DNA from: Porphyra umbilicalis
Taxonomy: Eukaryota; Rhodophyta; Bangiophyceae; Bangiales; Bangiaceae
Direction of reading: 5' to 3'
Assembly (NCBI GenBank): GCA_002049455.2
Contig: KV918906.1
Span: 1-64,000, forward strand
DNA length: 64,000 bases
Below the pieces are notes generated by a model that made no database searches, had not been told where the DNA came from, and was given only the letters and a program-made list of their open reading frames with translations. Positions 1-64,000 of this stretch are shown one piece after another (within the stretch, counting starts at the first letter, position 1; each line of letters starts with the position of its first letter). A program made the position numbers and the translations under genes.

Positions 1-2
1 CC

Positions 3-962
3 GAGATTGTGCAACACGACGGGTACAAGAGCCGAAAGCCGCTGGCGGGGTACCTGGATGAAGGGGCGAAGGTGCATCGACGCGAGAAGCCGGGCTTTGA
101 CGGGCCCCTATGGGAGGTGTTTGCCAGCTTCACCGCGGGGCACATGGGCAAGCTGTGTCCGGGGGAGTGGAAGGTCCTTCTGATGGACGGGTGCAAGGTT
201 CACGCGTCGCCTGTCGGTTTGCGCGTGCTGAAGGCCTCCAAGGTGGTGGTTTTGATGTTCCCCTCCCACCTGTCACACATCCTACAAGCCCTTGACAAAG
301 ATCCTTTTCTCAAGACCAAGAGCGACGCGCGGTCCGGCATGCGCGCCCTACTCCCCACTATCCCCCGCCACGCCAAGTTTAACCTAGTACACCTCATGGG
401 CGTCATCCGTCGGGCTGCTTTCACCGGCCTGTCATCCGTCAACGTTATCAATGGATTCCCAAAGACGGGGACGTGGCCGATTGACCCGTCGGTTGTCAAC
501 GCTGACCGACTCGTGAAGGGTAAGGGGGCTGCCAACGCCTCGCGGAACGTTGACCTGGAGCAGCTGGCGCTGCGCCTCGGGCCTGAGGCGCGGTGCGATA
601 TGCGGGAGCCAGTCGTCTCGTTTGGGTCGATATCGACACGCGGGCGCGCCATAGAGGCGACAAATGACGCCATGCTCGAGGCCATAGACGAGCTGGCTGC
701 TGTCGCAGCGGGGAAACAAGCAGCCAAGGACAAGTACCAGGCGGCCAAAAGCGCCAGGGCGGCCGAATCCATTGCCCAAGCGGCACGTGAAGAGGTGGCG
801 GCCGAGCAGCGCCGCTGCAACCCTGCGGTCGTGGCACGCAAGGAAAGCCTGCGCCGCCGCGCCGCGCGGGCTCGTGCCGCCGCGGGGCCTGTCGCGTCAT
901 ACGTCTGCGCTCCCGGTGCGGTCGTGGAGGTGGAGCCCCGTCGCAAGCGTCAGCGACAGTAG
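3..962 (+). CDS. pogo-like DDE_1 transposase, 5'-partial
   Basis: The frame is open to the left window edge, so the N-terminus is missing and no start is assigned. The visible part is the C-terminal half of a DDE superfamily endonuclease of the pogo/Tigger/CENP-B type, a nuclear cut-and-paste transposase. Landmarks are LLMDGCKVH near residue 60, the second catalytic Asp in place of the usual LLLDNASSH, and LQALDKDPFLKTK near residue 95, the third Asp in place of LQPLDVGVF. GFPKTGTWPIDPSVV near residue 150 matches the family signature AFRKTGIWPFNP. The last 130 residues are an Ala/Arg-rich tail that looks coiled-coil, ending in a basic segment. No internal stop is present, so this copy is better preserved than the two other pogo relatives in the window. 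The first Asp would lie upstream of the window. Confidence 0.85.
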   Translation, partial: EIVQHDGYKSRKPLAGYLDEGAKVHRREKPGFDGPLWEVFASFTAGHMGKLCPGEWKVLLMDGCKVHASPVGLRVLKASKVVVLMFPSHLSHILQALDKDPFLKTKSDARSGMRALLPTIPRHAKFNLVHLMGVIRRAAFTGLSSVNVINGFPKTGTWPIDPSVVNADRLVKGKGAANASRNVDLEQLALRLGPEARCDMREPVVSFGSISTRGRAIEATNDAMLEAIDELAAVAAGKQAAKDKYQAAKSARAAESIAQAAREEVAAEQRRCNPAVVARKESLRRRAARARAAAGPVASYVCAPGAVVEVEPRRKRQRQ

Positions 963-1555
963 GTCGTTGCCTCGGGGGCGGGTTGACGGGAGATGGACGG
1001 TTGGGGGGCGGGGAGGTCGAGGTGGTCAGCCTGGTGAAGCGTGACCGTGGGCGTCGGGGGGGGGTGGGTGGGTGGTTGTCGCAGATAGAGAAAAGCACCT
1101 CGGGATGAGAAATTATTCACGGGGAGACAGGTCACAGCCAAATGGGCAGGGCTTTCCTTGCATGCAACAGGATATTCCGAATGGTCGACATTGGAAACAT
1201 GAGAAATAAATGCTATATTCTTCACGTCCACGCTGACGGCAGACTTCGTACAGCCTGCGAGCCCAACTTTGTAGAAAAACATAGCTCTCCATGCGCTTTT
1301 TTTTAGTATGCAGGGCGACTCCCGGCGATTCCTTGATGCTGGGATGGTCGTCGGAATGGTCAACATTTAGAACAGACTAGCTATCCCGTCCAAAAAACTC
1401 GTTGTGGCGTGCTGGCGACGAGATTAGGGCGTGACTAAGAGCTCTATGCAGCCCGCTCAAGTTCTTACAAGTGCGACTTGATACACTAAACGGGTGCGGT
1501 GCTCAGTACCGGATCTATGCCGAGTAGGGCAAGAAATACGTAGTGCTGGTACGGT
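963..1555. other. unassigned flank of the pogo gene
   Basis: No gene is visible. A short direct repeat, consensus GGAATGGTC then ACATT, occurs at about 1171-1195 and 1349-1372. I could not identify the 3' terminal repeat of the upstream transposon. Confidence 0.5.
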
Positions 1556-1915
1556 GGGGCGACGATGGAGGACATCGGGGAGGTCAGCCAGCGGAAGGGC
1601 CGGTGGAGCACGTGGCGGGGCGGGGCAGTGCCAGCGGGGGGGGGGGGGGGGGGGGCGTTGGTGGAGGTGGCGGTGGTGCGGCCGCCACGCAGGCGGCTCG
1701 GTCTCCGCAGCGGCGGTGGTCATCGCAGCGGGATGGGCGGTGGGGCAGGTGGCAGGGCGGGGCAGAGCCAGTGGGGGGGGGGCAGGGCGAGGGTGGCGGG
1801 GGCGCGGCCACCACGCTGGGCGGGGCGATGGCGGAGGTGGCGGGGGTGCAGCCGCCACACGGGCGGCTCGGTCGCCGCAGCGGCGGTGGCTGTCGCAGCG
1901 GGAGGTAGCCGACGC
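1556..1915. repeat. GC-rich two-unit repeat with G20 run
   Basis: Two units about 168 bp apart, at about 1666-1745 and 1834-1905, share a core rich in GGCGG, GCCGCCAC and GGCTCGGTC. A run of 20 G lies at 1636-1655. Reading frames on both strands here are low-complexity Gly/Arg or Pro/Ala shadows. I see no gene. Confidence 0.6.
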
Positions 1916-3719
1916 TGCCGTAGCCGCCACTGGCGCAAGCATAGGCCGGCGGCGGGGAAGCACGGTACCAAAGGTGGAGAATGGCAACAGCAGTGGGTAA
2001 CCGGCACAGAGTCGGCAGAGCAACGCGGATATTGTGCCGCAAGCTCCGCAACCGCCGGGATTGGGGGCGTCGGAACCCGCTTTCTCTGCACGGGATGCAC
2101 AGTTCTTTGGAGAATGTCACAGAACTTGGTGGGAAGTGAGTTCACAATACCGAGACCATTCCCTTTCGTCGTTCGCGAAGGGACAGTTGCCGCTCCGGTG
2201 GCTGGTAATAAATACCGTCAAGTCGCAGAGAAGGGGGAGCTAAGTGTGAAAACCCGGTACTCGTGCGGCACCTCGACACCCGTGCTCGACTTAATACACG
2301 CGCCTCGACAAGGGTGTCCTAATGCAAGCGTGCAGAAATCGCAGAAACACCTCGTTGAGAGAACGGGAGAGCTCGCACGCGCTTGTTGAGCATCTGCATA
2401 CGTTTGCATACGGGCATTGCCGCTATGGCCCTGTACACCATAGGAGGCGCTTCCAGAGACGCTTCTGATGCATCCAAAAAGTCGGTGGGAAATGCTCGAC
2501 TGCAAAAGTATGCAAGTGAAAACATGGTTTGCACGAGAAAAACGCTCCACAGAGGCGTTTACGAGGGGTCGTGCAAGTTCTGAACGAGCAATTTGAGCCT
2601 GAACCGGGCTCATGACGGATCCAGCAACGAGGTGCACTGCGCAGGGACAGAAACAGACACAGTGCCGTCCACAGCGCACCTTCAAACGAGAGCCCGAGAT
2701 ACCGAGGAGGGAAGACTCAGAAAGATGAGGAAAGAACCGGCGGGATTAAACAGGAAGAGTACGTGGTAGGGGGCAAGAAGCGGGGACGGACAAAGGGGAG
2801 TGGGGGGGGGGGAGATACTTCTAACGAAGAAGGGGAAGAGTCACATCCACGGAGGCAAGCACATGTAGTCACGTGACAGAGGTAGGGCACCTGTTAGAAG
2901 CTGCGGCTCAGAGAACCACCATCCTAGGGAGGCACACATGCGGCCTACCTATGGCCTCCAAAATCCCTCTCTATGTACTCTCCCTCGCTCAATGTGGGTG
3001 CTGCCCCACGGGGCCCCCTGCACAGCGCCCATCGCTGCGCCCAGGCGGTGCTTCCCCGTACACCGCCGCCTCTCTAAGCCAGGAGCGCCACGGGCACCAC
3101 CGAGTGGCCGCGTACGGACGGCGCGCCACGCACACAGCCGGCCGGTTGCGCCCGTTCCCAAGAACGCGCCCCGGTTTCAACCAAGGCGCCAATCCCGGGT
3201 CCAGATGAAGCGCAAATCCCGGGTCAAGAGGAGGCCTCACTAAGGGTATTAGTGTTGACCGTGAGTGATCCAGCCTCTGAGTATTGGCTGACGATATGAC
3301 AGACTTTCAGACGTCCGAGTATGAGTACAGTATCTCCCAAACCTGGCGGAGGGTATCCAGGGTACATACCCTTGAAATTCTGGGCTGTTGGTATCCATGT
3401 TTATTCTCCGCGCGGGTACCCGTTTACCTTTTTTCTGGAATTAAAATACGGAACGTGGTGCTAGCTTGTGTCCTCGGGACGTACTTTGGTGTCAGGCGGC
3501 TGACGTGGTCACGGCGCCGCCCCCGCAGGATGCTGCCAAGGGTATCGACTGCTCCAGAATCGAGAATACTGGTAGTACTTTTAGATACCCTTGGTGATCC
3601 GATGTCGCGAGTATCAGGGGACGTCCCATTCGCCGAGTATGAGCATGGGCGACGCGCCGCAATGTTTCCCGGGTACGAGCATACACCCAAAACTTCTACT
3701 GGGATGATATGGTGCGTGT
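1916..3719. other. unassigned intergenic DNA
   Basis: No protein family is recognised on either strand. The stretch at about 2670-2890 resembles 43820-44060 (shared CAAACGAGAG then CGAGATA, and GACGGA near GGGGAG), so it is probably a decayed dispersed repeat. A GCCAATCCCGGGTCCAGATG motif at about 3186 recurs at about 4384. The 3290-3700 part has several GGGTATC/GAGTATGAG words but no resolvable element. Confidence 0.4.
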
Positions 3720-4338
3720 CCCAAAAATGAGACATGCGCGTTTCCTGAAGGAGTGACAGATCACTGCACGGAGGCAGGTGGGGTGGGGCACGAGAAAATT
3801 CTCGACTGGCCTCCATGGAAAGAGCCTCTCTCGACGCGTTCTTGGCTGACAACTCCTCAGTACCCGCCGGTGGGCCCTGTTCCGTGGACCTCTCAGATAG
3901 CCCCAATCTTGGAGCCACTCTTTTTCAGGGTTTTGGGGTTACAGGTTTGCAACGCCAAAGCTGATGTGCTAACTGGAGCTTCAATGAGGGGTGTCCCAAA
4001 TCGTGTTTTCTTCGCAGGGGGCTACATGGGAGTCTGTTTTACGTTTTTTTTGATAAGGTGGTGCCCTTCTCTTCGCGCACAAGTTGTCAGCTCATGCCTG
4101 TTGTAGTATCCTTGAATTTGATCGGGACGCGTGATCGTCACTTGTAGAAGCTGCAATGAAAGACACTTTCCCCCATGACACGTCAGGAGATGCCTCCTCT
4201 GCTAACACTGTCAGGGGCCGTTCTGGAGGCACAGTGGGACCCAGAGGGATAAATCACAATATCGGACCGTTGCAGAAGGCTAGTGGGCCGAGAATAAAAA
4301 GAAAAAACCGCGATGTCTCATTTTTGAGAGACGCACCG
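3720..4338. mobile_element. MITE, TGGTGCGTGTCCC family, copy 1
   Basis: This is a 619-bp non-autonomous element. The left end TGGTGCGTGTCCCAAAAATG is matched in inverted orientation by the right end near 4310-4338, with substitutions. TA precedes the left end at 3718-3719; the right duplication has decayed to TG. A second copy at 40173-41199 aligns along the whole length, fixing both boundaries. There is no coding capacity. TA duplication and short inverted ends suit a Tc1/mariner/pogo-mobilised MITE. Confidence 0.8.
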
Positions 4339-5506
4339 TGCGCTTGCCGAAAAACTCTTGGTAAGACCTGTTCCGGATGAGGCCCCAATCCCGGGTCCAG
4401 ATGATGCCCCAATCCCGAGTCCACAGATTGCCCTAATTCGGTATTCAAAGGGTAAAGCTCAGTCCCTAATACGATCGACCCCTTGCTAACTGGCCGATCG
4501 TGAGAACCTCTCGACAATCGTGGCGATCAGATTGCCGAGCGACCGGCCTCAGTGACGAATAATGGGCGGCTCGATCGCCATCAACACCACGGACAGCACG
4601 ACTGCTGGTAGGATCGGCAATAAAGCTGAAGCACGAAATGTGCGGGTGGTACTTTACGAGGAAGCGCTCCCCGGAAAAACGGCACACGGTATTACTGTCG
4701 GCAGGAATGACCACATCTTCTAAGGAATCACAACATCTGGTACCACATTGGCATCGCTTACCGCAGCCAGGGGACCGGTTTTCGGTGCTCACAGTCCCCT
4801 GGGTCCCCTGACGGAAGATAAGGGGTAAAGTCGCCCTTACCTCAAGGGAGGGGACTGTCAAGCGCACTGCGCACGCCAGGCGCGCACAGCTCCTGGATAA
4901 GTGCATGCACCGAATGGTACTTGTAGCGCAGCCGGGGCCCACGCCTCGCGCTCCCAGGTGAATCTAATTTATTGAGCCTCACTGCCACTGACGCATCGCC
5001 AGGGGGGGGTCGAATATAAAACTGGCGGGGACGCGGCGCCCCCCGCTCCGCTCTCCCTGCGGCGACCGCCAAAACCCGGCCGCGGCGCCCCCCGCTCCGC
5101 TCCCCCCGTCGCGAACGCCACCACCTAGTCCTATCTTTCGTCCTCGCCCTACCCCTAAATTCAGCTCTATCTCCACCATGCCGAGGTTTGTACTTCTCGC
5201 CGCCGCCGAGAAGACGACCAGGTCGAGGTGACTGAAATTTGTTCCAGAACACCCAATCAGAGGGCTATCAGGGCCACCCGATCCCCCAATGAGAATGATG
5301 CAATCGTGACCACTTGCAAGCGTGTTACAGCCGACAGTCCCCTCAGCTGGCAAAAGGTCCCCTCAGCCCGAGTGGGTACTGCTTCTCAGCGAAATGACTA
5401 TGAGACCTACAGCCACGATGCTGGCACAGCCAGTTGCTTGAGGCACAAAGGCCTCCGCTAGCAAACTGGAGGCACCGGTTACGATGTCTGGGGTGCCCAA
5501 AGAGCG
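4339..5506. other. unassigned intergenic DNA
   Basis: No gene is recognised. Between about 5030 and 5120 a GC-rich word containing GCGCCCCCCGCTCCGCTC is duplicated. A GCCCCAATCCCGGGTCCAGATG word near 4382 echoes one at 3186. Confidence 0.4.
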
Positions 5507-6290
5507 CTGATGGCATCATGTCACACAAATTGGAAAGCAGCAACTCTGGCTGGCAGGCGCGACCTATGGTATGCAGCGTTTCATAGCGCGAACGACGTGC
5601 TGAATGCTCGTGGCGTGCTTATAGAATGAAGGTTCACAAATCAAACAGAAGCAACGGAGGCCGGCAGGCGAGACAGACGTATGGTATCCAGCTGTTCACA
5701 GGACTAATGACGTGCAAAATGCTCTCAGCGTGCTGATGGCATCAAGGCACACGAAATGGACAGGAACAACTCTGACCGGCAGGCGCCATCTATCGTATCC
5801 ACCGCTACACTGCGCAAACGACGTGTTGGATGCTCGTGGCGTGCTGATAGCGTCAAGGCTCACAAATCGGATGGTAGCGACTGTGGGCGGCAGGCGCGAC
5901 CTTTGGTATCTCGCCTCTCACAGTGTAAATGACAAGCAGGATGCTCGCGGCGTGCTGATGGCATCAAGGCACACAAACTGGACAAAAGAAACTCAGGCCG
6001 GCACGCGCGACTTACTGTATGCTTCTTTTTTTTTCTTTGCTCGAACAAAGTGCTGGAAGCTCGCGGCGCGCTGAGAGCGTCAAGACTCACCAGTCTGACA
6101 GTGGCAACTGTGGCCGGCAGGGGCGACCTATAGTAGACAACTTCTCATCAAAGAAGTGACGGGCGGGATGCTCCGAGCGCCCTGATGACAACATCGCACA
6201 CAAACTGGAAACTAGCAACTCTGGCCGGCAGGGGCGACGTATGGTGTCCAACGTTTGACAGCACAGACGGCGTGGAATCAGCGCGCAACG
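5507..6290. repeat. tandem array, seven units of about 111 bp
   Basis: Units begin near 5507, 5613, 5729, 5840, 5951, 6066 and 6179. Each contains GCGTGCTGATGGCATCAAGG, then a CACAAA word, then GGCCGGCAGGCGCGACCTATGG. The units have diverged, so this is not a recent satellite. The period is close to 37 codons, and related peptides recur in both strands: RGVLMASRHTNW on plus, CRPELLLSSLCALMPSA on minus. Frames are broken by stops and the array may be a decayed repeat protein or simply a minisatellite. I do not recognise a family. Confidence 0.75.
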
Positions 6291-6903
6291 CATTCGTCAA
6301 AATGAATAGGGCAAACCCCGTATCGGTTAATATGGCCAGCAGGCTCAGTCATGAACGCACCCATTTTTGGATGCGCATCACGGTGAGGAACGTTTTTCTT
6401 CGATGTAGCGTGTATGCAAGAGACAATAAGTGACCGAATATTCAAGCCGGCTAGACCGTCACGCGAAGCCCTCGCTGAGGCCTCGTCTAGACGGCGCGTG
6501 CATGGCTTGCAAAGACGAGTTCTAGCCAATCTGAACGCATAGCTGCAATCACACGCGAATTACGCGGGCCATGTTCGTCCTTCATTGACCGATAGAGCGC
6601 TTTGGCACACGAAGGAGTTACGAGCCAAAAAGTGCCATTTCGTCCCTTCTGGGCCGAACACGTTCACGTGTGCGAGATGTTTTTTATATCTCGCGCACGT
6701 GAACGCGTTCGAAAGCCAACTTGAGCGTCCAGTTGCGATTGTGTCGACACTTCTGATTTGTCGAAGTGCTGCCTTCCCTACGGTAATTTTCTGCCAATGC
6801 GAGCGTGATCTGATCTGCTCGTTGTGTCATCCGAATTTTGAGCACGTCCCGTTCATGCATGCCGAGTTGCCTTGAAGACAGCAGTGCTTGTTTCACGCCC
6901 GTT
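6291..6903. other. unassigned DNA with a 57-bp imperfect hairpin
   Basis: The only structure seen is an inverted repeat at 6655-6711. Two 24-bp arms, CGAACACGTTCACGTG and its partner, have two mismatches and are separated by 9 bp of T-rich loop. No protein is recognised. Confidence 0.5.
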
Positions 6904-7812
6904 TCACGGAATTGTGTGCAGTTCACGCCCAATCACGTGCGCGAGGCCCAAAACTGGTGGTAACTCGTTTCTTTCCCCGGACTCAGAGGAGGTAGCCGGT
7001 CTGCACTCTGGTCCGGCCAGCGGCTCCCCCTTCTCAAGCGGCGTCGACTCATCGCCGCTGGAGCTGAAGTCTTTGTGGAAGATTGCGACTGCCATCCGCC
7101 GCCCCATCCGCTTAGCGTCACGGGAGTCTGAGGCCGCCCCGAGAGGGGACCAGCGACTGTCCCTCGCCAAGCGGTCACGTAGGCGAGCGTACAGAGTTGG
7201 GCACACCTCGGCCCAATCACCCACCTTGCCACACTGCCAGCAGGGGTACTCTCCCGTCCTGGGTTTGGGACGGGGAGGATCATCTCTCTGTCGGAACCGG
7301 CGGCGTCAGTTGTCGCCGCCCCCGGGAGTCGGGCCATCCGGTGCCCCGGGTCAGGCCGCATCGTGCCATGCCCCGCTGCCTTACGTAGGGGCGTCCACGG
7401 CACCGACGACCCGAACAGGGACGTCTCGCGGCGGGTATCCCCGAGGTCCCCCCGATAATCGCAAGAAGGCGGCCAGGCGAGCTTGAAGCCGAAGCCGGGT
7501 CTCTCCCGCAAGCCTTTCTCGCTCCTTCCTTCGATCCTTACGCTGCTCAATTCGTAGCCAGCGGTGTTCGTCGCCCTTAGTCTGAGCGACGCGAGCTAAC
7601 TCCGTCATAGTCATGCCGCGGGAAACGTCGGCGGTTCCGCCCGGCAGCGTTTTCAGGTTACTTCTTGGCGATTTCGTGGCGACACCCACACAGCGTGTGT
7701 GGCCACGAAGTTGCCAACGGGTGCAACTGGGAAGACGAGACGAACGCGCACCGGACCGTACCAAAACGCAGCCACATTGCTCATTTAGTTGCTCGCCACA
7801 GTTAAATATCAA
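6904..7812 (-). pseudogene. Gag-like retroelement remnant with zinc knuckle
   Basis: On the minus strand the codons at 7242-7201 read CWQCGKVGDWAEVC, the C-x2-C-x4-x-x4-C spacing of a retroelement CCHC zinc knuckle, but with Asp where His is normal. It is followed by CPTLYARLRDRLARDSR, as after Gag knuckles of LTR elements. Upstream on the same strand a second frame (about 7627-7381) reads as a charged Glu/Arg-rich segment (TELARVAQTKGDEHRW). The two parts are in different frames, and a TGA lies just upstream of the knuckle segment, so the gene is broken. No protease or reverse transcriptase is visible. A Gag remnant is the best guess; another zinc-knuckle protein is possible. Confidence 0.4.
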
Positions 7813-8669
7813 CTTGAAATTTATTGTTCATCTTGTGGGCGGTACTTAAGTGGTCGATGTATTCCAGAGAGCGCGACGCTCATGGCGAGATCGGCGGTGT
7901 GAAGGGACACAGCCGATCACGCGACAGCGCATAACACCCCGATAAGATCCGCCGGTGAGAACCGCCTCCCTCCACGCCGCACGCTCGCCCCGCGTTTGAG
8001 CGCCACACGCAGAGTCGACCTGCGCGCGCAGCGCTGCCCCATCCCCCACTCCTGGTGCCGTGCCCCCGCCGGCCCCGCGCCACCCCTGAGCCATCTTCAC
8101 CGGCCCACCCCACCCCCCCTCCTCCATAACCCCTCCCCCCATTGCCCCCCCCCTATCCCCCTCCACGAGACTGCCCGCCGCCGCCGCACCACATGGCGCG
8201 CCTCGCACAGCCGCAGACAGTGATGTGCTGGGAAGACGGCATGGGGAGAGGGGGGGGAGGGGAGGGTAGGCGGGGGCGGGAAGCGGCGCAGGATCAGCGG
8301 ACGCGAAAGCTGAGGCGGGGGGGGGGGGTGGAGGCGGGAATAGCCGGCTACGGTGCAGGATGGGGACGGGGACGTAAGGCAGAGAATGGGGGAAGAAAGC
8401 GTTTGCGAGGAGCTGAAGGACGTCCGGCGAGGCACAGTGCCCGCACTTGAACGTCACGCGCAGCCCTTTTTGGCCCTGTGAGAGTCCTGGGGCAGCGTTG
8501 CACGGCCGAGCGGTGCTAGCCACTCAGCTCAGCTGTCGATATGAGTCGCAGGATTGCCTCCGATCCGCACCAAGCCTGGCGTCCAGATCAATCTCAGACG
8601 CCGAGGCCGGTCTGCTGCCGTTGTCACCAACCCGTGCTGACAGTAATCTCGCCTGGGTGCACCGGGGGC
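7813..8669. other. C/G-rich intergenic DNA
   Basis: Pyrimidine-rich (8095-8165) and purine-rich (8240-8335) tracts give proline-rich and glycine-rich shadow frames on opposite strands. No gene or element boundary is seen before the transposon end at 8670. Confidence 0.4.
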
Positions 8670-10063
8670 CACGCCTAGTTAAGGTGGCTCTTCTGGGTCT
8701 GAGCATTACACTGCAACGTGGTAAAATATCAGTGGCCGAGATCCATTTGGGACGCGTCCCAATTTTATAGGCCTTAACGGCCCCTGTGAGAGGGGTGGCT
8801 GACCGCAGAGGATGAGCCGTGGACTGAGCCGTGATCCGTCGGATCACGTCTTGCCCGCCTCTTCTGTCCGCACAGTTCTGGTCGCCTGCAGGCAGTCTAG
8901 CGGCGCGCGCGCCGTAGCGGTCACCTAGTGGTTGTCTTCTTGCTGTGGAGGGGAGAAATATGGCGGACGACGTTGGGGACCGAACGTAAGTGCGGCCGCT
9001 TTGTGAGGAAATCAGAGGAACCGAAGCAGGCAACAGGGAGTGGACGAGGGGGGGGGGGGGAGCAGCCGGGAGTTGCAGAGCAACACAACCCCTATCGACC
9101 CACCAAATGCGCCACGGCTGGGGGGGGGGTCCTTATGCTCACCCCCCGATGCTTGGGGACCTGCCCCTATGTTTTTCCGGGCAAAAGACATGCGCTGAGC
9201 TCGAATATGCTCGCAGAAAGTATTTCCCATCAGTTCCCCCTCTTTTCCGACCCCATCTCGCTCGACACAGGCGCGTCTGGGGCGCCCCAGCTATCTTTTT
9301 TGTGCTCACTCTTTCTCAGAAGTGGTGCACAGAAACTGCATGCAGACATGCAGCCGAGGACGGTGAGCTATCGAAACCCATGAATGGACCAGCAGAGCCG
9401 GAGTTACGGCCGGCCGACCGCCCCTACGGCCCATCAAATGCACCACGGGGGGGGGGGGGGTCTTTAAGCACCCCCCCGATGTTTGGGGACCTCCCCCTAT
9501 GTTTTTACTGGCAGAGGACATGCGCTGAGCTCGAATATGCTCTCAGAAAGTGTTTCTCATCAGTTTCCCCTCTTTCCCGACCCCATCTCGCTCGACACAG
9601 GCGCGCCTGGGGCGCCCCAGCTATCTTTTCTGCTGGTACCTTTTTCAGACGTTTTTCACACGTCTGGCAAGGTGGAGCATAGCCCGGCACAATGAGCTAA
9701 ACAGAAGCGTAAACGGTTGAGCAAGGGCGGAGATATGCCGCGTTGGCCGCACGGCCGAGAAGTACACAGTGAAGCGACCTCGATTGCGGTGTTGCTGTAC
9801 CCGTCGCGCCCGGTTCAGGATTCGCCCAACGACTGAAAGTGATTCGTTCGCCACCGTCCCATGTTGGCCCTTGAGCGCAGATGCCTGTCGCCACGTTGCG
9901 ATCTGGAGAGACAGAGAGGCGCATTTCCGATAGATGGCGGAACAGAGCTGACATCAGGGTCTTCTGCCAATGAGGGGTCGCATTTGGATGGGCGAGCCAA
10001 CCATGTGCAGCGATTCCTCTAAAAACCCAGAAGAGCCGGAACACTGGGCCTTAACTAGGCGTG
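8670..10063 (+). mobile_element. CACGCCTAGTTAAG family, element 1 (non-autonomous)
   Basis: A 1394-bp element with inverted ends CACGCCTAGTTAAGG (left) and CCTTAACTAGGCGTG (right), flanked by the duplication GGGC at 8666-8669 and 10064-10067. A subterminal word, GGCTCTTCTGGGT, is present near both ends, but further in on the right. The inside is similar to element 2 (36023-37816), for example GGTTGTCTTC then GTGTGGAGGGG near the left side. It holds a tandem duplication of roughly 230 bp (about 9090-9310 and 9415-9645) that is single in element 2. No intact transposase frame is present. It is probably mobilised in trans by a relative of element 3. Confidence 0.88.
9090..9645. repeat. tandem duplication inside element 1
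   Basis: Two copies share GGGGACCT-CCCCTATG, GACATGCGCTGAGCTCGAAT and CCCATCTCGCTCGACACAGG. A single more diverged copy lies in element 2 near 37195-37400. G-runs of 9-13 bases precede each unit. Confidence 0.8.
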
Positions 10064-11055
10064 GGGCGAGGCCCCTCCTGAATTCGTGAAATCGCATCAT
10101 TACAGTGATACACAAGCCCGGGACTTGGCCGTGTGAGCGTGATTCTCGTGGTCTTCGCCGTTGGACATGCCATCCAAACCGAATAAGTGTGTCGCCAGAT
10201 CCCCGACCGTCCAATCCAAGGCGCCGGTTGGAAAAGCACGACTAGAGCTGCCACCCGCAGGCTCCCGTATCGAGTCTGGCATCGCCCCCTTCTCTCATGC
10301 ACCGAGAGGGGATCTCCCGCCGGGCCCGAGGGCCGGGGAACCGATACCCTGGGTCCCGGCGCCGTGCTCGCTCGCCGGGGCCCTCTGGGCACTCCTTGAA
10401 TTCTAGAGAGCACGACAAGGGCTCCTTCCCGCAGGTTCCCGTGCCAGTGGTGGCACAGACCCACCGCCCCACGTGGCTACGTTCGGCAGTTGTCCTCCGC
10501 CGAAATGAGTGTCAGCAGCAGACGGGGTCGCCTTGGGGTGAATACTACCCGAGGGTGCGCCCGTCGGGGGGCGAGCTCGAGTCAGATCGAGGCCCGGGGG
10601 CAAGGGTTGGAACAAAGTTCGTTGCCCACGGGCACCCGCATCCGTTGTCCCTGCAACGGTGGGGCGAACCTCAACTGACGATCCGCCTTCGGGGCGGGAA
10701 ATCCCATCCCCCCCGACACCAGGAACCTCGACACCAGAGAGGTCGCCATTCCATCGTCCCGGCCGGAGTCAGCCAAACTTCGCATTGCGCGGCACTGCCC
10801 ACAGTGCTAGGCACTAAGGGAAGGAATACTAACTAGGTTCCCCCCGAGGCGGGTTGGCGCACCGCCACCGCCCCGAAGAAGGTTGGGTTGCCATCCTCCC
10901 CTGCCGCTCCACCAAATGTGACAACACGCCCAGCCAGCCCCACTCAGTTGAGAAGAATGCGAGCCAGACCGTGTCGCCGAGTAGTCCTGTCGGGGAATAC
11001 CCGCCCCGGAGGGAAATTCTGAAGAGCACGCACGCACGGCGTCGACCGGGGGAAG
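10064..11055. other. unassigned intergenic DNA
   Basis: Many overlapping frames occur on both strands without a recognisable family. Two loosely similar stretches, about 10223-10290 and 10400-10470 (AAAGCACGAC/GAGCACGAC then CCCGCAGG), suggest an old duplication. I cannot support a gene. Confidence 0.4.
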
Positions 11056-11901
11056 ATGCCCCGAGCGGCAAACACGATTTACGTGACCGAAAGTTTACTT
11101 GTGCTGGTCGAGGGCGTCAAGGCAACACTCCTGCCTTACCCTCGTATTCCCTCCACACATAATCTGTTCCCATCCAACCCTCAGAAAAAAAAAACTCAGA
11201 TGCCCTCAGAAGACCTTCAGGAACCCACCCCTCAGGGCCCATGGGGCCAGTTTTCGCGGAAGGCTGTCCAAGCTTTGGACTCCGTCTTTAGTCGAGGCGG
11301 TGAAAGGGTGCTGCGTGAAACCCTCGCGGCGCACCGGTGTCGAGCGAGCGGTGTCATGAAGGTCAGGACCCCAAGTCGTGTCGTAAGGCACCGAGGTGCA
11401 CGAACTGCACGACTCGAGCACGTGTTTTCGCTGTGTTTCCATTCTTCTTGGCTTTCTCGGCGCAACGAGCTTGATTGCGATGTAGTCCAACAAGCCCTGA
11501 AGATTTGTTTCGGGCCCACGCCCGCGCATCGAGTGCCTCTCTTGCTTCCGCGCCACCCAGGCGATCAGTGCACGCGACGACGGCTACGCCCTGTAGCCGG
11601 GTACTTGCGGCGACAAGGTGGTATCGCAGGAATCGGACTACTTCTGACGGAACAGGAAGCGCCTACGGGTGCCCCCCGTCATGTATTTGGTGCACTGCCG
11701 ACGTCCCTGTGCCTTTTCGGTGGCGATATAAAAAGCAAGCGTACTGGATGCGACACACATGCAGGCAAATATATTTGGCGTAGCAAAATAGAGTGCGAGT
11801 ATTTCATGCGCAGTGTCAGCCGCCCCAAAGGCGCCGCCCCCTCCCCCTCTACCAGGAGGTCGGTGCGACTGCGGCCACACGCAGAACGCTGGAAACATTG
11901 A
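11056..11901 (+). other. long open frame, coding status doubtful
   Basis: An 281-codon plus-strand frame begins with ATG at 11056. It has no recognised domain, an irregular composition rich in Arg, Pro and Ser, and no repeat or signal. The opposite strand is also open over part of it (11556-11206). I list it only because of its length; chance openness is as likely as coding. Confidence 0.2.
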
Positions 11902-13605
11902 AATGACGTGCATGCCGATGGCTTGGGCGGCCCAGCTTCCGCCATCCCGTCCGCGGGCAGCTGTGACAATGTCGTTTATCCACTGCTTGCATGCGCCCAA
12001 CAGTCGCGATATGAGAATAGACCGTGCACAGGTGGCCGACAGCATGGAGGTGGCTGGATCTTCTAGCGTACTATATCGGTCCGCGACTCATGCTGCCTCG
12101 CGCTTGCGTCGTAGATTGCAAAGTTTTGCCTGCGGCGCCAATATGGTGTTGTTCGGCATGCTGTTTGTTGCGTGCCAGCGCGGCCTCGGGCGGCATTGCC
12201 CCGCAAAGAGGTGGCAGCGCCATCCTAGCGGGAGAAATCGCTTCTTCTGACACGGAGGAGCTCAACCAGGTGACGTTTCGAGACTTCGGGCAAACCTCAT
12301 TCAGCGTTAGAAGCCTGTGCATGTCTTGAACCTCTTGCTTCTTGAATACTGCCAAGTGGGTTTTACGTACTCAGTGACAGCAGAGTGCATCTGGTGCCCG
12401 TCTATCAAAGGCATATGCAGCAGGTGGCAAAGGGCACGTGCTCCATGTCAAACTAAAATTTGCTTGCAGCTTCGTTATGCGCCATAAATGAACCTCAGTA
12501 CTCTTTCAAAATAACGTATCCAGAATCAGGTTAGCAACGACACTGCTGTCTAACCATCATGGCACTCATGAGAAACAGTTGCGCTGCGCAAGAAGCGCTC
12601 GGCGTGCACAACACACATGCGAGCACGAAAGGCAAGTGTGCTGGAATGACGGCTAGTGACGTACCAGGGCGATAGCTGCATAGACTATCGTTGACCTCCA
12701 GCAGTTTCTCGTCCCTAGGTATGTAAACGTGCATCGTCCACGTGCTGACACCATACAGTCTAGGTGTGCTGCTCGCAGGCAGTTTTCCGTGAGGGTGTCT
12801 CGAAGGCCAGTTAGTTACTCGCAACAATCTTTTTCACCGCTGCCTTTAGTGCTCTGATGACCAGCACGGGCGGCGTGGCAGTCTCCGAGACTACGAAGCC
12901 CATGACTGGCAGCCACGAGCAACAAAACGAAGGGCAACGTGAAAGTCGAAGAGGAAGAACCGGCGTCGCTCTACATGTACCCACGAAGCGGAGTTGAGTG
13001 GTTAGCGTACAGGCAATGCCTGTCCTCGGTACTGACAGACAAGCAGTCATGCACGAATCGCTCCTGGCACGGTAGCAGGTTGCCAGTACCCCTGTGTACA
13101 AGTGCAGAGCGTGGGAGGAGGCTAAAAGCGACAGAAATGTGCACACGCTGGGGGGGTGGCAGCGCCACAGTCGCAGTCCCATTCGGAGTCCCCTTAAGTG
13201 TGTACGACCGCACATCGACATACGTACCACTCAAACACAATGTACAACGCAAGGAATGCGCCAGATCCTCCTTTTTCCTACACGTTGACCGATGCCGGCA
13301 TGCGCCAGCAGGCCTTGCGAATGAGGCATAGCAACGAGGAGAGGGAGGGGTGCAAACGTGTAGTCACGCTCGAACGCCACAGGCGCGCAATAGGCGACGA
13401 CAAACGTGCATCGGCGCATCTCCTTTTCAAACACCTGGTTGCCGGTCATAGGAGCATGGCGGCGGCGGAGGTCATTCTTTCGCTTCGGAAGTGTCTCCAT
13501 CTCCTTGACGGGCGGAAAATTGACAATTGGCTGCGCCGTGCCGGCCTTTCGGGTTATAGCTGCTGCGGCAGACGGTTACCTTTCAATTCTTGGGCACGGG
13601 TACCA
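11902..13605. other. unassigned intergenic DNA
   Basis: No protein family, terminal repeat or tandem repeat is resolved on either strand. Confidence 0.4.
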
Positions 13606-14520
13606 ACATCCAACCGCGCTCATCTTTACTCAGCTCTCTGGTAAGTAGCGCCACATCGTCGTCGCTCTCAAAGGAGCTCGACATCGGAGGCGCTGAGCTA
13701 GCAGCACAGCTCAGCGCCGCCACCGCTGGGGCGGAAGCCACAGCGACAGCAGTTGCCCCTCACGACGCGGAGGGCGGCACAACCTTATTCATCGCGGCGT
13801 CGGCCGACTTTCTGATCTTGCGCTGGTGCTCAGGCGACACCCTATTCGGCAAGGCGGGCGACGTGGGCTCAGCCGCCGCGGCAGCGAGCGAGATCGTCAT
13901 GTCGCTTTGCCGCGGCCTCTCAAGCAAAGTCGCACGCGACGGGGTGAGCAACGGTGTCTTGGCGGCCGCGGAGGCGGCCGACTGGGTGGCCTTCGTCCGG
14001 AGCTCGGGCGAGGCACGATCCAAAACGGCGGGCGCCGTGGGCTTCGTCGCCGCAGCGGCGAGCGAAAGCGTCTTCTCGCTTGGCCTCGGCCGCTAGGGCG
14101 ACATTGCGCTCGACGAGGCCAGAACAGGTACCTTGACCGCCCCGTATGGGGCCGATTCGGTTGGCTTGGTCAAGTGCTTGGGCGCGGTATGATCCGACAC
14201 AACAAGTCCCTGGGAATTGCCACCGCTACGGCGGGCGAGATCGCCTTTGTTGGTGACGGCCGCGGGGGCGACGCCACGCGCGACGGGGCGAGCAACGGTG
14301 CCTCAGCGGCCGCGGTGGCGGCCGACTTGATCATTTTGTTCTTGTCCTTAGGCGAGGCCCAATCCGACAGAGCGGGTGCCTTCGGCGTGGCCACCACGAG
14401 TACGCGCAAAATAATCATCTCGCTCTGGCGCGGCAGCTCCGGTGACGCCACGTGCGACAGGGCGGGTAACGATGCCTTGTTTTCGTCTCCACGGCTTCAA
14501 TTGGCTTCGGAACGCACTGT
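13606..14520 (-). repeat. Ala/Ser/Pro/Lys-rich repetitive region
   Basis: Two related blocks about 344 bp apart share a GACGGGG-GAGCAACGGTG then GCGGCCGCGG word (near 13938 and 14282). Read on minus, both blocks give similar low-complexity peptides: APLLAPSRVASPPRPSPTK (14451-14170) and TPLLTPSRATLLERPRQSD (14023-13760). They could be exons of a repeat protein or a disordered tail, but the frames are not continuous and plus-strand frames are open as well. Confidence 0.35.
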
Positions 14521-14700
14521 GCCAATGTGCGAACATTTGTTCACTAAGTGTGAGTCTTCCCAAGTGCCTCATTGTTTTGTGCGCGTGCCTACTGCGATGC
14601 ATGATTAAAAGATTCAGATACTGGTTGTTGAGCGACTGCGGACAATTGCTGATCGGGAAATTTTCTTTGCCCACCGGACCGGCGCTTTCGCTTCCTCTCT

Positions 14701-14961
14701 GTGTCGTTCTTGCTTCATCAGCACGACTTTTGGGGGATGGTGCGACACAACTTCTCCGAGTACGTACTGCAGATCGGGCGCTCCGTGCAGGACAGGGAAG
14801 AGGGGCTCCGTATTCATTTCGTCAACGAGACAGAAAACTTCCAGGTAATACACATTATCGAGGACTTCGTGATTCCGTCAGGCGCTGCGACGGACATTCT
14901 CATTCGTGTGATTGAGTCAACAGCGCCTGGCGGACGGTCGTCATTTTCCCGCCGCGCGTAA
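14701..14961 (+). other. small open frame, 86 codons, unidentified
   Basis: The translation is less biased than its neighbours and looks protein-like (MVRHNFSEYVLQIGRSVQ, then FVNETENFQVIHIIEDFVI), with alternating hydrophobic residues that could form strands. The start ATG at 14701 is uncertain. No family is recognised and no neighbour supports a function. Confidence 0.25.
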
Positions 14962-15829
14962 TTGAGCGAGTTTGACCTTCGTCCCCTGCAGAGTGTCGTG
15001 CTGCTCACGCTGTTTGTCGTGGTGGGGTAGACTTCGCCAGGAAGCCCGCTCTGGACTGGTTTTTCGTCTCCATTGGCGAGTCTGGCGATGCTGGCGTCGT
15101 TCAGCTTGTTTTCGTGCTGGCCCGTACTTCGTGGCAGCGGCATCAGTGCCCGCTCTTCCAAGTGCCGCGGATGCCCAGGCGCAAGATCTCGGTGATGTCT
15201 GCGTCACATGCGGGTCAGCTCCCTCCCTGAGCGTCACTTTCGTCGGTCCTGTGGCCGTACATGTCGCCATGCAAGATCTCGCGTCTGCGTGACTGTTCGC
15301 AGTCGACAGCGCGCAGCGCTATTGTCCATCATCCAGCTCGCTAGGACGGTAGACGTCAACGTCGGCAGGGCGGGGACAAGAGCTGCACGCATTTCTTGGT
15401 ACGATCTCATGAACACAATTGCAGCGTTGGACGCTGCAGATCTGTTCTTCAGTCAGATCAGATGTGTGCTTTTGCGTCTTTGTGCGCTCTTTGGAAGCCC
15501 GGCAGAGCAAGGGATGGCGCTGGACGAGTGCCACTACTCTCAATGTTTTTCTGGAAAGACTTTGCTCCGGGACTCTCACCCCACAGAAACCTTCCGTCTG
15601 AGGCGCCATCACGATAGTAGATGAGATCGATTCGAGTGCTGTCTTCGCCACCTTATACTGCTCTGTTCTGTCTGGCTTTGTTTTAGTGTTGCCCACCAGT
15701 CTGTCGTTGTCTTTCATTTTGGAGTAGTGTGTGCCTTCCAGCGCCTTGTGCGCGCGTGTTCGTGCGTCTCTTTGACGTCGCGCGATTTAATACTCTCCGA
15801 GAGCGGGTCCTTTCAGGAGAAAACTTTTA
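14962..15829. other. unassigned intergenic DNA
   Basis: No gene or element is resolved before the MITE at 15830. Confidence 0.4.
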
Positions 15830-16228
15830 TTGCTGACCTCCAAATTTTGATCTGGGGGACAGAGACAGAGCCTGACTGTGGATGAAAGCAGTCTGTTGGT
15901 CTAAAACGACAGAAAAAAGGAATCAAAGACAATAGAAAGCCCGCATTTGGTGCCCGGACCTTGCATCCAGCAGAACTTACTGTCTACTGCCGCTTGATCC
16001 GCTTTTCTCGGCACGGAGCAAGCTGCCTACGTGAGATATTGGGATTTTATTCTGTCTCCTGGCCACAAGTGCAGAAAAGAACAGAAGCCGATGTTGATTT
16101 CCAGCCTGTAGGGGCACATGTAAGCAATCAGGAGCACCAAGTCAGTATCAGGAGCACATCCGGTTGGTGGAGAGACTCGGTCCGTCAGTCAGTGTCTGTC
16201 CACCAGGACAAAATTCGGGGACCAGCAA
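15830..16228. mobile_element. TTGCTGATCC MITE, copy A
   Basis: A 399-bp element. Left end TTGCTGACCTCCAAATTTTG, right end inverted CAAAATTCGGGGACCAGCAA, with TA at 15828-15829 and 16229-16230. Copies B (39665-40064) and C (40720-41118) have nearly the same length and interior, including the words GACAGAGAC near the ends. No coding capacity. TA duplications point to Tc1/mariner/pogo-type mobilisation. Confidence 0.85.
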
Positions 16229-16358
16229 TACAAAGGGCAGGCTTACCGTGGCTCCAAACGACGACCAGCGTTGCCCACCTAGCCAGCACCCGCAAAGAGA
16301 AGAAAGTCAGACTTCCGAGTCATCAAACATGAAGACCCACTCATCGCTGCAGACCCTG

Positions 16359-16645
16359 TGCTAAGAGCATTCCCACCAATGTCGGGCCAACGCCATATTG
16401 GGCACACGTTGCAGAAACGTGTCTCAAATTCGCCGTTGGCCAGTTCTCGGGGCGGGTAACAATGTCGAACGTGCACGCGGCGTTGCCAACGGAGGTCAAG
16501 CGAGTTAAAACGCGAATGTACTTGCGTCCGATTCGGGGTCGGAGCCGTTGGCCCCAGGGCCAACAAGTTGCCAACGGAGCCTCCGTTGGCAACTCGTTGG
16601 CCCTGGGGCCAACGGGTTCTGTGCTCTGATTGGTCCATCGCGGTT
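16359..16645. repeat. GTTGGCC-rich dispersed repeat with internal palindrome
   Basis: It begins with CTAAGAGCATTCCCACCAAT and GTCGGGCCAACG, which recurs inverted at about 21185-21215. Inside, 16545-16615 is an almost perfect inverted repeat of about 33-bp arms made of CCGTTGGCCCCAGGGCCAAC and GTTGCCAACGGAG. Only one end is defined, so I call it a repeat rather than a bounded transposon. Confidence 0.6.
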
Positions 16646-17214
16646 TCACGGGGTTAAATGAGTGACAAGTGGCAGTTCATATTGTCCTCAGATTGCCGAA
16701 TTTATCATATTTTTGTTTCGACAGTCACCCACGGATGGAATATTGTACCTCTCGGAACTGGACGGCCGCGTGCCATCTCGGCCCCAGAGCCCGGATCGTT
16801 GAAGTGTGTCACGTATCTCTCGTGCGGTGGCGTGGGGCCGAACGCGCTTGCGGGCCTGTCGGACACGCGGCGCCATCGCACCGACACTGGTAAAATCAAC
16901 TGGATCGGAGCGCTCGTGCGGGCACACGAGGCGGGGCCGGGCCACGGTCCCGCGCCCGGTCACCAAATGGCCGCACCTGCGGCCACGTAGTGAACTGAGC
17001 AGAACACTCCACCCATGACAGCACCCCAGGGCGCCCCTGACAACCGCCACATCCCCACAGCCACCCGCAGCCCACACAACAGACGCCTGGGCGGCCACAA
17101 ATAACGCCCTCTCTACCACCCACCGCCGCGTCCCGCGCGCGCGCGTACTGCCCCCCTGCCTACACCACCCGCGCGCACCGGCACCCCAGCCGCCGCCCCC
17201 ACGTCGCCGCCGCC
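16646..17214. other. unassigned flank of GC-rich island
   Basis: GC content rises sharply from about 16960. No gene is recognised. Confidence 0.35.
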
Positions 17215-17600
17215 CCCGCCGATCGTTGCCGCCACCCCCGCCCCCGCCACCGACCGCCGCTGCCACCCACGCTACCGTCCCCGTCGTGGCCGTCCGCCCC
17301 CCCCGGCCCCGGCGATCGCCGCCGCCCACCGCACCGGCCGCTTTCGCCGCCGCCCCCGCCGACCGTTGCCGCCACCCGCGCCCACGCCTTCGACCGCCAC
17401 CGCCATCCGCGCCCCCGTCCCCGTCGTCGCCGTCCGCCCCCCCCGCCTCCGCCGATCGCCGCCGCCGCCCGCACTGGTCACATTCGCCAGCGCCCCCGAC
17501 GACCGTCGCCGCCACCCGCGCCCCCGTCCCCGTCGTCGCCGTGAGTCTCCCTGCCGCCACCGACCGCCGCCGCCGCCAGCGCCCGCCGGAACCACCGTCC
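17215..17600. repeat. GC-rich minisatellite, about 126-bp period
   Basis: Roughly three units share GCCGCCACCCGCGCCC, GTCCCCGTCGTCGCCGTC and GATCGCCGCCGCC. Plus frames read as Pro/Arg-rich and minus frames as Gly/Asp/Arg-rich low complexity. Coding is not supported. Confidence 0.6.
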
Positions 17601-18178
17601 TCGCGGCCGACAGCGGCCCTCGCCGCCCGCCGTCGCCGCACGGACCCCCGTCCCCACCATCACCGTGCGGCCCACACGCCGTCGCCGGCGCCGCCGTCGC
17701 CAGCCCCGCCGCCGCCCACGCCGACCTGCAACCCCGTCTTCCGCCGCCCACGCCGTCGTCGCCCCCGCCTCCGGCCCCGTCCAACGCAACGAGCGCAGCG
17801 AACCCCACCCCCGGCCGGGCGGACCACCGCCAACGACGTCGGTCGCCACCGCCAACCACTGACCGAGGTCGCCACGGACCCCCCCCGCCGCCACAGCCGC
17901 CGCTATGCCACTGCGGCCACCGCTGTCGCCGCTGCCGCCGCAGCCGCCGCCATCCCCCCCAGCCGCCGCCGCCGACCACCTCCGCCGCAGTCGCCACCCC
18001 CGCCGCCGCTGTCGCCGCCGCCGCTCCCCCCCTTCGCCTCATCCGGCGACCTCCGGCGCCGCCGACGGCGACCCCGTTGCCGTCGCTCCTCCCCCGAGCC
18101 GCCGTCACTGTTAAACGCCGACAGCATCGCTGCCGCCGTCGCCGCCGCCGACCGCGTTGCCGCCGCCCGGCACCCCCG

Positions 18179-19681
18179 TCACCCGCGCCAACCGCCGACC
18201 GCGTCCCAGCCGCCCCGCACCCCCATGACATCCTGCGAGCGCCGCTGCCGCCGCCGCGCCGCCGGAACCCGCTGTCGACGCTGCCGTGGCCGCCCCGTGC
18301 CGCAAGGCGGTGGCGAGGTAGGGCGGCTGGGCGGCGGCGCGGCGAGGCGCGACGCCGCCGCCGCCACGTCGGCGGCGGCGGCGCCGCCCCCGCCTCCGCC
18401 GCCCCCACCGCCGGGCGGCGGCGGGGGGAACATCAAGCCGACCAACACGCCGGCCGTCGCCGCAAACGAGTCGACGCCGACCGCCGCCGTGGGGCCGTCG
18501 CTGCGGCAGGCGGTGGCCGCCGCGGCGGGGGGCATGGCGGGCTCATTGGCGGCGGCCGCGGTGGCCGCGTCGCCACCGTCCCCTGGTCGGGCGGCCACCT
18601 CCCACGCGTACGGGGCTGCCCGCCCCCCCACCACGGCGAGGTGCGCGGTGACAAGGTGCGGAACGCGGGCGCTCGCCGCCCCCCCCCCCCCCGCCCCCCC
18701 CCCGAGCTGTGCGCGCCACACCACGCTGGGGAGGTTCGCCGCCGCCCGCCCGCCACGGCCGAGGCCGACGGCGCCCGCGTGGCGCAGCGCCGCCGCCACC
18801 ATGGCGGCGCCGCCGCCCAGAGCGCCGACGCCGCGAACCGCCACAAGGACGCCCAGGAAGGCTAAGGCGCCCACGAAGCCGCGGTCCGGGACGGCGACCA
18901 GGGCAGCGGTCAGCGGCGCCACCCAGTCGCCCCCGTCTCCGCCGTCGCCGCCGACGCCGCCGCCGGCACGACCGCCACCGCCGTCGGCCTCGCCGCTGCC
19001 GCCATTGCCACCACCACCACCGGCCGCCGCGCCCGCCGCCGCCGCATCCGCGTCGAGCAGCGCGGCGATGAGGGCGGAGGTCAGCCGTTCCGTCGCCGCC
19101 ACCGACGCGTCATCGGCGCCCGAGCCCGCCGCCGCCAGCGCGCGGCGCACGACCAGCTGCCGCACCCTTGCCGCCGTCAATGGGGACAGTGGCGCGCCGG
19201 GGCGCCGCACCGCCGCCAGCACCGCCTCGGCGGCGACCAGCCGCGCGTGGCCGTCAGGGAGGGGGAGGTCCACCGCCATGCGTGGGGGGGGCGGGGGGGG
19301 GGGAGGGGCTGCCGCAGACGCCGCCGCGTCCGCCCTACTGGCGGCGGTGGCGGAAGCGGCGATGGCGCCGCCACAGCCCCCACCGTCGTCTGTTGCCCGC
19401 GGCCCCAAAGCTTCCGCCGCCGTCCTCCGCAGGCCCATCACCCCCGCCGCCGTCCTTCGTACCCCCGTTATCTGCAAAGGGCGCCCGTGCTGCGTCCACC
19501 GCTGCCGTCGCCCGGCGCACCCACTATCCCCACCGACCTGTCCCACCAAACCCGCCGCCAGCGCCGCCTTCCGCGGCCGCCCCCGCCCTCCCCACGGCTG
19601 CTCCATCCAGTTTCCGACTCTGTGAAGTGGCTGCCGCTGTAGCATCTTGCGAGTCATTGTAAGGTGGCAGCCCAACGGCAA
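18179..19681 (-). CDS. uncharacterised Ala/Gly-rich protein, probable exon
   Basis: The minus frame is open for 500 codons, and over 19280-18440 nearly every third codon position is G or C, as expected for true exons here. A natural start may be the ATG near 19278 (MAVDLPLPDGHARLV), because the part upstream contains a Pro run from a G tract. From that start, residues about 1-65 look like mixed helices (VAAEAVLAAVRR, ERLTSALIAALLDAD), followed by a Gly-rich linker. Then comes a hydrophobic stretch, GFVGALAFLGVLVAVRGVGA, and a second hydrophobic patch, SFAATAGVLVGLMFP, before a Gly run. I recognise no family. The opposite plus frame (17226-19625) is longer but low in complexity. It could also be part of a multi-exon gene. 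Confidence 0.4.
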   Translation of the reverse strand: MPLGCHLTMTRKMLQRQPLHRVGNWMEQPWGGRGRPRKAALAAGLVGQVGGDSGCAGRRQRWTQHGRPLQITGVRRTAAGVMGLRRTAAEALGPRATDDGGGCGGAIAASATAASRADAAASAAAPPPPPPPPRMAVDLPLPDGHARLVAAEAVLAAVRRPGAPLSPLTAARVRQLVVRRALAAAGSGADDASVAATERLTSALIAALLDADAAAAGAAAGGGGGNGGSGEADGGGGRAGGGVGGDGGDGGDWVAPLTAALVAVPDRGFVGALAFLGVLVAVRGVGALGGGAAMVAAALRHAGAVGLGRGGRAAANLPSVVWRAQLGGGAGGGGAASARVPHLVTAHLAVVGGRAAPYAWEVAARPGDGGDAATAAAANEPAMPPAAAATACRSDGPTAAVGVDSFAATAGVLVGLMFPPPPPGGGGGGGGGGAAAADVAAAASRLAAPPPSRPTSPPPCGTGRPRQRRQRVPAARRRQRRSQDVMGVRGGWDAVGGWRG

Positions 19682-20829
19682 TTATGGTATTTTGAAAATC
19701 CCGTCACACAGCTCGAGCTTGTGCGGTTGAGTTGCCCGCTGTAGCACAATTTCTGAAACAAACAATAATTGTTGCGCCAGAACAGCTGTCTTGGCCAATG
19801 ATATGGCCGGGAACCGGCAGAGGACCACTCAAACAATGTTCTGCTCTGGTTATTTTGCTATCAAGGTCTGCAAGGTTTCATGCAACAGCAATACCCAACA
19901 CAGCAAGTGCGCTAGAGCGAGAGTTGTAGCACGAAGTAGACAAGGCCGGCGGCGACCGAGAAGTGCGTGCTGGTGGCCGCCGTGAGCTGAAGTGGTAATG
20001 TCGCCAAGAGTCACCACGCCAGCGTGCCTCTGGTCGCGTTCGCTAGAGGTTGCCACAGCCCGGTGCTGTCCACCGTGCGCAGGGGTCCGCCGCTCCCTGT
20101 CTGGAGCTCTGGGCGGTGCCCCGGCCTCCGCGTCAGTTCTGCGTTGCTTCTGAGAGGGTGAGAAACCTGAGGGGAGGGTCGCGCAGGCCGGGTCGGCGGG
20201 CGGCGCAGGCAGGCTAGGGGGGAAGGTGCGCGCATCGCTGGCTGGTGAGCGCGCATTGCTGCTGCAGCTTGTTGGGGGTACTCGGGTGGACGTGGGGGCA
20301 TGGTTAAAAGGTTTCGGGGTGGGTCGGGGGTGGGGGGCGGGGTGTGGGGTAGTGGCGTTCTTGGAAGTGCGGCCGAGGTTGGGCTGGTCGTGGGACTGTG
20401 AATGCCTGCTTTAATGTTCATGCCTTGAGGAGCCAGAGCACGGTTCTGCAGTCAGCCTGCCTTCCAAGCTGTCAACGGTTCCACGCTCACAACTGCCTTC
20501 AGTGCTCTCAGTGGCATGGGCCTGCCCCTCAAGTGTACAAACACGCACTCAGAATTGCGTAGATGTCGGTCACTGCCCTCTATTGACCCGTTCTGGCACA
20601 GCCTTGGGCTTTTTGGGGACCGCACGGCCCTGAGTCTGGGCGTGCCAGCTCCTTTGAAGCCGCCCTTGTCAGCGTAAGGTGGGATGCATACAGTAGAGAG
20701 GGTCGCGTAAATGGATCTTGGGCCACTCGTTTGCACAACCGGCAGCCCGCGATGGCTGCACGTGACCGTTCGACCGGCATGACTCAGCCTCGAAGTCCTT
20801 GCACAACCTGAGGGGGTGCAACCGCAACA
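19682..20829. other. unassigned intergenic DNA
   Basis: No recognised gene. A minus frame at 20421-20011 is Pro-rich in its first two thirds and unidentified. Confidence 0.4.
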
Positions 20830-21215
20830 CACGTCACGCACTCGTGCGGATTCGATCCATATTGGTACCGAAAGGCATACACGTGTCTCGCTAGATTGCC
20901 TTGATTTGGGCGGTTCGGGCTCCGTTCACACGCTTTCCGTGACATGTTCGGCACGTATTCGACGGACGCCTCTTCATTTCGATACTGGCGACGACGCTGA
21001 TACGTGTCCTCCGTTGGCAACCACGCAGTGCGGCCAACAACGTCGAGGCCAACGGCGCTCAGATCTTCGAAAGGTAGCCCACTCTGTTTCACCCATTACA
21101 TTGCCCGTTGGCAACGCGTTGGCCCGTTGGCAACTGACCACTCGCAGGGCCACACGTAGCGGTTTCATTTCACCGTTTCAGACCGTTGGCCCGACATTGC
21201 TGGGAATGCTCTAAG
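20830..21215. repeat. GTTGGCC-rich dispersed repeat, inverted copy
   Basis: The right end (about 21185-21215) is the reverse complement of the left end of the repeat at 16359. Several GTTGGCAAC and GTTGGCC words occur between 21010 and 21190, as in the other copy. The left boundary is not defined. Confidence 0.5.
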
Positions 21216-21955
21216 GTACACATGCACAGCGCAGAAGCCGATATGGAACCTCCGATTACACAGGGACCACACAAAGCACTGCGCTCGAAATTGACAACCA
21301 GCATTTGCGGAGCCAATATGCAGCCAAAAGCATCTTCGGCTGTGCAGGACCGGCAGACCTGACGATACCGAAAGCAACAGCAACTAAAGCAGAAGTGGTG
21401 TACACAAAGTATGCAGTACAGCGAAGCAGATCGAGAAGCCCGGGAACTGGAAGGGAATCGGGGGTCAATACTATGTATCAAGAAGAAAAGAAACGGTGGA
21501 GCCGTGAAGCAATTATCGGAGCCGGAAGAAGTTATAGGGATCCGTCACAATGGTGGGGGGGGGGACATACATGCTGGAAAGGTCATCAATGGTGAGGGGA
21601 TCAGAATTGGGTGGTGGCGGCAGGAATGGCGCGGGTGGGCAACGTTTCAATGAGGCGGGGCGCCATGCGGAACGGAGACAACACTGACAGCCAGCGGAAA
21701 CCCCGTCTTGACGGTAGCCACGCTGTCAAATCGCTTTCTTCGGACGTCGTCGACTTCGCCACTTTCGTGACGCGTACGACGCGTGTGCGCAAAGACATCG
21801 GCGTTAAAAAGGCGATCTGCCGCCTGCGCGGGGACGAGTTGCTCTGGAGCACCAAAATCGTTACGTTGCCAGTCGATGTGTGAAAGGACGTGGAGCACAC
21901 GTTTTATAGATGCAAGGCTACATGAAGGGTTGTTTTCTACAACGACGCGACGGCT
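21216..21955. other. unassigned DNA upstream of pogo pseudogene
   Basis: No confident domain. The stretch nearest 21956 may carry the decayed N-terminal helix-turn-helix of the following transposase, but I cannot place it. Confidence 0.35.
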
Positions 21956-23277
21956 ATGTGCACGAGCACGCGCGAACACAACAACCCTGGGGTGGACAAG
22001 GTCTTGCTGAAAAGAATGATGGCGATTCGGCACCTGGACGATTTCACCGAGCATGTCTCTTTTGAGCTGGTTTTGGGCAAGAAGGTTGAGTTTGGACGGC
22101 ATTTCGAGCTCGATACGTTTCGTGCCAGCAGGGGTTAATTGCGCGGCTTCCTCGCCTGAAAGGGGCTGGCGTTGACGCTGCTGCACCAAAGAGCTGGCGC
22201 GGTGGACAACGTGAATGTCGCACGCGAGCTTGAGGCAATGAGAGAAAAGCCTGGGGCGTGTCAGGCGAAGGACATCTTCCACATGGATGAGACTGGCCTG
22301 CATTACCGCTGGCTGCCGGCACATTCTTTCGCATCAAATGATGAGCGGCGCGAGGCGTGTTGTGCAAAGACCATGACGGTTAACGTCCGCGTCACAATCG
22401 TTCTTGGTTGCACCGATACCCTCAGGGAGAAGCTATCCGCTGCGATCAGTAGGTCTTCCATAGTGCCGATCTGCTTGAAGGTACCCCACGGGGCCTCGGC
22501 TTTTTCCTACATGTCCAAATCCTGCGCCTAGAAGGACGGCACGTCCTCCAAGAAATGGTTTGACGTGGTGTCCGTACCAGGGGTTGTGATGCACGACCAC
22601 TGCAGGCTGGTGCAGGTCATGGACATTGCGTCATCTCATGGCATCTAGTTCGGTCATTCATAAGAAGAACTGATCTTTCTGAGACTTCGTTGCGCGGCTC
22701 GCAACCAGCCGATGGATGCGGGCTTCATGGCTGCCGTCAAGCGCGGCTACCGGCAGCGGAACCCTAAACGGTTGTGAATGGCCTCGGCGCGTTGGTAAAG
22801 TGCTTCTCGGCTGCGCGACGCCGGCTGGACGAGGCGGCACATCCGCCGCATGCCGCGCCGGCAGCTACGTCCTCGTAGCGGATTTTGCGAGGTGGTTGTT
22901 TGTCACTGTATGGGTCAAGTATGACGCACATTAAGGAGGAGTGCGCTTTGATAACTCTGACATACATCATGCACTACTGGGCCGAGGCGAACGTGCTGGG
23001 CACAGTGCGTGCGCACGACCTTCTTCTCGATCACGGGGAGTGCCGGCAATCAATTTGGGTGGTGACCGATGATGCGGACGAGGTGCTCCCGATGCGGCGA
23101 GGCACAATGCTGGGGGACGACACGCTCGGTGGGTTGACCGCGAAGGTGCTGAGGTCGGAAGTGGGAGAGTGGCTTGATGTAGATATTCCGCATGCGGGGA
23201 TGATGAAAGCGGTCGATGGGTGCTCGGAGGAGGCGAGCACCACCGCACCCCCGCTGGTCAACACTGATGAGCACTGA
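21956..23277 (+). pseudogene. pogo-like DDE_1 transposase pseudogene
   Basis: One frame runs from 21956 to about 22780, broken by stop codons at 22136 (TAA), 22157 (TGA), 22529 (TAG), near 22648 (TAG), near 22660 (TAA) and near 22776 (TGA). The order of landmarks is that of pogo transposases: end of the CENP-B-type helix-turn-helix (DTFRASRG, LRGFLA, KGLALTLLH), AGAVDN, then DIFHMDETGLHYRWLP with the first Asp. VQVMDIASSH carries the second Asp and QPMDAGFMAAVKRGYR the third. All three acidic residues are therefore still readable. The C-terminal part continues in another frame (22885-23277: ALITLTYIMHYWAEANV and an acidic tail). The terminal repeats were not found. Confidence 0.85.
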
Positions 23278-24451
23278 GCGGGGACGAATTTGTTAGGGCA
23301 GGAATTGACTGAAAGGGGATCAAACTGTCAGTGCCTCCGCCTGACTCTGCTGCTCCGTCGTGCTCGATACGGAATAAAAGTGTGTCCCACGAGTACTCGT
23401 CCTGCCATGTCGACATCTATTGGGTTCATCAGTGTGCATACAGGGCACCGGGTGGAAAACAAGCAGCCGTGCTATGATGCTATCTGCGTGTTGGCTGGTT
23501 CCGTTGTCAAAGACAGTCCTGAACAGGACCTAGCGTGATGGTCCCGCACCCCCCCGGGTCCCCCTCCTTCCCTTGGCGCGTGCACACAACGACGTCAGAT
23601 GAAAATATACAAAAACTGGATTGCCATCTGTCCCCTTTGCACCACCATGTCGACTCAATCCGCCCTGGGATTGCTCTATTTTCCGCCGACACGACCGATT
23701 GACGCCAGTGGCCTGATAAGAGAATCCAAGATGAAGAAAAAGCGGGCGGTGGCTGAAAGGAGAGAAAGAAAAGTCATGACTGACGAAGACAGGAGGAGGC
23801 GGGAAAGTGGGGGGGGGCGAAAGCAACCTGGACCAATGCAAGGGATGACAAAGGCGTCTATCATGGACTTTCCGAACATTCAGCAAGAGGCGACGCGTTG
23901 GAGGGTGCTGTGCTGGAAACGAGGCGGCTCCTATGTGGCAGAGGGGACGTACAGCGACTGGGAGCCTCCGTGCTGGCAGCCATGGTACGCTGGGCACCCT
24001 GCCAACGCCAAGTATTGGAACCGACAGGCGGCATGACGCCGTCGAAGGCGCACGCAACATTTGATCGTCATTAATACAGGACACTCGATCAGGGGAAATG
24101 CGCCGCCTTGCAGGGAGCCACCTCATTTCGAACGGTCGATCGTGTCTATTTAAAGCAATCAGCCGGCCTCAGGCAGCGGAAATGTTTCGGACACTGGGTG
24201 ATTCATGGACGGTGACTGACTGTATACGGAGCCGAATCTGGCTAATCCTCGGCCGTGGAGGTGAACGTCGAACGAACAGTCGCCAGTTTCATGATCAGCA
24301 CGTGTCTTGGGGCAAATTCTGTGTAGCGCGGCGGTCAGAACAATGACACGTTCCCCCTGATTTTATCTCTGAAGCACTGGCACGGGCTGCAGTTGTCGCG
24401 TACTTCTCTGTCATCCACTCAAACAGCAGGGGGCTTCCTAATGGAGTGAGA
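23278..24451. other. unassigned intergenic DNA
   Basis: Overlapping unidentified frames on both strands (for example 23599-24036 plus and 24126-23530 minus). Neither has a recognisable motif. Confidence 0.35.
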
Positions 24452-24453
24452 TA

Positions 24454-25231
24454 CAGTGCGACCCCTCACTTGCCCCAGGGTAGACCAAAGAGGTGGCCCT
24501 CCTAAAAGTGTCCGGGGCCATATTGCCAAACGGATCTTGGCCCACGTAAATAGGTTGGAGGAGACAGGCTGGCGGTGTTCTGGGGACAGTCTGGCTGGAT
24601 CACGACAAAGCACTTGACGGTAAATATGCAATCGCCACGCAACGATGCATGCTGGACCCACCCAACCGCAGCCGTGGAGAGAGGCCGGCGCCATCTGCCG
24701 ACCGACACTGGACCGGGTCCCGACTCGGTTCAGTAACCCGTCATCCTCCTCGTGGGGGCCACGCGCTGGATCTTACGGGTGGCACCCGCTCCCTTCCTCA
24801 CCCCGAGTCACTGCGGCGGGTGCCATCGGACGGCACGCCGCTAACACCCGCCCGCCCCAGCCTCCCCCCCCCTTTCCCACCCCCTCCCCCTCTCCCCCCC
24901 CTAACAGAGGTTGGAGAGCGTCAGGGGTGCGGGGAGGGATGAGGAGCGTCCGTAGGCAGCATGGCGGTCGGTCAGCAGCTGGTGGCGTGTTCCGTCGCAG
25001 GTGGACGAGTGACGGCGAGTGACGGCGAGCGGCGACGACAAATCGTCCATCAAATATCGCCAAGTACAATTACTGCCGAGTAAGTGACATGGCAATTTTT
25101 CCCATGTGGTCTTCAAAGAGAGTAAATATATGCCGAATTCTCTCCTCCGTGGAGGGCCACTTGATGCGTACCCCCCCCTGACTTGTGCCGATCGGCACAA
25201 CTGCGGGGCGGCCAAGTGAGGGGTCGCACTG
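24454..25231. mobile_element. pogo-like MITE, CAGTGCGACCCCTCACTTG ends
   Basis: A 778-bp element with 19-bp perfect inverted ends CAGTGCGACCCCTCACTTG and TA at 24452-24453 and 25232-25233. The 5' CAGT end and TA duplication are typical of Tigger/pogo-mobilised elements. No transposase frame survives inside. It may depend on one of the pogo transposases whose relatives lie in this window, but no autonomous partner with these ends is seen. Confidence 0.85.
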
Positions 25232-25233
25232 TA

Positions 25234-25531
25234 TAGCGTTGCTGACTTGAATAAGACAAGTTCACCACGCGATCATGATATGACGATCAGATGGAAAAGC
25301 GCCATCGCTATTTCTCGCAGGTGATACATAATTGTACCCGCCATCGTAACCACCATCTTCTGAACCACCGCTGTGGACCACCGCTGTCACTACCACTCTG
25401 GTCACCGCTCAGCAGCAACCCCTTTACCTCTTCCTTTCACTCTCATGGCTCTCCCAAAGACCTGTCTCTACCGCCACAATATTCGCGCCAGCTACGCATC
25501 AGCGCTTTACCAATGGTTCTTGTGACTCTTC
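25234..25531. other. unassigned spacer
   Basis: Nothing recognised between the MITE and the frame that opens near 25532. Confidence 0.35.
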
Positions 25532-26240
25532 GTGCGGCACGTGCCCTTGCGGCCGCGGCCGCCGCGGCGGCCGTGCAAGAGCTTCTCTCAGATCCATCAC
25601 ACGGGCCGCTGCATGCTGCTAGCTTCGCGTCCGCTACCGCTTCCGCGGCACCGTACGTTCACTATGGTCCGGTTGTTCGCACGTCTGCCGAAAAGCCGTC
25701 CGCGTCGTCACCCTCGCGGCCGTGCCGATCAACTGATCAATTGGCTGACCGTTGAAATGCGTCTCGAAAAGAGTGTCCTGAGCAAGATTATGCCAAGCTT
25801 CCCGACCCCCCGGAGGCCGCGCAAGATAAAGATGACGCTGACTTCGGGCGACGAGATTCAGCTCACATGCATATGCTACAGCGGTGGGCACTCGTGGTCG
25901 TCGCTCCAAGTGGCCTTCCCCAAGACGATTTCGCGCTTGGTTGCCCGACGTACATGCCAGGCGCGAGAGCGCGCCCGGATTTTGAAGTGAACTCATGTCA
26001 GCGAGCCATTGGACTGTACGCGTACACAGCGGTCAGCGTATGAGCAGGTAGAAGCCGCTCTAAAGACATGGTCTGATGGCTTCGAATCCGAGGGTGTAGC
26101 AGAGCTACCAATATCGACGGCTGTGCTGGAAACAGGGGCAAGAGGGATTGCCACAGGTCTCGGCGTCAAGTCGTTCACGAAATCCCCAGGGTTTATCCAA
26201 CATCGCACGTGCAGTCACCGTATCAGTAATGCGAAGCTGT
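25532..26240 (+). pseudogene. pogo transposase pseudogene, N-terminal part
   Basis: One frame, with a single TGA at 25988-25990, encodes the DNA-binding half of a pogo-like transposase. About 25830-25990 reads MTLTSGDEIQL to FPKTISRLV, like a Psq/CENP-B N-terminal helix-turn-helix. About 26035-26240 reads VEAALKTWSDGFESEG, PISTAVLETGARGIATGLGV and SPGFIQHRTCSHRI, the second CENP-B-type helix-turn-helix. The frame is cut at 26240 by element 3. It resumes at 30564 with the catalytic domain, the CTGT at the break being the target duplication. The true start is uncertain; Ala-rich codons near 25540 may be artefactual. Confidence 0.75.
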
Positions 26241-26248
26241 CACGCCTA

Positions 26249-26546
26249 GTGTCTATTCTACCGCAGTCGGGCATCAAATGATGCCCGGTTGGGCATCAAA
26301 TGATGCACCCTCTCACAGGGCCAGACAACGACGATTCGACCCCCCCTGTTGAGGCATCTGAAGAACCCCCCGTTTGTATCCATAGCATATTGGCTGGGAT
26401 CTCCCCCAAGAATAACAAGGCATCGCTGAGTCTGTTTCTGCTGTCAAAAAGAGCGTCAGAGGTCGGGAAGTACGAAAACAAACGCTCCGAAAATGGGCAT
26501 CATTTGATGCGATTCGCATCAAATGATGCTGCGGTAGAATAGACAC
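26249..26546. mobile_element. MITE, GTGTCTATTCTACCGCAG ends, inside element 3 left TIR
   Basis: A 298-bp element with perfect inverted ends GTGTCTATTCTACCGCAG, flanked by TA at 26247-26248 and 26547-26548. Removing it plus one TA restores CACGCCTAGTTAAGG, the canonical left end of element 3. Four copies of the palindromic word GCATCA-WW-TGATGC lie near its ends (26271-26284, 26293-26306, 26497-26510, 26516-26529). They look like binding sites for a dimeric transposase or an extended stem. No coding capacity. Confidence 0.9.
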
Positions 26547-27066
26547 TAGTTAAGGTGGCTCTTTTGGATTTGAAAACGAGGATCGCATTACAGAAGTTGC
26601 CTGAAAGAGACTCGATTCTGGGGTGGCCGGCAGAGGCTGCGATGGCCACTGGTGCGGAAAGTGTCAATTGGGCAGAGCGTCTTGCTCGCCAGCTCGTCGG
26701 CCGGTTGCAAGATTGCCTTTGGCGCGGCCCATCGTCTCTCTACTGCCACCCCTGCCGAGCCCCCGCCCCCCCCCCCCCTACAAGCCCCAACACGGGTCCG
26801 CCGGAGCCTGACCAATCATCTGACCGAAGAGCACGTCTGTCCAGCCATGCTGCGCGATGGTAGAGACCGGACAGCGCCGCAACGGCCTTTGCGGTACGTA
26901 TCACAATTACTCTGGGTTCTTATGCTGATGGTCATCTGTCACCCATCGGCTGGGCACGCCATCGTGATCACGGCTCAGAGTTGGTTCGGATGGTGTGAGG
27001 AGAACCCACTCGACCGCTATTGGTTTGTGCTGTAAACGGCAGCAAAGCTAACCGTCTCCATTTCCG

Positions 27067-28890
27067 TTGCCATCCTACAGTGTGCCATCGTCTGCTGAGC
27101 TGCGAGAAGCTTTTCCTGTAAAAGTACTTGCCTTTTTTTGCCCCCCATGTCAGCGACCCTATCTTAGCCACACAGACAAGGCGGTGGCGTGGCGCGCTGC
27201 CGCACAAGCGACAAATGATGGCAAGAACCAGGCGACGGTAGTCGGGGCGGTGGCCGCCCTGCCATTTCGACGGGCCAAGGGCGTCAGCTTCACAGACGAT
27301 TTCGGCGTTGCTCGCCGGGTCTGTGGCCCGTGTGCCTCCACGGAGTACCGCCGGCGCCGGCGGGCTGGCCGTTTCAGCGGTGCGGCGGCGGCGGCTGCGG
27401 GCGCGGCGGCGTGGCCTGCCACGCCAGCCTTTGGGTTTCTCGGTGCTGGCACGCCACCCCCCCGGCCCTCCAGCCTCCTCTCGATGGTACGCGACACGAC
27501 ATGTGACCCGGGAACGTCGTCCGGCACAGCGCTGACACCGCCAGGCCTCGGATTGAGCCTCGGCTCGCCGGCGGACGTGTCAAGTGCCGCTGTGGCTGCC
27601 CCTGCCCCTCCCCCGTCCTCCGACGGCGCCACACCTGATGGCACGGCGGCTACCACGGCCGGACGGCCAGACACTGGGCGGATGCCTGCTCTGGGGGGGC
27701 CGCGGACCGCCTGGCGGGCAGAAGAGCCGTGCGCCACCTCCGTCGGCCCCCCCTCGTGCCACCACCCATGGCAGGCAACGCCGACGGGTGACCGCTACCT
27801 GTCGGACAGCACGCGTGCGGCGCAGCAGCTCAAATTGGGCTCGGTGCCGCACAGCGGTGCGCCCTGTGACGCAGACCCAGCCGCCCAGACAGGCGACGAA
27901 GCGAAGTTGGGCGGCTGGGTCGTGCAAACACCGGCGCCCGCCATTCTCCTCACCTCCACTGTGCCACCGCCTGCGCCCAGATTGAGCCCTGCCACGGCTA
28001 CTGGCGGGCTGGCTCTGGGCGCTGTGCCCCCCCCCCTGCCCAGCGGCGCGCCGACGGCGCCGCGGGTGCCCACTACAGTGGGTGGCGCCGGGCGGGCGGG
28101 GCCCTCAGAGGCTCGGACTCTGGAGGGTGTGGCGTCGGTTGAAGGGTCGGGCCCCCCTCCCGTCGTGCCACGCCTCAGTGTTCCTGACCTCGTCAGTCAG
28201 TTCATTGAGTGCCTGGGTGCGGCGCGGACGCCCACAGATATCGCAGCTCTGGACTTGAAACGGGTTTCATCTGCCATCTTGGCAAGAACCTGTCCATCTG
28301 CGGTGTCCGTGCGACACGCCAACGGGCGTGTCAGCGTTTACACTCGGCAGCCCGCGACTTTGCTGAAAACACAAGTGCGGAGGAGCCAGAGAAACAAACG
28401 CTTGGCGGTGGGTGTACGCTGCAATCCGGATGCCACACGCCCACGGGGCAGTCGAAGACTCCCGCCGCGCCCGACTGCCGCGGAGCAGGTCGGGTTGCTG
28501 GCATCCATTGGACTGAGCGATGCCAAGTTCAATCGGATACGGGTGTTTTTCGGCGGGGCTCTGAGCCCGATGGCTAGTCTACTCGCTCTGCGGGAGGCTC
28601 GAGCATCCCTAATGACACTTCCCGCGATGGAGGTCTCCTTATTGGACACTGGCGCCCATCTGGCCCACCTCTCGCGGGCAGTGGAAGGGCGGCTCGCCGA
28701 CCTGTCGTCTGCGGGGCTGTTCATTGAACGCCCCGCATATAATCCGCAGGGCGTGGCCATCCCTCAGACTGTGATTATGAGATTCCCAGCAATGGGAGAC
28801 CCTCGTATCGCGATTTCTGCCCTCCAGCCGACATGCGAGATATTCATATCTCCATTGGCTTGGACAGGGGAGGTGACCCATTTTCTGTGA
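27067..28890 (+). CDS. element 3 ORF1: CxxC protein, N-terminal part of a transposase
   Basis: A 607-codon frame, open from 27052, with no ATG in its first 130 or so codons. TCCTACAG at 27073-27080 looks like a splice acceptor, so the true start may lie in an upstream exon. Residues about 20-105 hold two Cys pairs, FFCPPCQRPYL and VCGPCASTEYRRRRR, separated by a Trp/Ala segment, and look zinc-binding. Residues about 110-370 are a Pro/Ala/Gly-rich linker. Residues about 375-590 are more globular (VPDLVSQFIECLGAARTPTD, then LLASIGLSDAKFNRIRVFF). The same Cys-pair arrangement occurs in element 2. ORF2 follows in the -1 frame with 58 bp of overlap, so the two probably make one protein through a frameshift or an unrecognised intron, unless a mutation has split it. 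I do not know the family name. Confidence 0.7.
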   Translation: MPSYSVPSSAELREAFPVKVLAFFCPPCQRPYLSHTDKAVAWRAAAQATNDGKNQATVVGAVAALPFRRAKGVSFTDDFGVARRVCGPCASTEYRRRRRAGRFSGAAAAAAGAAAWPATPAFGFLGAGTPPPRPSSLLSMVRDTTCDPGTSSGTALTPPGLGLSLGSPADVSSAAVAAPAPPPSSDGATPDGTAATTAGRPDTGRMPALGGPRTAWRAEEPCATSVGPPSCHHPWQATPTGDRYLSDSTRAAQQLKLGSVPHSGAPCDADPAAQTGDEAKLGGWVVQTPAPAILLTSTVPPPAPRLSPATATGGLALGAVPPPLPSGAPTAPRVPTTVGGAGRAGPSEARTLEGVASVEGSGPPPVVPRLSVPDLVSQFIECLGAARTPTDIAALDLKRVSSAILARTCPSAVSVRHANGRVSVYTRQPATLLKTQVRRSQRNKRLAVGVRCNPDATRPRGSRRLPPRPTAAEQVGLLASIGLSDAKFNRIRVFFGGALSPMASLLALREARASLMTLPAMEVSLLDTGAHLAHLSRAVEGRLADLSSAGLFIERPAYNPQGVAIPQTVIMRFPAMGDPRIAISALQPTCEIFISPLAWTGEVTHFL

Positions 28891-30206
28891 AGTTTGTGAT
28901 GGGTTTTCTAAACCAAGAACACCCGAACAGACTTGGAAATACCCTTCTCGTGGCAGTATGCCCAGAGTCCAAGGACAAGTACCCTGAGGTGGCTGCCATA
29001 CTGGCTCCACATGTCGCACAGTTACTACGACTGAGCTACACTGGGGTAGTTGTGGGTGGCCATAGATGGGCGGTACGCGTGTTTGTCAGCAGCGACTTCC
29101 CGGCTATAACCAACACGGTTGGTCATCAGGGGCACAGCGCGTCTATGCCTTGCCCCTGCTGCCTTGGCATGAAATGCCCCACAGAGGCCCACTCTCTGCT
29201 GGATGAGGCATTTGGGACCCTGCAGGACTTGGACTGCATTCATCCCCCCCGGACGGCGGCGCACTTGCGGGAAATGCAAGAGGCGTATGGGGGCTTGGGA
29301 CGGACCCCGGCCGAACTTGGGTTGGCTACACACATGTCGGTGGAGCGGTCACCGGTCATTGTTGTGCCACCTTCCCAAATCGTGCCCCTCCCACTTCATA
29401 TCACGATTGGTATCACAGCCCGGCTCCTACGGTTGGCAATCGAAGCTGTAACCCGAGAGCGCGGGCCCGTGGACGGTCGGCAGTTTGCGCACCGGCTGGC
29501 GGCTGTTTTAAGCGTCAACATTGGCGTCGAGCCTGTGCCCTACCACGGGGGCAACTTCATCGGTCGACACTGCCACACAATCGCTTCTGGGTGCGGTGAG
29601 ATTGTGGACGCGCTGCGACCTCTCGTGTCTGCTCCCCTGCTCAACGCCTATGAGCGCGCTTGGGAGCTCTGGCGGGGGGTACTGTCAACCCTCCACCGAG
29701 CGGCGCTTATTCCCCCCGCCGAGCAGGCGCGGTTTAAGGCTGGTGCACGGGCGTTCGTCAGACTCCTCCAGGGTTCATTCCCTTGGATGAGCATTTCGCC
29801 CAAGCTCCATATGCTGTTTTCCCACACTTGGGAATTCATGGGGCTGTGGGGCAGCACGGGACTGTACGGGGAGCAAGCCATCGAATCATGGCATGGTTTC
29901 TATAACCAAAACGCTCCCCGTTTTACCGCTGAGACGGCTCTACTGTCCTGCCGAAAGCTGGTGCAGACGATGGCGCTGAGCGGCGTAGCGTCGGAGGCCC
30001 TGCGGCGGGCGAAGGCCCCAATTCGCAAGCGCAAGGCGGCGCCCCGCGGCGCGCTGCGGCCTGGGGACCGACGATTGCGGCAGAACAAGGCATGGCGGCG
30101 CGAGTGCCTCGCGACGCTGCAGAAGAGGATAGATGACAGGGCCAAGTGGGCCAAAGACCAGTTTGAGGAGGGCAATGGCGTGATAGAAGCGTACGCTAAG
30201 AAATAG
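28833..30206 (+). CDS. element 3 ORF2: DDE-like transposase catalytic region
   Basis: A 457-codon frame. Its frame is open from 28743, upstream of the ATG at 28833, so translation may enter from ORF1. Candidate RNase-H-like landmarks are ISIGLDRGGD (Asp11), VSSDFPAI (Asp88) and YGEQAIES (Glu347/Glu351). Between them GHQGHSASMPCPCCLGMKC (residues about 97-115) is Cys/His-rich and probably binds zinc. Residues about 180-200 (LPLHITIGITARLL) and SISPKLHMLF with TWEFMGLWG, just before the Glu, are motifs I associate with large invertebrate and protist transposon proteins, but I cannot name the superfamily. The C-terminal 70 residues are basic, with nuclear-localisation-like KRKAAPR. No internal stop is present, so this copy may be recent. 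Confidence 0.75.
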   Translation: MRDIHISIGLDRGGDPFSVKFVMGFLNQEHPNRLGNTLLVAVCPESKDKYPEVAAILAPHVAQLLRLSYTGVVVGGHRWAVRVFVSSDFPAITNTVGHQGHSASMPCPCCLGMKCPTEAHSLLDEAFGTLQDLDCIHPPRTAAHLREMQEAYGGLGRTPAELGLATHMSVERSPVIVVPPSQIVPLPLHITIGITARLLRLAIEAVTRERGPVDGRQFAHRLAAVLSVNIGVEPVPYHGGNFIGRHCHTIASGCGEIVDALRPLVSAPLLNAYERAWELWRGVLSTLHRAALIPPAEQARFKAGARAFVRLLQGSFPWMSISPKLHMLFSHTWEFMGLWGSTGLYGEQAIESWHGFYNQNAPRFTAETALLSCRKLVQTMALSGVASEALRRAKAPIRKRKAAPRGALRPGDRRLRQNKAWRRECLATLQKRIDDRAKWAKDQFEEGNGVIEAYAKK

Positions 30207-30563
30207 ATTTTTTTTGCTACGGGTGACCTTTCTCAGAGGTGGACCGCTGGGTGTCATCTTGGGGCCGGGGCTTCCACCAGGTGGGCTTGTTGGATGTCCC
30301 ATGTTCTGCGAGCCCAAGGCGGATCAACAGCCAGGTTCCCCATTGTGAATGGAATGAAGCTGGTGTCACATGCTCATTGGTCAACGGGCTCTGCACTCTG
30401 AAAAGTGGTCAACGTGGAAGCCGTAAGTGTATGATGTTTGAGCTCTACCGACAGCTTTTGCGATGTCCAATAGAAAGCTATAATTGTTGAACCGAGCCAA
30501 TGAGGTGACAGCCTGGGCCCTGAAATCCAAAAGAGCCGCTCGAGGCGGTCTTAACTAGGCGTG

Positions 30564-31195
30564 CTGTGGGGCCAGGCCAGCTCGGCAGCCAATAATAGCG
30601 GCGTATGGCGAGACTACGGTGGTATCTCGCAGCATCCGACCCAGAAAACATTTACGACATGGATGAGACCGGTTTCCAGTTTCAGTGTCTTCGCAGTCGG
30701 ACCTTCCTTTCTGCAGAACGGCGACGGCACGTGCGTGGATCTAAGGCAATGAAAGCGCGACACGGGGTAACTCTCGTCTTCGCGTGCAACGTGAAATATC
30801 TCACACAAGACCCCCATCGCCATCATCGGGTGTGCGGCTGTCCCTCAGCGCTTCAAGCCGCCTCGAGGAGCAGTGCAAGGCCATGCGTTTCGCAACAGTC
30901 GGCATGAATGGTCGACATTGTCTACAAAACGTGGTTCAAGACGTTTGTCGTGCCGAACGTGCGATCCAGAACTCACTCTTCCGTCAGTTGTGTGGTCAAA
31001 CATCGTGGCGCACACACACCACTCGAGTGCGCTAGCGTCACAAGCTGCCCGCTACCGCTTAAAGTGACGTCGGTGCACCAACCACTGGACGCTGCCAATA
31101 TCTCGAGTCTCCAACGTGGACAAATCAGACGGCTGATTCAAAATGTCTTGGGTCCGTTGGCTGAGATGCGGCGTCGACAAGAGCCGACAGCTTGA
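30564..31195 (+). pseudogene. pogo transposase pseudogene, catalytic part
   Basis: This continues the gene interrupted at 26240. With element 3 and one CTGT removed, AKL joins WGQASSAANNSGVWRD, matching the KLHGEAASAD region that links the helix-turn-helix to the catalytic core in pogo proteins. A frameshift follows near 30640, and the next frame reads DPENIYDMDETGFQFQCL with the first catalytic Asp. Later parts, in other frames, are WFKTFVVPNV, VVWSNIVAHTHHSS (where the second Asp is expected but is lost) and VTSVHQPLDAANISSL with the third Asp. It therefore cannot encode an active enzyme. The end near 31195 is a TGA. Confidence 0.8.
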
Positions 31196-32060
31196 GCGGC
31201 GCCCACAACATCCACGGCGGCGGCTGTGGCGAATGCAGCAGCGGCGGAAGCCACAGCACAAGCTCCCAGCGGTACTTTTACGGGTGGTTTAACGTCATCA
31301 ATGCCCGTGTCCACCGATGCTGCGCCCGGGAGCGTGCTGGGAGATAGCGCTGACGGGGATTGGGCGCCAACGTGTTCATTGGCCACTCGTACTGGCGCTA
31401 GTGGCACTAGGATTGAAGCTTCATTGACTGCTCGGCCCGGTGGGATCTCCTTCCTGGTCTGGCAACCTACTACGCCGCAATTGGCTTGCCGTGTACGCGC
31501 TCCTCATACCCCTGCATCCGCTTTGGAAGCGGTTGCCCCCCGTTGCACTACATCCCCTTTCGCGACAAATGCAATACGACTGAACACCGGATGACGAAAA
31601 CCCAGAGCATCAATGGACCGGACGTGGCCAAGAAAATAGAACAAGCGAGGTGCAACAAAAGTACGGAGTGCATAAAATATTGAAATGGGCAAGATGCACA
31701 TTCCTTGCCACGGCCATGGTGGCACGCCGATCACTTTATCGGCGGCCCCAGAGACGAGAATGCTGAATCTTGAATAACGTCCGCGGCTGCCGAAGTCCGT
31801 CATCGCCCGTAGCGAGCGTGAGAGCATGTGGCTCTCTGTTGCACTGGGGTGGCGGCTACCTCGGTCTCTCTGTCGCTTGGAGCTCAGCGAGCAGAGTTAG
31901 AGGGATGCTGCTGGAGCCTGGGTGCTCGAGACGAGGGACAGTGAATTTATCCATCGCTGCGGCCGCATCAGGGCCGAGCATGGATGCTGGCTATTGCATA
32001 TGCAGCTAACACTGTTTTGTCTGGAGCGGTCTTGCTTTGCACGTTCTCAACGAAGAATTA
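31196..32060. other. unassigned DNA downstream of pogo pseudogene
   Basis: A plus frame at about 31226-31594 starts with an Ala-rich segment that could be the decayed C-terminal tail of the pogo protein. Nothing else is recognised. Confidence 0.35.
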
Positions 32061-32074
32061 CGCGTTAGCACGCC

Positions 32075-32422
32075 GTGAAAGTCGTTGATCAACGTGAGGA
32101 ACCCTCTTCCGCACGTAACTGCTCTGTGATTGCCCAGAACAAAGAGGACTCGGCCGCCGTCGTGGCCGCGCTCGACTCTGCCCATGTGGCGGCACGCGGA
32201 GGGGCCCGCCATTCCCATATCGTCCTGGCCCAAAAGACAGAGGCGGCACAGCACTGTCACCAATGTGCCGAGGTGCTTCGTACAATCATGGCAGCCACCT
32301 TGGACGAGGCCGACTATGACGCGCGGAACAAGGCCGCGAACGGTAAATTCATGTCGTACCTGAAGGCCTCCGACAAGGCCGTGAGATGTTCTGACATGAA
32401 GTGCAAGGCGGCTTGCCGATGA
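32075..32422 (+). other. small open frame, 115 codons, unidentified
   Basis: The translation is rich in Ala, Lys, Asp and His with helix-like spacing (EVLRTIMAATLDEADYD, then KFMSYLKASDKAVR) and Cys pairs (HCHQC; CSDMKCKAAC). Position and composition would suit a C-terminal fragment of a pogo-type transposase, but no family motif is visible. The start at 32075 is not an ATG-supported start. Confidence 0.25.
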
Positions 32423-32534
32423 TGCAGGTCTCCCTCTGCACGCTAGGCACTTTCAATGTGAGCACCACCGGGGGGAATAGCGACAGGCGCGATCCTGGGT
32501 ATGCGTGCCAGAAGTTTGACTGCCTTTTCCATGA

Positions 32535-32825
32535 CGACCTAGCATTCTTGGACGGAACCTCCTAGAAGAGTCCAGGTGGCAGCGGCGGCATGGCCTTGAG
32601 GAAGGAAAAGGTGCCGTCAAGCGCGGGGCCGACCGCGTCGTCGCCGCTTTCAAGCGTCAAGCTGACAAGATTGTAAAGGTCGAGATGAAAGTAGCCTATG
32701 AGAAGGCCAGAAGAGAATCCCACGCTGCTATGCGCGAAGATACAGACCTCTGCCAGATCTGTGGAGGTAGCCCATGCTGGGCTACCTGCGTAAACTTTAT
32801 GTTTGTTTTATGTGTCTCGACTTGA
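32535..32825 (+). pseudogene. orphan fragment with charged helix and Cys cluster
   Basis: A stop-free stretch between a TGA just upstream and the TGA at 32823-32825. It reads as a basic, probably helical segment (KRGADRVVAAFKRQADKIVK, then YEKARRESHAAMRED) followed by LCQICGGSPCWATC, a C-x2-C-x4-C-x3-C cluster that may bind zinc. No start codon suits it. It could be the C-terminus of a decayed transposase or a lost exon; the family is unknown. Confidence 0.3.
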
Positions 32826-35083
32826 AGCGGAAAAGGCGGTATGCGGGTGACAGAAGACCGGTAGGGCAAGTGACGTGCCTGCCGTGAGTGCGTTCTGCAG
32901 GCCTACAGTTTTACTCTTTTTCTAAGAGTCTGAAATATAACAATTGTAGTGGGTACGCATGGTGTACGCGATACAGTCTTTTGCATGCTCTTATATCACC
33001 TGAGACAAAAAGAAGTGAAGACGAGAGCTCCGAGTGACGAAGAGCGCACAGGTCGTCTCATGCTGCGATAGCTGCTCCAGCCAGTGCACGAAGAAACGCG
33101 AGACAACATAGCCGCAAGAGTTACGGTACAAGGCCGAGGTATTGAGGTGGCACCACAGCGTCGTCGGTGGTTGTAGCACTACGCCAAAGGCGTTATACTC
33201 GTCGCTATCGACGCTGGTGCGAGGATGCCGCGTGGTTAGCGGTGTGTCGCCTTTTTGTCGTGCCATTGCGGCTTGCGAGCGCCTGTCCCGCACGTGTCCG
33301 GGTGGACTCGTCTGAATTTCCAGTGCTGACTGCGGGGCGTGTCGATCCAGATTGGGCAGCGTCATGCATTAGAGGACATCTTCTGCATCGTAAATATTTG
33401 GCAGCGCGGAACCGGGCCAGCTAGTGGCCCCGATCCCCGCGCAGCGGTTATCCCCGTTTCAGGACGAAGGGTGGGAGGCACCGTCGTCGCCGGCAGTAAA
33501 GCACGCCTTCTTGCCTTGGCGCTTCGTTCGGCCTGACTTGCCGGACCTCGAGTTCTGTAATGGGAAAAGTACGAGTGGCTGCGACGGTCTTTCTGCAAGA
33601 AGAGGAGGTTGTTCTATTTGCTGCCCGCGTGAAGTGGCTATGTGTCAACGCGCCACTGCGCGCTTAGCGGGGAGCATCCGCTGTGCCACTGGAGCACAAA
33701 GCAGGATCGCTGACAAGAGGGGCGGTCAGACGGCGACTGCTTCTAGCAAGGACAACGCCCGCCGTCTGTGCGAGCTCCCGAGCCGCGTCGTCGCCCTGTA
33801 CTCTGCACGTTCCGTCACATGTATTCCACAGGGGTGCGAGCAAATATGACGTCGCACGCTCTGATAAATTCACTCTATAAGCCTTGTGCCGCGCCCCACG
33901 ATGCTTTCCGCGCTTCCCTTGTGGACGCGCACCATAGCATGCTGAGGCACGCCCGCAGAAGCGGCGGCCACGACGCTTGTGAATGCGGCGCTGTCTACGC
34001 GGCCATTGGGCGACGCGATGAAACGGCCGAAGCCGACACTGAGCGTGAGCTGGCAGACGGTTGTGGTGGAGATCTTGCAGAGGTTCAATCCGTTTGTCGT
34101 AATAGCCGCCGGAGCAGCCGCCCACTATTTTCTCATTGAACAGGCGGCTGGTACTGGGAGGTCTGTGAAAAAGGCGTTACGCTGTCCGGAGGGTTGGGGT
34201 GGCCTCGACAACGGAATAATGTGCAGAATGGAGACGAGCCGCGTCGGGCGTGCCTGCCGGCTGCAGACGGCGGCTGTCGGTGGTGACGGAGCGGTATCCA
34301 ACCGGTGTCGCAGCTGCGACACCGAGGTGAGGAGCCCGCACGGAGGTCGCAGCTGCAGCGTTGGGGCCTGTTGACACGCTCGTGCTACCTCCGCTGCCGG
34401 TACCTTGCCTCACTCGCTCACGCCGCCGCGCTCGCGGTTCCCGACCGGTGCGCCTCGCAAAGTAGCAACAGCCGCCGACGCGGCGGAAGCAGTGGCGCCC
34501 CTGCCCGCTGCGCGCGTCAATCGCCGCCACCAGCGATGGGGCCGACGGTTTGCCGCTACATCGCGAAGGGGGCACATACGTGGCGGCCGAGTCGGCGCTG
34601 GCACGCCAGTCCCGGAAATCGCGGTGGAGCGATCTGGAGCGGCGCCCTAGTCAGATCATTCGCGATGGATCAAGGGCAGCCCGACAAAACTGAACAAAAA
34701 TTCCATTCCGTGCACGATCACGTTTGCAAACGATTTTTTAAAACCTTCACGCAAGTGAAGGTGTTCCGCCCAAGTCGGACAAGTTTGAGAAAATGGGCCC
34801 AGTTTGGACCGTAATCCGCTTCGTGTGCGGTCGGCCGGTCACACGAATAGGGAGAAGCCTGGTCCTCGTGATTGGAAATTGGTTAGGAGAACGCGTTGCC
34901 ACTGGCCAGCACGCTGCTGTGCTCGCCGTGCACGTGTTCTTCAGGCTGTGTTCTGGACAACGTCTTCGACAAGGACTTCGAGGTCTCCAACAGCAGCATA
35001 ATCATCTACCAACAGCATGCCGATCTGTTCTTCCTGTACCGCAAGCTCGAAAGGGTCAACCCGTTCGTCATCAGCTTGATCGA
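32826..35083. other. unassigned intergenic DNA
   Basis: Many short frames on both strands, none with a recognised domain. A plus frame at 34896-35087 has a plausible peptide (FDKDFEVSNSSIIIYQQHAD) but no family match and no ATG of quality. Confidence 0.35.
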
Positions 35084-35194
35084 TTAGCTGGTGCCCACGA
35101 TGGCGATCGAAGCAGGCGTGATTCCTCTGCGAGGTGCGCTCGGTGGCCCCGCGCTTGTACTTGACCCCACCGAACTGTTACCTCCTTTTCGGGC

Positions 35195-35550
35195 TGACAC
35201 GGTCAGCCACGCCACGCAACACCACCTGCGCCACCTGCGCCACGTCACGCCACCCGCGCCACGCCACCACACGCCACGCCACGCAACGTCACGCGACCCC
35301 ACCCCACCGCACCCCCTCAAACCCACTACACCCCACTCCACCCCACCCCACTCCACTCCACCCCACCCGGTCAACCCCACCACACCCCACCCCACTCGCG
35401 CCACCCGCACCACGCCATCCGAACCGCGTCACGCCACGCCGCGCCACCCTACCCCACCACACGTCAGCCCGCCCCACTCGACATGTTCAACCCCACCACA
35501 CCCCACCCCACCCTACCCCACCCTACCCGCCCCTCCTCACCCCTCGTCAT
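35195..35550. repeat. C-rich minisatellite (CACCC/CCACG words)
   Basis: CGCCAC and CCCCACC words repeat irregularly. All three plus frames are open and read as Thr/Pro/His low complexity. The right-hand flank (35556-35805) is inverted relative to 41202-41455, whose own flank is a G-rich satellite at 41456-42110, so both are copies of one repeat-bearing element. Confidence 0.7.
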
Positions 35551-35555
35551 AGTTT

Positions 35556-35805
35556 GTTTTCTGCTGTCATTCGTCGGAAGAATGTTAAAATCTGGGTGCA
35601 AAATTCTGTCATGGGGGCTGCATTGCCGAACGATCTGGACTTCATGTGCACGCCATGTCATAAAATCCGGAAACACATGTGAACACTGGCCCACTCGCTG
35701 GTATCGGGGGTGAACACTGACACTGTTAAACGATCAGCGATCCGGGGTGGTCGTCTACGGACAAAAAGTAGCCTACAACCGTCTTTAAGAGAGTAGACTA
35801 GGTAG
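35556..35805. repeat. dispersed repeat flanking the C-rich minisatellite
   Basis: In inverted orientation it matches 41202-41455 over TCTACTCTCTT, GGTTGTAGGCTAC, GACCACCCCGGAT, GAACACTGGCCCACT and CATGACAGAATT-like segments. No protein is encoded. The outer ends are not resolved. Confidence 0.7.
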
Positions 35806-35866
35806 GACCCGCGCGGGCTATGAGAGCCCACTGTAAATCGAGGCGCATTTTCTGCCTTGCCATTTT

Positions 35867-36022
35867 CCGGACCCCCACCACCCCGCCACCCGGCGGCCGG
35901 GGGGGAGGCGGCCCTCCCCCCCGGGACCCCCCCACCCCGCCACCCGGCGGCCAGGGGGGAGGCGGCCCTCCCCCCCGGACCCCCCCACCCCGCCACTAGG
36001 CGGGGAGGCGTCCCTCCCCCCC
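35867..36022. repeat. C/G-rich tandem repeat, about 63 bp, about 2.5 units
   Basis: Units contain CCCCACCCCGCCACCCGGCGGC then GGGGGAGGCGGCCCTCC, the last one shortened. Element 2 is inserted in the array; about one more unit (CCACCCCGCCACCCGGCGGC) continues on its far side at 37820-37880. Confidence 0.75.
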
Positions 36023-37816
36023 CACGCCTAGTTAAGGTGACTCTTACGGGGCTGAGCATTACACACGACAGAGCTGCAACGTGCAAAAATACCACTGTTC
36101 GAGGGCGATTTGGGACGCGTCCCAAATTTTTAGGCCTTCAATGCCCCTGTGAGAGGGGTGGCTGACCGGAGAGGATGAGCAATGGATCCAGCCGTGATCC
36201 GCCGGATCACATGTTGTCCGCGTTTTTTTGCCCGCTCGTTTCCACGCCGGTCGCCTGCAGGCGCTCCAGAGGCCCCCGAGCCCATACGATCGCCGACTGG
36301 TTGTCTTCCTGGTGTGGAGGGGTGCAATATGGCGAACAACAATGGAGACCGGATCTAAGTGCGACCGTTTTGTGAGGAGCTGCCCGCAGCGGAGCGGGGG
36401 GAGGGGGGAGGAGCTGCTGGGTCCTGCAGACTGCAACAGAGACACTCACATTTTCCGCGTACTATCTACGTACCCCCCCCCCCTTTTTTCTGGTTATTGC
36501 GAATGGGAAACAGGGCAATCACAGTAGGCGTCCTGCAGTCCTTTGGAGGCACAATATGGGCGTACCCTTGCGTCGACTGCGCGCGACTTCTCCTGAAACC
36601 TATATCAGGAATGGCTGATTGGCGCGACTGGGCCCAGACCTGCCCTAGTGGCTCCTCTCCAGACCTCGTTGCGCGCCTTCCAGTCGTCGTGTGCAAGCGT
36701 GAGGTGGCGGCATTGGGTTTGCACAGCACAGGGACCCCCCTCGGTTTTTGCGACAGGTGCTGCGCTCGGAGCAAGAGGGCGGCACGTCGCGATCTAGCTC
36801 CCTCTCTGTCGGCCACTACCCTGTCCCCCCGCTCCCCTACCGCAGGCTTACCGACCCCTGGCGTTCCGCTCGCCCCACGCCTGCTGCCCCAACTCGGGCA
36901 AGCACCAGCTCCCTCTTCCCCCCTTTATGCCTCAGGACGGCTGGCTCGGCTCTGCGCTATCGGTCGGCACCCAGTCGGCTAGCATGGGCGTTTCGACGGG
37001 CTTCCCAGAGGGCGCCTCCTTGGGGACGATCGACCGCTTGGGCGGGGCGCGGCAGGCAGTGCGACATAATGCACAAGCGGTTCTGATATCCTCAGCATAA
37101 AGGCGTCGAGACGCACGCATTGACCTAAGAAACCCACTAACGGACCGACACCGCAGGAGTTATGACCTGCCTTGCACCCGTGCGGCCTGGCAAAATCGCA
37201 CCAGGGGGGGGGTGTTATCACCGACCGTCGGTGTTCTGGGACCTCCCGCCATGCCACTTCGGGTACAGCATGTGCGCTGAGCACGAAGATGTCCTCAGAA
37301 AGTGTATTCCATGGGTTCCCTCTCTTTGCCGACCCCAGATCGCCCGAGAAACGGGCGCCAGGGGCTCTCCAACTATCTCTTTTGTTTGCCACTTTAATTC
37401 GACGTGGTGCGCATGCATAGCATCGTGAGTTGAAGCCCAGCGTATGAAGCTCAAGAGGTGCTCACATGGTCCAATAGGGGCGGAGCTATGACGTTATTGC
37501 CGCCGGAGCGCCAGGCACTCGTTGGTGCGAGCTCGATTCCGTTGTGCCAACCTCCAGCGAGACATATTCAAGATTCGCGCAACGACCGAAAGCGATTCGC
37601 TCGGCATCGTCCCGTGCTGGTCCTCGAGCGCTGGTAAGATTGGCCACGTCGCGATCTGGCGAAACAAGTACGCTTCTTTTCAACAGAAGATAGAAAATAA
37701 CTGACATGAAGGCAGTCGCCCAATGAAAAGTTGCATTTGGATGTAGGAGCCAACCATGTGCAGCCAAGCCTTCAAAAACCCGTAAGAGCGGATACACTGG
37801 GCCTTAACTAGGCGTG
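36023..37816 (+). mobile_element. CACGCCTAGTTAAG family, element 2 (non-autonomous)
   Basis: A 1794-bp element with ends CACGCCTAGTTAAGG and CCTTAACTAGGCGTG and target duplication CCCC (36019-36022, 37817-37820). Its outer parts align with element 1. Unlike element 1 it keeps a 208-codon frame at 36359-36982 that resembles the start of element 3 ORF1. It lacks ORF2. It is best seen as an internal-deletion derivative of an autonomous relative. Confidence 0.88.
36359..36982 (+). pseudogene. element 2 truncated ORF1-like CxxC domain
   Basis: Residues about 65-135 read AYPCVDCARLLLKP, ADWRDWAQTC and GFCDRCCARSKRAARR. These correspond in order and spacing to FFCPPCQRPYLSHT, AVAWRAAAQ and VCGPCASTEYRRRRR in element 3 ORF1. 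A Pro/Ala/Leu-rich segment follows, again as in ORF1, and then the frame stops at 36982. The ATG at 36359 is weak, because the upstream 60 codons are low complexity. The retained Cys pairs suggest a DNA-binding domain; a truncated product might compete with the full protein, which is speculation. Confidence 0.55.
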
Positions 37817-37880
37817 CCCCGGACCCCCCCACCCCGCCACCCGGCGGCCCCCCCACCCCGCCACCCAGCAGCCGGTGGCA

Positions 37881-38277
37881 AGACGCCCTCGCGCTGCGCC
37901 GCTCGCCGTAGCCCTGGCGTTCATTCCGACGCCCTCGCGCTTCGCTGCTCGCCGAAACTCTAGGCCGTCCCGAAACTCCTCTGACTTCCCTGGCCTTTAG
38001 GACAGGGTGCTCTCAAAGTGTAGTGATGCACACATATACTGAGATCACGGGACTTGATCTCCGTTTCAGAGGTGGCAGTCTGCATTCGTGTCCTCAGGGA
38101 TCTGAGGGCGTGTCAGCGTTGGAAGAGTCGCGATGACGCTAAAAGGGAATACGTGGCCGAGAAAGACTGTCCTGCCACAAGAGTCACACGGTCCGGACGG
38201 CGCCTGCCCCTCTGCCCCCGCCCACCGCCCCGAGTTGCGCGCGGCGACCGCGCGCAGCGACTTTCGGGGTTCAAAGA
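37881..38277. other. unassigned spacer
   Basis: A GACGCCCTCGCGCT word is present twice near 37885 and 37930. No gene. Confidence 0.4.
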
Positions 38278-39505
38278 CCACTGCCGAGGGCCCCCCATCA
38301 CGCCGTGCGCGTGGTTGACACCAAGGCTGACAGTCGAGAATCTGTCGATTCGCACTCCACCCACTCCCCCCAACCGAGCGCACGGGACACAGCCCTCCCC
38401 ACCCGCGTACCGGCACACGCACGACGGCGCGCACTCGCCCAGACCCCGCCCCGACGAGCCACACAGTCTCTCCCGTGCGGTACGTGCCCACCTCCCCCAA
38501 CGCCAGACGCAAGGCGAAAAGAAAAGCGTACGCGCACCGCCCAGACACCCACCCCCCCCCCCTCCCTCATCACGCAAGACAGGAAGAGAGAAACAGGAGG
38601 GCCCCAACAGCCGCCGCCGCCCGCCGACCGCAAGGCGAGGAGGGCGACCGCCAGGCTCCCGTCGACAGACACGAGGCGAAAGGAGGAAGGCAGAGGAAGA
38701 CGGCCGGCGGCTAGAGAGCCGCCGCAGCCGCACACAGCATCCCGGCCGCCGGCACCAGCGGGCAACGGAGACATGAAAGGGAGGAAGGGAGCTCCTTACG
38801 GGGAGCGTCCATGACGACACACCCGTGGGAGAAAAAAGGAAAAAAGGGGAAAGAGGTGAGGGGGTCCGGGGGGAACGGCGCACAGGTCACCGATGGTTCG
38901 TTATTCGCGAATGTGGAAAAATCAGCGACTTGAAGCGTAGTCACGAAAGCCGGAAACAGGAACGGGCGACGTAGCCGTCCGCCAAGCAACACCCCTACCT
39001 GGGGTGGTGCTTTTACGCATGCTACGTCTGATGATCCGGGTCCGCCGCCCGCTAAACGGCGCCGGCGGCCCTTCTTATCTACTCTCGCGCGGCCACCCAC
39101 ACGGTCCCACCCCCCCTCCAGGCGTCCCCGAAGTGGGGGCAGAGGTCCGCAGACGGGTGCCCACGCAGGCCCCGACAGGGCGCACGCGTCCGCGCGCCCA
39201 GGGGCCCAAAAAATATCAAAGGCCCGCCGCTCTAACAGCGGTTAAAGCCCTCCGGCGTCGAGACGTAGGCGCCGGGTCAAATATCAAGACGAAAGCAGTT
39301 CCTACCAGTGAAGGTCGGCCCGTAAGAACACGTCAAAAGCGCAACGTGGCGCCACCCGATCCACCACCGGCGCCCATCCAGCCAATCAGGTGCCGCGCGC
39401 GGTCCCAGCACACCACCGCGGCCCGTCGTTGGCCACTGCCAAGGGCCCCCCGTCACGCCGTGCGCGAGGTGGACACCAAGGCTGATAGTCGAGAATCTGT
39501 CGATT
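38278..39505. repeat. 1.2-kb segment bounded by 73-bp direct repeats
   Basis: The segments 38278-38350 and 39433-39505 are nearly identical (CCACTGCC, AGGGCCCCCC, TCACGCCGTGCGCG, GACACCAAGGCTGA, AGTCGAGAATCTGTCGATT). The DNA between them is Pro/Arg/Gly-rich in translation with no recognised protein. This could be a short LTR-like or duplication-bounded unit. Confidence 0.6.
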
Positions 39506-39664
39506 TATAGTTTGTGGTCGGAATGCGCTGAAAGTCTGGGCCGTCGCGCAATCCATTTGTTTGCCAATGTAGCCCGTGTGCAAAACCCGATCGCGGCCAT
39601 CCCATTGGTGGGCTGCACAGACAGACAGACAGACAGGTATACATGTGGCCCACCGCGAGCTGTA
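39506..39664. other. spacer with (CAGA)n microsatellite
   Basis: A short ACAGACAGACAGACAGACAG run occurs near 39619-39638. No gene. Confidence 0.5.
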
Positions 39665-40064
39665 TTGCTGATCCCCGAATTTTGTCCTGGTGGACAGAGA
39701 CTGACTTGCGGTTCGACTCTCTCCACCAATCAGACACGCCCCTGGGACTGACTTGGTGCGCCTGATTGCTTACATGTGCCCATCCAGCCTGGAAATCGAC
39801 ATCAGCTCCTCTTTTTTTCTGCACTTCTGGCAAGGAGACAGTGGAAAATCTCAAGATCTCGCATGGGCAGCTTGCTCCCTGCCAAGAAAATCGGATCAAG
39901 GGGCAACAAACAGTGAGTTCTGCTGGATGCAAGGTCCTGGCATCGAATGCGGGCTTTCTATTGGCTTCGATGCCTTCTTAGTGTTCTTTTTCGACCAATA
40001 GAATGCTGTTATTCACAGTCAGTCTCTGTCTCTGTCCCCAAGGACAAAATTCGGGGATCAGCAA
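39665..40064. mobile_element. TTGCTGATCC MITE, copy B
   Basis: A 400-bp element with ends TTGCTGATCCCCGAATTTTG and inverted CAAAATTCGGGGATCAGCAA, flanked by TA at 39663-39664 and 40065-40066. The 20-bp terminal repeats are perfect, so this is the best-preserved copy. Confidence 0.9.
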
Positions 40065-40172
40065 TATATAAATGCATGCGTATCCAGGCCAAGAGCGAAT
40101 TTCAGAAGTACTGTCGACTTGTTTGCTAGCGGATTTCTCTTGTTTTAAAAGCATCTGTCCTTTTTCCTCATA

Positions 40173-41199
40173 TGGTGCGTGTCCCAGAAATGAGACATGC
40201 GCGTTTTCTGAAGGACTGACACATCACCACTGCACGGGGGCAGGCGGCGTGGGGTACGAGGAAATTCTTGACTGGCCTCCATGGAAAGAGCTCGACGCGT
40301 GCTTGGCAGACAACTCCTTAATACCCGCCTGTGGGCCCTGTTCTGTGGACCTCTCAGATAGCCCCGATCTTGGAGCCAGTCTTATTCAGGTTCTTGGGGT
40401 TAAAGGTTTGCAACGCCAAAGCTCATGTGCTAACTGGAGCTTCGATGAGGGGTGTCCCAAATCGTGATTTCCTCAGAGGGGGCTACATGGGGGTCTATTT
40501 TTCATTTTTATTGGTAAGGTGGTGCCCTTTTCTTCGTGCACAAATTGTCAGCACATGCCTGGTCTCGTATCTGTGCTTTTGGTTGGGCCGCGTGATTTTC
40601 ACCTGTCGAAGTTGCAATGAATGACACTTTCCGCCATGACACGTGAGGATGTGACGCCTCTGCTAACCCTGTCAGGGGCTGTTCTCGAAGCACAGTGGGA
40701 CCGAGTGGGTCACATTATATTGCTGATCCCCAAATTTTGTCCTGTGGGACAGAGACAGAGACTGACTGTGAATAACAGCACTCTATTGGTCTACAACGAC
40801 AGTAAGAAGGCATCGCAGCCAATAGAAAGCCCGCATTCGGTGCCAGGACCTCGCATCCAGCAGAACTCACTGTTTGTTGCCGCTTGATCCGAATTTCTTG
40901 GCACCCAGCAAGCTGGCCACGGGAGATCTTGTGATTTTCTACTGTCTCCTTGCCAGAAGTGCAGAAAAAAAGAGCAGCTGATGTCGATTTCCAGGCTGGA
41001 TGGGCACATGTGAGCAAAAAGGAGCACCAAGTCAGTCCCAGAGGTGCATCTGATTGGTGGAGAGAGTCGGTCGCTTGTCAGTCTCTGTCCACCAGGACAA
41101 AACTCGAAGATTAGCAGTATGATCGGATCGTTGCAGAAGGCCAGTGGGCCGAGAAAAAAAATAAAAAACCGCCTTGTCTCATTTTAGGGGCACGCACCA
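40173..41199. mobile_element. MITE, TGGTGCGTGTCCC family, copy 2, interrupted by copy C
   Basis: Matches 3720-4338 on both sides of an inserted TTGCTGATCC MITE (40720-41118). Ends TGGTGCGTGTCCCAGAAATG and inverted GGCACGCACCA, with TA at 40171-40172 and 41200-41201. Together with copy 1 it supplies filled and unfilled states of the same site. Confidence 0.9.
40720..41118. mobile_element. TTGCTGATCC MITE, copy C (nested)
   Basis: A 399-bp element with ends TTGCTGATCCCCAAATTTTG and inverted AGATTAGCAG, flanked by TA at 40718-40719 and 41119-41120. It interrupts the interior of the MITE at 40173-41199; the uninterrupted site is seen at about 4256-4265. Confidence 0.9.
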
Positions 41200-41201
41200 T
41201 A

Positions 41202-42115
41202 CATCTACTCTCTTTTAGATGGTTGTTGGCTACTTTTGTCCGTCCGTTCGCGACCACCCCGGATTGCTGATCGTTCAACATTGTCAGTGTTCACCCCCGA
41301 TTCCAGCCAGTGAGCCAGTGTTCACATGCATTTGAGGATTTCATGACACGGCGTGCACATGAAGTGCAGATCTGTCGGCATTCCAGCCCCCATGACAGAA
41401 TTATGTACCCAACAATTGGCGCTTTTTTAAACGAATGACAACAGAAAACTAACTATGACCAGGGGTCAGGTGGGACGGGGTGGAGTGGGGTGTGGTATGG
41501 TTAAGCGGGTGGGGTGGGGTCGGGTGGTATGTGGTGGGGTGTGGTTGGGTGGGGTAGGGTGGTGCGGGTGGGGTGGCGTGGTGTGGGTGGCGCGGGCGGG
41601 GTGGGGTGTGGTGGGGCTGAGCGGGTGGGGTGGGGCGGGGTGGTGTGTGATGGGATGTGGTGTTGTGGCGTGGCGTGGTGCGGGTGGGGTGGCGTCGTGT
41701 GGGTGGCGCAGGCGGGGTGGGGTGTGGTGGGGCTGCGCGGGTGGGGTGGGGCGGGTTGGGGTGAGGTGGAAGCGGATGAGGTGGGGCGGGGTGGTATGGC
41801 GTGGCACTGGGTTGGGTGTGGCGGCGTGGCGTGACGTGGCTTCGGGTGGGATGTGGCGGCGTGGGGTGGCGTGCCGCGAGTGGCCCGGGTGGTGTGGCGT
41901 GTGGTGCGGTGGCGCGGGTGGCGTGGGGCGGCGTGGGGCGGCGTGGGATCGGGTGCGATTGGGCGGGGTGGTGTGGGGGCTGGTCGGGTCCGGTGGGGTG
42001 GGGTGGGCTTGTCTGGGGTCGGTTGGGGTCGGGTGGGGTTGCGTGTGATGGGGTCGGGTTGGGTCGAGTCGGGTCTGGTCCTCTTGGGCGAGGTTGGGTG
42101 GAGTAGGGTGGTGTG
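41202..42115. repeat. repeat-bearing element with G/T-rich satellite
   Basis: 41202-41455 matches 35556-35805 in inverted orientation, followed by about 650 bp of GGGGTGGGGT- and GTGGCGTGG-type repeats (41456-42110). Every frame is open and meaningless. The plus strand holds many G4-type runs capable of quadruplex formation. The satellite is about twice as long as in the 35-kb copy, so it expands or contracts. Confidence 0.75.
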
Positions 42116-42419
42116 AAAGCGGTAGATGAGATTGAGTGCAAAGCGTGGCTGATGGCGCAGTCGTGGCATTTGAGTATGAACGGGAGTGCGGGAGTTACAG
42201 CGTGGAGAGGTTCACGTCGCTTCATCGCGGGGACACCTCATATATCTTCTGGACAGGGCCCCAAGACTTTATTCTGGAGAACACCACAGGCGCTTGCCAG
42301 CCGACGGGCACTCCTGTCATATAGAGCATCGCATTCATGGTGCTCTGTGCATGAAGAACACCCGTTTCTCCGTGTTTCTGAAGGCTTGATGACTGAGGTG
42401 TTAGCCGTCTACGGGTATC
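42116..42419. other. unassigned spacer
   Basis: No element or gene is resolved before the hairpin MITE at 42422. Confidence 0.4.
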
Positions 42420-42421
42420 TA

Positions 42422-42553
42422 CAGTCGTTCTCCGAAAAATTCCGCACTCCAACTGTTGCAAAAGAGTTCCAAATCGGCCTCTACGACCCCGCAGAGGCCG
42501 ATTTGGAACACTTTTGGGACAGTTGTAGTGCGGGATTCTTCAGAGAACGGCTG
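42422..42553. mobile_element. 132-bp hairpin MITE, copy H1
   Basis: An almost complete palindrome starting CAGTCGTTCTCCG and ending GAGAACGGCTG, flanked by TA (42420-42421, 42554-42555). The arms include CCGCACTCCAACTGTTGCAA and AGAGTTCCAAATCGGCCTCT. As RNA it would fold into one long stem of about 60 bp. No coding capacity. Confidence 0.92.
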
Positions 42554-42570
42554 TAGAGGCGCGGCATGTA

Positions 42571-42702
42571 CAGCCGATCTCTCAAAAACCTCGCACGCCA
42601 ACTGTCACACAACTCTTACAAATCGGTCTGCAGGGGGTCGCAGAGGCCGATTCGTAAGAGTGGTGCAACAGTTGGCGTGCGAGGTTTTGGCGAGAACGGC
42701 TG
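42571..42702. mobile_element. 132-bp hairpin MITE, copy H2 (diverged)
   Basis: Same length and ends (CAGCCGATCTCTC and GAGAACGGCTG), TA at 42569-42570 and 42703-42704, but with changed arm sequence (CTCGCACGCCAACTGT). It lies 17 bp from H1. The changes are largely compensated between arms, so the palindrome is kept. Confidence 0.88.
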
Positions 42703-42704
42703 TA

Positions 42705-43132
42705 CACCTCACTTCGACACGGGTACACCTGTGACATCCTCTGGTTAGGGCGCCGTCACATTTTTCCTCAGCATCCTACAGGCGCTAGCCGGCCGACGGG
42801 CACTAGTAGTGGATAAGGAGGCGTGACATATGTTATGTTAACAGCCCTAATGTTATATATAGCAAGCAGCGCTTCCCGGTTATGTGCTAAAAAACTTGGC
42901 CTGCCCGACGAACGGCTGTGACTGTGAAGCGTTTTGCAATTGGCGTTTACACCACGACTCATGACAAGCCATCCCAGATGAAGATTCCCTTGACCGTGTG
43001 GATGCCCAGTGTCCGTCTGGGCATTCGATACGGGTAGCTCCGTGCGGTGGGTCCAGTGGGGGGTCCCTCGTGGCACACACGGTGTCCCGCCCGCCCCCCA
43101 CCGTTCCCTTCCACGTTCCTCCCTATGCCGAT
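42705..43132. other. unassigned spacer
   Basis: No gene or element is recognised. The GC content rises after about 43050. Confidence 0.4.
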
Positions 43133-43402
43133 ATGGCTGGCCCCTATCCCTTGTTGTTTCTTGTCGTCTTGACGTGCGGCGCGATGGTCACCTCTGCGGC
43201 CGTTGGCCGGACGCCGGCGACAGCGCTGTGGCTGCGGCGCGGCGGCACGCCCGCCACCGCCACCGCCGCCGACGCCGCGACGGGCACGTTTGCGGCAGGC
43301 CTGCGCTCCCCCTCTTCCCTCGCTTCCACCGGCGTGGCCGCTGTCGACACTCCCGGCGTCGCACTCGCGTCGGCGGCTGTGGCATCCGCGGCAACCCGAG
43401 AT
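43133..43402 (+). CDS. possible first exon with signal peptide
   Basis: From ATG 43133 the frame reads MAGPYPLLFLVVLTCGAMVT, a good N-terminal hydrophobic signal with possible cleavage after SAA, then an Ala/Thr/Gly-rich segment. Third codon positions are mostly G/C, as in other probable exons. The frame meets the edge of a 1.7-kb insertion at 43403. The product would enter the secretory pathway or, in an alga, possibly a plastid; no family can be named from this piece. Confidence 0.4.
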
Positions 43403-45093
43403 CGTCAGAACAATGGTCATCCTGGACGGGAGGAAATCCCGTTCAGGCCCCTGTTACGGCACGGCGCCTGAACAAGGGAATTCCTGTTACAAACGTTGTT
43501 CATGCGCACGGACCTGATCTCGAGGTCAGACGTTAGCAGATCGCGAGACACACACTTAATGCTCCTGTTAACCAGGGTCGATTATTATTGCGCTAATCTC
43601 TTGACGATGACAGGTACCTGGCGGCCCATGCACACCACTCGTTGATGCTGCTCTGTTTTATGTTTGGAGGGACTACGGCTGGGACTACGGCCATGAGGAC
43701 AACCAAACGGTGCACCCATCACAGCTGACCATGTACTAACGGCGGCAGCAACACAAGGGGGGGTGCCAGTCGGCAGGTAGTACCGCGAACAAGGCACAAA
43801 GACCGCGACAGATGCCGTACCATCCAAACCCACATCAAACGAGAGTTCGAGATATCGAGAGAGGAGAAGACTAAAAAACAAGAGCAACGATACGATGGGA
43901 CAAAACAGGGGACATACTACATAGAGGGCAGGAAGTGGGGGACGGATGTAGGGAGGAGGGGGGAGAGAGAAATCCACTCAGGAAGTGGGAGAAAGACATA
44001 CACGATACGCAGGAAAAAAACATGCATGGACGGTAGCACATGTAGGCACGATTCAGATGCGAGCTACCACAGATGCCAGTGAACGAGGGCTCTCTGTACG
44101 CTTGCGCAACATCCGGTGCAATGACCTCGATGAAACACACGCAATGACAGACAGACGAACGATAGACAGGAGAGAAACCAACCACAAACAGCGCACAGCA
44201 TACCTGCTGGAAGACTGGCTCAAAGACCCAGCATGGTAGGGGGATGCGCAGTTGGGGAGGGGGACGTTGGTGCACGACAGCTACAGCCGTTCTCCCAAAA
44301 ATCCCGCACTCCAACTGTTGCAAAAGAGTTCCAAATCGGCCTCTGCGGGGTCGTAGAGGCCGATTTGGAACTCTTTTGCAGCTGTTGGAGTGCGGGATTT
44401 TTGGGAGAACGGCTGTAGAGCCGGGAGAGATCGGCACGGGCGCACCGATCTCGGATGACGACTGCAGTGGTCTTGCTCGCCGGCGGCGCGGTAGTGGAGG
44501 GTCGGGTCATCACAGGCTTTAGCCCGTCACTCTGAGTCGTCTCCAATTGACAAGATAAGTCTGTTTTCTCCATGGAGACATCCGACCTACCACGAGGGCT
44601 ACGTGTGGTATAGCTCAGTTTGATTGGCCGGCCATTCCCATACATGCTTGACATCATTCGTCGTCTCACGAAGTTTACAAATATTTGGTCATCGATCGAC
44701 TTTACAGAGCAACTCAGGGTAAGTTCTGGAGCGGCGGCGGCGGTCTCGCGCGTGCACCTCAGGTCCGAGAACACGCCTTGGCGTCCACTTTTTGTGCACC
44801 GCGCGTGTGTGGCCAAGAGGCATCCAGGCCCATGCAGGACCCCGACCTGGACAGTTTACGTCTTCGCAATCTATTGCAGGAATATCATTGGCTTGGATTA
44901 GCGCGACAGTCTTGCATGACCTCGGGATCATCAACGAGATGGTTCAGGGCCTGGCACAGCTTTCCTGAACGGAAACTCCTCCCGTTTAGGCGTTTATTAC
45001 AGCACAGACGCCTGGACGGGAAACCTCCCGTTCAAGGGCTTCTTGATCGGGACTCCCGTTCAGGCTCCCGTTCAAGTGTCCACAGTTCTGACG
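43403..45093. mobile_element. TIR element of 1.7 kb in the GC-rich island
   Basis: The left end CGTCAGAACAATGGTCATCC is matched by the inverse of the right end, CGTCAGAACTGTGGACACTT (imperfect), followed in both by words of the CCTGAACGGGA/TTGAACGGGAG type. AT flanks both ends (43401-43402, 45094-45095). Base composition drops from very GC-rich to about average across both edges. Within it lie hairpin MITE H3 and a stretch (43820-44060) similar to 2670-2890. No transposase frame is recognised. The short duplication makes the call tentative. Confidence 0.5.
44284..44415. mobile_element. 132-bp hairpin MITE, copy H3
   Basis: Ends CAGCCGTTCTCCC and GGGAGAACGGCTG with TA at 44282-44283 and 44416-44417. 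It is a near-perfect palindrome with a loop of roughly 15 bases around GCGGGGTCGT. Confidence 0.93.
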
Positions 45094-45223
45094 ATGGCGG
45101 GCGCCCCGCGCGGCGCCGCGACGGGCGCAGCGCGTGCCCCCCCAGCACTTGGCTCCCCGCCCCCCGCCAGTGAAAGCGCTCTGGCCCCAGCCTGCCCGCC
45201 CATCAGGCAAAGCGCTCACGTGA

Positions 45224-45307
45224 GACGGAAATGCGTGCGCGTGAGACGAAAATGCGCTCGCGTGAGACGGATATGCGCTCGCATGAGACGGATATGCGCC
45301 CCCGCCC
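45224..45307 (+). repeat. 21-bp tandem repeat, about four units
   Basis: Units of the type GCGCTCGCGTGAGACGGATAT. One plus frame reads as a seven-residue repeat (ETDMRSR). It lies just inside the GC-rich side of the 1.7-kb insertion. Confidence 0.75.
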
Positions 45308-45401
45308 GCCGCCGCCGGCGGTGCCGTCCCGTTTGCAGCGCGCCTCTCCCCTGCCTGCCTACCCTGCCTTCCTCACCACGCGCCCCGGACGCCCCCACCC
45401 C

Positions 45402-45525
45402 CAGATTTTTGACCTCAAGGCCGGCACGTGGGCGCCCGCCGGCACCGCGCCCGACCTCCCTACCCCCCACGCGGGCGCCCTCACCATCCGACGCGGTGCT
45501 CCTCGCCGGCGGCAAAGGCGGCCGC
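45402..45525 (+). pseudogene. possible Kelch-type blade fragment
   Basis: One plus frame reads IFDLKAGTWAPAGTAPDLPT then PHAGALTI, and the next frame from 45490 reads DAVLLAGGKGGR. Together they have the order expected for a Kelch/galactose-oxidase-like repeat: Asp, a Trp six residues later, then a hydrophobic strand ending in GG. A frame change is needed at about 45488. CCCCCACCCCCAG before 45404 looks like a splice acceptor. One blade alone is weak evidence; chance similarity in GC-rich DNA is possible. Confidence 0.25.
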
Positions 45526-46578
45526 ACCGCCCACACTGCCGGCGAGGCGCTCGCCTGCAGGTTGGGACGCCCGCCGCGGCTCATGGGTGTGGTCGGCCCT
45601 CCCCCAGGCGCTTGTGCAGTCGCCCATCGACATGCAGCCAGACGTGGTCACCCGCGCGGCCCCCCGCCACACCCACAACACGCAGTATGGGGAGGGGGGA
45701 GGTGGTTGTCGACGTGCCCCCTGACCAAACGGTGGCGACGCTGCGGTTCCTCCAAACCCACTCGTCCGCCCTGTACGCTGAGCCTTGGGTGGCGTGTGAC
45801 GCTTGCCTGTGCAGCGCTCTTCTCCACCCGTGCTCTCATGAGGAGCACGCTGCCCATCCCCCCCTCGCATCGGTCCCCTGCACGCCCGCGTCGCGTCGAC
45901 GAGGGCGTCGAGGTACGCCGCGCCGAGCGCGGCCGCCAGCACCCGCACCGTCGGCGGCGGGACGAGGCCCGCCGGCGCCCCCACCGGAAACCGGCGGGCG
46001 GTCAGGGCCGACCGCAAGCCCGCCGCACGCGCCACGCCCGCCAGCGTGCCGACCGTGCCGAGGCCTCCCGCGCCGCCGCCCGCGGCGGTCACCCCCAACG
46101 GGATACCGCCCAGCGCGTCTGGGAGCACACCCCCCGCGACGACCACGTCGGCGGCGGCCGCCAATAACGCTGCCGCCTCGCCGAGCGCCTCGACAGCGTC
46201 GGCCCCGGTTGGCGACGCGGCCACCGACAGCGCCGTCGGCGCCGCCGCCAACACGCCGCAGCCCACGTGGTGCACGGCGGCCGCCAGCCGCAACGCGCCG
46301 CCGCTGCCGCCGCCCAGGTTATTGGAAACCTGCAGCGCCACACTCCGGCCGGGCGCGGCGAGCGCGTCGGCGGCGGCCGCCGCGAGCGTCGAGCCGATGA
46401 CCGCCGACCTGCAGCGGGCCGCCGCGACCGCCACGTGCGCGGTGCGGGCGGCCTCGTGCCGCACGCCCGCCGCCGCCGCCGGGTGGCGGGCACGGGCAGG
46501 GGTCTGGGTGCGGCAACCGGCCGACGGGCATCGAGGGGCGCTTGACAGCGCGGAGCTCGCCCGCGTTTGGGGCTCCAC
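45481..46578 (-). CDS. uncharacterised Ala/Val/Gly-rich protein, probable exon
   Basis: The minus frame between about 46480 and 45870 has about 95% G/C third positions and a globular-looking, hydrophobic translation: HVAVAAARCRSAVIGSTLAA, VALQVSNNLGGGSGGALRLA, ADVVVAGGVLPDALGGIPLG, then TVRVLAAALGAAYLDALVDA. The NNxGG-GSGG stretch recalls nucleotide- or phosphate-binding loops such as those of dihydroxyacetone kinase, but the surrounding residues do not follow that family and I do not assign it. The last 120 codons before the stop at 45481 look like shadow sequence, so the true end may be a splice site near 45870. Upstream parts may lie in other frames at 46540-47820, separated by C-runs. Confidence 0.45.
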   Translation of the reverse strand: MEPQTRASSALSSAPRCPSAGCRTQTPARARHPAAAAGVRHEAARTAHVAVAAARCRSAVIGSTLAAAAADALAAPGRSVALQVSNNLGGGSGGALRLAAAVHHVGCGVLAAAPTALSVAASPTGADAVEALGEAAALLAAAADVVVAGGVLPDALGGIPLGVTAAGGGAGGLGTVGTLAGVARAAGLRSALTARRFPVGAPAGLVPPPTVRVLAAALGAAYLDALVDATRACRGPMRGGDGQRAPHESTGGEERCTGKRHTPPKAQRTGRTSGFGGTAASPPFGQGARRQPPPPSPYCVLWVWRGAARVTTSGCMSMGDCTSAWGRADHTHEPRRASQPAGERLAGSVGGAAAFAAGEEHRVGW

Positions 46579-46941
46579 GGACGCTGAGCTGGACGGCCGC
46601 GGTCAGGTCCTGCGCCTCTACGCCGCCGCCGCCGCCGCCACCGTCGCCGGCAGCCCCCCCCCCTCCACCACTGCCCCGCCCGTCCGCCGCGGCAGCGGCA
46701 TCGTGCGCCGCCAGCCGACGGGCGTCGAGCGCCGCCGCTGCGGCGACGCGCGACACGGCCGCGGCGGCCGTCCCGCGCCGCTCATCGGCGGCCACCGAGG
46801 GGATGGGCGCCCGCGTCGGCGTGCCCGCCCCCAGGGCGTCGGGGACGCTGCGGAGCCACGGGGACGTGGCGCCCGCCGTGCGCCCGCCGCAGCGCCCGAG
46901 GTGCACGCTGGGGCGGCGGGAAGGTCGTAGCAGACCTCCCC

Positions 46942-46980
<39 letters not shown>

Positions 46981-47880
46981 CCGTCGGCGTCATAAAAGGC
47001 CGTCGCCGGCCCGCAGGGCGCCCGCCACCCCCCCCCCCCCCCCCCCCGCCCGCAGCCGGTCCGACACGGTGGCGAGCGCAGCGGCGGCGCCACCGACCGA
47101 GGCGAGCGCGTCGGCGGGGGGCGCCGCGCGGGCGGCGACCGGCGCCCCCCACACCAACCCGACGGGGAGCGCCCTCACGGCGGCCCCGCGGGCGCACCGT
47201 CCGCGTCTGCCCCCCCACGCGCGGGCGTCGAGGGGCCCCGCGGCGGCCGGCCGCGACGCTGCCGCCACGGTCACCGCCCCTGCCGACGCGGGCGGCTCCC
47301 CCCCCCCCCCCCCCCCGCCCGCCGCCGCACCCGCCTCACCCGCCAGTGCGGACCGCACCGCCGCCGCGGTGACGGCGGCGGCGGCCGCCGTCGCCCGCCG
47401 CCTCGGCACGCACCGCCGTCCACGCCGCCGGCGGGGGCGGGGCGGGGCGGCGGCGGCGGCGGCGGCGGCGGCGGGCGCGCCGGCCGCCGCCCGCGCCGGC
47501 GCCGGCGGTCGCGACCGCCGGCGCGACGTCGACGGCGCGCCGCCGGCGCGGCGGCGCCGTGCGGGCGGCGCGCCCCCCCCCGAGGGGGGTGGTGAGGGCG
47601 CCACACGGACGCACCCGCCGCCGCGCGGCGGGGCGCCAGCGACGGACCGGTGGCGGGGGCAGACGCAGGGCGCCGCCGCCGCCGCCGCCGCGTCGGCCGC
47701 CGCCACGCAGACGGCGGCCAGCCGCTGCTCCGCGGCGGCGGCGACGATGGTGGCGGCGGCGTCGCCGCTGGTGAGGACGGCTGCTGGCGCACCCGTCGTT
47801 GCGGTGGCGGCGGCGGCCACCGCGGGGGAACGTCGGCGGGGGCACCCGCGGCAGGCAGGGATGTGAGTCGATAATTATCA
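46579..47880 (-). other. GC-rich region with partial minus-strand frames and C37 run
   Basis: A run of 37 C lies at 46943-46979 and about 20 more near 47029-47047. Minus frames on either side contain plausible but discontinuous peptides (PAAVLTSGDAAATIVAAAAE near 47790, VPDALGAGTPTRAPIPSVAA near 46830). They might be exons of the gene ending near 45.9 kb, broken by introns or by errors at the homopolymers. All other frames are Pro/Arg low complexity. Confidence 0.35.
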
Positions 47881-48900
47881 CACGATAATGATCGTCATAA
47901 TTACTGAAAACGCGTTCGCGGAAATACCCTGGACTTGTTTACAACGTGCGAAGCAGCCGCCGACGACCAGCCCACGCGAACCACCCCCCTCGCGCGCCCG
48001 CGCATCCTCGGCAAAAAAGCCACCGCCAACAAGCACCGCCGCCGCCGCCGCCCACGCCGCCGCCGTCACCGCCGCGCCTCCCCCCCCCAGAGACAAGCAG
48101 ACGAATATCCCCGCACCTCCAGACGTGCACACCGCCGCCAGCCTACCGTCGCACCCGTCCCGGTCGCCACGGCCGCGGCAGTTGGGCGCCGCCGCCGCTG
48201 CCGCAGGCAGGCCGCCGTCAAACTCCGCGCCGCCGTCCGCCGCCGGCGCGTCGGCGGCGGTGCGCACGCCCGCTAGCGGCGGCAGCGGCTACGGTGGGGC
48301 CAGGACCACAGGAAACCCACCCGTCGCAGTTGCGGCGATGGCGGGCGCGACAGCGGCGGCAGCCGCGGCAGGGGAGGCGGCGGTGGCGCTGCCGGCGCCC
48401 TTCCCCGCTCCCAACGGCGGCGGAGCTCGTCCCCCATCAGACAGTGGCGGGGGCGAGGAGTGGGGGGGCACCGCAACGGGCGGGGCCCCCGTCAACGCTG
48501 CCGCCGCGTCGGCGCGGGGGCGGCGGCGCCTCGGACCATGCCACATCGCGCGCGACGGGCGGTGCGGCCGCCGGCGGGGACACCCACACGCGCGCGCGGG
48601 GGGGTGGGTGGGGCTGGTCGCCTCGTCGGCGCGGCGGCCGACCGCGCCCCGGCTGTGTTGGTCGCGGGCGGTCGCGTACGGACGCGCGCGCGAGGGGTGT
48701 GTCGGGCGTGTGTGGCCGCCGCGGTGGTGACCCCGACGACAGCGGTGGTGCCGCCGTCGGCAGCTCCCGCCGGCCGTCCGAGAGCCCTCTCCTCCAGGAC
48801 GATGGGTCGCGAGCGTCTGCTTGAAAATTCGAACAGAATGTGCCTTGGTTGTCCCGTGGAGCGCCATCGCCGGACTTAACCACAAAATACAGTCGGCGCG
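47881..48900. other. GC-rich low-complexity region
   Basis: A minus frame at 48267-47878 contains a hydrophobic stretch (FVCLSLGGGGAAVTAAAWAA) that could be a membrane segment. Plus frames are Pro/Ala-rich. No family is recognised. Confidence 0.3.
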
Positions 48901-49866
48901 TCTGACCAGATCGACGTTTCCGGGAGTCTGAACGCACCACCCCCATTCTGAGGCAACTGACCCGGACATCCTACGAAAAGCGACGTACGGCGTCCGTATG
49001 ACCGCGGCTGACATGCTACAAACGAGAAAAGCTACAGAAAGTGCTGGACGCATGTTGCGCACCGAACCATGCCCAAAGGACCCGCAGCAGTGATCAATAC
49101 ACTGCGTACCGCCCGAAAAGGTGTGCACACGGGGCCAACCGCAAGTACTCCCGCGCGTGCACTGGAGAAAAAAAAAGTTATGTGTGTGACCCCATGCGCA
49201 TGTTGATAAGTACCCTAGACTAATGTCCAGGGAATTGCGAAATCATCGAAATCATGCCAGCACGACCTGATAATGATCGTCTGTCGTCCACGTGTTCGTA
49301 TTTATTGAAAAAAATACATGCCATGCAGCACGTGGAACAAGCGGATCCTGGACTCGCTGTCACCGCCTCAGTCGGTCTTTGCCTGCAGAGCTCGCCTGCT
49401 CGATGCCCCTGCTGCGCCACGGGCATGTGCGCACCCGACCGCCGCCGTGCAGGTGGGAGGAGTGCTGCTATATGCCATGCTACACTCCTGCCCGGCCGCA
49501 CGCCGCGTGGCGGCGGCCGCCGCTATCGCCGTCGTGATGGCGTGTGTTGGTCCGGCGGTCGTCGCCGCCGCCTTCCGCCCACACGCATGCCATCTCTTCG
49601 CAAGCTGGTCGCCATTTCTCCTCCCCCCGGCATTCCAGAGAGCAAAGCCTCACACACCTCAACCCTGGTGAGGGTGGCCGTGTGGCGGTCGCGGTCGGCC
49701 CGTAACCACCGCACCCCCCCCCCCCCCTCAGCCCCTGTCCGCCGCAAACGTGGCGGCGGCCGCCGCGCGAGCTGGCCACCCCGTCGTCTCAATGACGGCG
49801 AGCGCGTGCCGCGCGGTGGAGGCGGCGGCGCACCCCTATAGGCATAGTGTGGCGGGGCGCGAGTAC
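48901..49866. other. unassigned DNA
   Basis: GC content drops near 48850 and rises again at 49440. Overlapping frames on both strands lack recognisable domains. Confidence 0.35.
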
Positions 49867-49913
49867 GCACATACGCACATACGCACATACGCACATACGC
49901 ACATACGCACATA
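49867..49913. repeat. microsatellite (GCACATAC)n
   Basis: About six units of the octamer GCACATAC directly abut the left end of hairpin MITE H4, whose TA target lies within the last unit. Confidence 0.9.
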
Positions 49914-50045
49914 CAGCCGTTCTCCCAAAAATCCCGCACTCCAACTATTGCGAAAGAGTTCCAAATCGGCCTCTGCGGGGTCGTAGAGGCCGATTTGGAA
50001 CTCTTTTGCGACAGTTGGAGTGCGGGATTTTTGGGAGCACGGCTG
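49914..50045. mobile_element. 132-bp hairpin MITE, copy H4
   Basis: Ends CAGCCGTTCTCCC and GGGAGCACGGCTG, TA at 49912-49913 and 50046-50047, near-perfect palindrome and nearly identical to H3. It inserted into the octamer microsatellite. Confidence 0.93.
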
Positions 50046-50047
50046 TA

Positions 50048-50846
50048 CGCACACTCTTTCCACGTGAAGTGAATCATCGCCATCCGACTGGCCATGAACT
50101 GGATCTTACAGTACGTGCCCACGTGCAAGCAAATACGAACAAGTCGAGTAGAACTACGCGAACCTTAAAGACTTCGCTGAGAGGTTTCATGCAAAAAAAC
50201 TAGGACTCCTTGCTAAAACAGAAGCATGCACGTGGCGCGTCCTTTCATGTTCACCAGAAAACGACGAGAGGGCAGCGATCATGCATGGTCAAAGAGTTGA
50301 TCGGAGCTTTATAAGAGTTGCAAAGAGACGAAGTGACCTCCCTCAAACGTACCCAACCCTTCACGTCGTGCCTGGACCACGATAGCATAGCAAGAATACT
50401 CAGCCTCGAACGAAACGAACAGGAAGCCTGGGCATGTTACGTTGTGTACGCGGCTGTGATGGGGTTCCCTTCGCGTCAGAGCATACTGGAGGAACCCAAC
50501 CAGCCGCCCATCGTTTCTGCCCGGGTGATACATCCCTTAGCTCTCACATGCGATCTTGTTTGCTTGCGTTGTTTTTTCTTTAGCTTCCGCAGTATCACCT
50601 ATAGATCTAGGGTTTTCGAGCATGCTGTGTGCTTTGTAGCGTTTCCTGGAGTGAGCATTTTCACCTGAAAAGCCAATTTGGGCATTGAACTTAACCAGAG
50701 CAAATGGACTTGGCTTCAAGTATGCCACGTGGAGTTCACTGTGGAAACGTGGACTTCACGGAGCGCCACGTGAAGTTCTCGGGCACTGATAGGTGATCAC
50801 ACACGCACGTGCCGAAGGAGAACGAACAGGCTGTCAGACACGCGTC
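50048..50846. other. unassigned intergenic DNA
   Basis: No gene or element is resolved; AT content is higher than elsewhere. Confidence 0.4.
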
Positions 50847-51662
50847 GACGCCTAGTTAAGACCGCCTCCAGCGGCTCTTTTGGATTTCAGGGCCCAGGAA
50901 GCCACCTGATTGGATTGGTCCAACAATTTCGGCTTTCTATTGGCGGCTGCGGTGGCCGGCAGTGGGGTTGGAAAAGAACGCACTTACTGCTTCCACGTCC
51001 TCAGTTTTTCCTGCGGAAGTGGATGTGGGCCAATCAGCGCATGACACCTACTGAACAGGCGAGATGCCCTTGAGTCGACTCCCAGTGAAGGCCGGTCTCT
51101 GATCTGTCTTCGGCTCTCATGCGAAAGAGATGACATCCGACGAGCCCAGTTCGAAGAAGATGCAGTTTGCTGCCTGAGCCGATAGCGGTCGGGTGGGTTG
51201 TCTTCATACCATTGGGTTCAACTCAGAGCGCTGATCACGATGATGCCAAAAACATACGGTCCACCCAAGACTATCAACAAAAGAACCCAGAGTAATTGGA
51301 CTGCCTTCGTTGACGGCAGAGCTGGTGTTGTCCGGTCCTGCTGACCGCACATCATGGTTGTATGCAGATCCTCCTTTACCATATAGTTATTGAAGTCCAG
51401 GGCCGGCCCCCAAGGTGCTTGGAAACAAAATGGGCGAAAGGAGAGGCCGCCGGATGGCGGCACAGCGATCAAGAGCACGGTGCGGGATGATCCGGCGACG
51501 GGCGGACGTGGTGGCGAGCAGACGGGCTGCCAAATCGCCGCTCCGACACGAGAGTGTCGACCAGAGCCACTGGAGGCCACACCAGAATCGCGGCGCTTTC
51601 AGGCAACTTCTGTAATGGCATCTTGCTTTTCAAATCCGAAAGAGCCACCTTAACTAGGCGTG
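50847..51662 (-). mobile_element. CACGCCTAGTTAAG family, element 4 (deletion derivative)
   Basis: An 816-bp element in reverse orientation relative to element 3. Its left end (GACGCCTAGTTAAGACCGCC, first base changed) equals the right end of element 3. Its right end (inverse CACGCCTAGTTAAGGTGGCT) equals the left end of element 3, including the subterminal GGCTCTTTTGGATTT words. Target duplication CGTC (50843-50846, 51663-51666). About 3.2 kb is missing, including both ORFs. Near 51240-51300 it keeps the segment matching about 26890-26980 of element 3. Confidence 0.9.
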
Positions 51663-51666
51663 CGTC

Positions 51667-52464
51667 AGGTCGCTTTAAAAATAGCACACCCAACAACGTA
51701 TTCCCCAAGTTCGAATACGCTGACGTGACAGAAACGTGTCTCGTAAATACGCCACGTGCCTGAATTTCAGCTCTTGGGCATGGGGAGGGTCCCACAGCAA
51801 CGTCAGGCACCCCAAAACGCTCAGATAGAACTTGAAGACAGTTGATCTGAATCGGGTAAGTCCTCCGACATTGATGCGTCAAAAATGGGGGGAGGCGCCC
51901 ATTTTCTCACCGATTTGGGGGGACCCGCTGCTCCTCCCCATTTTTTTCTGGCGTGCCATTGGCTGTTGCAGATTCAGTTCCTTTCGGAAACCGAGCTCAC
52001 GTGGCATGATCAGATTTCAAATCATACGGCCCAAAACTGGCGCTTTCCGGGGCTGGCTACGATCTCGGCGATCACTATCGAGACCAAGAAAAGCCTGAAC
52101 GAGTCTGACCGTTTCAGGACCCCCCATTCGACGCACGTTGAGGGTGTGGTGGGTCGCTCCGCTGCCGCCTTCTGTGGCGCGCACAACGTGAATTAGGGCA
52201 CGGCGGCGGCGTTCCCCAGGCACTGGCTTCCGCAGCCTCGCGAGATCGTTTCTGTCCGTGCTCGCGGCGGGGGGCGGGGGACGTTGGAGGCTGCGAGATG
52301 GGATAAACTTGTGGGCCTGTCGGAGGGGGCAGTGGGACGAGGTCCTGTCGGCGCCCCGCGGCGTGACTGCGTGACGGCGACAGGCGCGTCGCGACCCCCG
52401 TGTCCACTGTCGACGTCACCGTCGACAACACCGTCTTCTTCCCACGATTGACGATCCACTCGAC
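51667..52464. other. unassigned 5' flank of Harbinger transposase
   Basis: A pair of inverted AAAAATGGGGGGAGG and CTCCTCCCCATTTTT-like words near 51883 and 51930 could form a hairpin. From 52190 the DNA becomes GC-rich. I could not identify the transposon terminus. Confidence 0.35.
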
Positions 52465-54313
52465 GTGTCTGCGGATGCGATGCTGGCGGACCCCGTCGAC
52501 GGCGAAGTTGCCACCGCGGTGGCGGCCCACATGCAGGCGCTGCGGCGCTATCGTCGTCGCATCCGCCGGTCGCGGCTCGGCCGGCGGCGGTATATTGGGT
52601 CGGTGCGTGGCCGCCGGCCGAACAAGCACCGTGATTTTCGATCAGATTTGCGAGCTATTTTGAGGGACTATTTTGGATTGGACGGCTCCCCTCCCGTATA
52701 CGACGAGGCGGACTTTGAGAGACGGTTCCGTGTGCCCCGGTCAGTGTTTTTGCGTATCTACCACGCCGTGAAGCGTCGCCCCTTCTTTGCGCAACGCATT
52801 AACGCGACGGGCAGACCGTAGGCACACCCCTTGCAAAAGGTGGTGGCTGCTTTCCCAGTGATTGCATACGGAGAGGCGCCCGATCGAACTGGTGAATACG
52901 TCCGTTTGTCCACATCGACCATTGCTATGTCTGTTTGAGAGCTTCTACGTTTTATTGTGGATGAGTTTGGTCCGGCTTATTTGCGTCCGCCCACCCCGGC
53001 CGAGCTGGAGCGTATTCTGAAGCGCAATGCGCAACGAGGATTGCCTGGGTGTCTGGGATCGCTGGACTGCAGCCATTGGGAGTGGGCCAACTGCCCCAAG
53101 GCGTTTTCCGGCATGTACCAGAATCGGCGCGGCAAACGCTGTGTGATCATGGAAACTGTTTGTGATGAGGACCTATGGATATGGCATTTTTTTTGTCTGT
53201 TGCCCTGGTTCTCAGAATGACCTCCATGGTATCCATGCTTCCCCTCTGTATTTGTCTGTGACGGGAGGGGAGTGGCCGCCTCGTTCGTTTTCATACAAAG
53301 CTAACGGCACCACCCGCAAGCTCTTGTATTATCTGGTTGATGGAATTCACCCTCCCTTTGCATTTTTCGTTTCTCCGTTCCCCGACCCCTGCACGGTTAC
53401 ACATTGCTTTACACCCCGCACGGCATGTCATCGTCGAGTCAACGGTCACCGTCGCGAAGGCGGTGGCCATTTTACACAATATGGTGACGGAGAAGCGACG
53501 CAATGGGTACGTATCACGCACTCGAATGGCCGCCGCTGCCCAGGCGGCGGCCGGCGGCAGCGGCGGCGGAGACGCAGTCGGTGGCGGAGCCGAGGGCTTG
53601 GGAAACGGGGCTTTTGAGACCCCGGCCGCGGCCAGTGGCGCGGCCGGCGGTGCGGCCGGCGACGGGGTTGGTGGGGGTGGCGGTGGTGGGACGGGTTTGA
53701 TTCCTCATGGTGGTGCTCCCGCCGCCGGTGTTGGCGCAGCCGGCGGCGGAGCTGGCGGTGGTGGGGGTGGTGGGACGGGGTTGATGCCTGATGCTGGCGG
53801 TCCCGCCGCCGGTGTTGGTGCAGCCGGCGGCGGAGCTGGCGGTGGTGGGGGTGGTGGGACGGGGTTGATGCCTGATGCTGGCGGTCCCGCCGCCGGAGTT
53901 GGTGCAGCCGGCGGCGGAGCTGGCGGTGGTGGGGGTGGTGGGAAGGGGTTGATGCCTGGTGGTGGTGGTCCCGACGACAGTGTTGGTGCAGCCGGCGGCG
54001 GGGCTGCTGGCGGTGGGGTCGCTGGGACGGTCTGACGTCAGATGGAGGCAGCCACGCCGCCGGCGGCGGTGCGGCTGGCGGCAGTCCGCAGAGCAATGCG
54101 AAAAGTCTTGGGGGTAGCGACGGGCCGCCGACGGGTCTCGCCGCCCCTGTCATCGCGCCGGACGGCGCGCTTCCTGCCGGAAGGTTTGGTCACGCGATGA
54201 ACGCTTGGGGTGAGGCACGGGACGAGGCGAAGCACGAGCGCCTGAGGCATGACATTGCCGAACACGTGTGGGTCGAAAGGAGTACGCTTCTTGCGCTCTA
54301 CGTGGGAGTATAA
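52465..54313 (+). pseudogene. PIF/Harbinger-type transposase pseudogene
   Basis: ATG 52465 starts a frame with FRSDLRAILRDYFG and RFRVPRSVFLRIYHAV, the usual N-terminal region of plant-transposon-protein (DDE_Tnp_4-like) transposases, ending at a TAG at 52819. From 52957 the catalytic region reads GCLGSLDCSHWEWANCPKAF (first Asp), then METVCDEDLWIWHFF. A T8 run at 53188-53195 breaks the frame, which continues as PGSQNDLHGIHASPLY (second Asp) and LLYYLVDGIHPPFAFF. The region holding the third acidic residue (ERAFGVLQ in relatives) is missing. A later frame has TVAKAVAILHNMVTEKRR, then four Gly-rich 28-residue repeats. The C-terminus, in yet another frame, is EARDEAKHERLRHDIAEHVW, ending with TAA at 54311-54313. 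It acts, or acted, as a nuclear transposase; this copy is dead. Confidence 0.85.
53700..54030 (+). repeat. 84-bp tandem repeat, about four units, in transposase frame
   Basis: CAGCCGGCGG recurs at 53737, 53821, 53905 and 53989, exactly 84 bp apart. The in-frame repeat is about GGGGTGLMPDAGGPAAGVGA plus AGGGAGGG, 28 residues. The period keeps the reading frame. Confidence 0.9.
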
Positions 54314-54619
54314 AAGTTGTTTTTTTTCCCTGCTGCGCAGGGTTTTTTTCTCCTTCGATACTGTCGTCAGGAGGGGATCTTTTAGAAATTGATCCTTCCC
54401 GTCGGCGGCCTTGGCAGCGGCGAAGGCGGTGTCTCTTGTGCCGGCGGCCTCCCCGCCGGCAGTACAGGAGCGGGTGGCGGGACTGTCGTACCCTGCCGCC
54501 GGAACTAGATGGGCCGGCGGCGGATCCTGCATTGATTGTGGCAGACCCGCCGCCGGCGTTGACGAGACCGGCAGCGGGCGTGTGGGGCCTGGCGAGGAGG
54601 TGGCTGTCAGCGCTGGCGT

Positions 54620-55800
54620 TCGTCTGAGCGGCGGCGGCGCTGCGTGTTGGGGGGGATGCTGGACAGGGTCGACGACTCAGTGTGACTGCCCCGCCGCCGG
54701 CGTTGGCGAGACCGGCGGCGCACGTGTGGGGCGGGCATGGGAAGGGGAGGATTGCCGCCGGCGTTGGTATGGCGGGCAGCAGCACTGCGTGTGGGGGGTC
54801 GTGGGCGGGCAAGGGATGCAACTAGCTGCGACTGGCCCGCCGCCGGAGGTGGCGAGACCGGCGGAGGGCGTGCCGGGCCGGGAGGGGCGCTGGTGTGTTG
54901 CCGCCGGCGATTGTGCGGCCGGCGGCGGCTATTTGGCGGGTCGGGTTGCCGCCGGCGTCGGTATGGCCGGCGGCGGCTCTGCGTGTTGGGGGCGGCGGGG
55001 GCAAGGGAGGCGTCCACTTGATACTGTTCCGCCGCCGGTGTCGGCAAGACGGGCGGCGCGTGCTCGGGGCGGCCATGTGGCGGGGCGGGTTTCCGCCGGC
55101 GTCGGTATGGCCGGCGGTGGCTCTGCGTGTTGGGGGGGCGGGCGGGCGAGGGAGGCGTCCACTTGTTACTGGTCCGCCGCCTGCGTCCACAAGACCGGCG
55201 GCGCGTGCTGGGGGCGGCCATGTGGCGGGGCGCGTTGCCGCCGGCGTCTGAATGGCCGGCGGCGGCTCTGCGTGTTAAGGGGGGTGGGCAATCCAGGGAG
55301 GCGTCCACTTGCTTCTGCTCCGCCGCCCGCGTCGGCAAGACCGGCGGCGCGTGCTGGGGGCGGCCATGTGGCGGGGCGCGTTGCTGCCGGCGTCCGTATG
55401 GCCGGCGGCGGCTCTGCGTGTTGGGGGGGGCGGGCGGGCAAAGGAGGCGTCCACTTGTTTCTGCTCCGCCGCCGGCGTCGGCAAGACCGGCGGCGCGTGC
55501 TCGGGGCGGGCATCGTGCGGGGCGGGCTGCCGCCGGCGTTGGTATGGCCGGCGGCGGCTCTGCGTGTTGGGGGGGTGACAAGCAAGGCAGGCAACTAGCT
55601 GTGCCTGGTCCGCTGCCGGAGTTGGCAAGACCGGCGACGGGAGTGTCGGGCGGGGAGGGGCGCTTGTGTGCTGCCTCCGGCGTTTGTGCGGCTGGCGGCG
55701 GCCATTTGGCGGGGCGGGTTGCCGCCGGCGTCGGTATGGCCGGCGGCGGCTCTGCATGTTGAGGGGGGCGGGCGAGTAAGTGAGGGGAATAGAGTCTAGT
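54620..55800. repeat. GC-rich tandem array, about 145-bp period
   Basis: GTATGGCCGGCGGCGGCTCT-type words recur at 54962, 55106, 55251, 55397, 55543 and 55735, with weaker earlier units near 54630 and 54768. Most spacings are 144-146 bp and two are about 192 bp. Each unit also has GGAGGCGTCCACTTG or a relative, and GGCAAGACCGGCGGCGCGTG. It lies between the two convergent Harbinger genes. The period is not a multiple of three, so the open frames are shadows. Confidence 0.85.
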
Positions 55801-56094
55801 GGCCCGTCGCCGCCGTTGGCGAGACCGGCGGCAGGTGTTTGGAGCGCGGAGGGGACCGGATGTGTTGCTGTGTTGCCGCCGGCTTTCGTGGGCCGACATG
55901 AGCGGGGGTTGTAGCGCCCGTCGGCGGTGTTTGTGCGAGGATATCTTCAGTGGCCGGAAGTGCAGGGGATCCACGAAGAGTGTTGCGCAATCGTGGTAGG
56001 ATGCCTGGTGCACAGAAGTAGGAAAAAAAACCCTGCCCAACGGCGAAAAAAACCAGTTGGCACGCTACAGAACAAAGCACATACACGTCGAACA

Positions 56095-57504
56095 CTACAG
56101 GGACTCGGAATGGTCATCTTCCCCACCGGACTCCTCAACAGCACAGTCGGCGTCGTCCGCCGCCTTGTTGTGGTGCATGGGCACCAAGTACACCTCATCG
56201 TCGTCTTCCAAGGTAGTCGACGCGGCAGCAAGTGCCGCCGCCGCCTTCGCCTGCTTCGTCACCCGGGACCGAGCGCCATGGCTCGGCGTGCCTCGGTGTG
56301 TCGTCTTGGGAACAGGAGCTGTCGACGCAGGCGCCGCCGGCGTGTTGTCCCCAGACGCCGGCGGAGATTGCACTTCGGACTCGACTGCCGCCGGCTTGTT
56401 GCCGACCGGCGGCGGTGGATGCACCCCCGACACGGCCGCCGGTGCGGTCGACGACCCCGCGTGCACCTCGAACTCGACTTCCGCCTGCTTGTTACCGACC
56501 GGCGGCGGCGGATGCTTCTACGACACGGCCGCCGGTGCGGTCGACGACCCCCCGTCCGTCCCCAAGGCGGCGGCCGTCCCCGCCGGACCCGACGACATCG
56601 CCGGCGGGGACTTGGACGAGTTCGTCCCAGCCGCCGCCACCAGCTTTCGCGCGTGCATCTTGCGGAACGCAATCGCCTCGGGGGTGTCGCGCATCTCAGC
56701 GGTGTTGAAAAACGCCACAGTTGTCCGCTCCGTGGTTGCCCGCGCCAGCGCCAGCAGAGCGTCCGAGCTGTCCTTAAGCGTCCGCGACGCTCGGATGTCT
56801 TCACTTATCTCCCGCTTAGCCGCCTTGGAACCGCGCGGACGTGACTGGAAGGCACCCGCCGGCGGCGGCCCGTTCTCCTCCTCGTCAGAGTCGCTTGGGG
56901 AGGCACGGCCGCCGGCAGACGCGATGGAGGAGCCGGCGCCGCCAGCGCCGCCGTCTGCGGCGGCGGCCCCGGCGGCGCCACTAAACTTGTCAACGTGGCT
57001 CAACACCCGCCAACACGGTACGCACGGGCAGGTAGTCTGCTTGGCCTTTCGCTTCGTTGTCTTTCCCTTCGCCTTGTCAGACGCACGGTCCTTCCGCATC
57101 GCCTCGTAGATGTTGAGCCCGCAAAAGCGCGCCACAGCGGCGCTGATCAAGTCCTCGTCGCTCGGGTTGCCTGTCAGCGACAGCCGCTTAACGGCCAGGT
57201 AGTGGGAGCCAAACTCGCTCACCTCCCTCTGGATCTCCTTCCACTGCTTCTGCACCCCCCCGACACCGCGCTCAGTGCGCCGTCGCGCGCCAGGGCGACC
57301 GGCAAGTAAGCGCTTCCATTCTGCGACCACCTCCGCCCAAAAAGTTGTCCCAGTCTGGTCCAAACCCTTCACAGCGTCCAATGATGTAGACAGATAGGCC
57401 CTGCTGAGGGCCACCCGCTCCTCGTCCGTCCAGCCAAGCCCAGTCCCCATGGCAGCCGGCGCGTAGGTGGCGGCAAACAGGTCGGCGCCCTCACCGCCAT
57501 CCAC
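56095..57504 (-). pseudogene. Harbinger-associated Myb/SANT-like DNA-binding protein, one nonsense codon
   Basis: The frame from ATG 57504 runs about 470 codons to 56095 with one TAG at 56518-56520 (residue about 329). Residues about 24-110 (GLGWTDEERVALSRAYLSTS, TGTTFWAEVVAEWKRLL, then VGGVQKQWKEIQREVSEFGS) match the trihelix/Myb-like proteins paired with PIF/Harbinger transposases. PCWRVLSHVDKFSG, at about 165, is the family's usual end of the domain. Residues about 210-320 are helical and charged, and beyond the TAG lies an acidic tail (TTLEDDDEVYLVPMHH). The TAG lies in one of two about 40-residue repeats (SSTAPAAVS, HPPPPVGNK), the other copy being intact. In known pairs this protein brings the transposase to the nucleus and to the transposon ends. 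It faces the transposase at 52.4-54.3 kb, consistent with one element. Confidence 0.8.
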
Positions 57505-57545
57505 AGGTGGCGAAGAAGGCAGGTAACGCCCGCCCCGGCGGCCGC

Positions 57546-60081
57546 CTAGACGGACGTGCCACCGCCGCCGGCAGATGATGCGCCGTCGCCGGCTGGCGGT
57601 GGTCGCGCAGCAGCCTGCGGCACTTGCAAGTCAGTGCGGCGGGCGTCGCCGCCGGTACCGGCGGCCGGCGATGCGCCGCCGCCGGCTAGCGGTGGTCGGG
57701 CAGCAGCCGGCGGCACCTGTCCGTCGGTGCGGCGCGCGTCGCCACCGTTACCGGCGGCCGGTGATGCACCGCCGCCAGCTAGAAGCGATCCGCCGCCGCC
57801 GGCGAGCGGGGATGAAGCATTAGCCGGCGGCACTTGTCCTTCGGTGCGGCTCGCGTCGCCGCCGGTACCTGCGGCCAGTGATGCGCCGCCGCCGGCTCGA
57901 CGCGATCCGCCGCCGCCGGCGAGTGGGGACGGAGCACGAGCCGGCGGCACTTGCCTGTCGGGGCGAGGCGCGTCGCCGCCGGTACCGGCGGCCGGTGATG
58001 CGCCGCCGCCGGCTAGCGGCGACTTGGCAGCAGCCGGCGGCGCCGGTCCGTCACGGCCGGGCTCGTCGCCGCTGGTTCCGGCGGCCGGTGATGAGCCGCC
58101 GCCGGCCCGAGGCGATCTGTCGCCGCCGGCGAGTGGGGATGGCGCACGAGCCGGCGGTACCTGTCGGTCGATGCACGGCGCCGCCGTTGGTACAGGCGAC
58201 CGCTGATGAGTCGCCGACGGCTAGCAGTGGTCGGGCAGCAGCGGGCGGCACTTGTCCGTCGGTGCGGCGCGCGTTGCCGCCGGTACCGGCGGCCGATGAT
58301 GTGCCGCCGCGAGCTCGACGCGATCCGCCGCCGCCGGCCAGTGGGGATGGAGCACGAGCCGGCGGCATTTCTCCGTCGGGGCGGGGCGCGTCGCCGCCAG
58401 TACCGGCGGCCGGTGATGCGCCGCCGCCGGCTAGCGGCGATTGGGCAGCAGCCGGCGGCGCTGATCCGTCACAGGCCCGAGGCGATCCGCCGCCGCCGGC
58501 GAGTGGGGATGGAGCACAGGCCGGCCACACTTGTCCGTCGGTGCGAAGCGCGTCGCCGCCGGTACCGGCGACTGCTGATGAGCCGCCGCCGGCGAGCGGG
58601 GACGAATCACCAGCCGGTGGCACTTGTCCGTCAGTGCGGCGCGCGTCGCCGCCGTTACCGGCGGCCGGTGACGCGCCGCCGCCGGCTAGCGGTGTTCGGG
58701 AAGAAGCCGGCGGCACTTGTCCGTTCGCGCGGGGCCCGTCGCCGCCCGTCCCGGCGGCCGGTGATGCACCGCCGCCGGCTCAAGGCGATCCGCCGCCGCC
58801 GGCGAGCGGGAATGGAGCAGCTGCCGGCGGCACATGTCCGTCTGTGCGGCGCGCGTCGCCGCCAGTACCGGCGGCCGGTGATGCGCCGCCGCCGGCTAGC
58901 GGCGATTGCGCAGCAGCCAGCGCCGCTGGTCCGTCGTCTAAGTGCCCCCGACGCGCACCGTAGCCGCCGGCGTCCGGAAGTCTGGCACCGACCGGCGGCT
59001 GCCAATTGTCGCGGATCGGCTTAAAGTCGCCGGCCTTGGCGGGTCCTCCACCCGGCGGCCCCCAGTTGTTGTAGGGTCCCGCGTGGCCGCCAGCTTGACG
59101 ACTTGCGTGACCTCCCGGCGGCCCCCAGTTGTCTTGGCGTGCCGCGTGGCCGCGAGATTGACGACTCGCTTTACCTCCCGGCGGCCACCAGTTGTCGTGG
59201 CGTGCTGTGTGGCCTCCGGCTTGACTACTTTCTTAGCCACCCGGCGGCCACCAATCCTCGCTAAGTGGCCCAAAGCCGCCGGGCTGATCGGGACGCTGCC
59301 CGCCCGGCGGCACCCAGTTCCGCCTCGGTGAAGGCTGGCGATAGGGAGGGAAATCACCGCCGCCGTAGCCGCTGGGCTCTTGAGCTTCTTGATCTTGACA
59401 GCCCAGCGGCGCCCACACGTTGCGGCGCGGAGATCCGTCCCTGTCCCGCGAGTCCCATCCCCGGCCGCCGTACTCGTGGTCTGGTTGGAACGGCGGGTCC
59501 CACTGGCCGCCGGCTTGAGACGACCGATCAGCCGGCGACGCCCAGCCACAGCGGCGAGGAGAAACTCGACGGCCACCCGCATCCCACCCCCGACCGCCGT
59601 GTCCGGCGTTGCTGTCGGGCGGTTGCTCCCAACGGCCGCCGGCTGGATTGTCCTGCCAGGGAGCCTGCGGCACCCACTCGTCACGCGGCGGCAGCGACGC
59701 GCGTCCCGCTCCCGCGCCCAAATGTCCGCCACCTTGGTTGGGATCAGTGCTTGGTCGCGGCCCCCAGCTGCCGCGCGTCGGCTGTGACGACCGTCCCGCC
59801 CCCCCGACCCAATTGCCGCCGCCCTTGTTTGGTGTAGGGTTAGGCGGCGGCATCCAGGCGCCGCCGGCTACAGGCGGTCCTTGGCCAGCCGGCGGCGCAC
59901 AGTTATCAGACACAGGAAGTGCGGGCCCCCCGCGTGGCGGGGCCGACGTTGAGCACGGTGGGAAACCTGCGAGATGGCAAGAGCAGGTGAACCGTGCAAG
60001 CACCGCGAGCCGCTCTTGATGGCGACGACGCCGGGCACGGCGACGTTCCGTGTCGCGCTCCCGGTCCGGCTTACGGGCCAT
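57546..60081 (-). pseudogene. Gly/Trp/Pro repeat protein, broken frame
   Basis: From ATG 60081 (MARKPDRERDTERRRARRRR, a basic start) one minus frame continues to a TAA at 59233-59235. It then stays open through a TGA near 58778 to about 58170, where the reading passes to the frame ending at 57546. Residues about 75-300 contain irregular repeats of the type Gly-Gly-x-Trp-x-Pro-Pro (NWVPPGGQRPDQPGG, DNWWPPGG, NWGPPGG). Further on they give way to PLAGGGASPAAGTGGDARRT-type repeats of 30-43 residues with VPPAAA. Both intact stops replace codons that are sense in neighbouring units. It ends 42 bp upstream of the Myb-like gene, in the same orientation. The function is unknown; it could be a third product of the Harbinger element or a host repeat protein. 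The frame upstream of 60081 looks non-coding. Confidence 0.45.
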
Positions 60082-61904
60082 GCTCGGGAAGGGGGGGGGG
60101 GAAGGAGGCCGGCTTCTGAAGGCCGGGTGTGGATACGGGGACAAGGGGGGAGTGGTGGCCAGAGCACACGGGCGCGCCGCCGGACCTCGCGGTATACCTG
60201 CTGCGTGCCGGTTGGAAGAGGCGCGCGCGGAAGGAAAGAAGGAAAGAATCAGCGCGAGAGGGGCAGGCGGAGGGGGGGGAGCCGCCGGCGTCTCACGCTC
60301 AGGCACGCCGGCGGCAAGCACGTGATCGGTGGCGCACAGGCGGTCGTTGGGGAGAGAGGGCGGGAGGGCGTCGCGCTCCCGCAAGCTGCGCCAGTGCTCG
60401 AGCGTGCCCGGGGGTCCCAGCGACCTCTTGCGCGCTGGACGAAGGGGCGGGGCAGGGCGCAGAGCGCAGCGGGCCCAAAACACACGAGGTGTCTTCGAGG
60501 GCGCACGAGGTGCGACACAACCCCCGGGTGACGCCTCCCCAGCCGCAATCCACCGCGCGGCGCAGCACACGAAGCGGGGTGGACCGACGCGCGCACACCG
60601 TCTGCGGTGTCCCGCGCGCCCTCCACGGCCCCACCGGTTCCGGAAAAGGGTCGCACCGCCTCCCGATCCGCAGTGGTCACGGGGTGGCCCCAAATGACCG
60701 GTTGTGCGGGAGGGGGGCACACAGGACACTGGAAGCAACACAATCTGATCACGGGCCGGCCAACCCCTCGCCGCGTCGGGTCCGCCTCCCACCTGAGTTT
60801 TTCTGAAACAAACCCGCGAGCCAATGACAAGACTCCCTACACATCCAATATTTTCAATATTTCCCCATGTCAAGCAAACAAATCGTGAGACTGGTTGCGG
60901 GATCGGACCAGTTTTCTGGCGTCGGACCAGCGACACTGCCCGAATGGATTTTTGCACCAGCCCGCCTTCAGGGCCTGCCGACGCCTGGTCCAACCCATGG
61001 CGTCGGCCACCGTTGCTTTTGGAAGCAACCGAAAGGCGGTTCGGAACGAACCGCGTGGTCCTCGACTCGGGCTCGTCGCGACAGCGCATCGCATCACGCA
61101 CCCGTTCAGGGGACCTCGACCGACGCGAGCACCTCTCTTGTGTCCCGTGAGACTCGGGTCTGAGACAAGTGTGCCAAGTTTCTCCCGCCGTGCTGACTCT
61201 GGACGCGTCGTGCGACCACTTCGTCCGATGTTCACGATTTGTGTCTCTCTATTTCAGACGTGTGTGCCAAAAGTGGCTTTTATTGACGCGATTTGGAAGG
61301 TTCCACTGGGATCATAGACACTTTGTCTCACGATCTCTTCCGCACGGCAGCCTTTTCGTCAGGTGTGTATTGGCATCGAGACTGCTTCACGATATGCACG
61401 AATTTCGACCACTTGAGGACGAACGTTGCTGGGCGCGCATCCCCCATCTTGCTTTCCCCATCTGGTGATCATGTAGCCCTTGTTTCCGCTAACTCCAGGA
61501 GGGCAGAGGGCCCTCTTGGATGAGAAAAATGGGAGGCCGCTCACCGCCCTCCACGTAAGCAAACGTGGCATATTCCGTTTGGGGTTTCAGAACTTGGGGG
61601 AGACATGTTTGGGTGTGCTCTTACTACAGCTAAAGGTGGGCTGATGGTTTTTGAAACCATGAACGATAATCATTGATAATTATTGAATAAACAAATCATC
61701 AATGATGATTTCGTCCAAATCTTACAACCCTGGCGGCAGGCGGCCGGGACGCTGCCGTCGCGCGCGCACCTGACGCCGCCAAGGAGAGGCATCCGACGCG
61801 GACGCAAAAGCGGTGCGTCAAAGTTTGGCGTCGCGTCTAGGGTTGGTACATTCCCCCCCATGTTTTCTCGGCGTGATGTGATCATGTGAAAATTTGCGAT
61901 ACAG
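60082..61904. other. unassigned DNA
   Basis: The frame 61101-60082 on minus is open but Arg/Pro-rich without motifs. From 60800 the sequence returns to average GC. A short AT-rich stretch with ATAATTATTGAATAAAC lies at 61670-61700. No gene is recognised. Confidence 0.35.
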
Positions 61905-61906
61905 TA

Positions 61907-62037
61907 CAGTGCGTTCTCGTTATAAGAGAATCGTTTACAAAAGAATATGGGTCGCGAGTCTTCCTTTCCAGCCCGTGTGGGCCACTTTTTCTTCATATTG
62001 AGCCGAATCAGCTGTCTCGTGTAGCGAGAACGCACTG
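61907..62037. mobile_element. 131-bp MITE, CAGTGCGTTCTCG ends
   Basis: Ends CAGTGCGTTCTCG and inverted CGAGAACGCACTG, with TA at 61905-61906 and 62038-62039. The arms extend imperfectly inwards. It is a short Tc1/mariner-like or pogo-like MITE without coding capacity. Confidence 0.85.
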
Positions 62038-62145
62038 TATAAATAGTATGGCTGATCACGCACATTTCCGATCAATGCGCCCAATATACTGTGAAGTAGC
62101 TCCCCATTGTCATGCTAGAAGCCCTCGTGTATAATACTTTCACTA

Positions 62146-62586
62146 TTGCTGATCCCCCAATTCTGTCCTCATCGATCAGCAACGGTTCCTGGACGTACGG
62201 TTCTTGTAGAACGGGCCAGCCATTGGTCAAGAGTACTTGCAAACAGCTGCTAAGCACGAATCTGAGACGTTCTATTGGCTCTCCAACGGCCAGTTCCGTG
62301 CAGATTCAAGATTCTTCTTTTTCTTCAGATTTTCTTCCGATCCAGTCCGCGTCAGATGGGCAACGGGCCCGCAATCGTTGCAATATCGAGATTTTCTGGG
62401 AGATACGCAGAAAAGTGCAGAAAAACGAAGGCGTCGAATGTGCGATCGGGGGCCTTGCGGGCACATTCTGTAATTATCGGGCCCGGTATGCGCTGCTGTC
62501 CGTCTGATCGACCAATCGCATGTCTCCATTCCTTGCTGTTCCACTACCGTTCCGGGTCGATGAGGACAAAATTGGGGGATCGGCAA
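62146..62586. mobile_element. TTGCTGATCC MITE, copy D (diverged)
   Basis: A 441-bp element with ends TTGCTGATCCCCCAATTCTG and inverted CAAAATTGGGGGATCGGCAA, TA at 62144-62145 and 62587-62588. The terminal repeats extend to TCCTCATCGA. The interior differs from copies A-C, so it is a subfamily or a related element with similar ends. Confidence 0.8.
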
Positions 62587-62588
62587 TA

Positions 62589-63050
62589 CGGTGTATCACA
62601 GCGAGCAGATCAGGCGCGTAGTCCCGACCGTCCACAAGCGTCGTTCATCGGGGATGGTGCGGTGCCGCGCCGCTTCTGTATCCGTATACGTCCTACTATC
62701 CGTCCGACACCAATTCTTAGCAACTGGCCTCTGATGAAGGCTTAATGTTATCCCCACCGGAAAATAAAAATATGACTCGCCTCAGGAGAGTCTGGCGGGG
62801 TCGGCGGTTTTTTCTGTTTCCGCTGGGGCGCTTCCGTTCTTCTACTGGAAAATGCACCCAAGAAAATGTCTGCACCAGTTCTTGACACAATGATTTCTCA
62901 TATATGAACAGCTCGGAATCGCACATTACAGTCAGAAAAACTTAGTATGAACAGAGTGTTTGATCATCTGGAGCCCCGAGTTTCCATCCTTGTGTCGCCT
63001 TCCACCACACGAAGGAGCTGTGTGGACAGCGAAGGGAGCGCGCGTAGCTC
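62589..63050. other. unassigned spacer
   Basis: No gene or element is resolved. Confidence 0.4.
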
Positions 63051-63052
63051 TA

Positions 63053-63181
63053 TTGTGCTTCTCACAAAAACTGGATCCGCAACATCCGCTTCAGCATCAT
63101 GAACCGCCCCCTGAGCCAATGAAACAGTGATTTTGCAACGGAAGCTGATGCACCGAGGTCCAGTTTTTGTGAGAAGCACAA
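63053..63181. mobile_element. 129-bp MITE, TTGTGCTTCTCACAAAAACT ends
   Basis: Near-perfect inverted ends of about 23 bp (TTGTGCTTCTCACAAAAACT and its inverse), with TA at 63051-63052 and 63182-63183. The ends differ from those of the other MITEs here, so it is a separate family seen once. Confidence 0.85.
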
Positions 63182-63183
63182 TA

Positions 63184-64000
63184 GACGCTTTGCAGACGAG
63201 GGGCACATGAGTTGTTGAAGAACCTAGTAAGACGCTCCGCTCGGAAATCACTGGAAGGGCTCTGTGGACGCGGAATTGCACCGATCTGGCCATGTACTTT
63301 TTCCTGCTCTTTTCCAGGGAAACACGCTGTTCTTGTCCAGGAGTGCTCCGTTAGAGGCGCACAAGGCATCGTTGGAGAGCTGATGAGTTCAAGAGTCCAG
63401 TGGTGTGACTCAGATCGCGCTGATATGCTTTGTTTATTTTATAAAAAAGAGTGAACTGCGCCGTAGGCGGTTCCGGAGCATCCCCAGGAACCCGATTTCA
63501 TATGTAAACACTATGGATTTCCCACACAAGCCCGATTTGCTAAGAACTGGTACAAGTGTCAAGAACTGGTGACGGACGGATAGGATGTACCCCACCGTGG
63601 GGTGTTTGGGTCCCAAACATCGCCATCATCGTCGCCCTGTCCCCGTTCCGGCCCCGCACGAAACCCCGTCGTACAACCGCCGCCGTCGTCGTTGTGGTGC
63701 TGGCAAACGAGACGGAGGCGAGTGTGGTACCGTCGAGTACAAACTCTCCGACCGTGTTATGCAAGGGAGTTGGCGGAAACGGGAGAAGCAAGTGAGGGGG
63801 GAGTGGCTGTAAACGGGGTGCGGCGAAAGGGGCGGTGCGTGACGCATTGGGCGTTGAAGAGAGCGCGGTCGACGGGGGACGAACAGCGCTGGCACTCCCC
63901 GCAACCAAGAGCAGCACTGCTGAGCATCTGCAGGGTGCTACTTTTTTCGCACAATCTCGACCTCGTTGGCCGCATTGCCACCGTCAGGCCCACGTGTGCG
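63184..64000. other. unassigned DNA to window edge
   Basis: Short frames only. The minus frame 63917-63540 is Ser/Thr/Pro-rich and the overlapping plus frame 63585-63812 is Arg-rich; neither shows a known domain. Confidence 0.35.

Follow-up and report, generated by a model that had tools for sequence, protein, structure and literature searches.

Transib transposons leave target-site duplications (TSDs) of 5 bp. Bipartite signals with spacers of unequal length have been described for the RSSs of V(D)J recombination (12/23) and for some Transibs, which an excerpt of PMC8355894 presents as the only case outside V(D)J recombination in which 12/23 asymmetry is known, while ProtoRAG, according to an excerpt of PMC8289069, has 27/31 ends and a 5-bp TSD. 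Chapaev transposons are close neighbors of these systems: an excerpt of PMC3985635 equates DUF1280 with Chapaev transposases and places them in the same clade as RAG1. Their hallmarks, as listed in an excerpt of PMC4079192, are 3–4 bp duplications, CAC/GTG ends, and the motifs C(2)C, LH, and H(4)H; an N-terminal Chapa zinc-finger domain is listed for them in an excerpt of PMC4411706.

The transposon analyzed here lies in a stretch of 64,000 nucleotides, hereafter the window, and invites comparison with both groups. Our preferred reading, which we hold to be likely, is that it is a Chapaev-type (CMC/CMCT) element, encoding one protein with a RAG1-like core and bounded by bipartite ends with 2- and 12-bp spacers. 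What sets it apart is the strict asymmetric architecture of the ends in an apparent relative of RAG1.

Copies, termini, and target duplications

Four copies, numbered W1 to W4 along the window, had been recognized in the initial annotation by their terminal inverted repeats (TIRs; CACGCCTAGTTAAG) and by a separate 4-bp duplication at each place. Both observations hold: the ends of these copies contain six exact matches to the 14-mer and one with a single mismatch (the left end of W4, which reads GACGCC), and all four sets of 4-bp flanks match on both sides (Table 1). A loose count gives eight matches at up to three mismatches, one of them unrelated, and 2 of 100 shuffles reach eight; the case for the TIRs in the window draws its strength from exactness, pairing, and duplications, not from the loose count. 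The proposal that the four copies are one family stands for the shared 14-bp end and fails for the boxes inside it. W2 and W4 have an inner box in common and W1 and W3 carry others, so the four are sister families rather than one.

Table 1. Features of the window, listed by position. In 17-type and 27-type ends the inner box starts at base 17 or base 27, counted from the end of the element.
Feature	Position	Strand	Remarks
W1, non-autonomous element	8670..10063	.	TSD GGGC; boxes 8686-8700 (17-type) and 10023-10037 (27-type)
W2, probable Chapaev-type element, transposase gene broken	26241..30563	+	TSD CTGT
Nested 296-bp TIR element, not part of W2	26250..26545	.	own TIR TGTCTATTCTACCGCAG; TSD CTAG
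Box of W2 5' (17-type) end, GGCTCTTTTGGATTT	26557..26571	+	element base 17, nested insertion discounted
ORF1, transposase N-terminal part	27052..28890	+	stop to stop
CxxC...CxxC motif, candidate zinc finger	27139..27333	+	N-terminal; in other families too
Conserved basic domain, candidate box reader	28174..28422	+	directly before the predicted RAG1-like core, where RAG1 has its nonamer-binding domain
ORF2, predicted RAG1-like catalytic core	28743..30206	+	stop to stop; fold via relative P0002
GLDRGGD, first catalytic Asp	28857..28877	+	conserved in alignment of relatives
SSDF, second catalytic Asp	29088..29099	+	conserved in alignment of relatives
CPCC, C(2)C zinc ligands	29151..29162	+	19 residues past second Asp
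PLPLH, LH motif of CMC transposases	29385..29399	+	
KLHMLFSH, H(4)H zinc ligands	29802..29825	+	
GEQAIES, second Glu probably catalytic	29868..29888	+	20 residues past second His
Box of W2 3' (27-type) end, GGCTCTTTTGGATTT	30523..30537	-	base 27 counted from the end
W3, non-autonomous element, box other than that of W2	36023..37816	.	TSD CCCC; boxes 36039-36053 (17-type) and 37776-37790 (27-type)
W4, short non-autonomous element, box as in W2	50847..51662	.	TSD CGTC; boxes 50873-50887 (27-type) and 51632-51646 (17-type)

Genome-wide, the exact 14-mer occurs 115 + 119 times, against 0 + 1 for a reversed control pattern. Twenty-nine facing pairs up to about 5 kb apart were taken among the first 100 of the matches listed; identical 4-bp flanks occur in 24 of these 29, the match being exactly 4 bp in 21 and longer, in C- or G-runs, in three. 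When window and transposase-bearing copies are included, 39 of the 47 elements with both ends read have identical 4-bp flanks and 8 do not. One-ended copies stand outside these pair counts, namely C34b (5' end not found), C106 and C98 (3' end not found), and L071, L072, L020, L022, L023, L031, L032, L036, and L038 (one end each). For the 29 of the 47 elements picked by exact 14-mers, CAC is built into the choice; among the other 18, CAC is present at both ends in 14, and the deviating ends—left in W4 (GAC), C8 (GAG), and C344 (CAA), right in C34 (CTC)—are one or two bases off. Within each of six groups compared, equal-length non-autonomous copies are 95.0–99.9% identical to one another, which is indicative of recent movement.

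W2 had been described as a two-ORF element, an organization that does not survive comparison with other genome copies, several of which have single open frames of 909–1064 aa. Those that were translated span the N-terminal motif of ORF1 through into the ORF2 part; ORF1 and ORF2 are one coding frame, broken in W2, where the frame changes at the overlap of the two (28743-28890). The left TIR of W2 is split as well, the nested element sitting after CACGCCTAG. With both gene and left end disrupted in this way, W2, as judged from its sequence, supplies ends but is itself defective. Relatives of ORF2 are found at no fewer than 88 places in the genome (88 of 296 candidates scored).

Several neighboring features were recorded along the way. 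The TIR of the nested element has 55 exact matches genome-wide, and a further non-autonomous element like W1, W3, and W4 (L068:151-1534, on contig C8) lies inside a transposase-bearing copy, with the duplication GTGG. Beside W2, an ORF at 30599-30907 encodes YDMDETGFQF, by eye like a fragment of a pogo/Tigger DDE_1 transposase; it has no Pfam match at E<=0.01. The minus strand has a match to the NAM-associated domain at 56518-57627 (PF14303; E 2.7e-4, under the cut-off), and an ORF at 53262-54032 contains ILHNMVTEKRR and has no Pfam match; by eye, 53262-57627, with its repetitive stretches rich in Pro and Ala, may be a PIF/Harbinger-like element. Rfam gave nothing over the window at the gathering threshold, and a weak match to PilZ in ORF1 (E 0.091) was set aside. 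As to the host, a RuBisCO large subunit of plastid type is encoded on contig C665 of this assembly, together with eight near-full-length phycobilisome genes and two further pieces in an 893-aa frame, a set that we take to mean a red alga.

The transposase and its superfamily

The initial annotation saw in ORF2 a DDE-like spacing around a Cys/His cluster, within a TIR transposon; the element is indeed of the cut-and-paste type with a DDE transposase, as an alignment of 48 relatives bears out for the residues concerned. The two Asp residues are conserved in 46 and 46 of the 48, the two Cys residues in 46 and 46, the LH His in 46, the zinc His residues in 40 and 38, and the second Glu of GEQAIES, most likely the catalytic Glu, in 39, with gaps or substitutions in the remainder. 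A profile of the same 48 relatives searched against PDB matched only RAG1 or RAG1L, in four matches that are not significant (E 0.12–0.35). In these alignments the C(2)C motifs coincide, and the second Glu of GEQAIES is matched with the final Glu of SEGNES in RAG1; the distances from second Asp to first Cys (19) and from second His to Glu (20), counted on the same alignment, equal those of RAG1. A structure search with the predicted fold of relative P0002 found the RAG1/Transib core from DDBD to CTD, so that the transposase is predicted to have a RAG1-like core; the stretch around the probable catalytic Glu (P0002 residue 724) is modeled at pLDDT 50–69.

Pfam leads in a compatible direction. 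Against the window copy, PF06918 (DUF1280) scores 17.9 bits, below its cut-off of 25. Over 66 scored genome candidates, 25 match it at E<=0.001 (best 4.1e-7), and 24 of those 25 pass the curated threshold, two of these only when their frame neighbors are included; of the relatives in the alignment, 39 of 48 match at E<=1, with a best value of 2.9e-7. These matches are partial, covering profile positions of about 153-217 of 220, or roughly the last 65. Taken with the predicted RAG1/Transib fold and the Chapaev hallmarks listed in the excerpt of PMC4079192, all of which are present—CAC/GTG ends, a 4-bp TSD, DDE residues with C(2)C, LH, and H(4)H—the PF06918 matches underlie our assignment to a Chapaev-type element. 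The verdict that no superfamily could be assigned is thereby superseded. Its companion suggestion, an unrecognized branch of a superfamily with 3–4 bp duplications, is possibly right, the superfamily then being Chapaev-type, and the exclusion of Tc1/mariner, hAT, MULE, Harbinger, and piggyBac stands, none of their Pfam families having matched. Profile comparison of ORF2 and its relatives and a structure model of P0002, along the lines then recommended, do point to a superfamily, the PDB profile matches not being significant alone.

The assignment is not without rivals. An entirely new superfamily was rejected as first choice, since Pfam, predicted fold, and hallmarks indicate Chapaev, and it remains a rival in the form of a separate, unnamed CACTA/Mirage/Chapaev/Transib lineage with 4-bp TSDs, standing beside Lanisha, ESTA, Plavaka, or CNEST. 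Such a lineage would account for PF06918 matches that are partial and moderate (best 4.1e-7), and the boundaries of the group are fluid: an excerpt of PMC12730594 (Kojima) regards the placement of Plavaka, ESTA, and Lanisha within CMC or beyond it as uncertain, and one of PMC12810828 describes CNEST as a new superfamily within CMC. There are likenesses, too, in that CNEST, ESTA, Lanisha, and Plavaka have mostly CA..TG ends with C(2)C and H(3-4)H (excerpt of PMC12730594), and the CNEST TIR starts CACGG (excerpt of PMC12810828); ESTA and CNEST differ in their TA duplications, a comparison made by description. We nevertheless regard a separate lineage as rather unlikely, given the full set of Chapaev hallmarks, the link of DUF1280 to Chapaev, and the much weaker matches to other families: EnSpm/CACTA Transposase_21 (PF02992) in 1 of the 48 relatives at E 0.19, and the RAG1 family PF12940 barely, in 2 of 48 with a best E of 0.064. 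An ordinary CACTA/EnSpm or hAT-type element, whose likeness to RAG1 would reflect only the general RNase H fold, is very improbable, even though CAC ends occur in EnSpm (excerpt of PMC12730594) and the transposases of hAT (Hermes) and the P element appear lower in the same structure list.

The Chapaev-type reading itself has to accommodate differences. The host here is a red alga, whereas DUF1280 Chapaevs are described as animal in the excerpt of PMC3985635; the PF06918 match is partial; and the red-algal ends are bipartite with a fixed 10-bp difference between spacers. As for distribution, a protein search with the transposase alignment returned 20 matches, 12 of them already found and 8 new. 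A EukProt relative, P0079, is 51% identical over 51% of P0021, so the transposase family or one near it may occur in another eukaryote. Viral contigs gave 33 pattern matches, among which tblastn found no transposase relative.

Toward the N-terminus, a CxxC(about 55-60)CxxC motif is kept in transposases of several families (among them those of L027, L032, L034, L035, L069, L070, and L078) and is possibly related to the Chapa zinc finger of Chapaev/RAG1. The basic domain that follows has the majority pattern NGR.RVY.R..SPRK..VK.SQ.NKR. The nonamer-binding domain of RAG1 uses a GGRPR AT-hook-like motif (excerpt of PMC6941560), and the presence of GRPR at the matching place in the basic domain of one relative is suggestive only. 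This candidate box-binding domain is modeled poorly, with pLDDT blocks of 38–55 and a mean of 62 in a separate model that also takes in the first part of the core, a quality too low for fold comparison.

Bipartite ends with unequal spacers

The two ends of an element also have a second box in common, inward of the 14-bp TIR; it starts at base 17 at one end and at base 27 at the other. The pattern CACGCCTAGTTAAG-N{0,30}-GGCTCTT was found 88 times in the genome and its reversed form not once (0); the gap between TIR and box is 2 bp in 42 of the 88 and 12 bp in 46, with no other length. Where such ends face one another within 6 kb, all 31 pairs are mixed, combining one 2-bp with one 12-bp spacer. 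This count covers a single box, the remaining exact 14-mers carrying other boxes or having gone unread. Comparison of the two ends without reference to any box arrives at the same offset: of 45 elements (the 29 pairs, the four copies in the window, and 12 that bear a transposase), 44 have their best shared stretch at shift 10, as do two elements added later; shuffled ends give shift 10 in 4.6%. Within the 44, C349 has a best local score of 5, which is chance level and tied with shift 4, and C297 a score of 8, the 99th percentile of shuffles. Only L062 gave another best shift; this copy is decayed, and its ends can be aligned with the ends of W3. Orientation is regular too. Both ends were read in 15 copies that carry a transposase gene, and in all 15 the 17-type end is the one 5' of the gene. 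The layout is thus 12/23-like, with two-part ends and two spacers about one helical turn apart, one of each per element.

The boxes turn over between families, as in GGCTCTTTTGGATTT versus GTCCGATCTGGGTTT. Ten representative elements have nine different boxes (L045 and C25 share one), and the aligned transposases of six of the ten are 45–81% identical in pairs. Box sequence shifts jointly at both ends of an element: identity is 12.6/15 between the two ends of one element versus 9.4 between ends of different elements, the within-element value being reached by 1 in 200000 random pairings. The 10-bp offset is constant over all nine boxes; every other offset from 0 to 19 gives at most 6.4/15. The box register was picked after viewing the data, and the offset scan and permutation serve as controls. 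Not only is the offset kept, but the long spacer is 12 bp in all ten representatives, with sequences that differ strongly between groups (for example ACCGCCTCGAGC, GCCCAGTGTTCC, and AGTGGGTGGTTT). Constant length with divergent sequence, among elements whose transposases are 45–49% identical to that of the window, suggests that spacer length is under selection.

Set beside Transib and RAG1, the red-algal element has the CAC cut end, the core fold (predicted), and the D-to-C and H-to-E spacings of aligned RAG1. It departs from them in a TSD of 4 bp rather than 5 (exactly 4 bp in 21 of 24 matching pairs), in a 14-bp terminal element followed by a spacer of 2 or 12 bp, and in boxes such as GGCTCTTTTGGATTT that are unlike the RSS nonamer ACAAAAACC. 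The Drosophila P element offers a further likeness: its transposase sites are unequally distant from the ends and have been likened to 12/23 RSSs (excerpt of PMC7776569). For Chapaev, the open literature as listed, including 40 of the 70 papers that contain the word Chapaev, yielded no report of asymmetric bipartite ends, and the string 'asymmetr' is absent from the excerpts of PMC4079192 and PMC4411706.

A possible pairing rule and its implications

The ends, their spacing, the duplications, and the DDE and C2H2 residues are properties of the sequence itself, and a mechanism can be sketched from them. The transposase would be a single protein with an N-terminal CxxC..CxxC motif, a long low-complexity linker, a basic domain, and the RAG1-like core. 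Each end would be read as a CAC-headed 14-bp terminal element plus an inner box of about 15 bp, separated from the terminal element by 2 bp on the 5' side of the transposase gene and by 12 bp on the 3' side. The core would cut at CAC, as in RAG, while the box would be held by another part of the protein, probably the basic domain that precedes the core or else the N-terminal CxxC motif. A difference of one helical turn could then let a dimer bring together an end with the short spacer and one with the long spacer, favoring synapsis within one element over synapsis between like ends of neighboring copies; a 4-bp stagger at re-insertion would make the 4-bp duplication.

In essence, this would be a 12/23-type rule outside RAG and Transib, in which red-algal Chapaev-type transposases need unlike ends one helical turn apart, and we advance it tentatively, as possible rather than probable. 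The 10-bp asymmetry might instead be a frozen accident: a 10-bp indel that arose once in an ancestor, at one of the two ends, and was passed on to all families without any pairing rule. The end data all come from one genome and the terminal element is common, so a single origin of the asymmetry is likely, and mixed pairs are expected by descent if elements move as units. What argues against an accident is that spacer sequences diverge yet the long spacer holds at 12 bp in every representative, that the 88 GGCTCTT ends have only the two gap lengths, and that the box alters jointly at both ends of an element; we think a frozen accident unlikely.

The pairing rule, should it hold, bears on the origin of the 12/23 asymmetry in antibody-gene signals. 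If Chapaev and Transib share it by descent, the asymmetric bipartite signal would be ancestral to RAG1-fold transposases, and would predate animals rather than having arisen late, with V(D)J recombination. The red-algal elements provide a natural experiment in this regard: with near-identical copies, some with unbroken frames, and nine boxes in one geometry, the box reader, the spacing, and the pairing of ends are all open to test.
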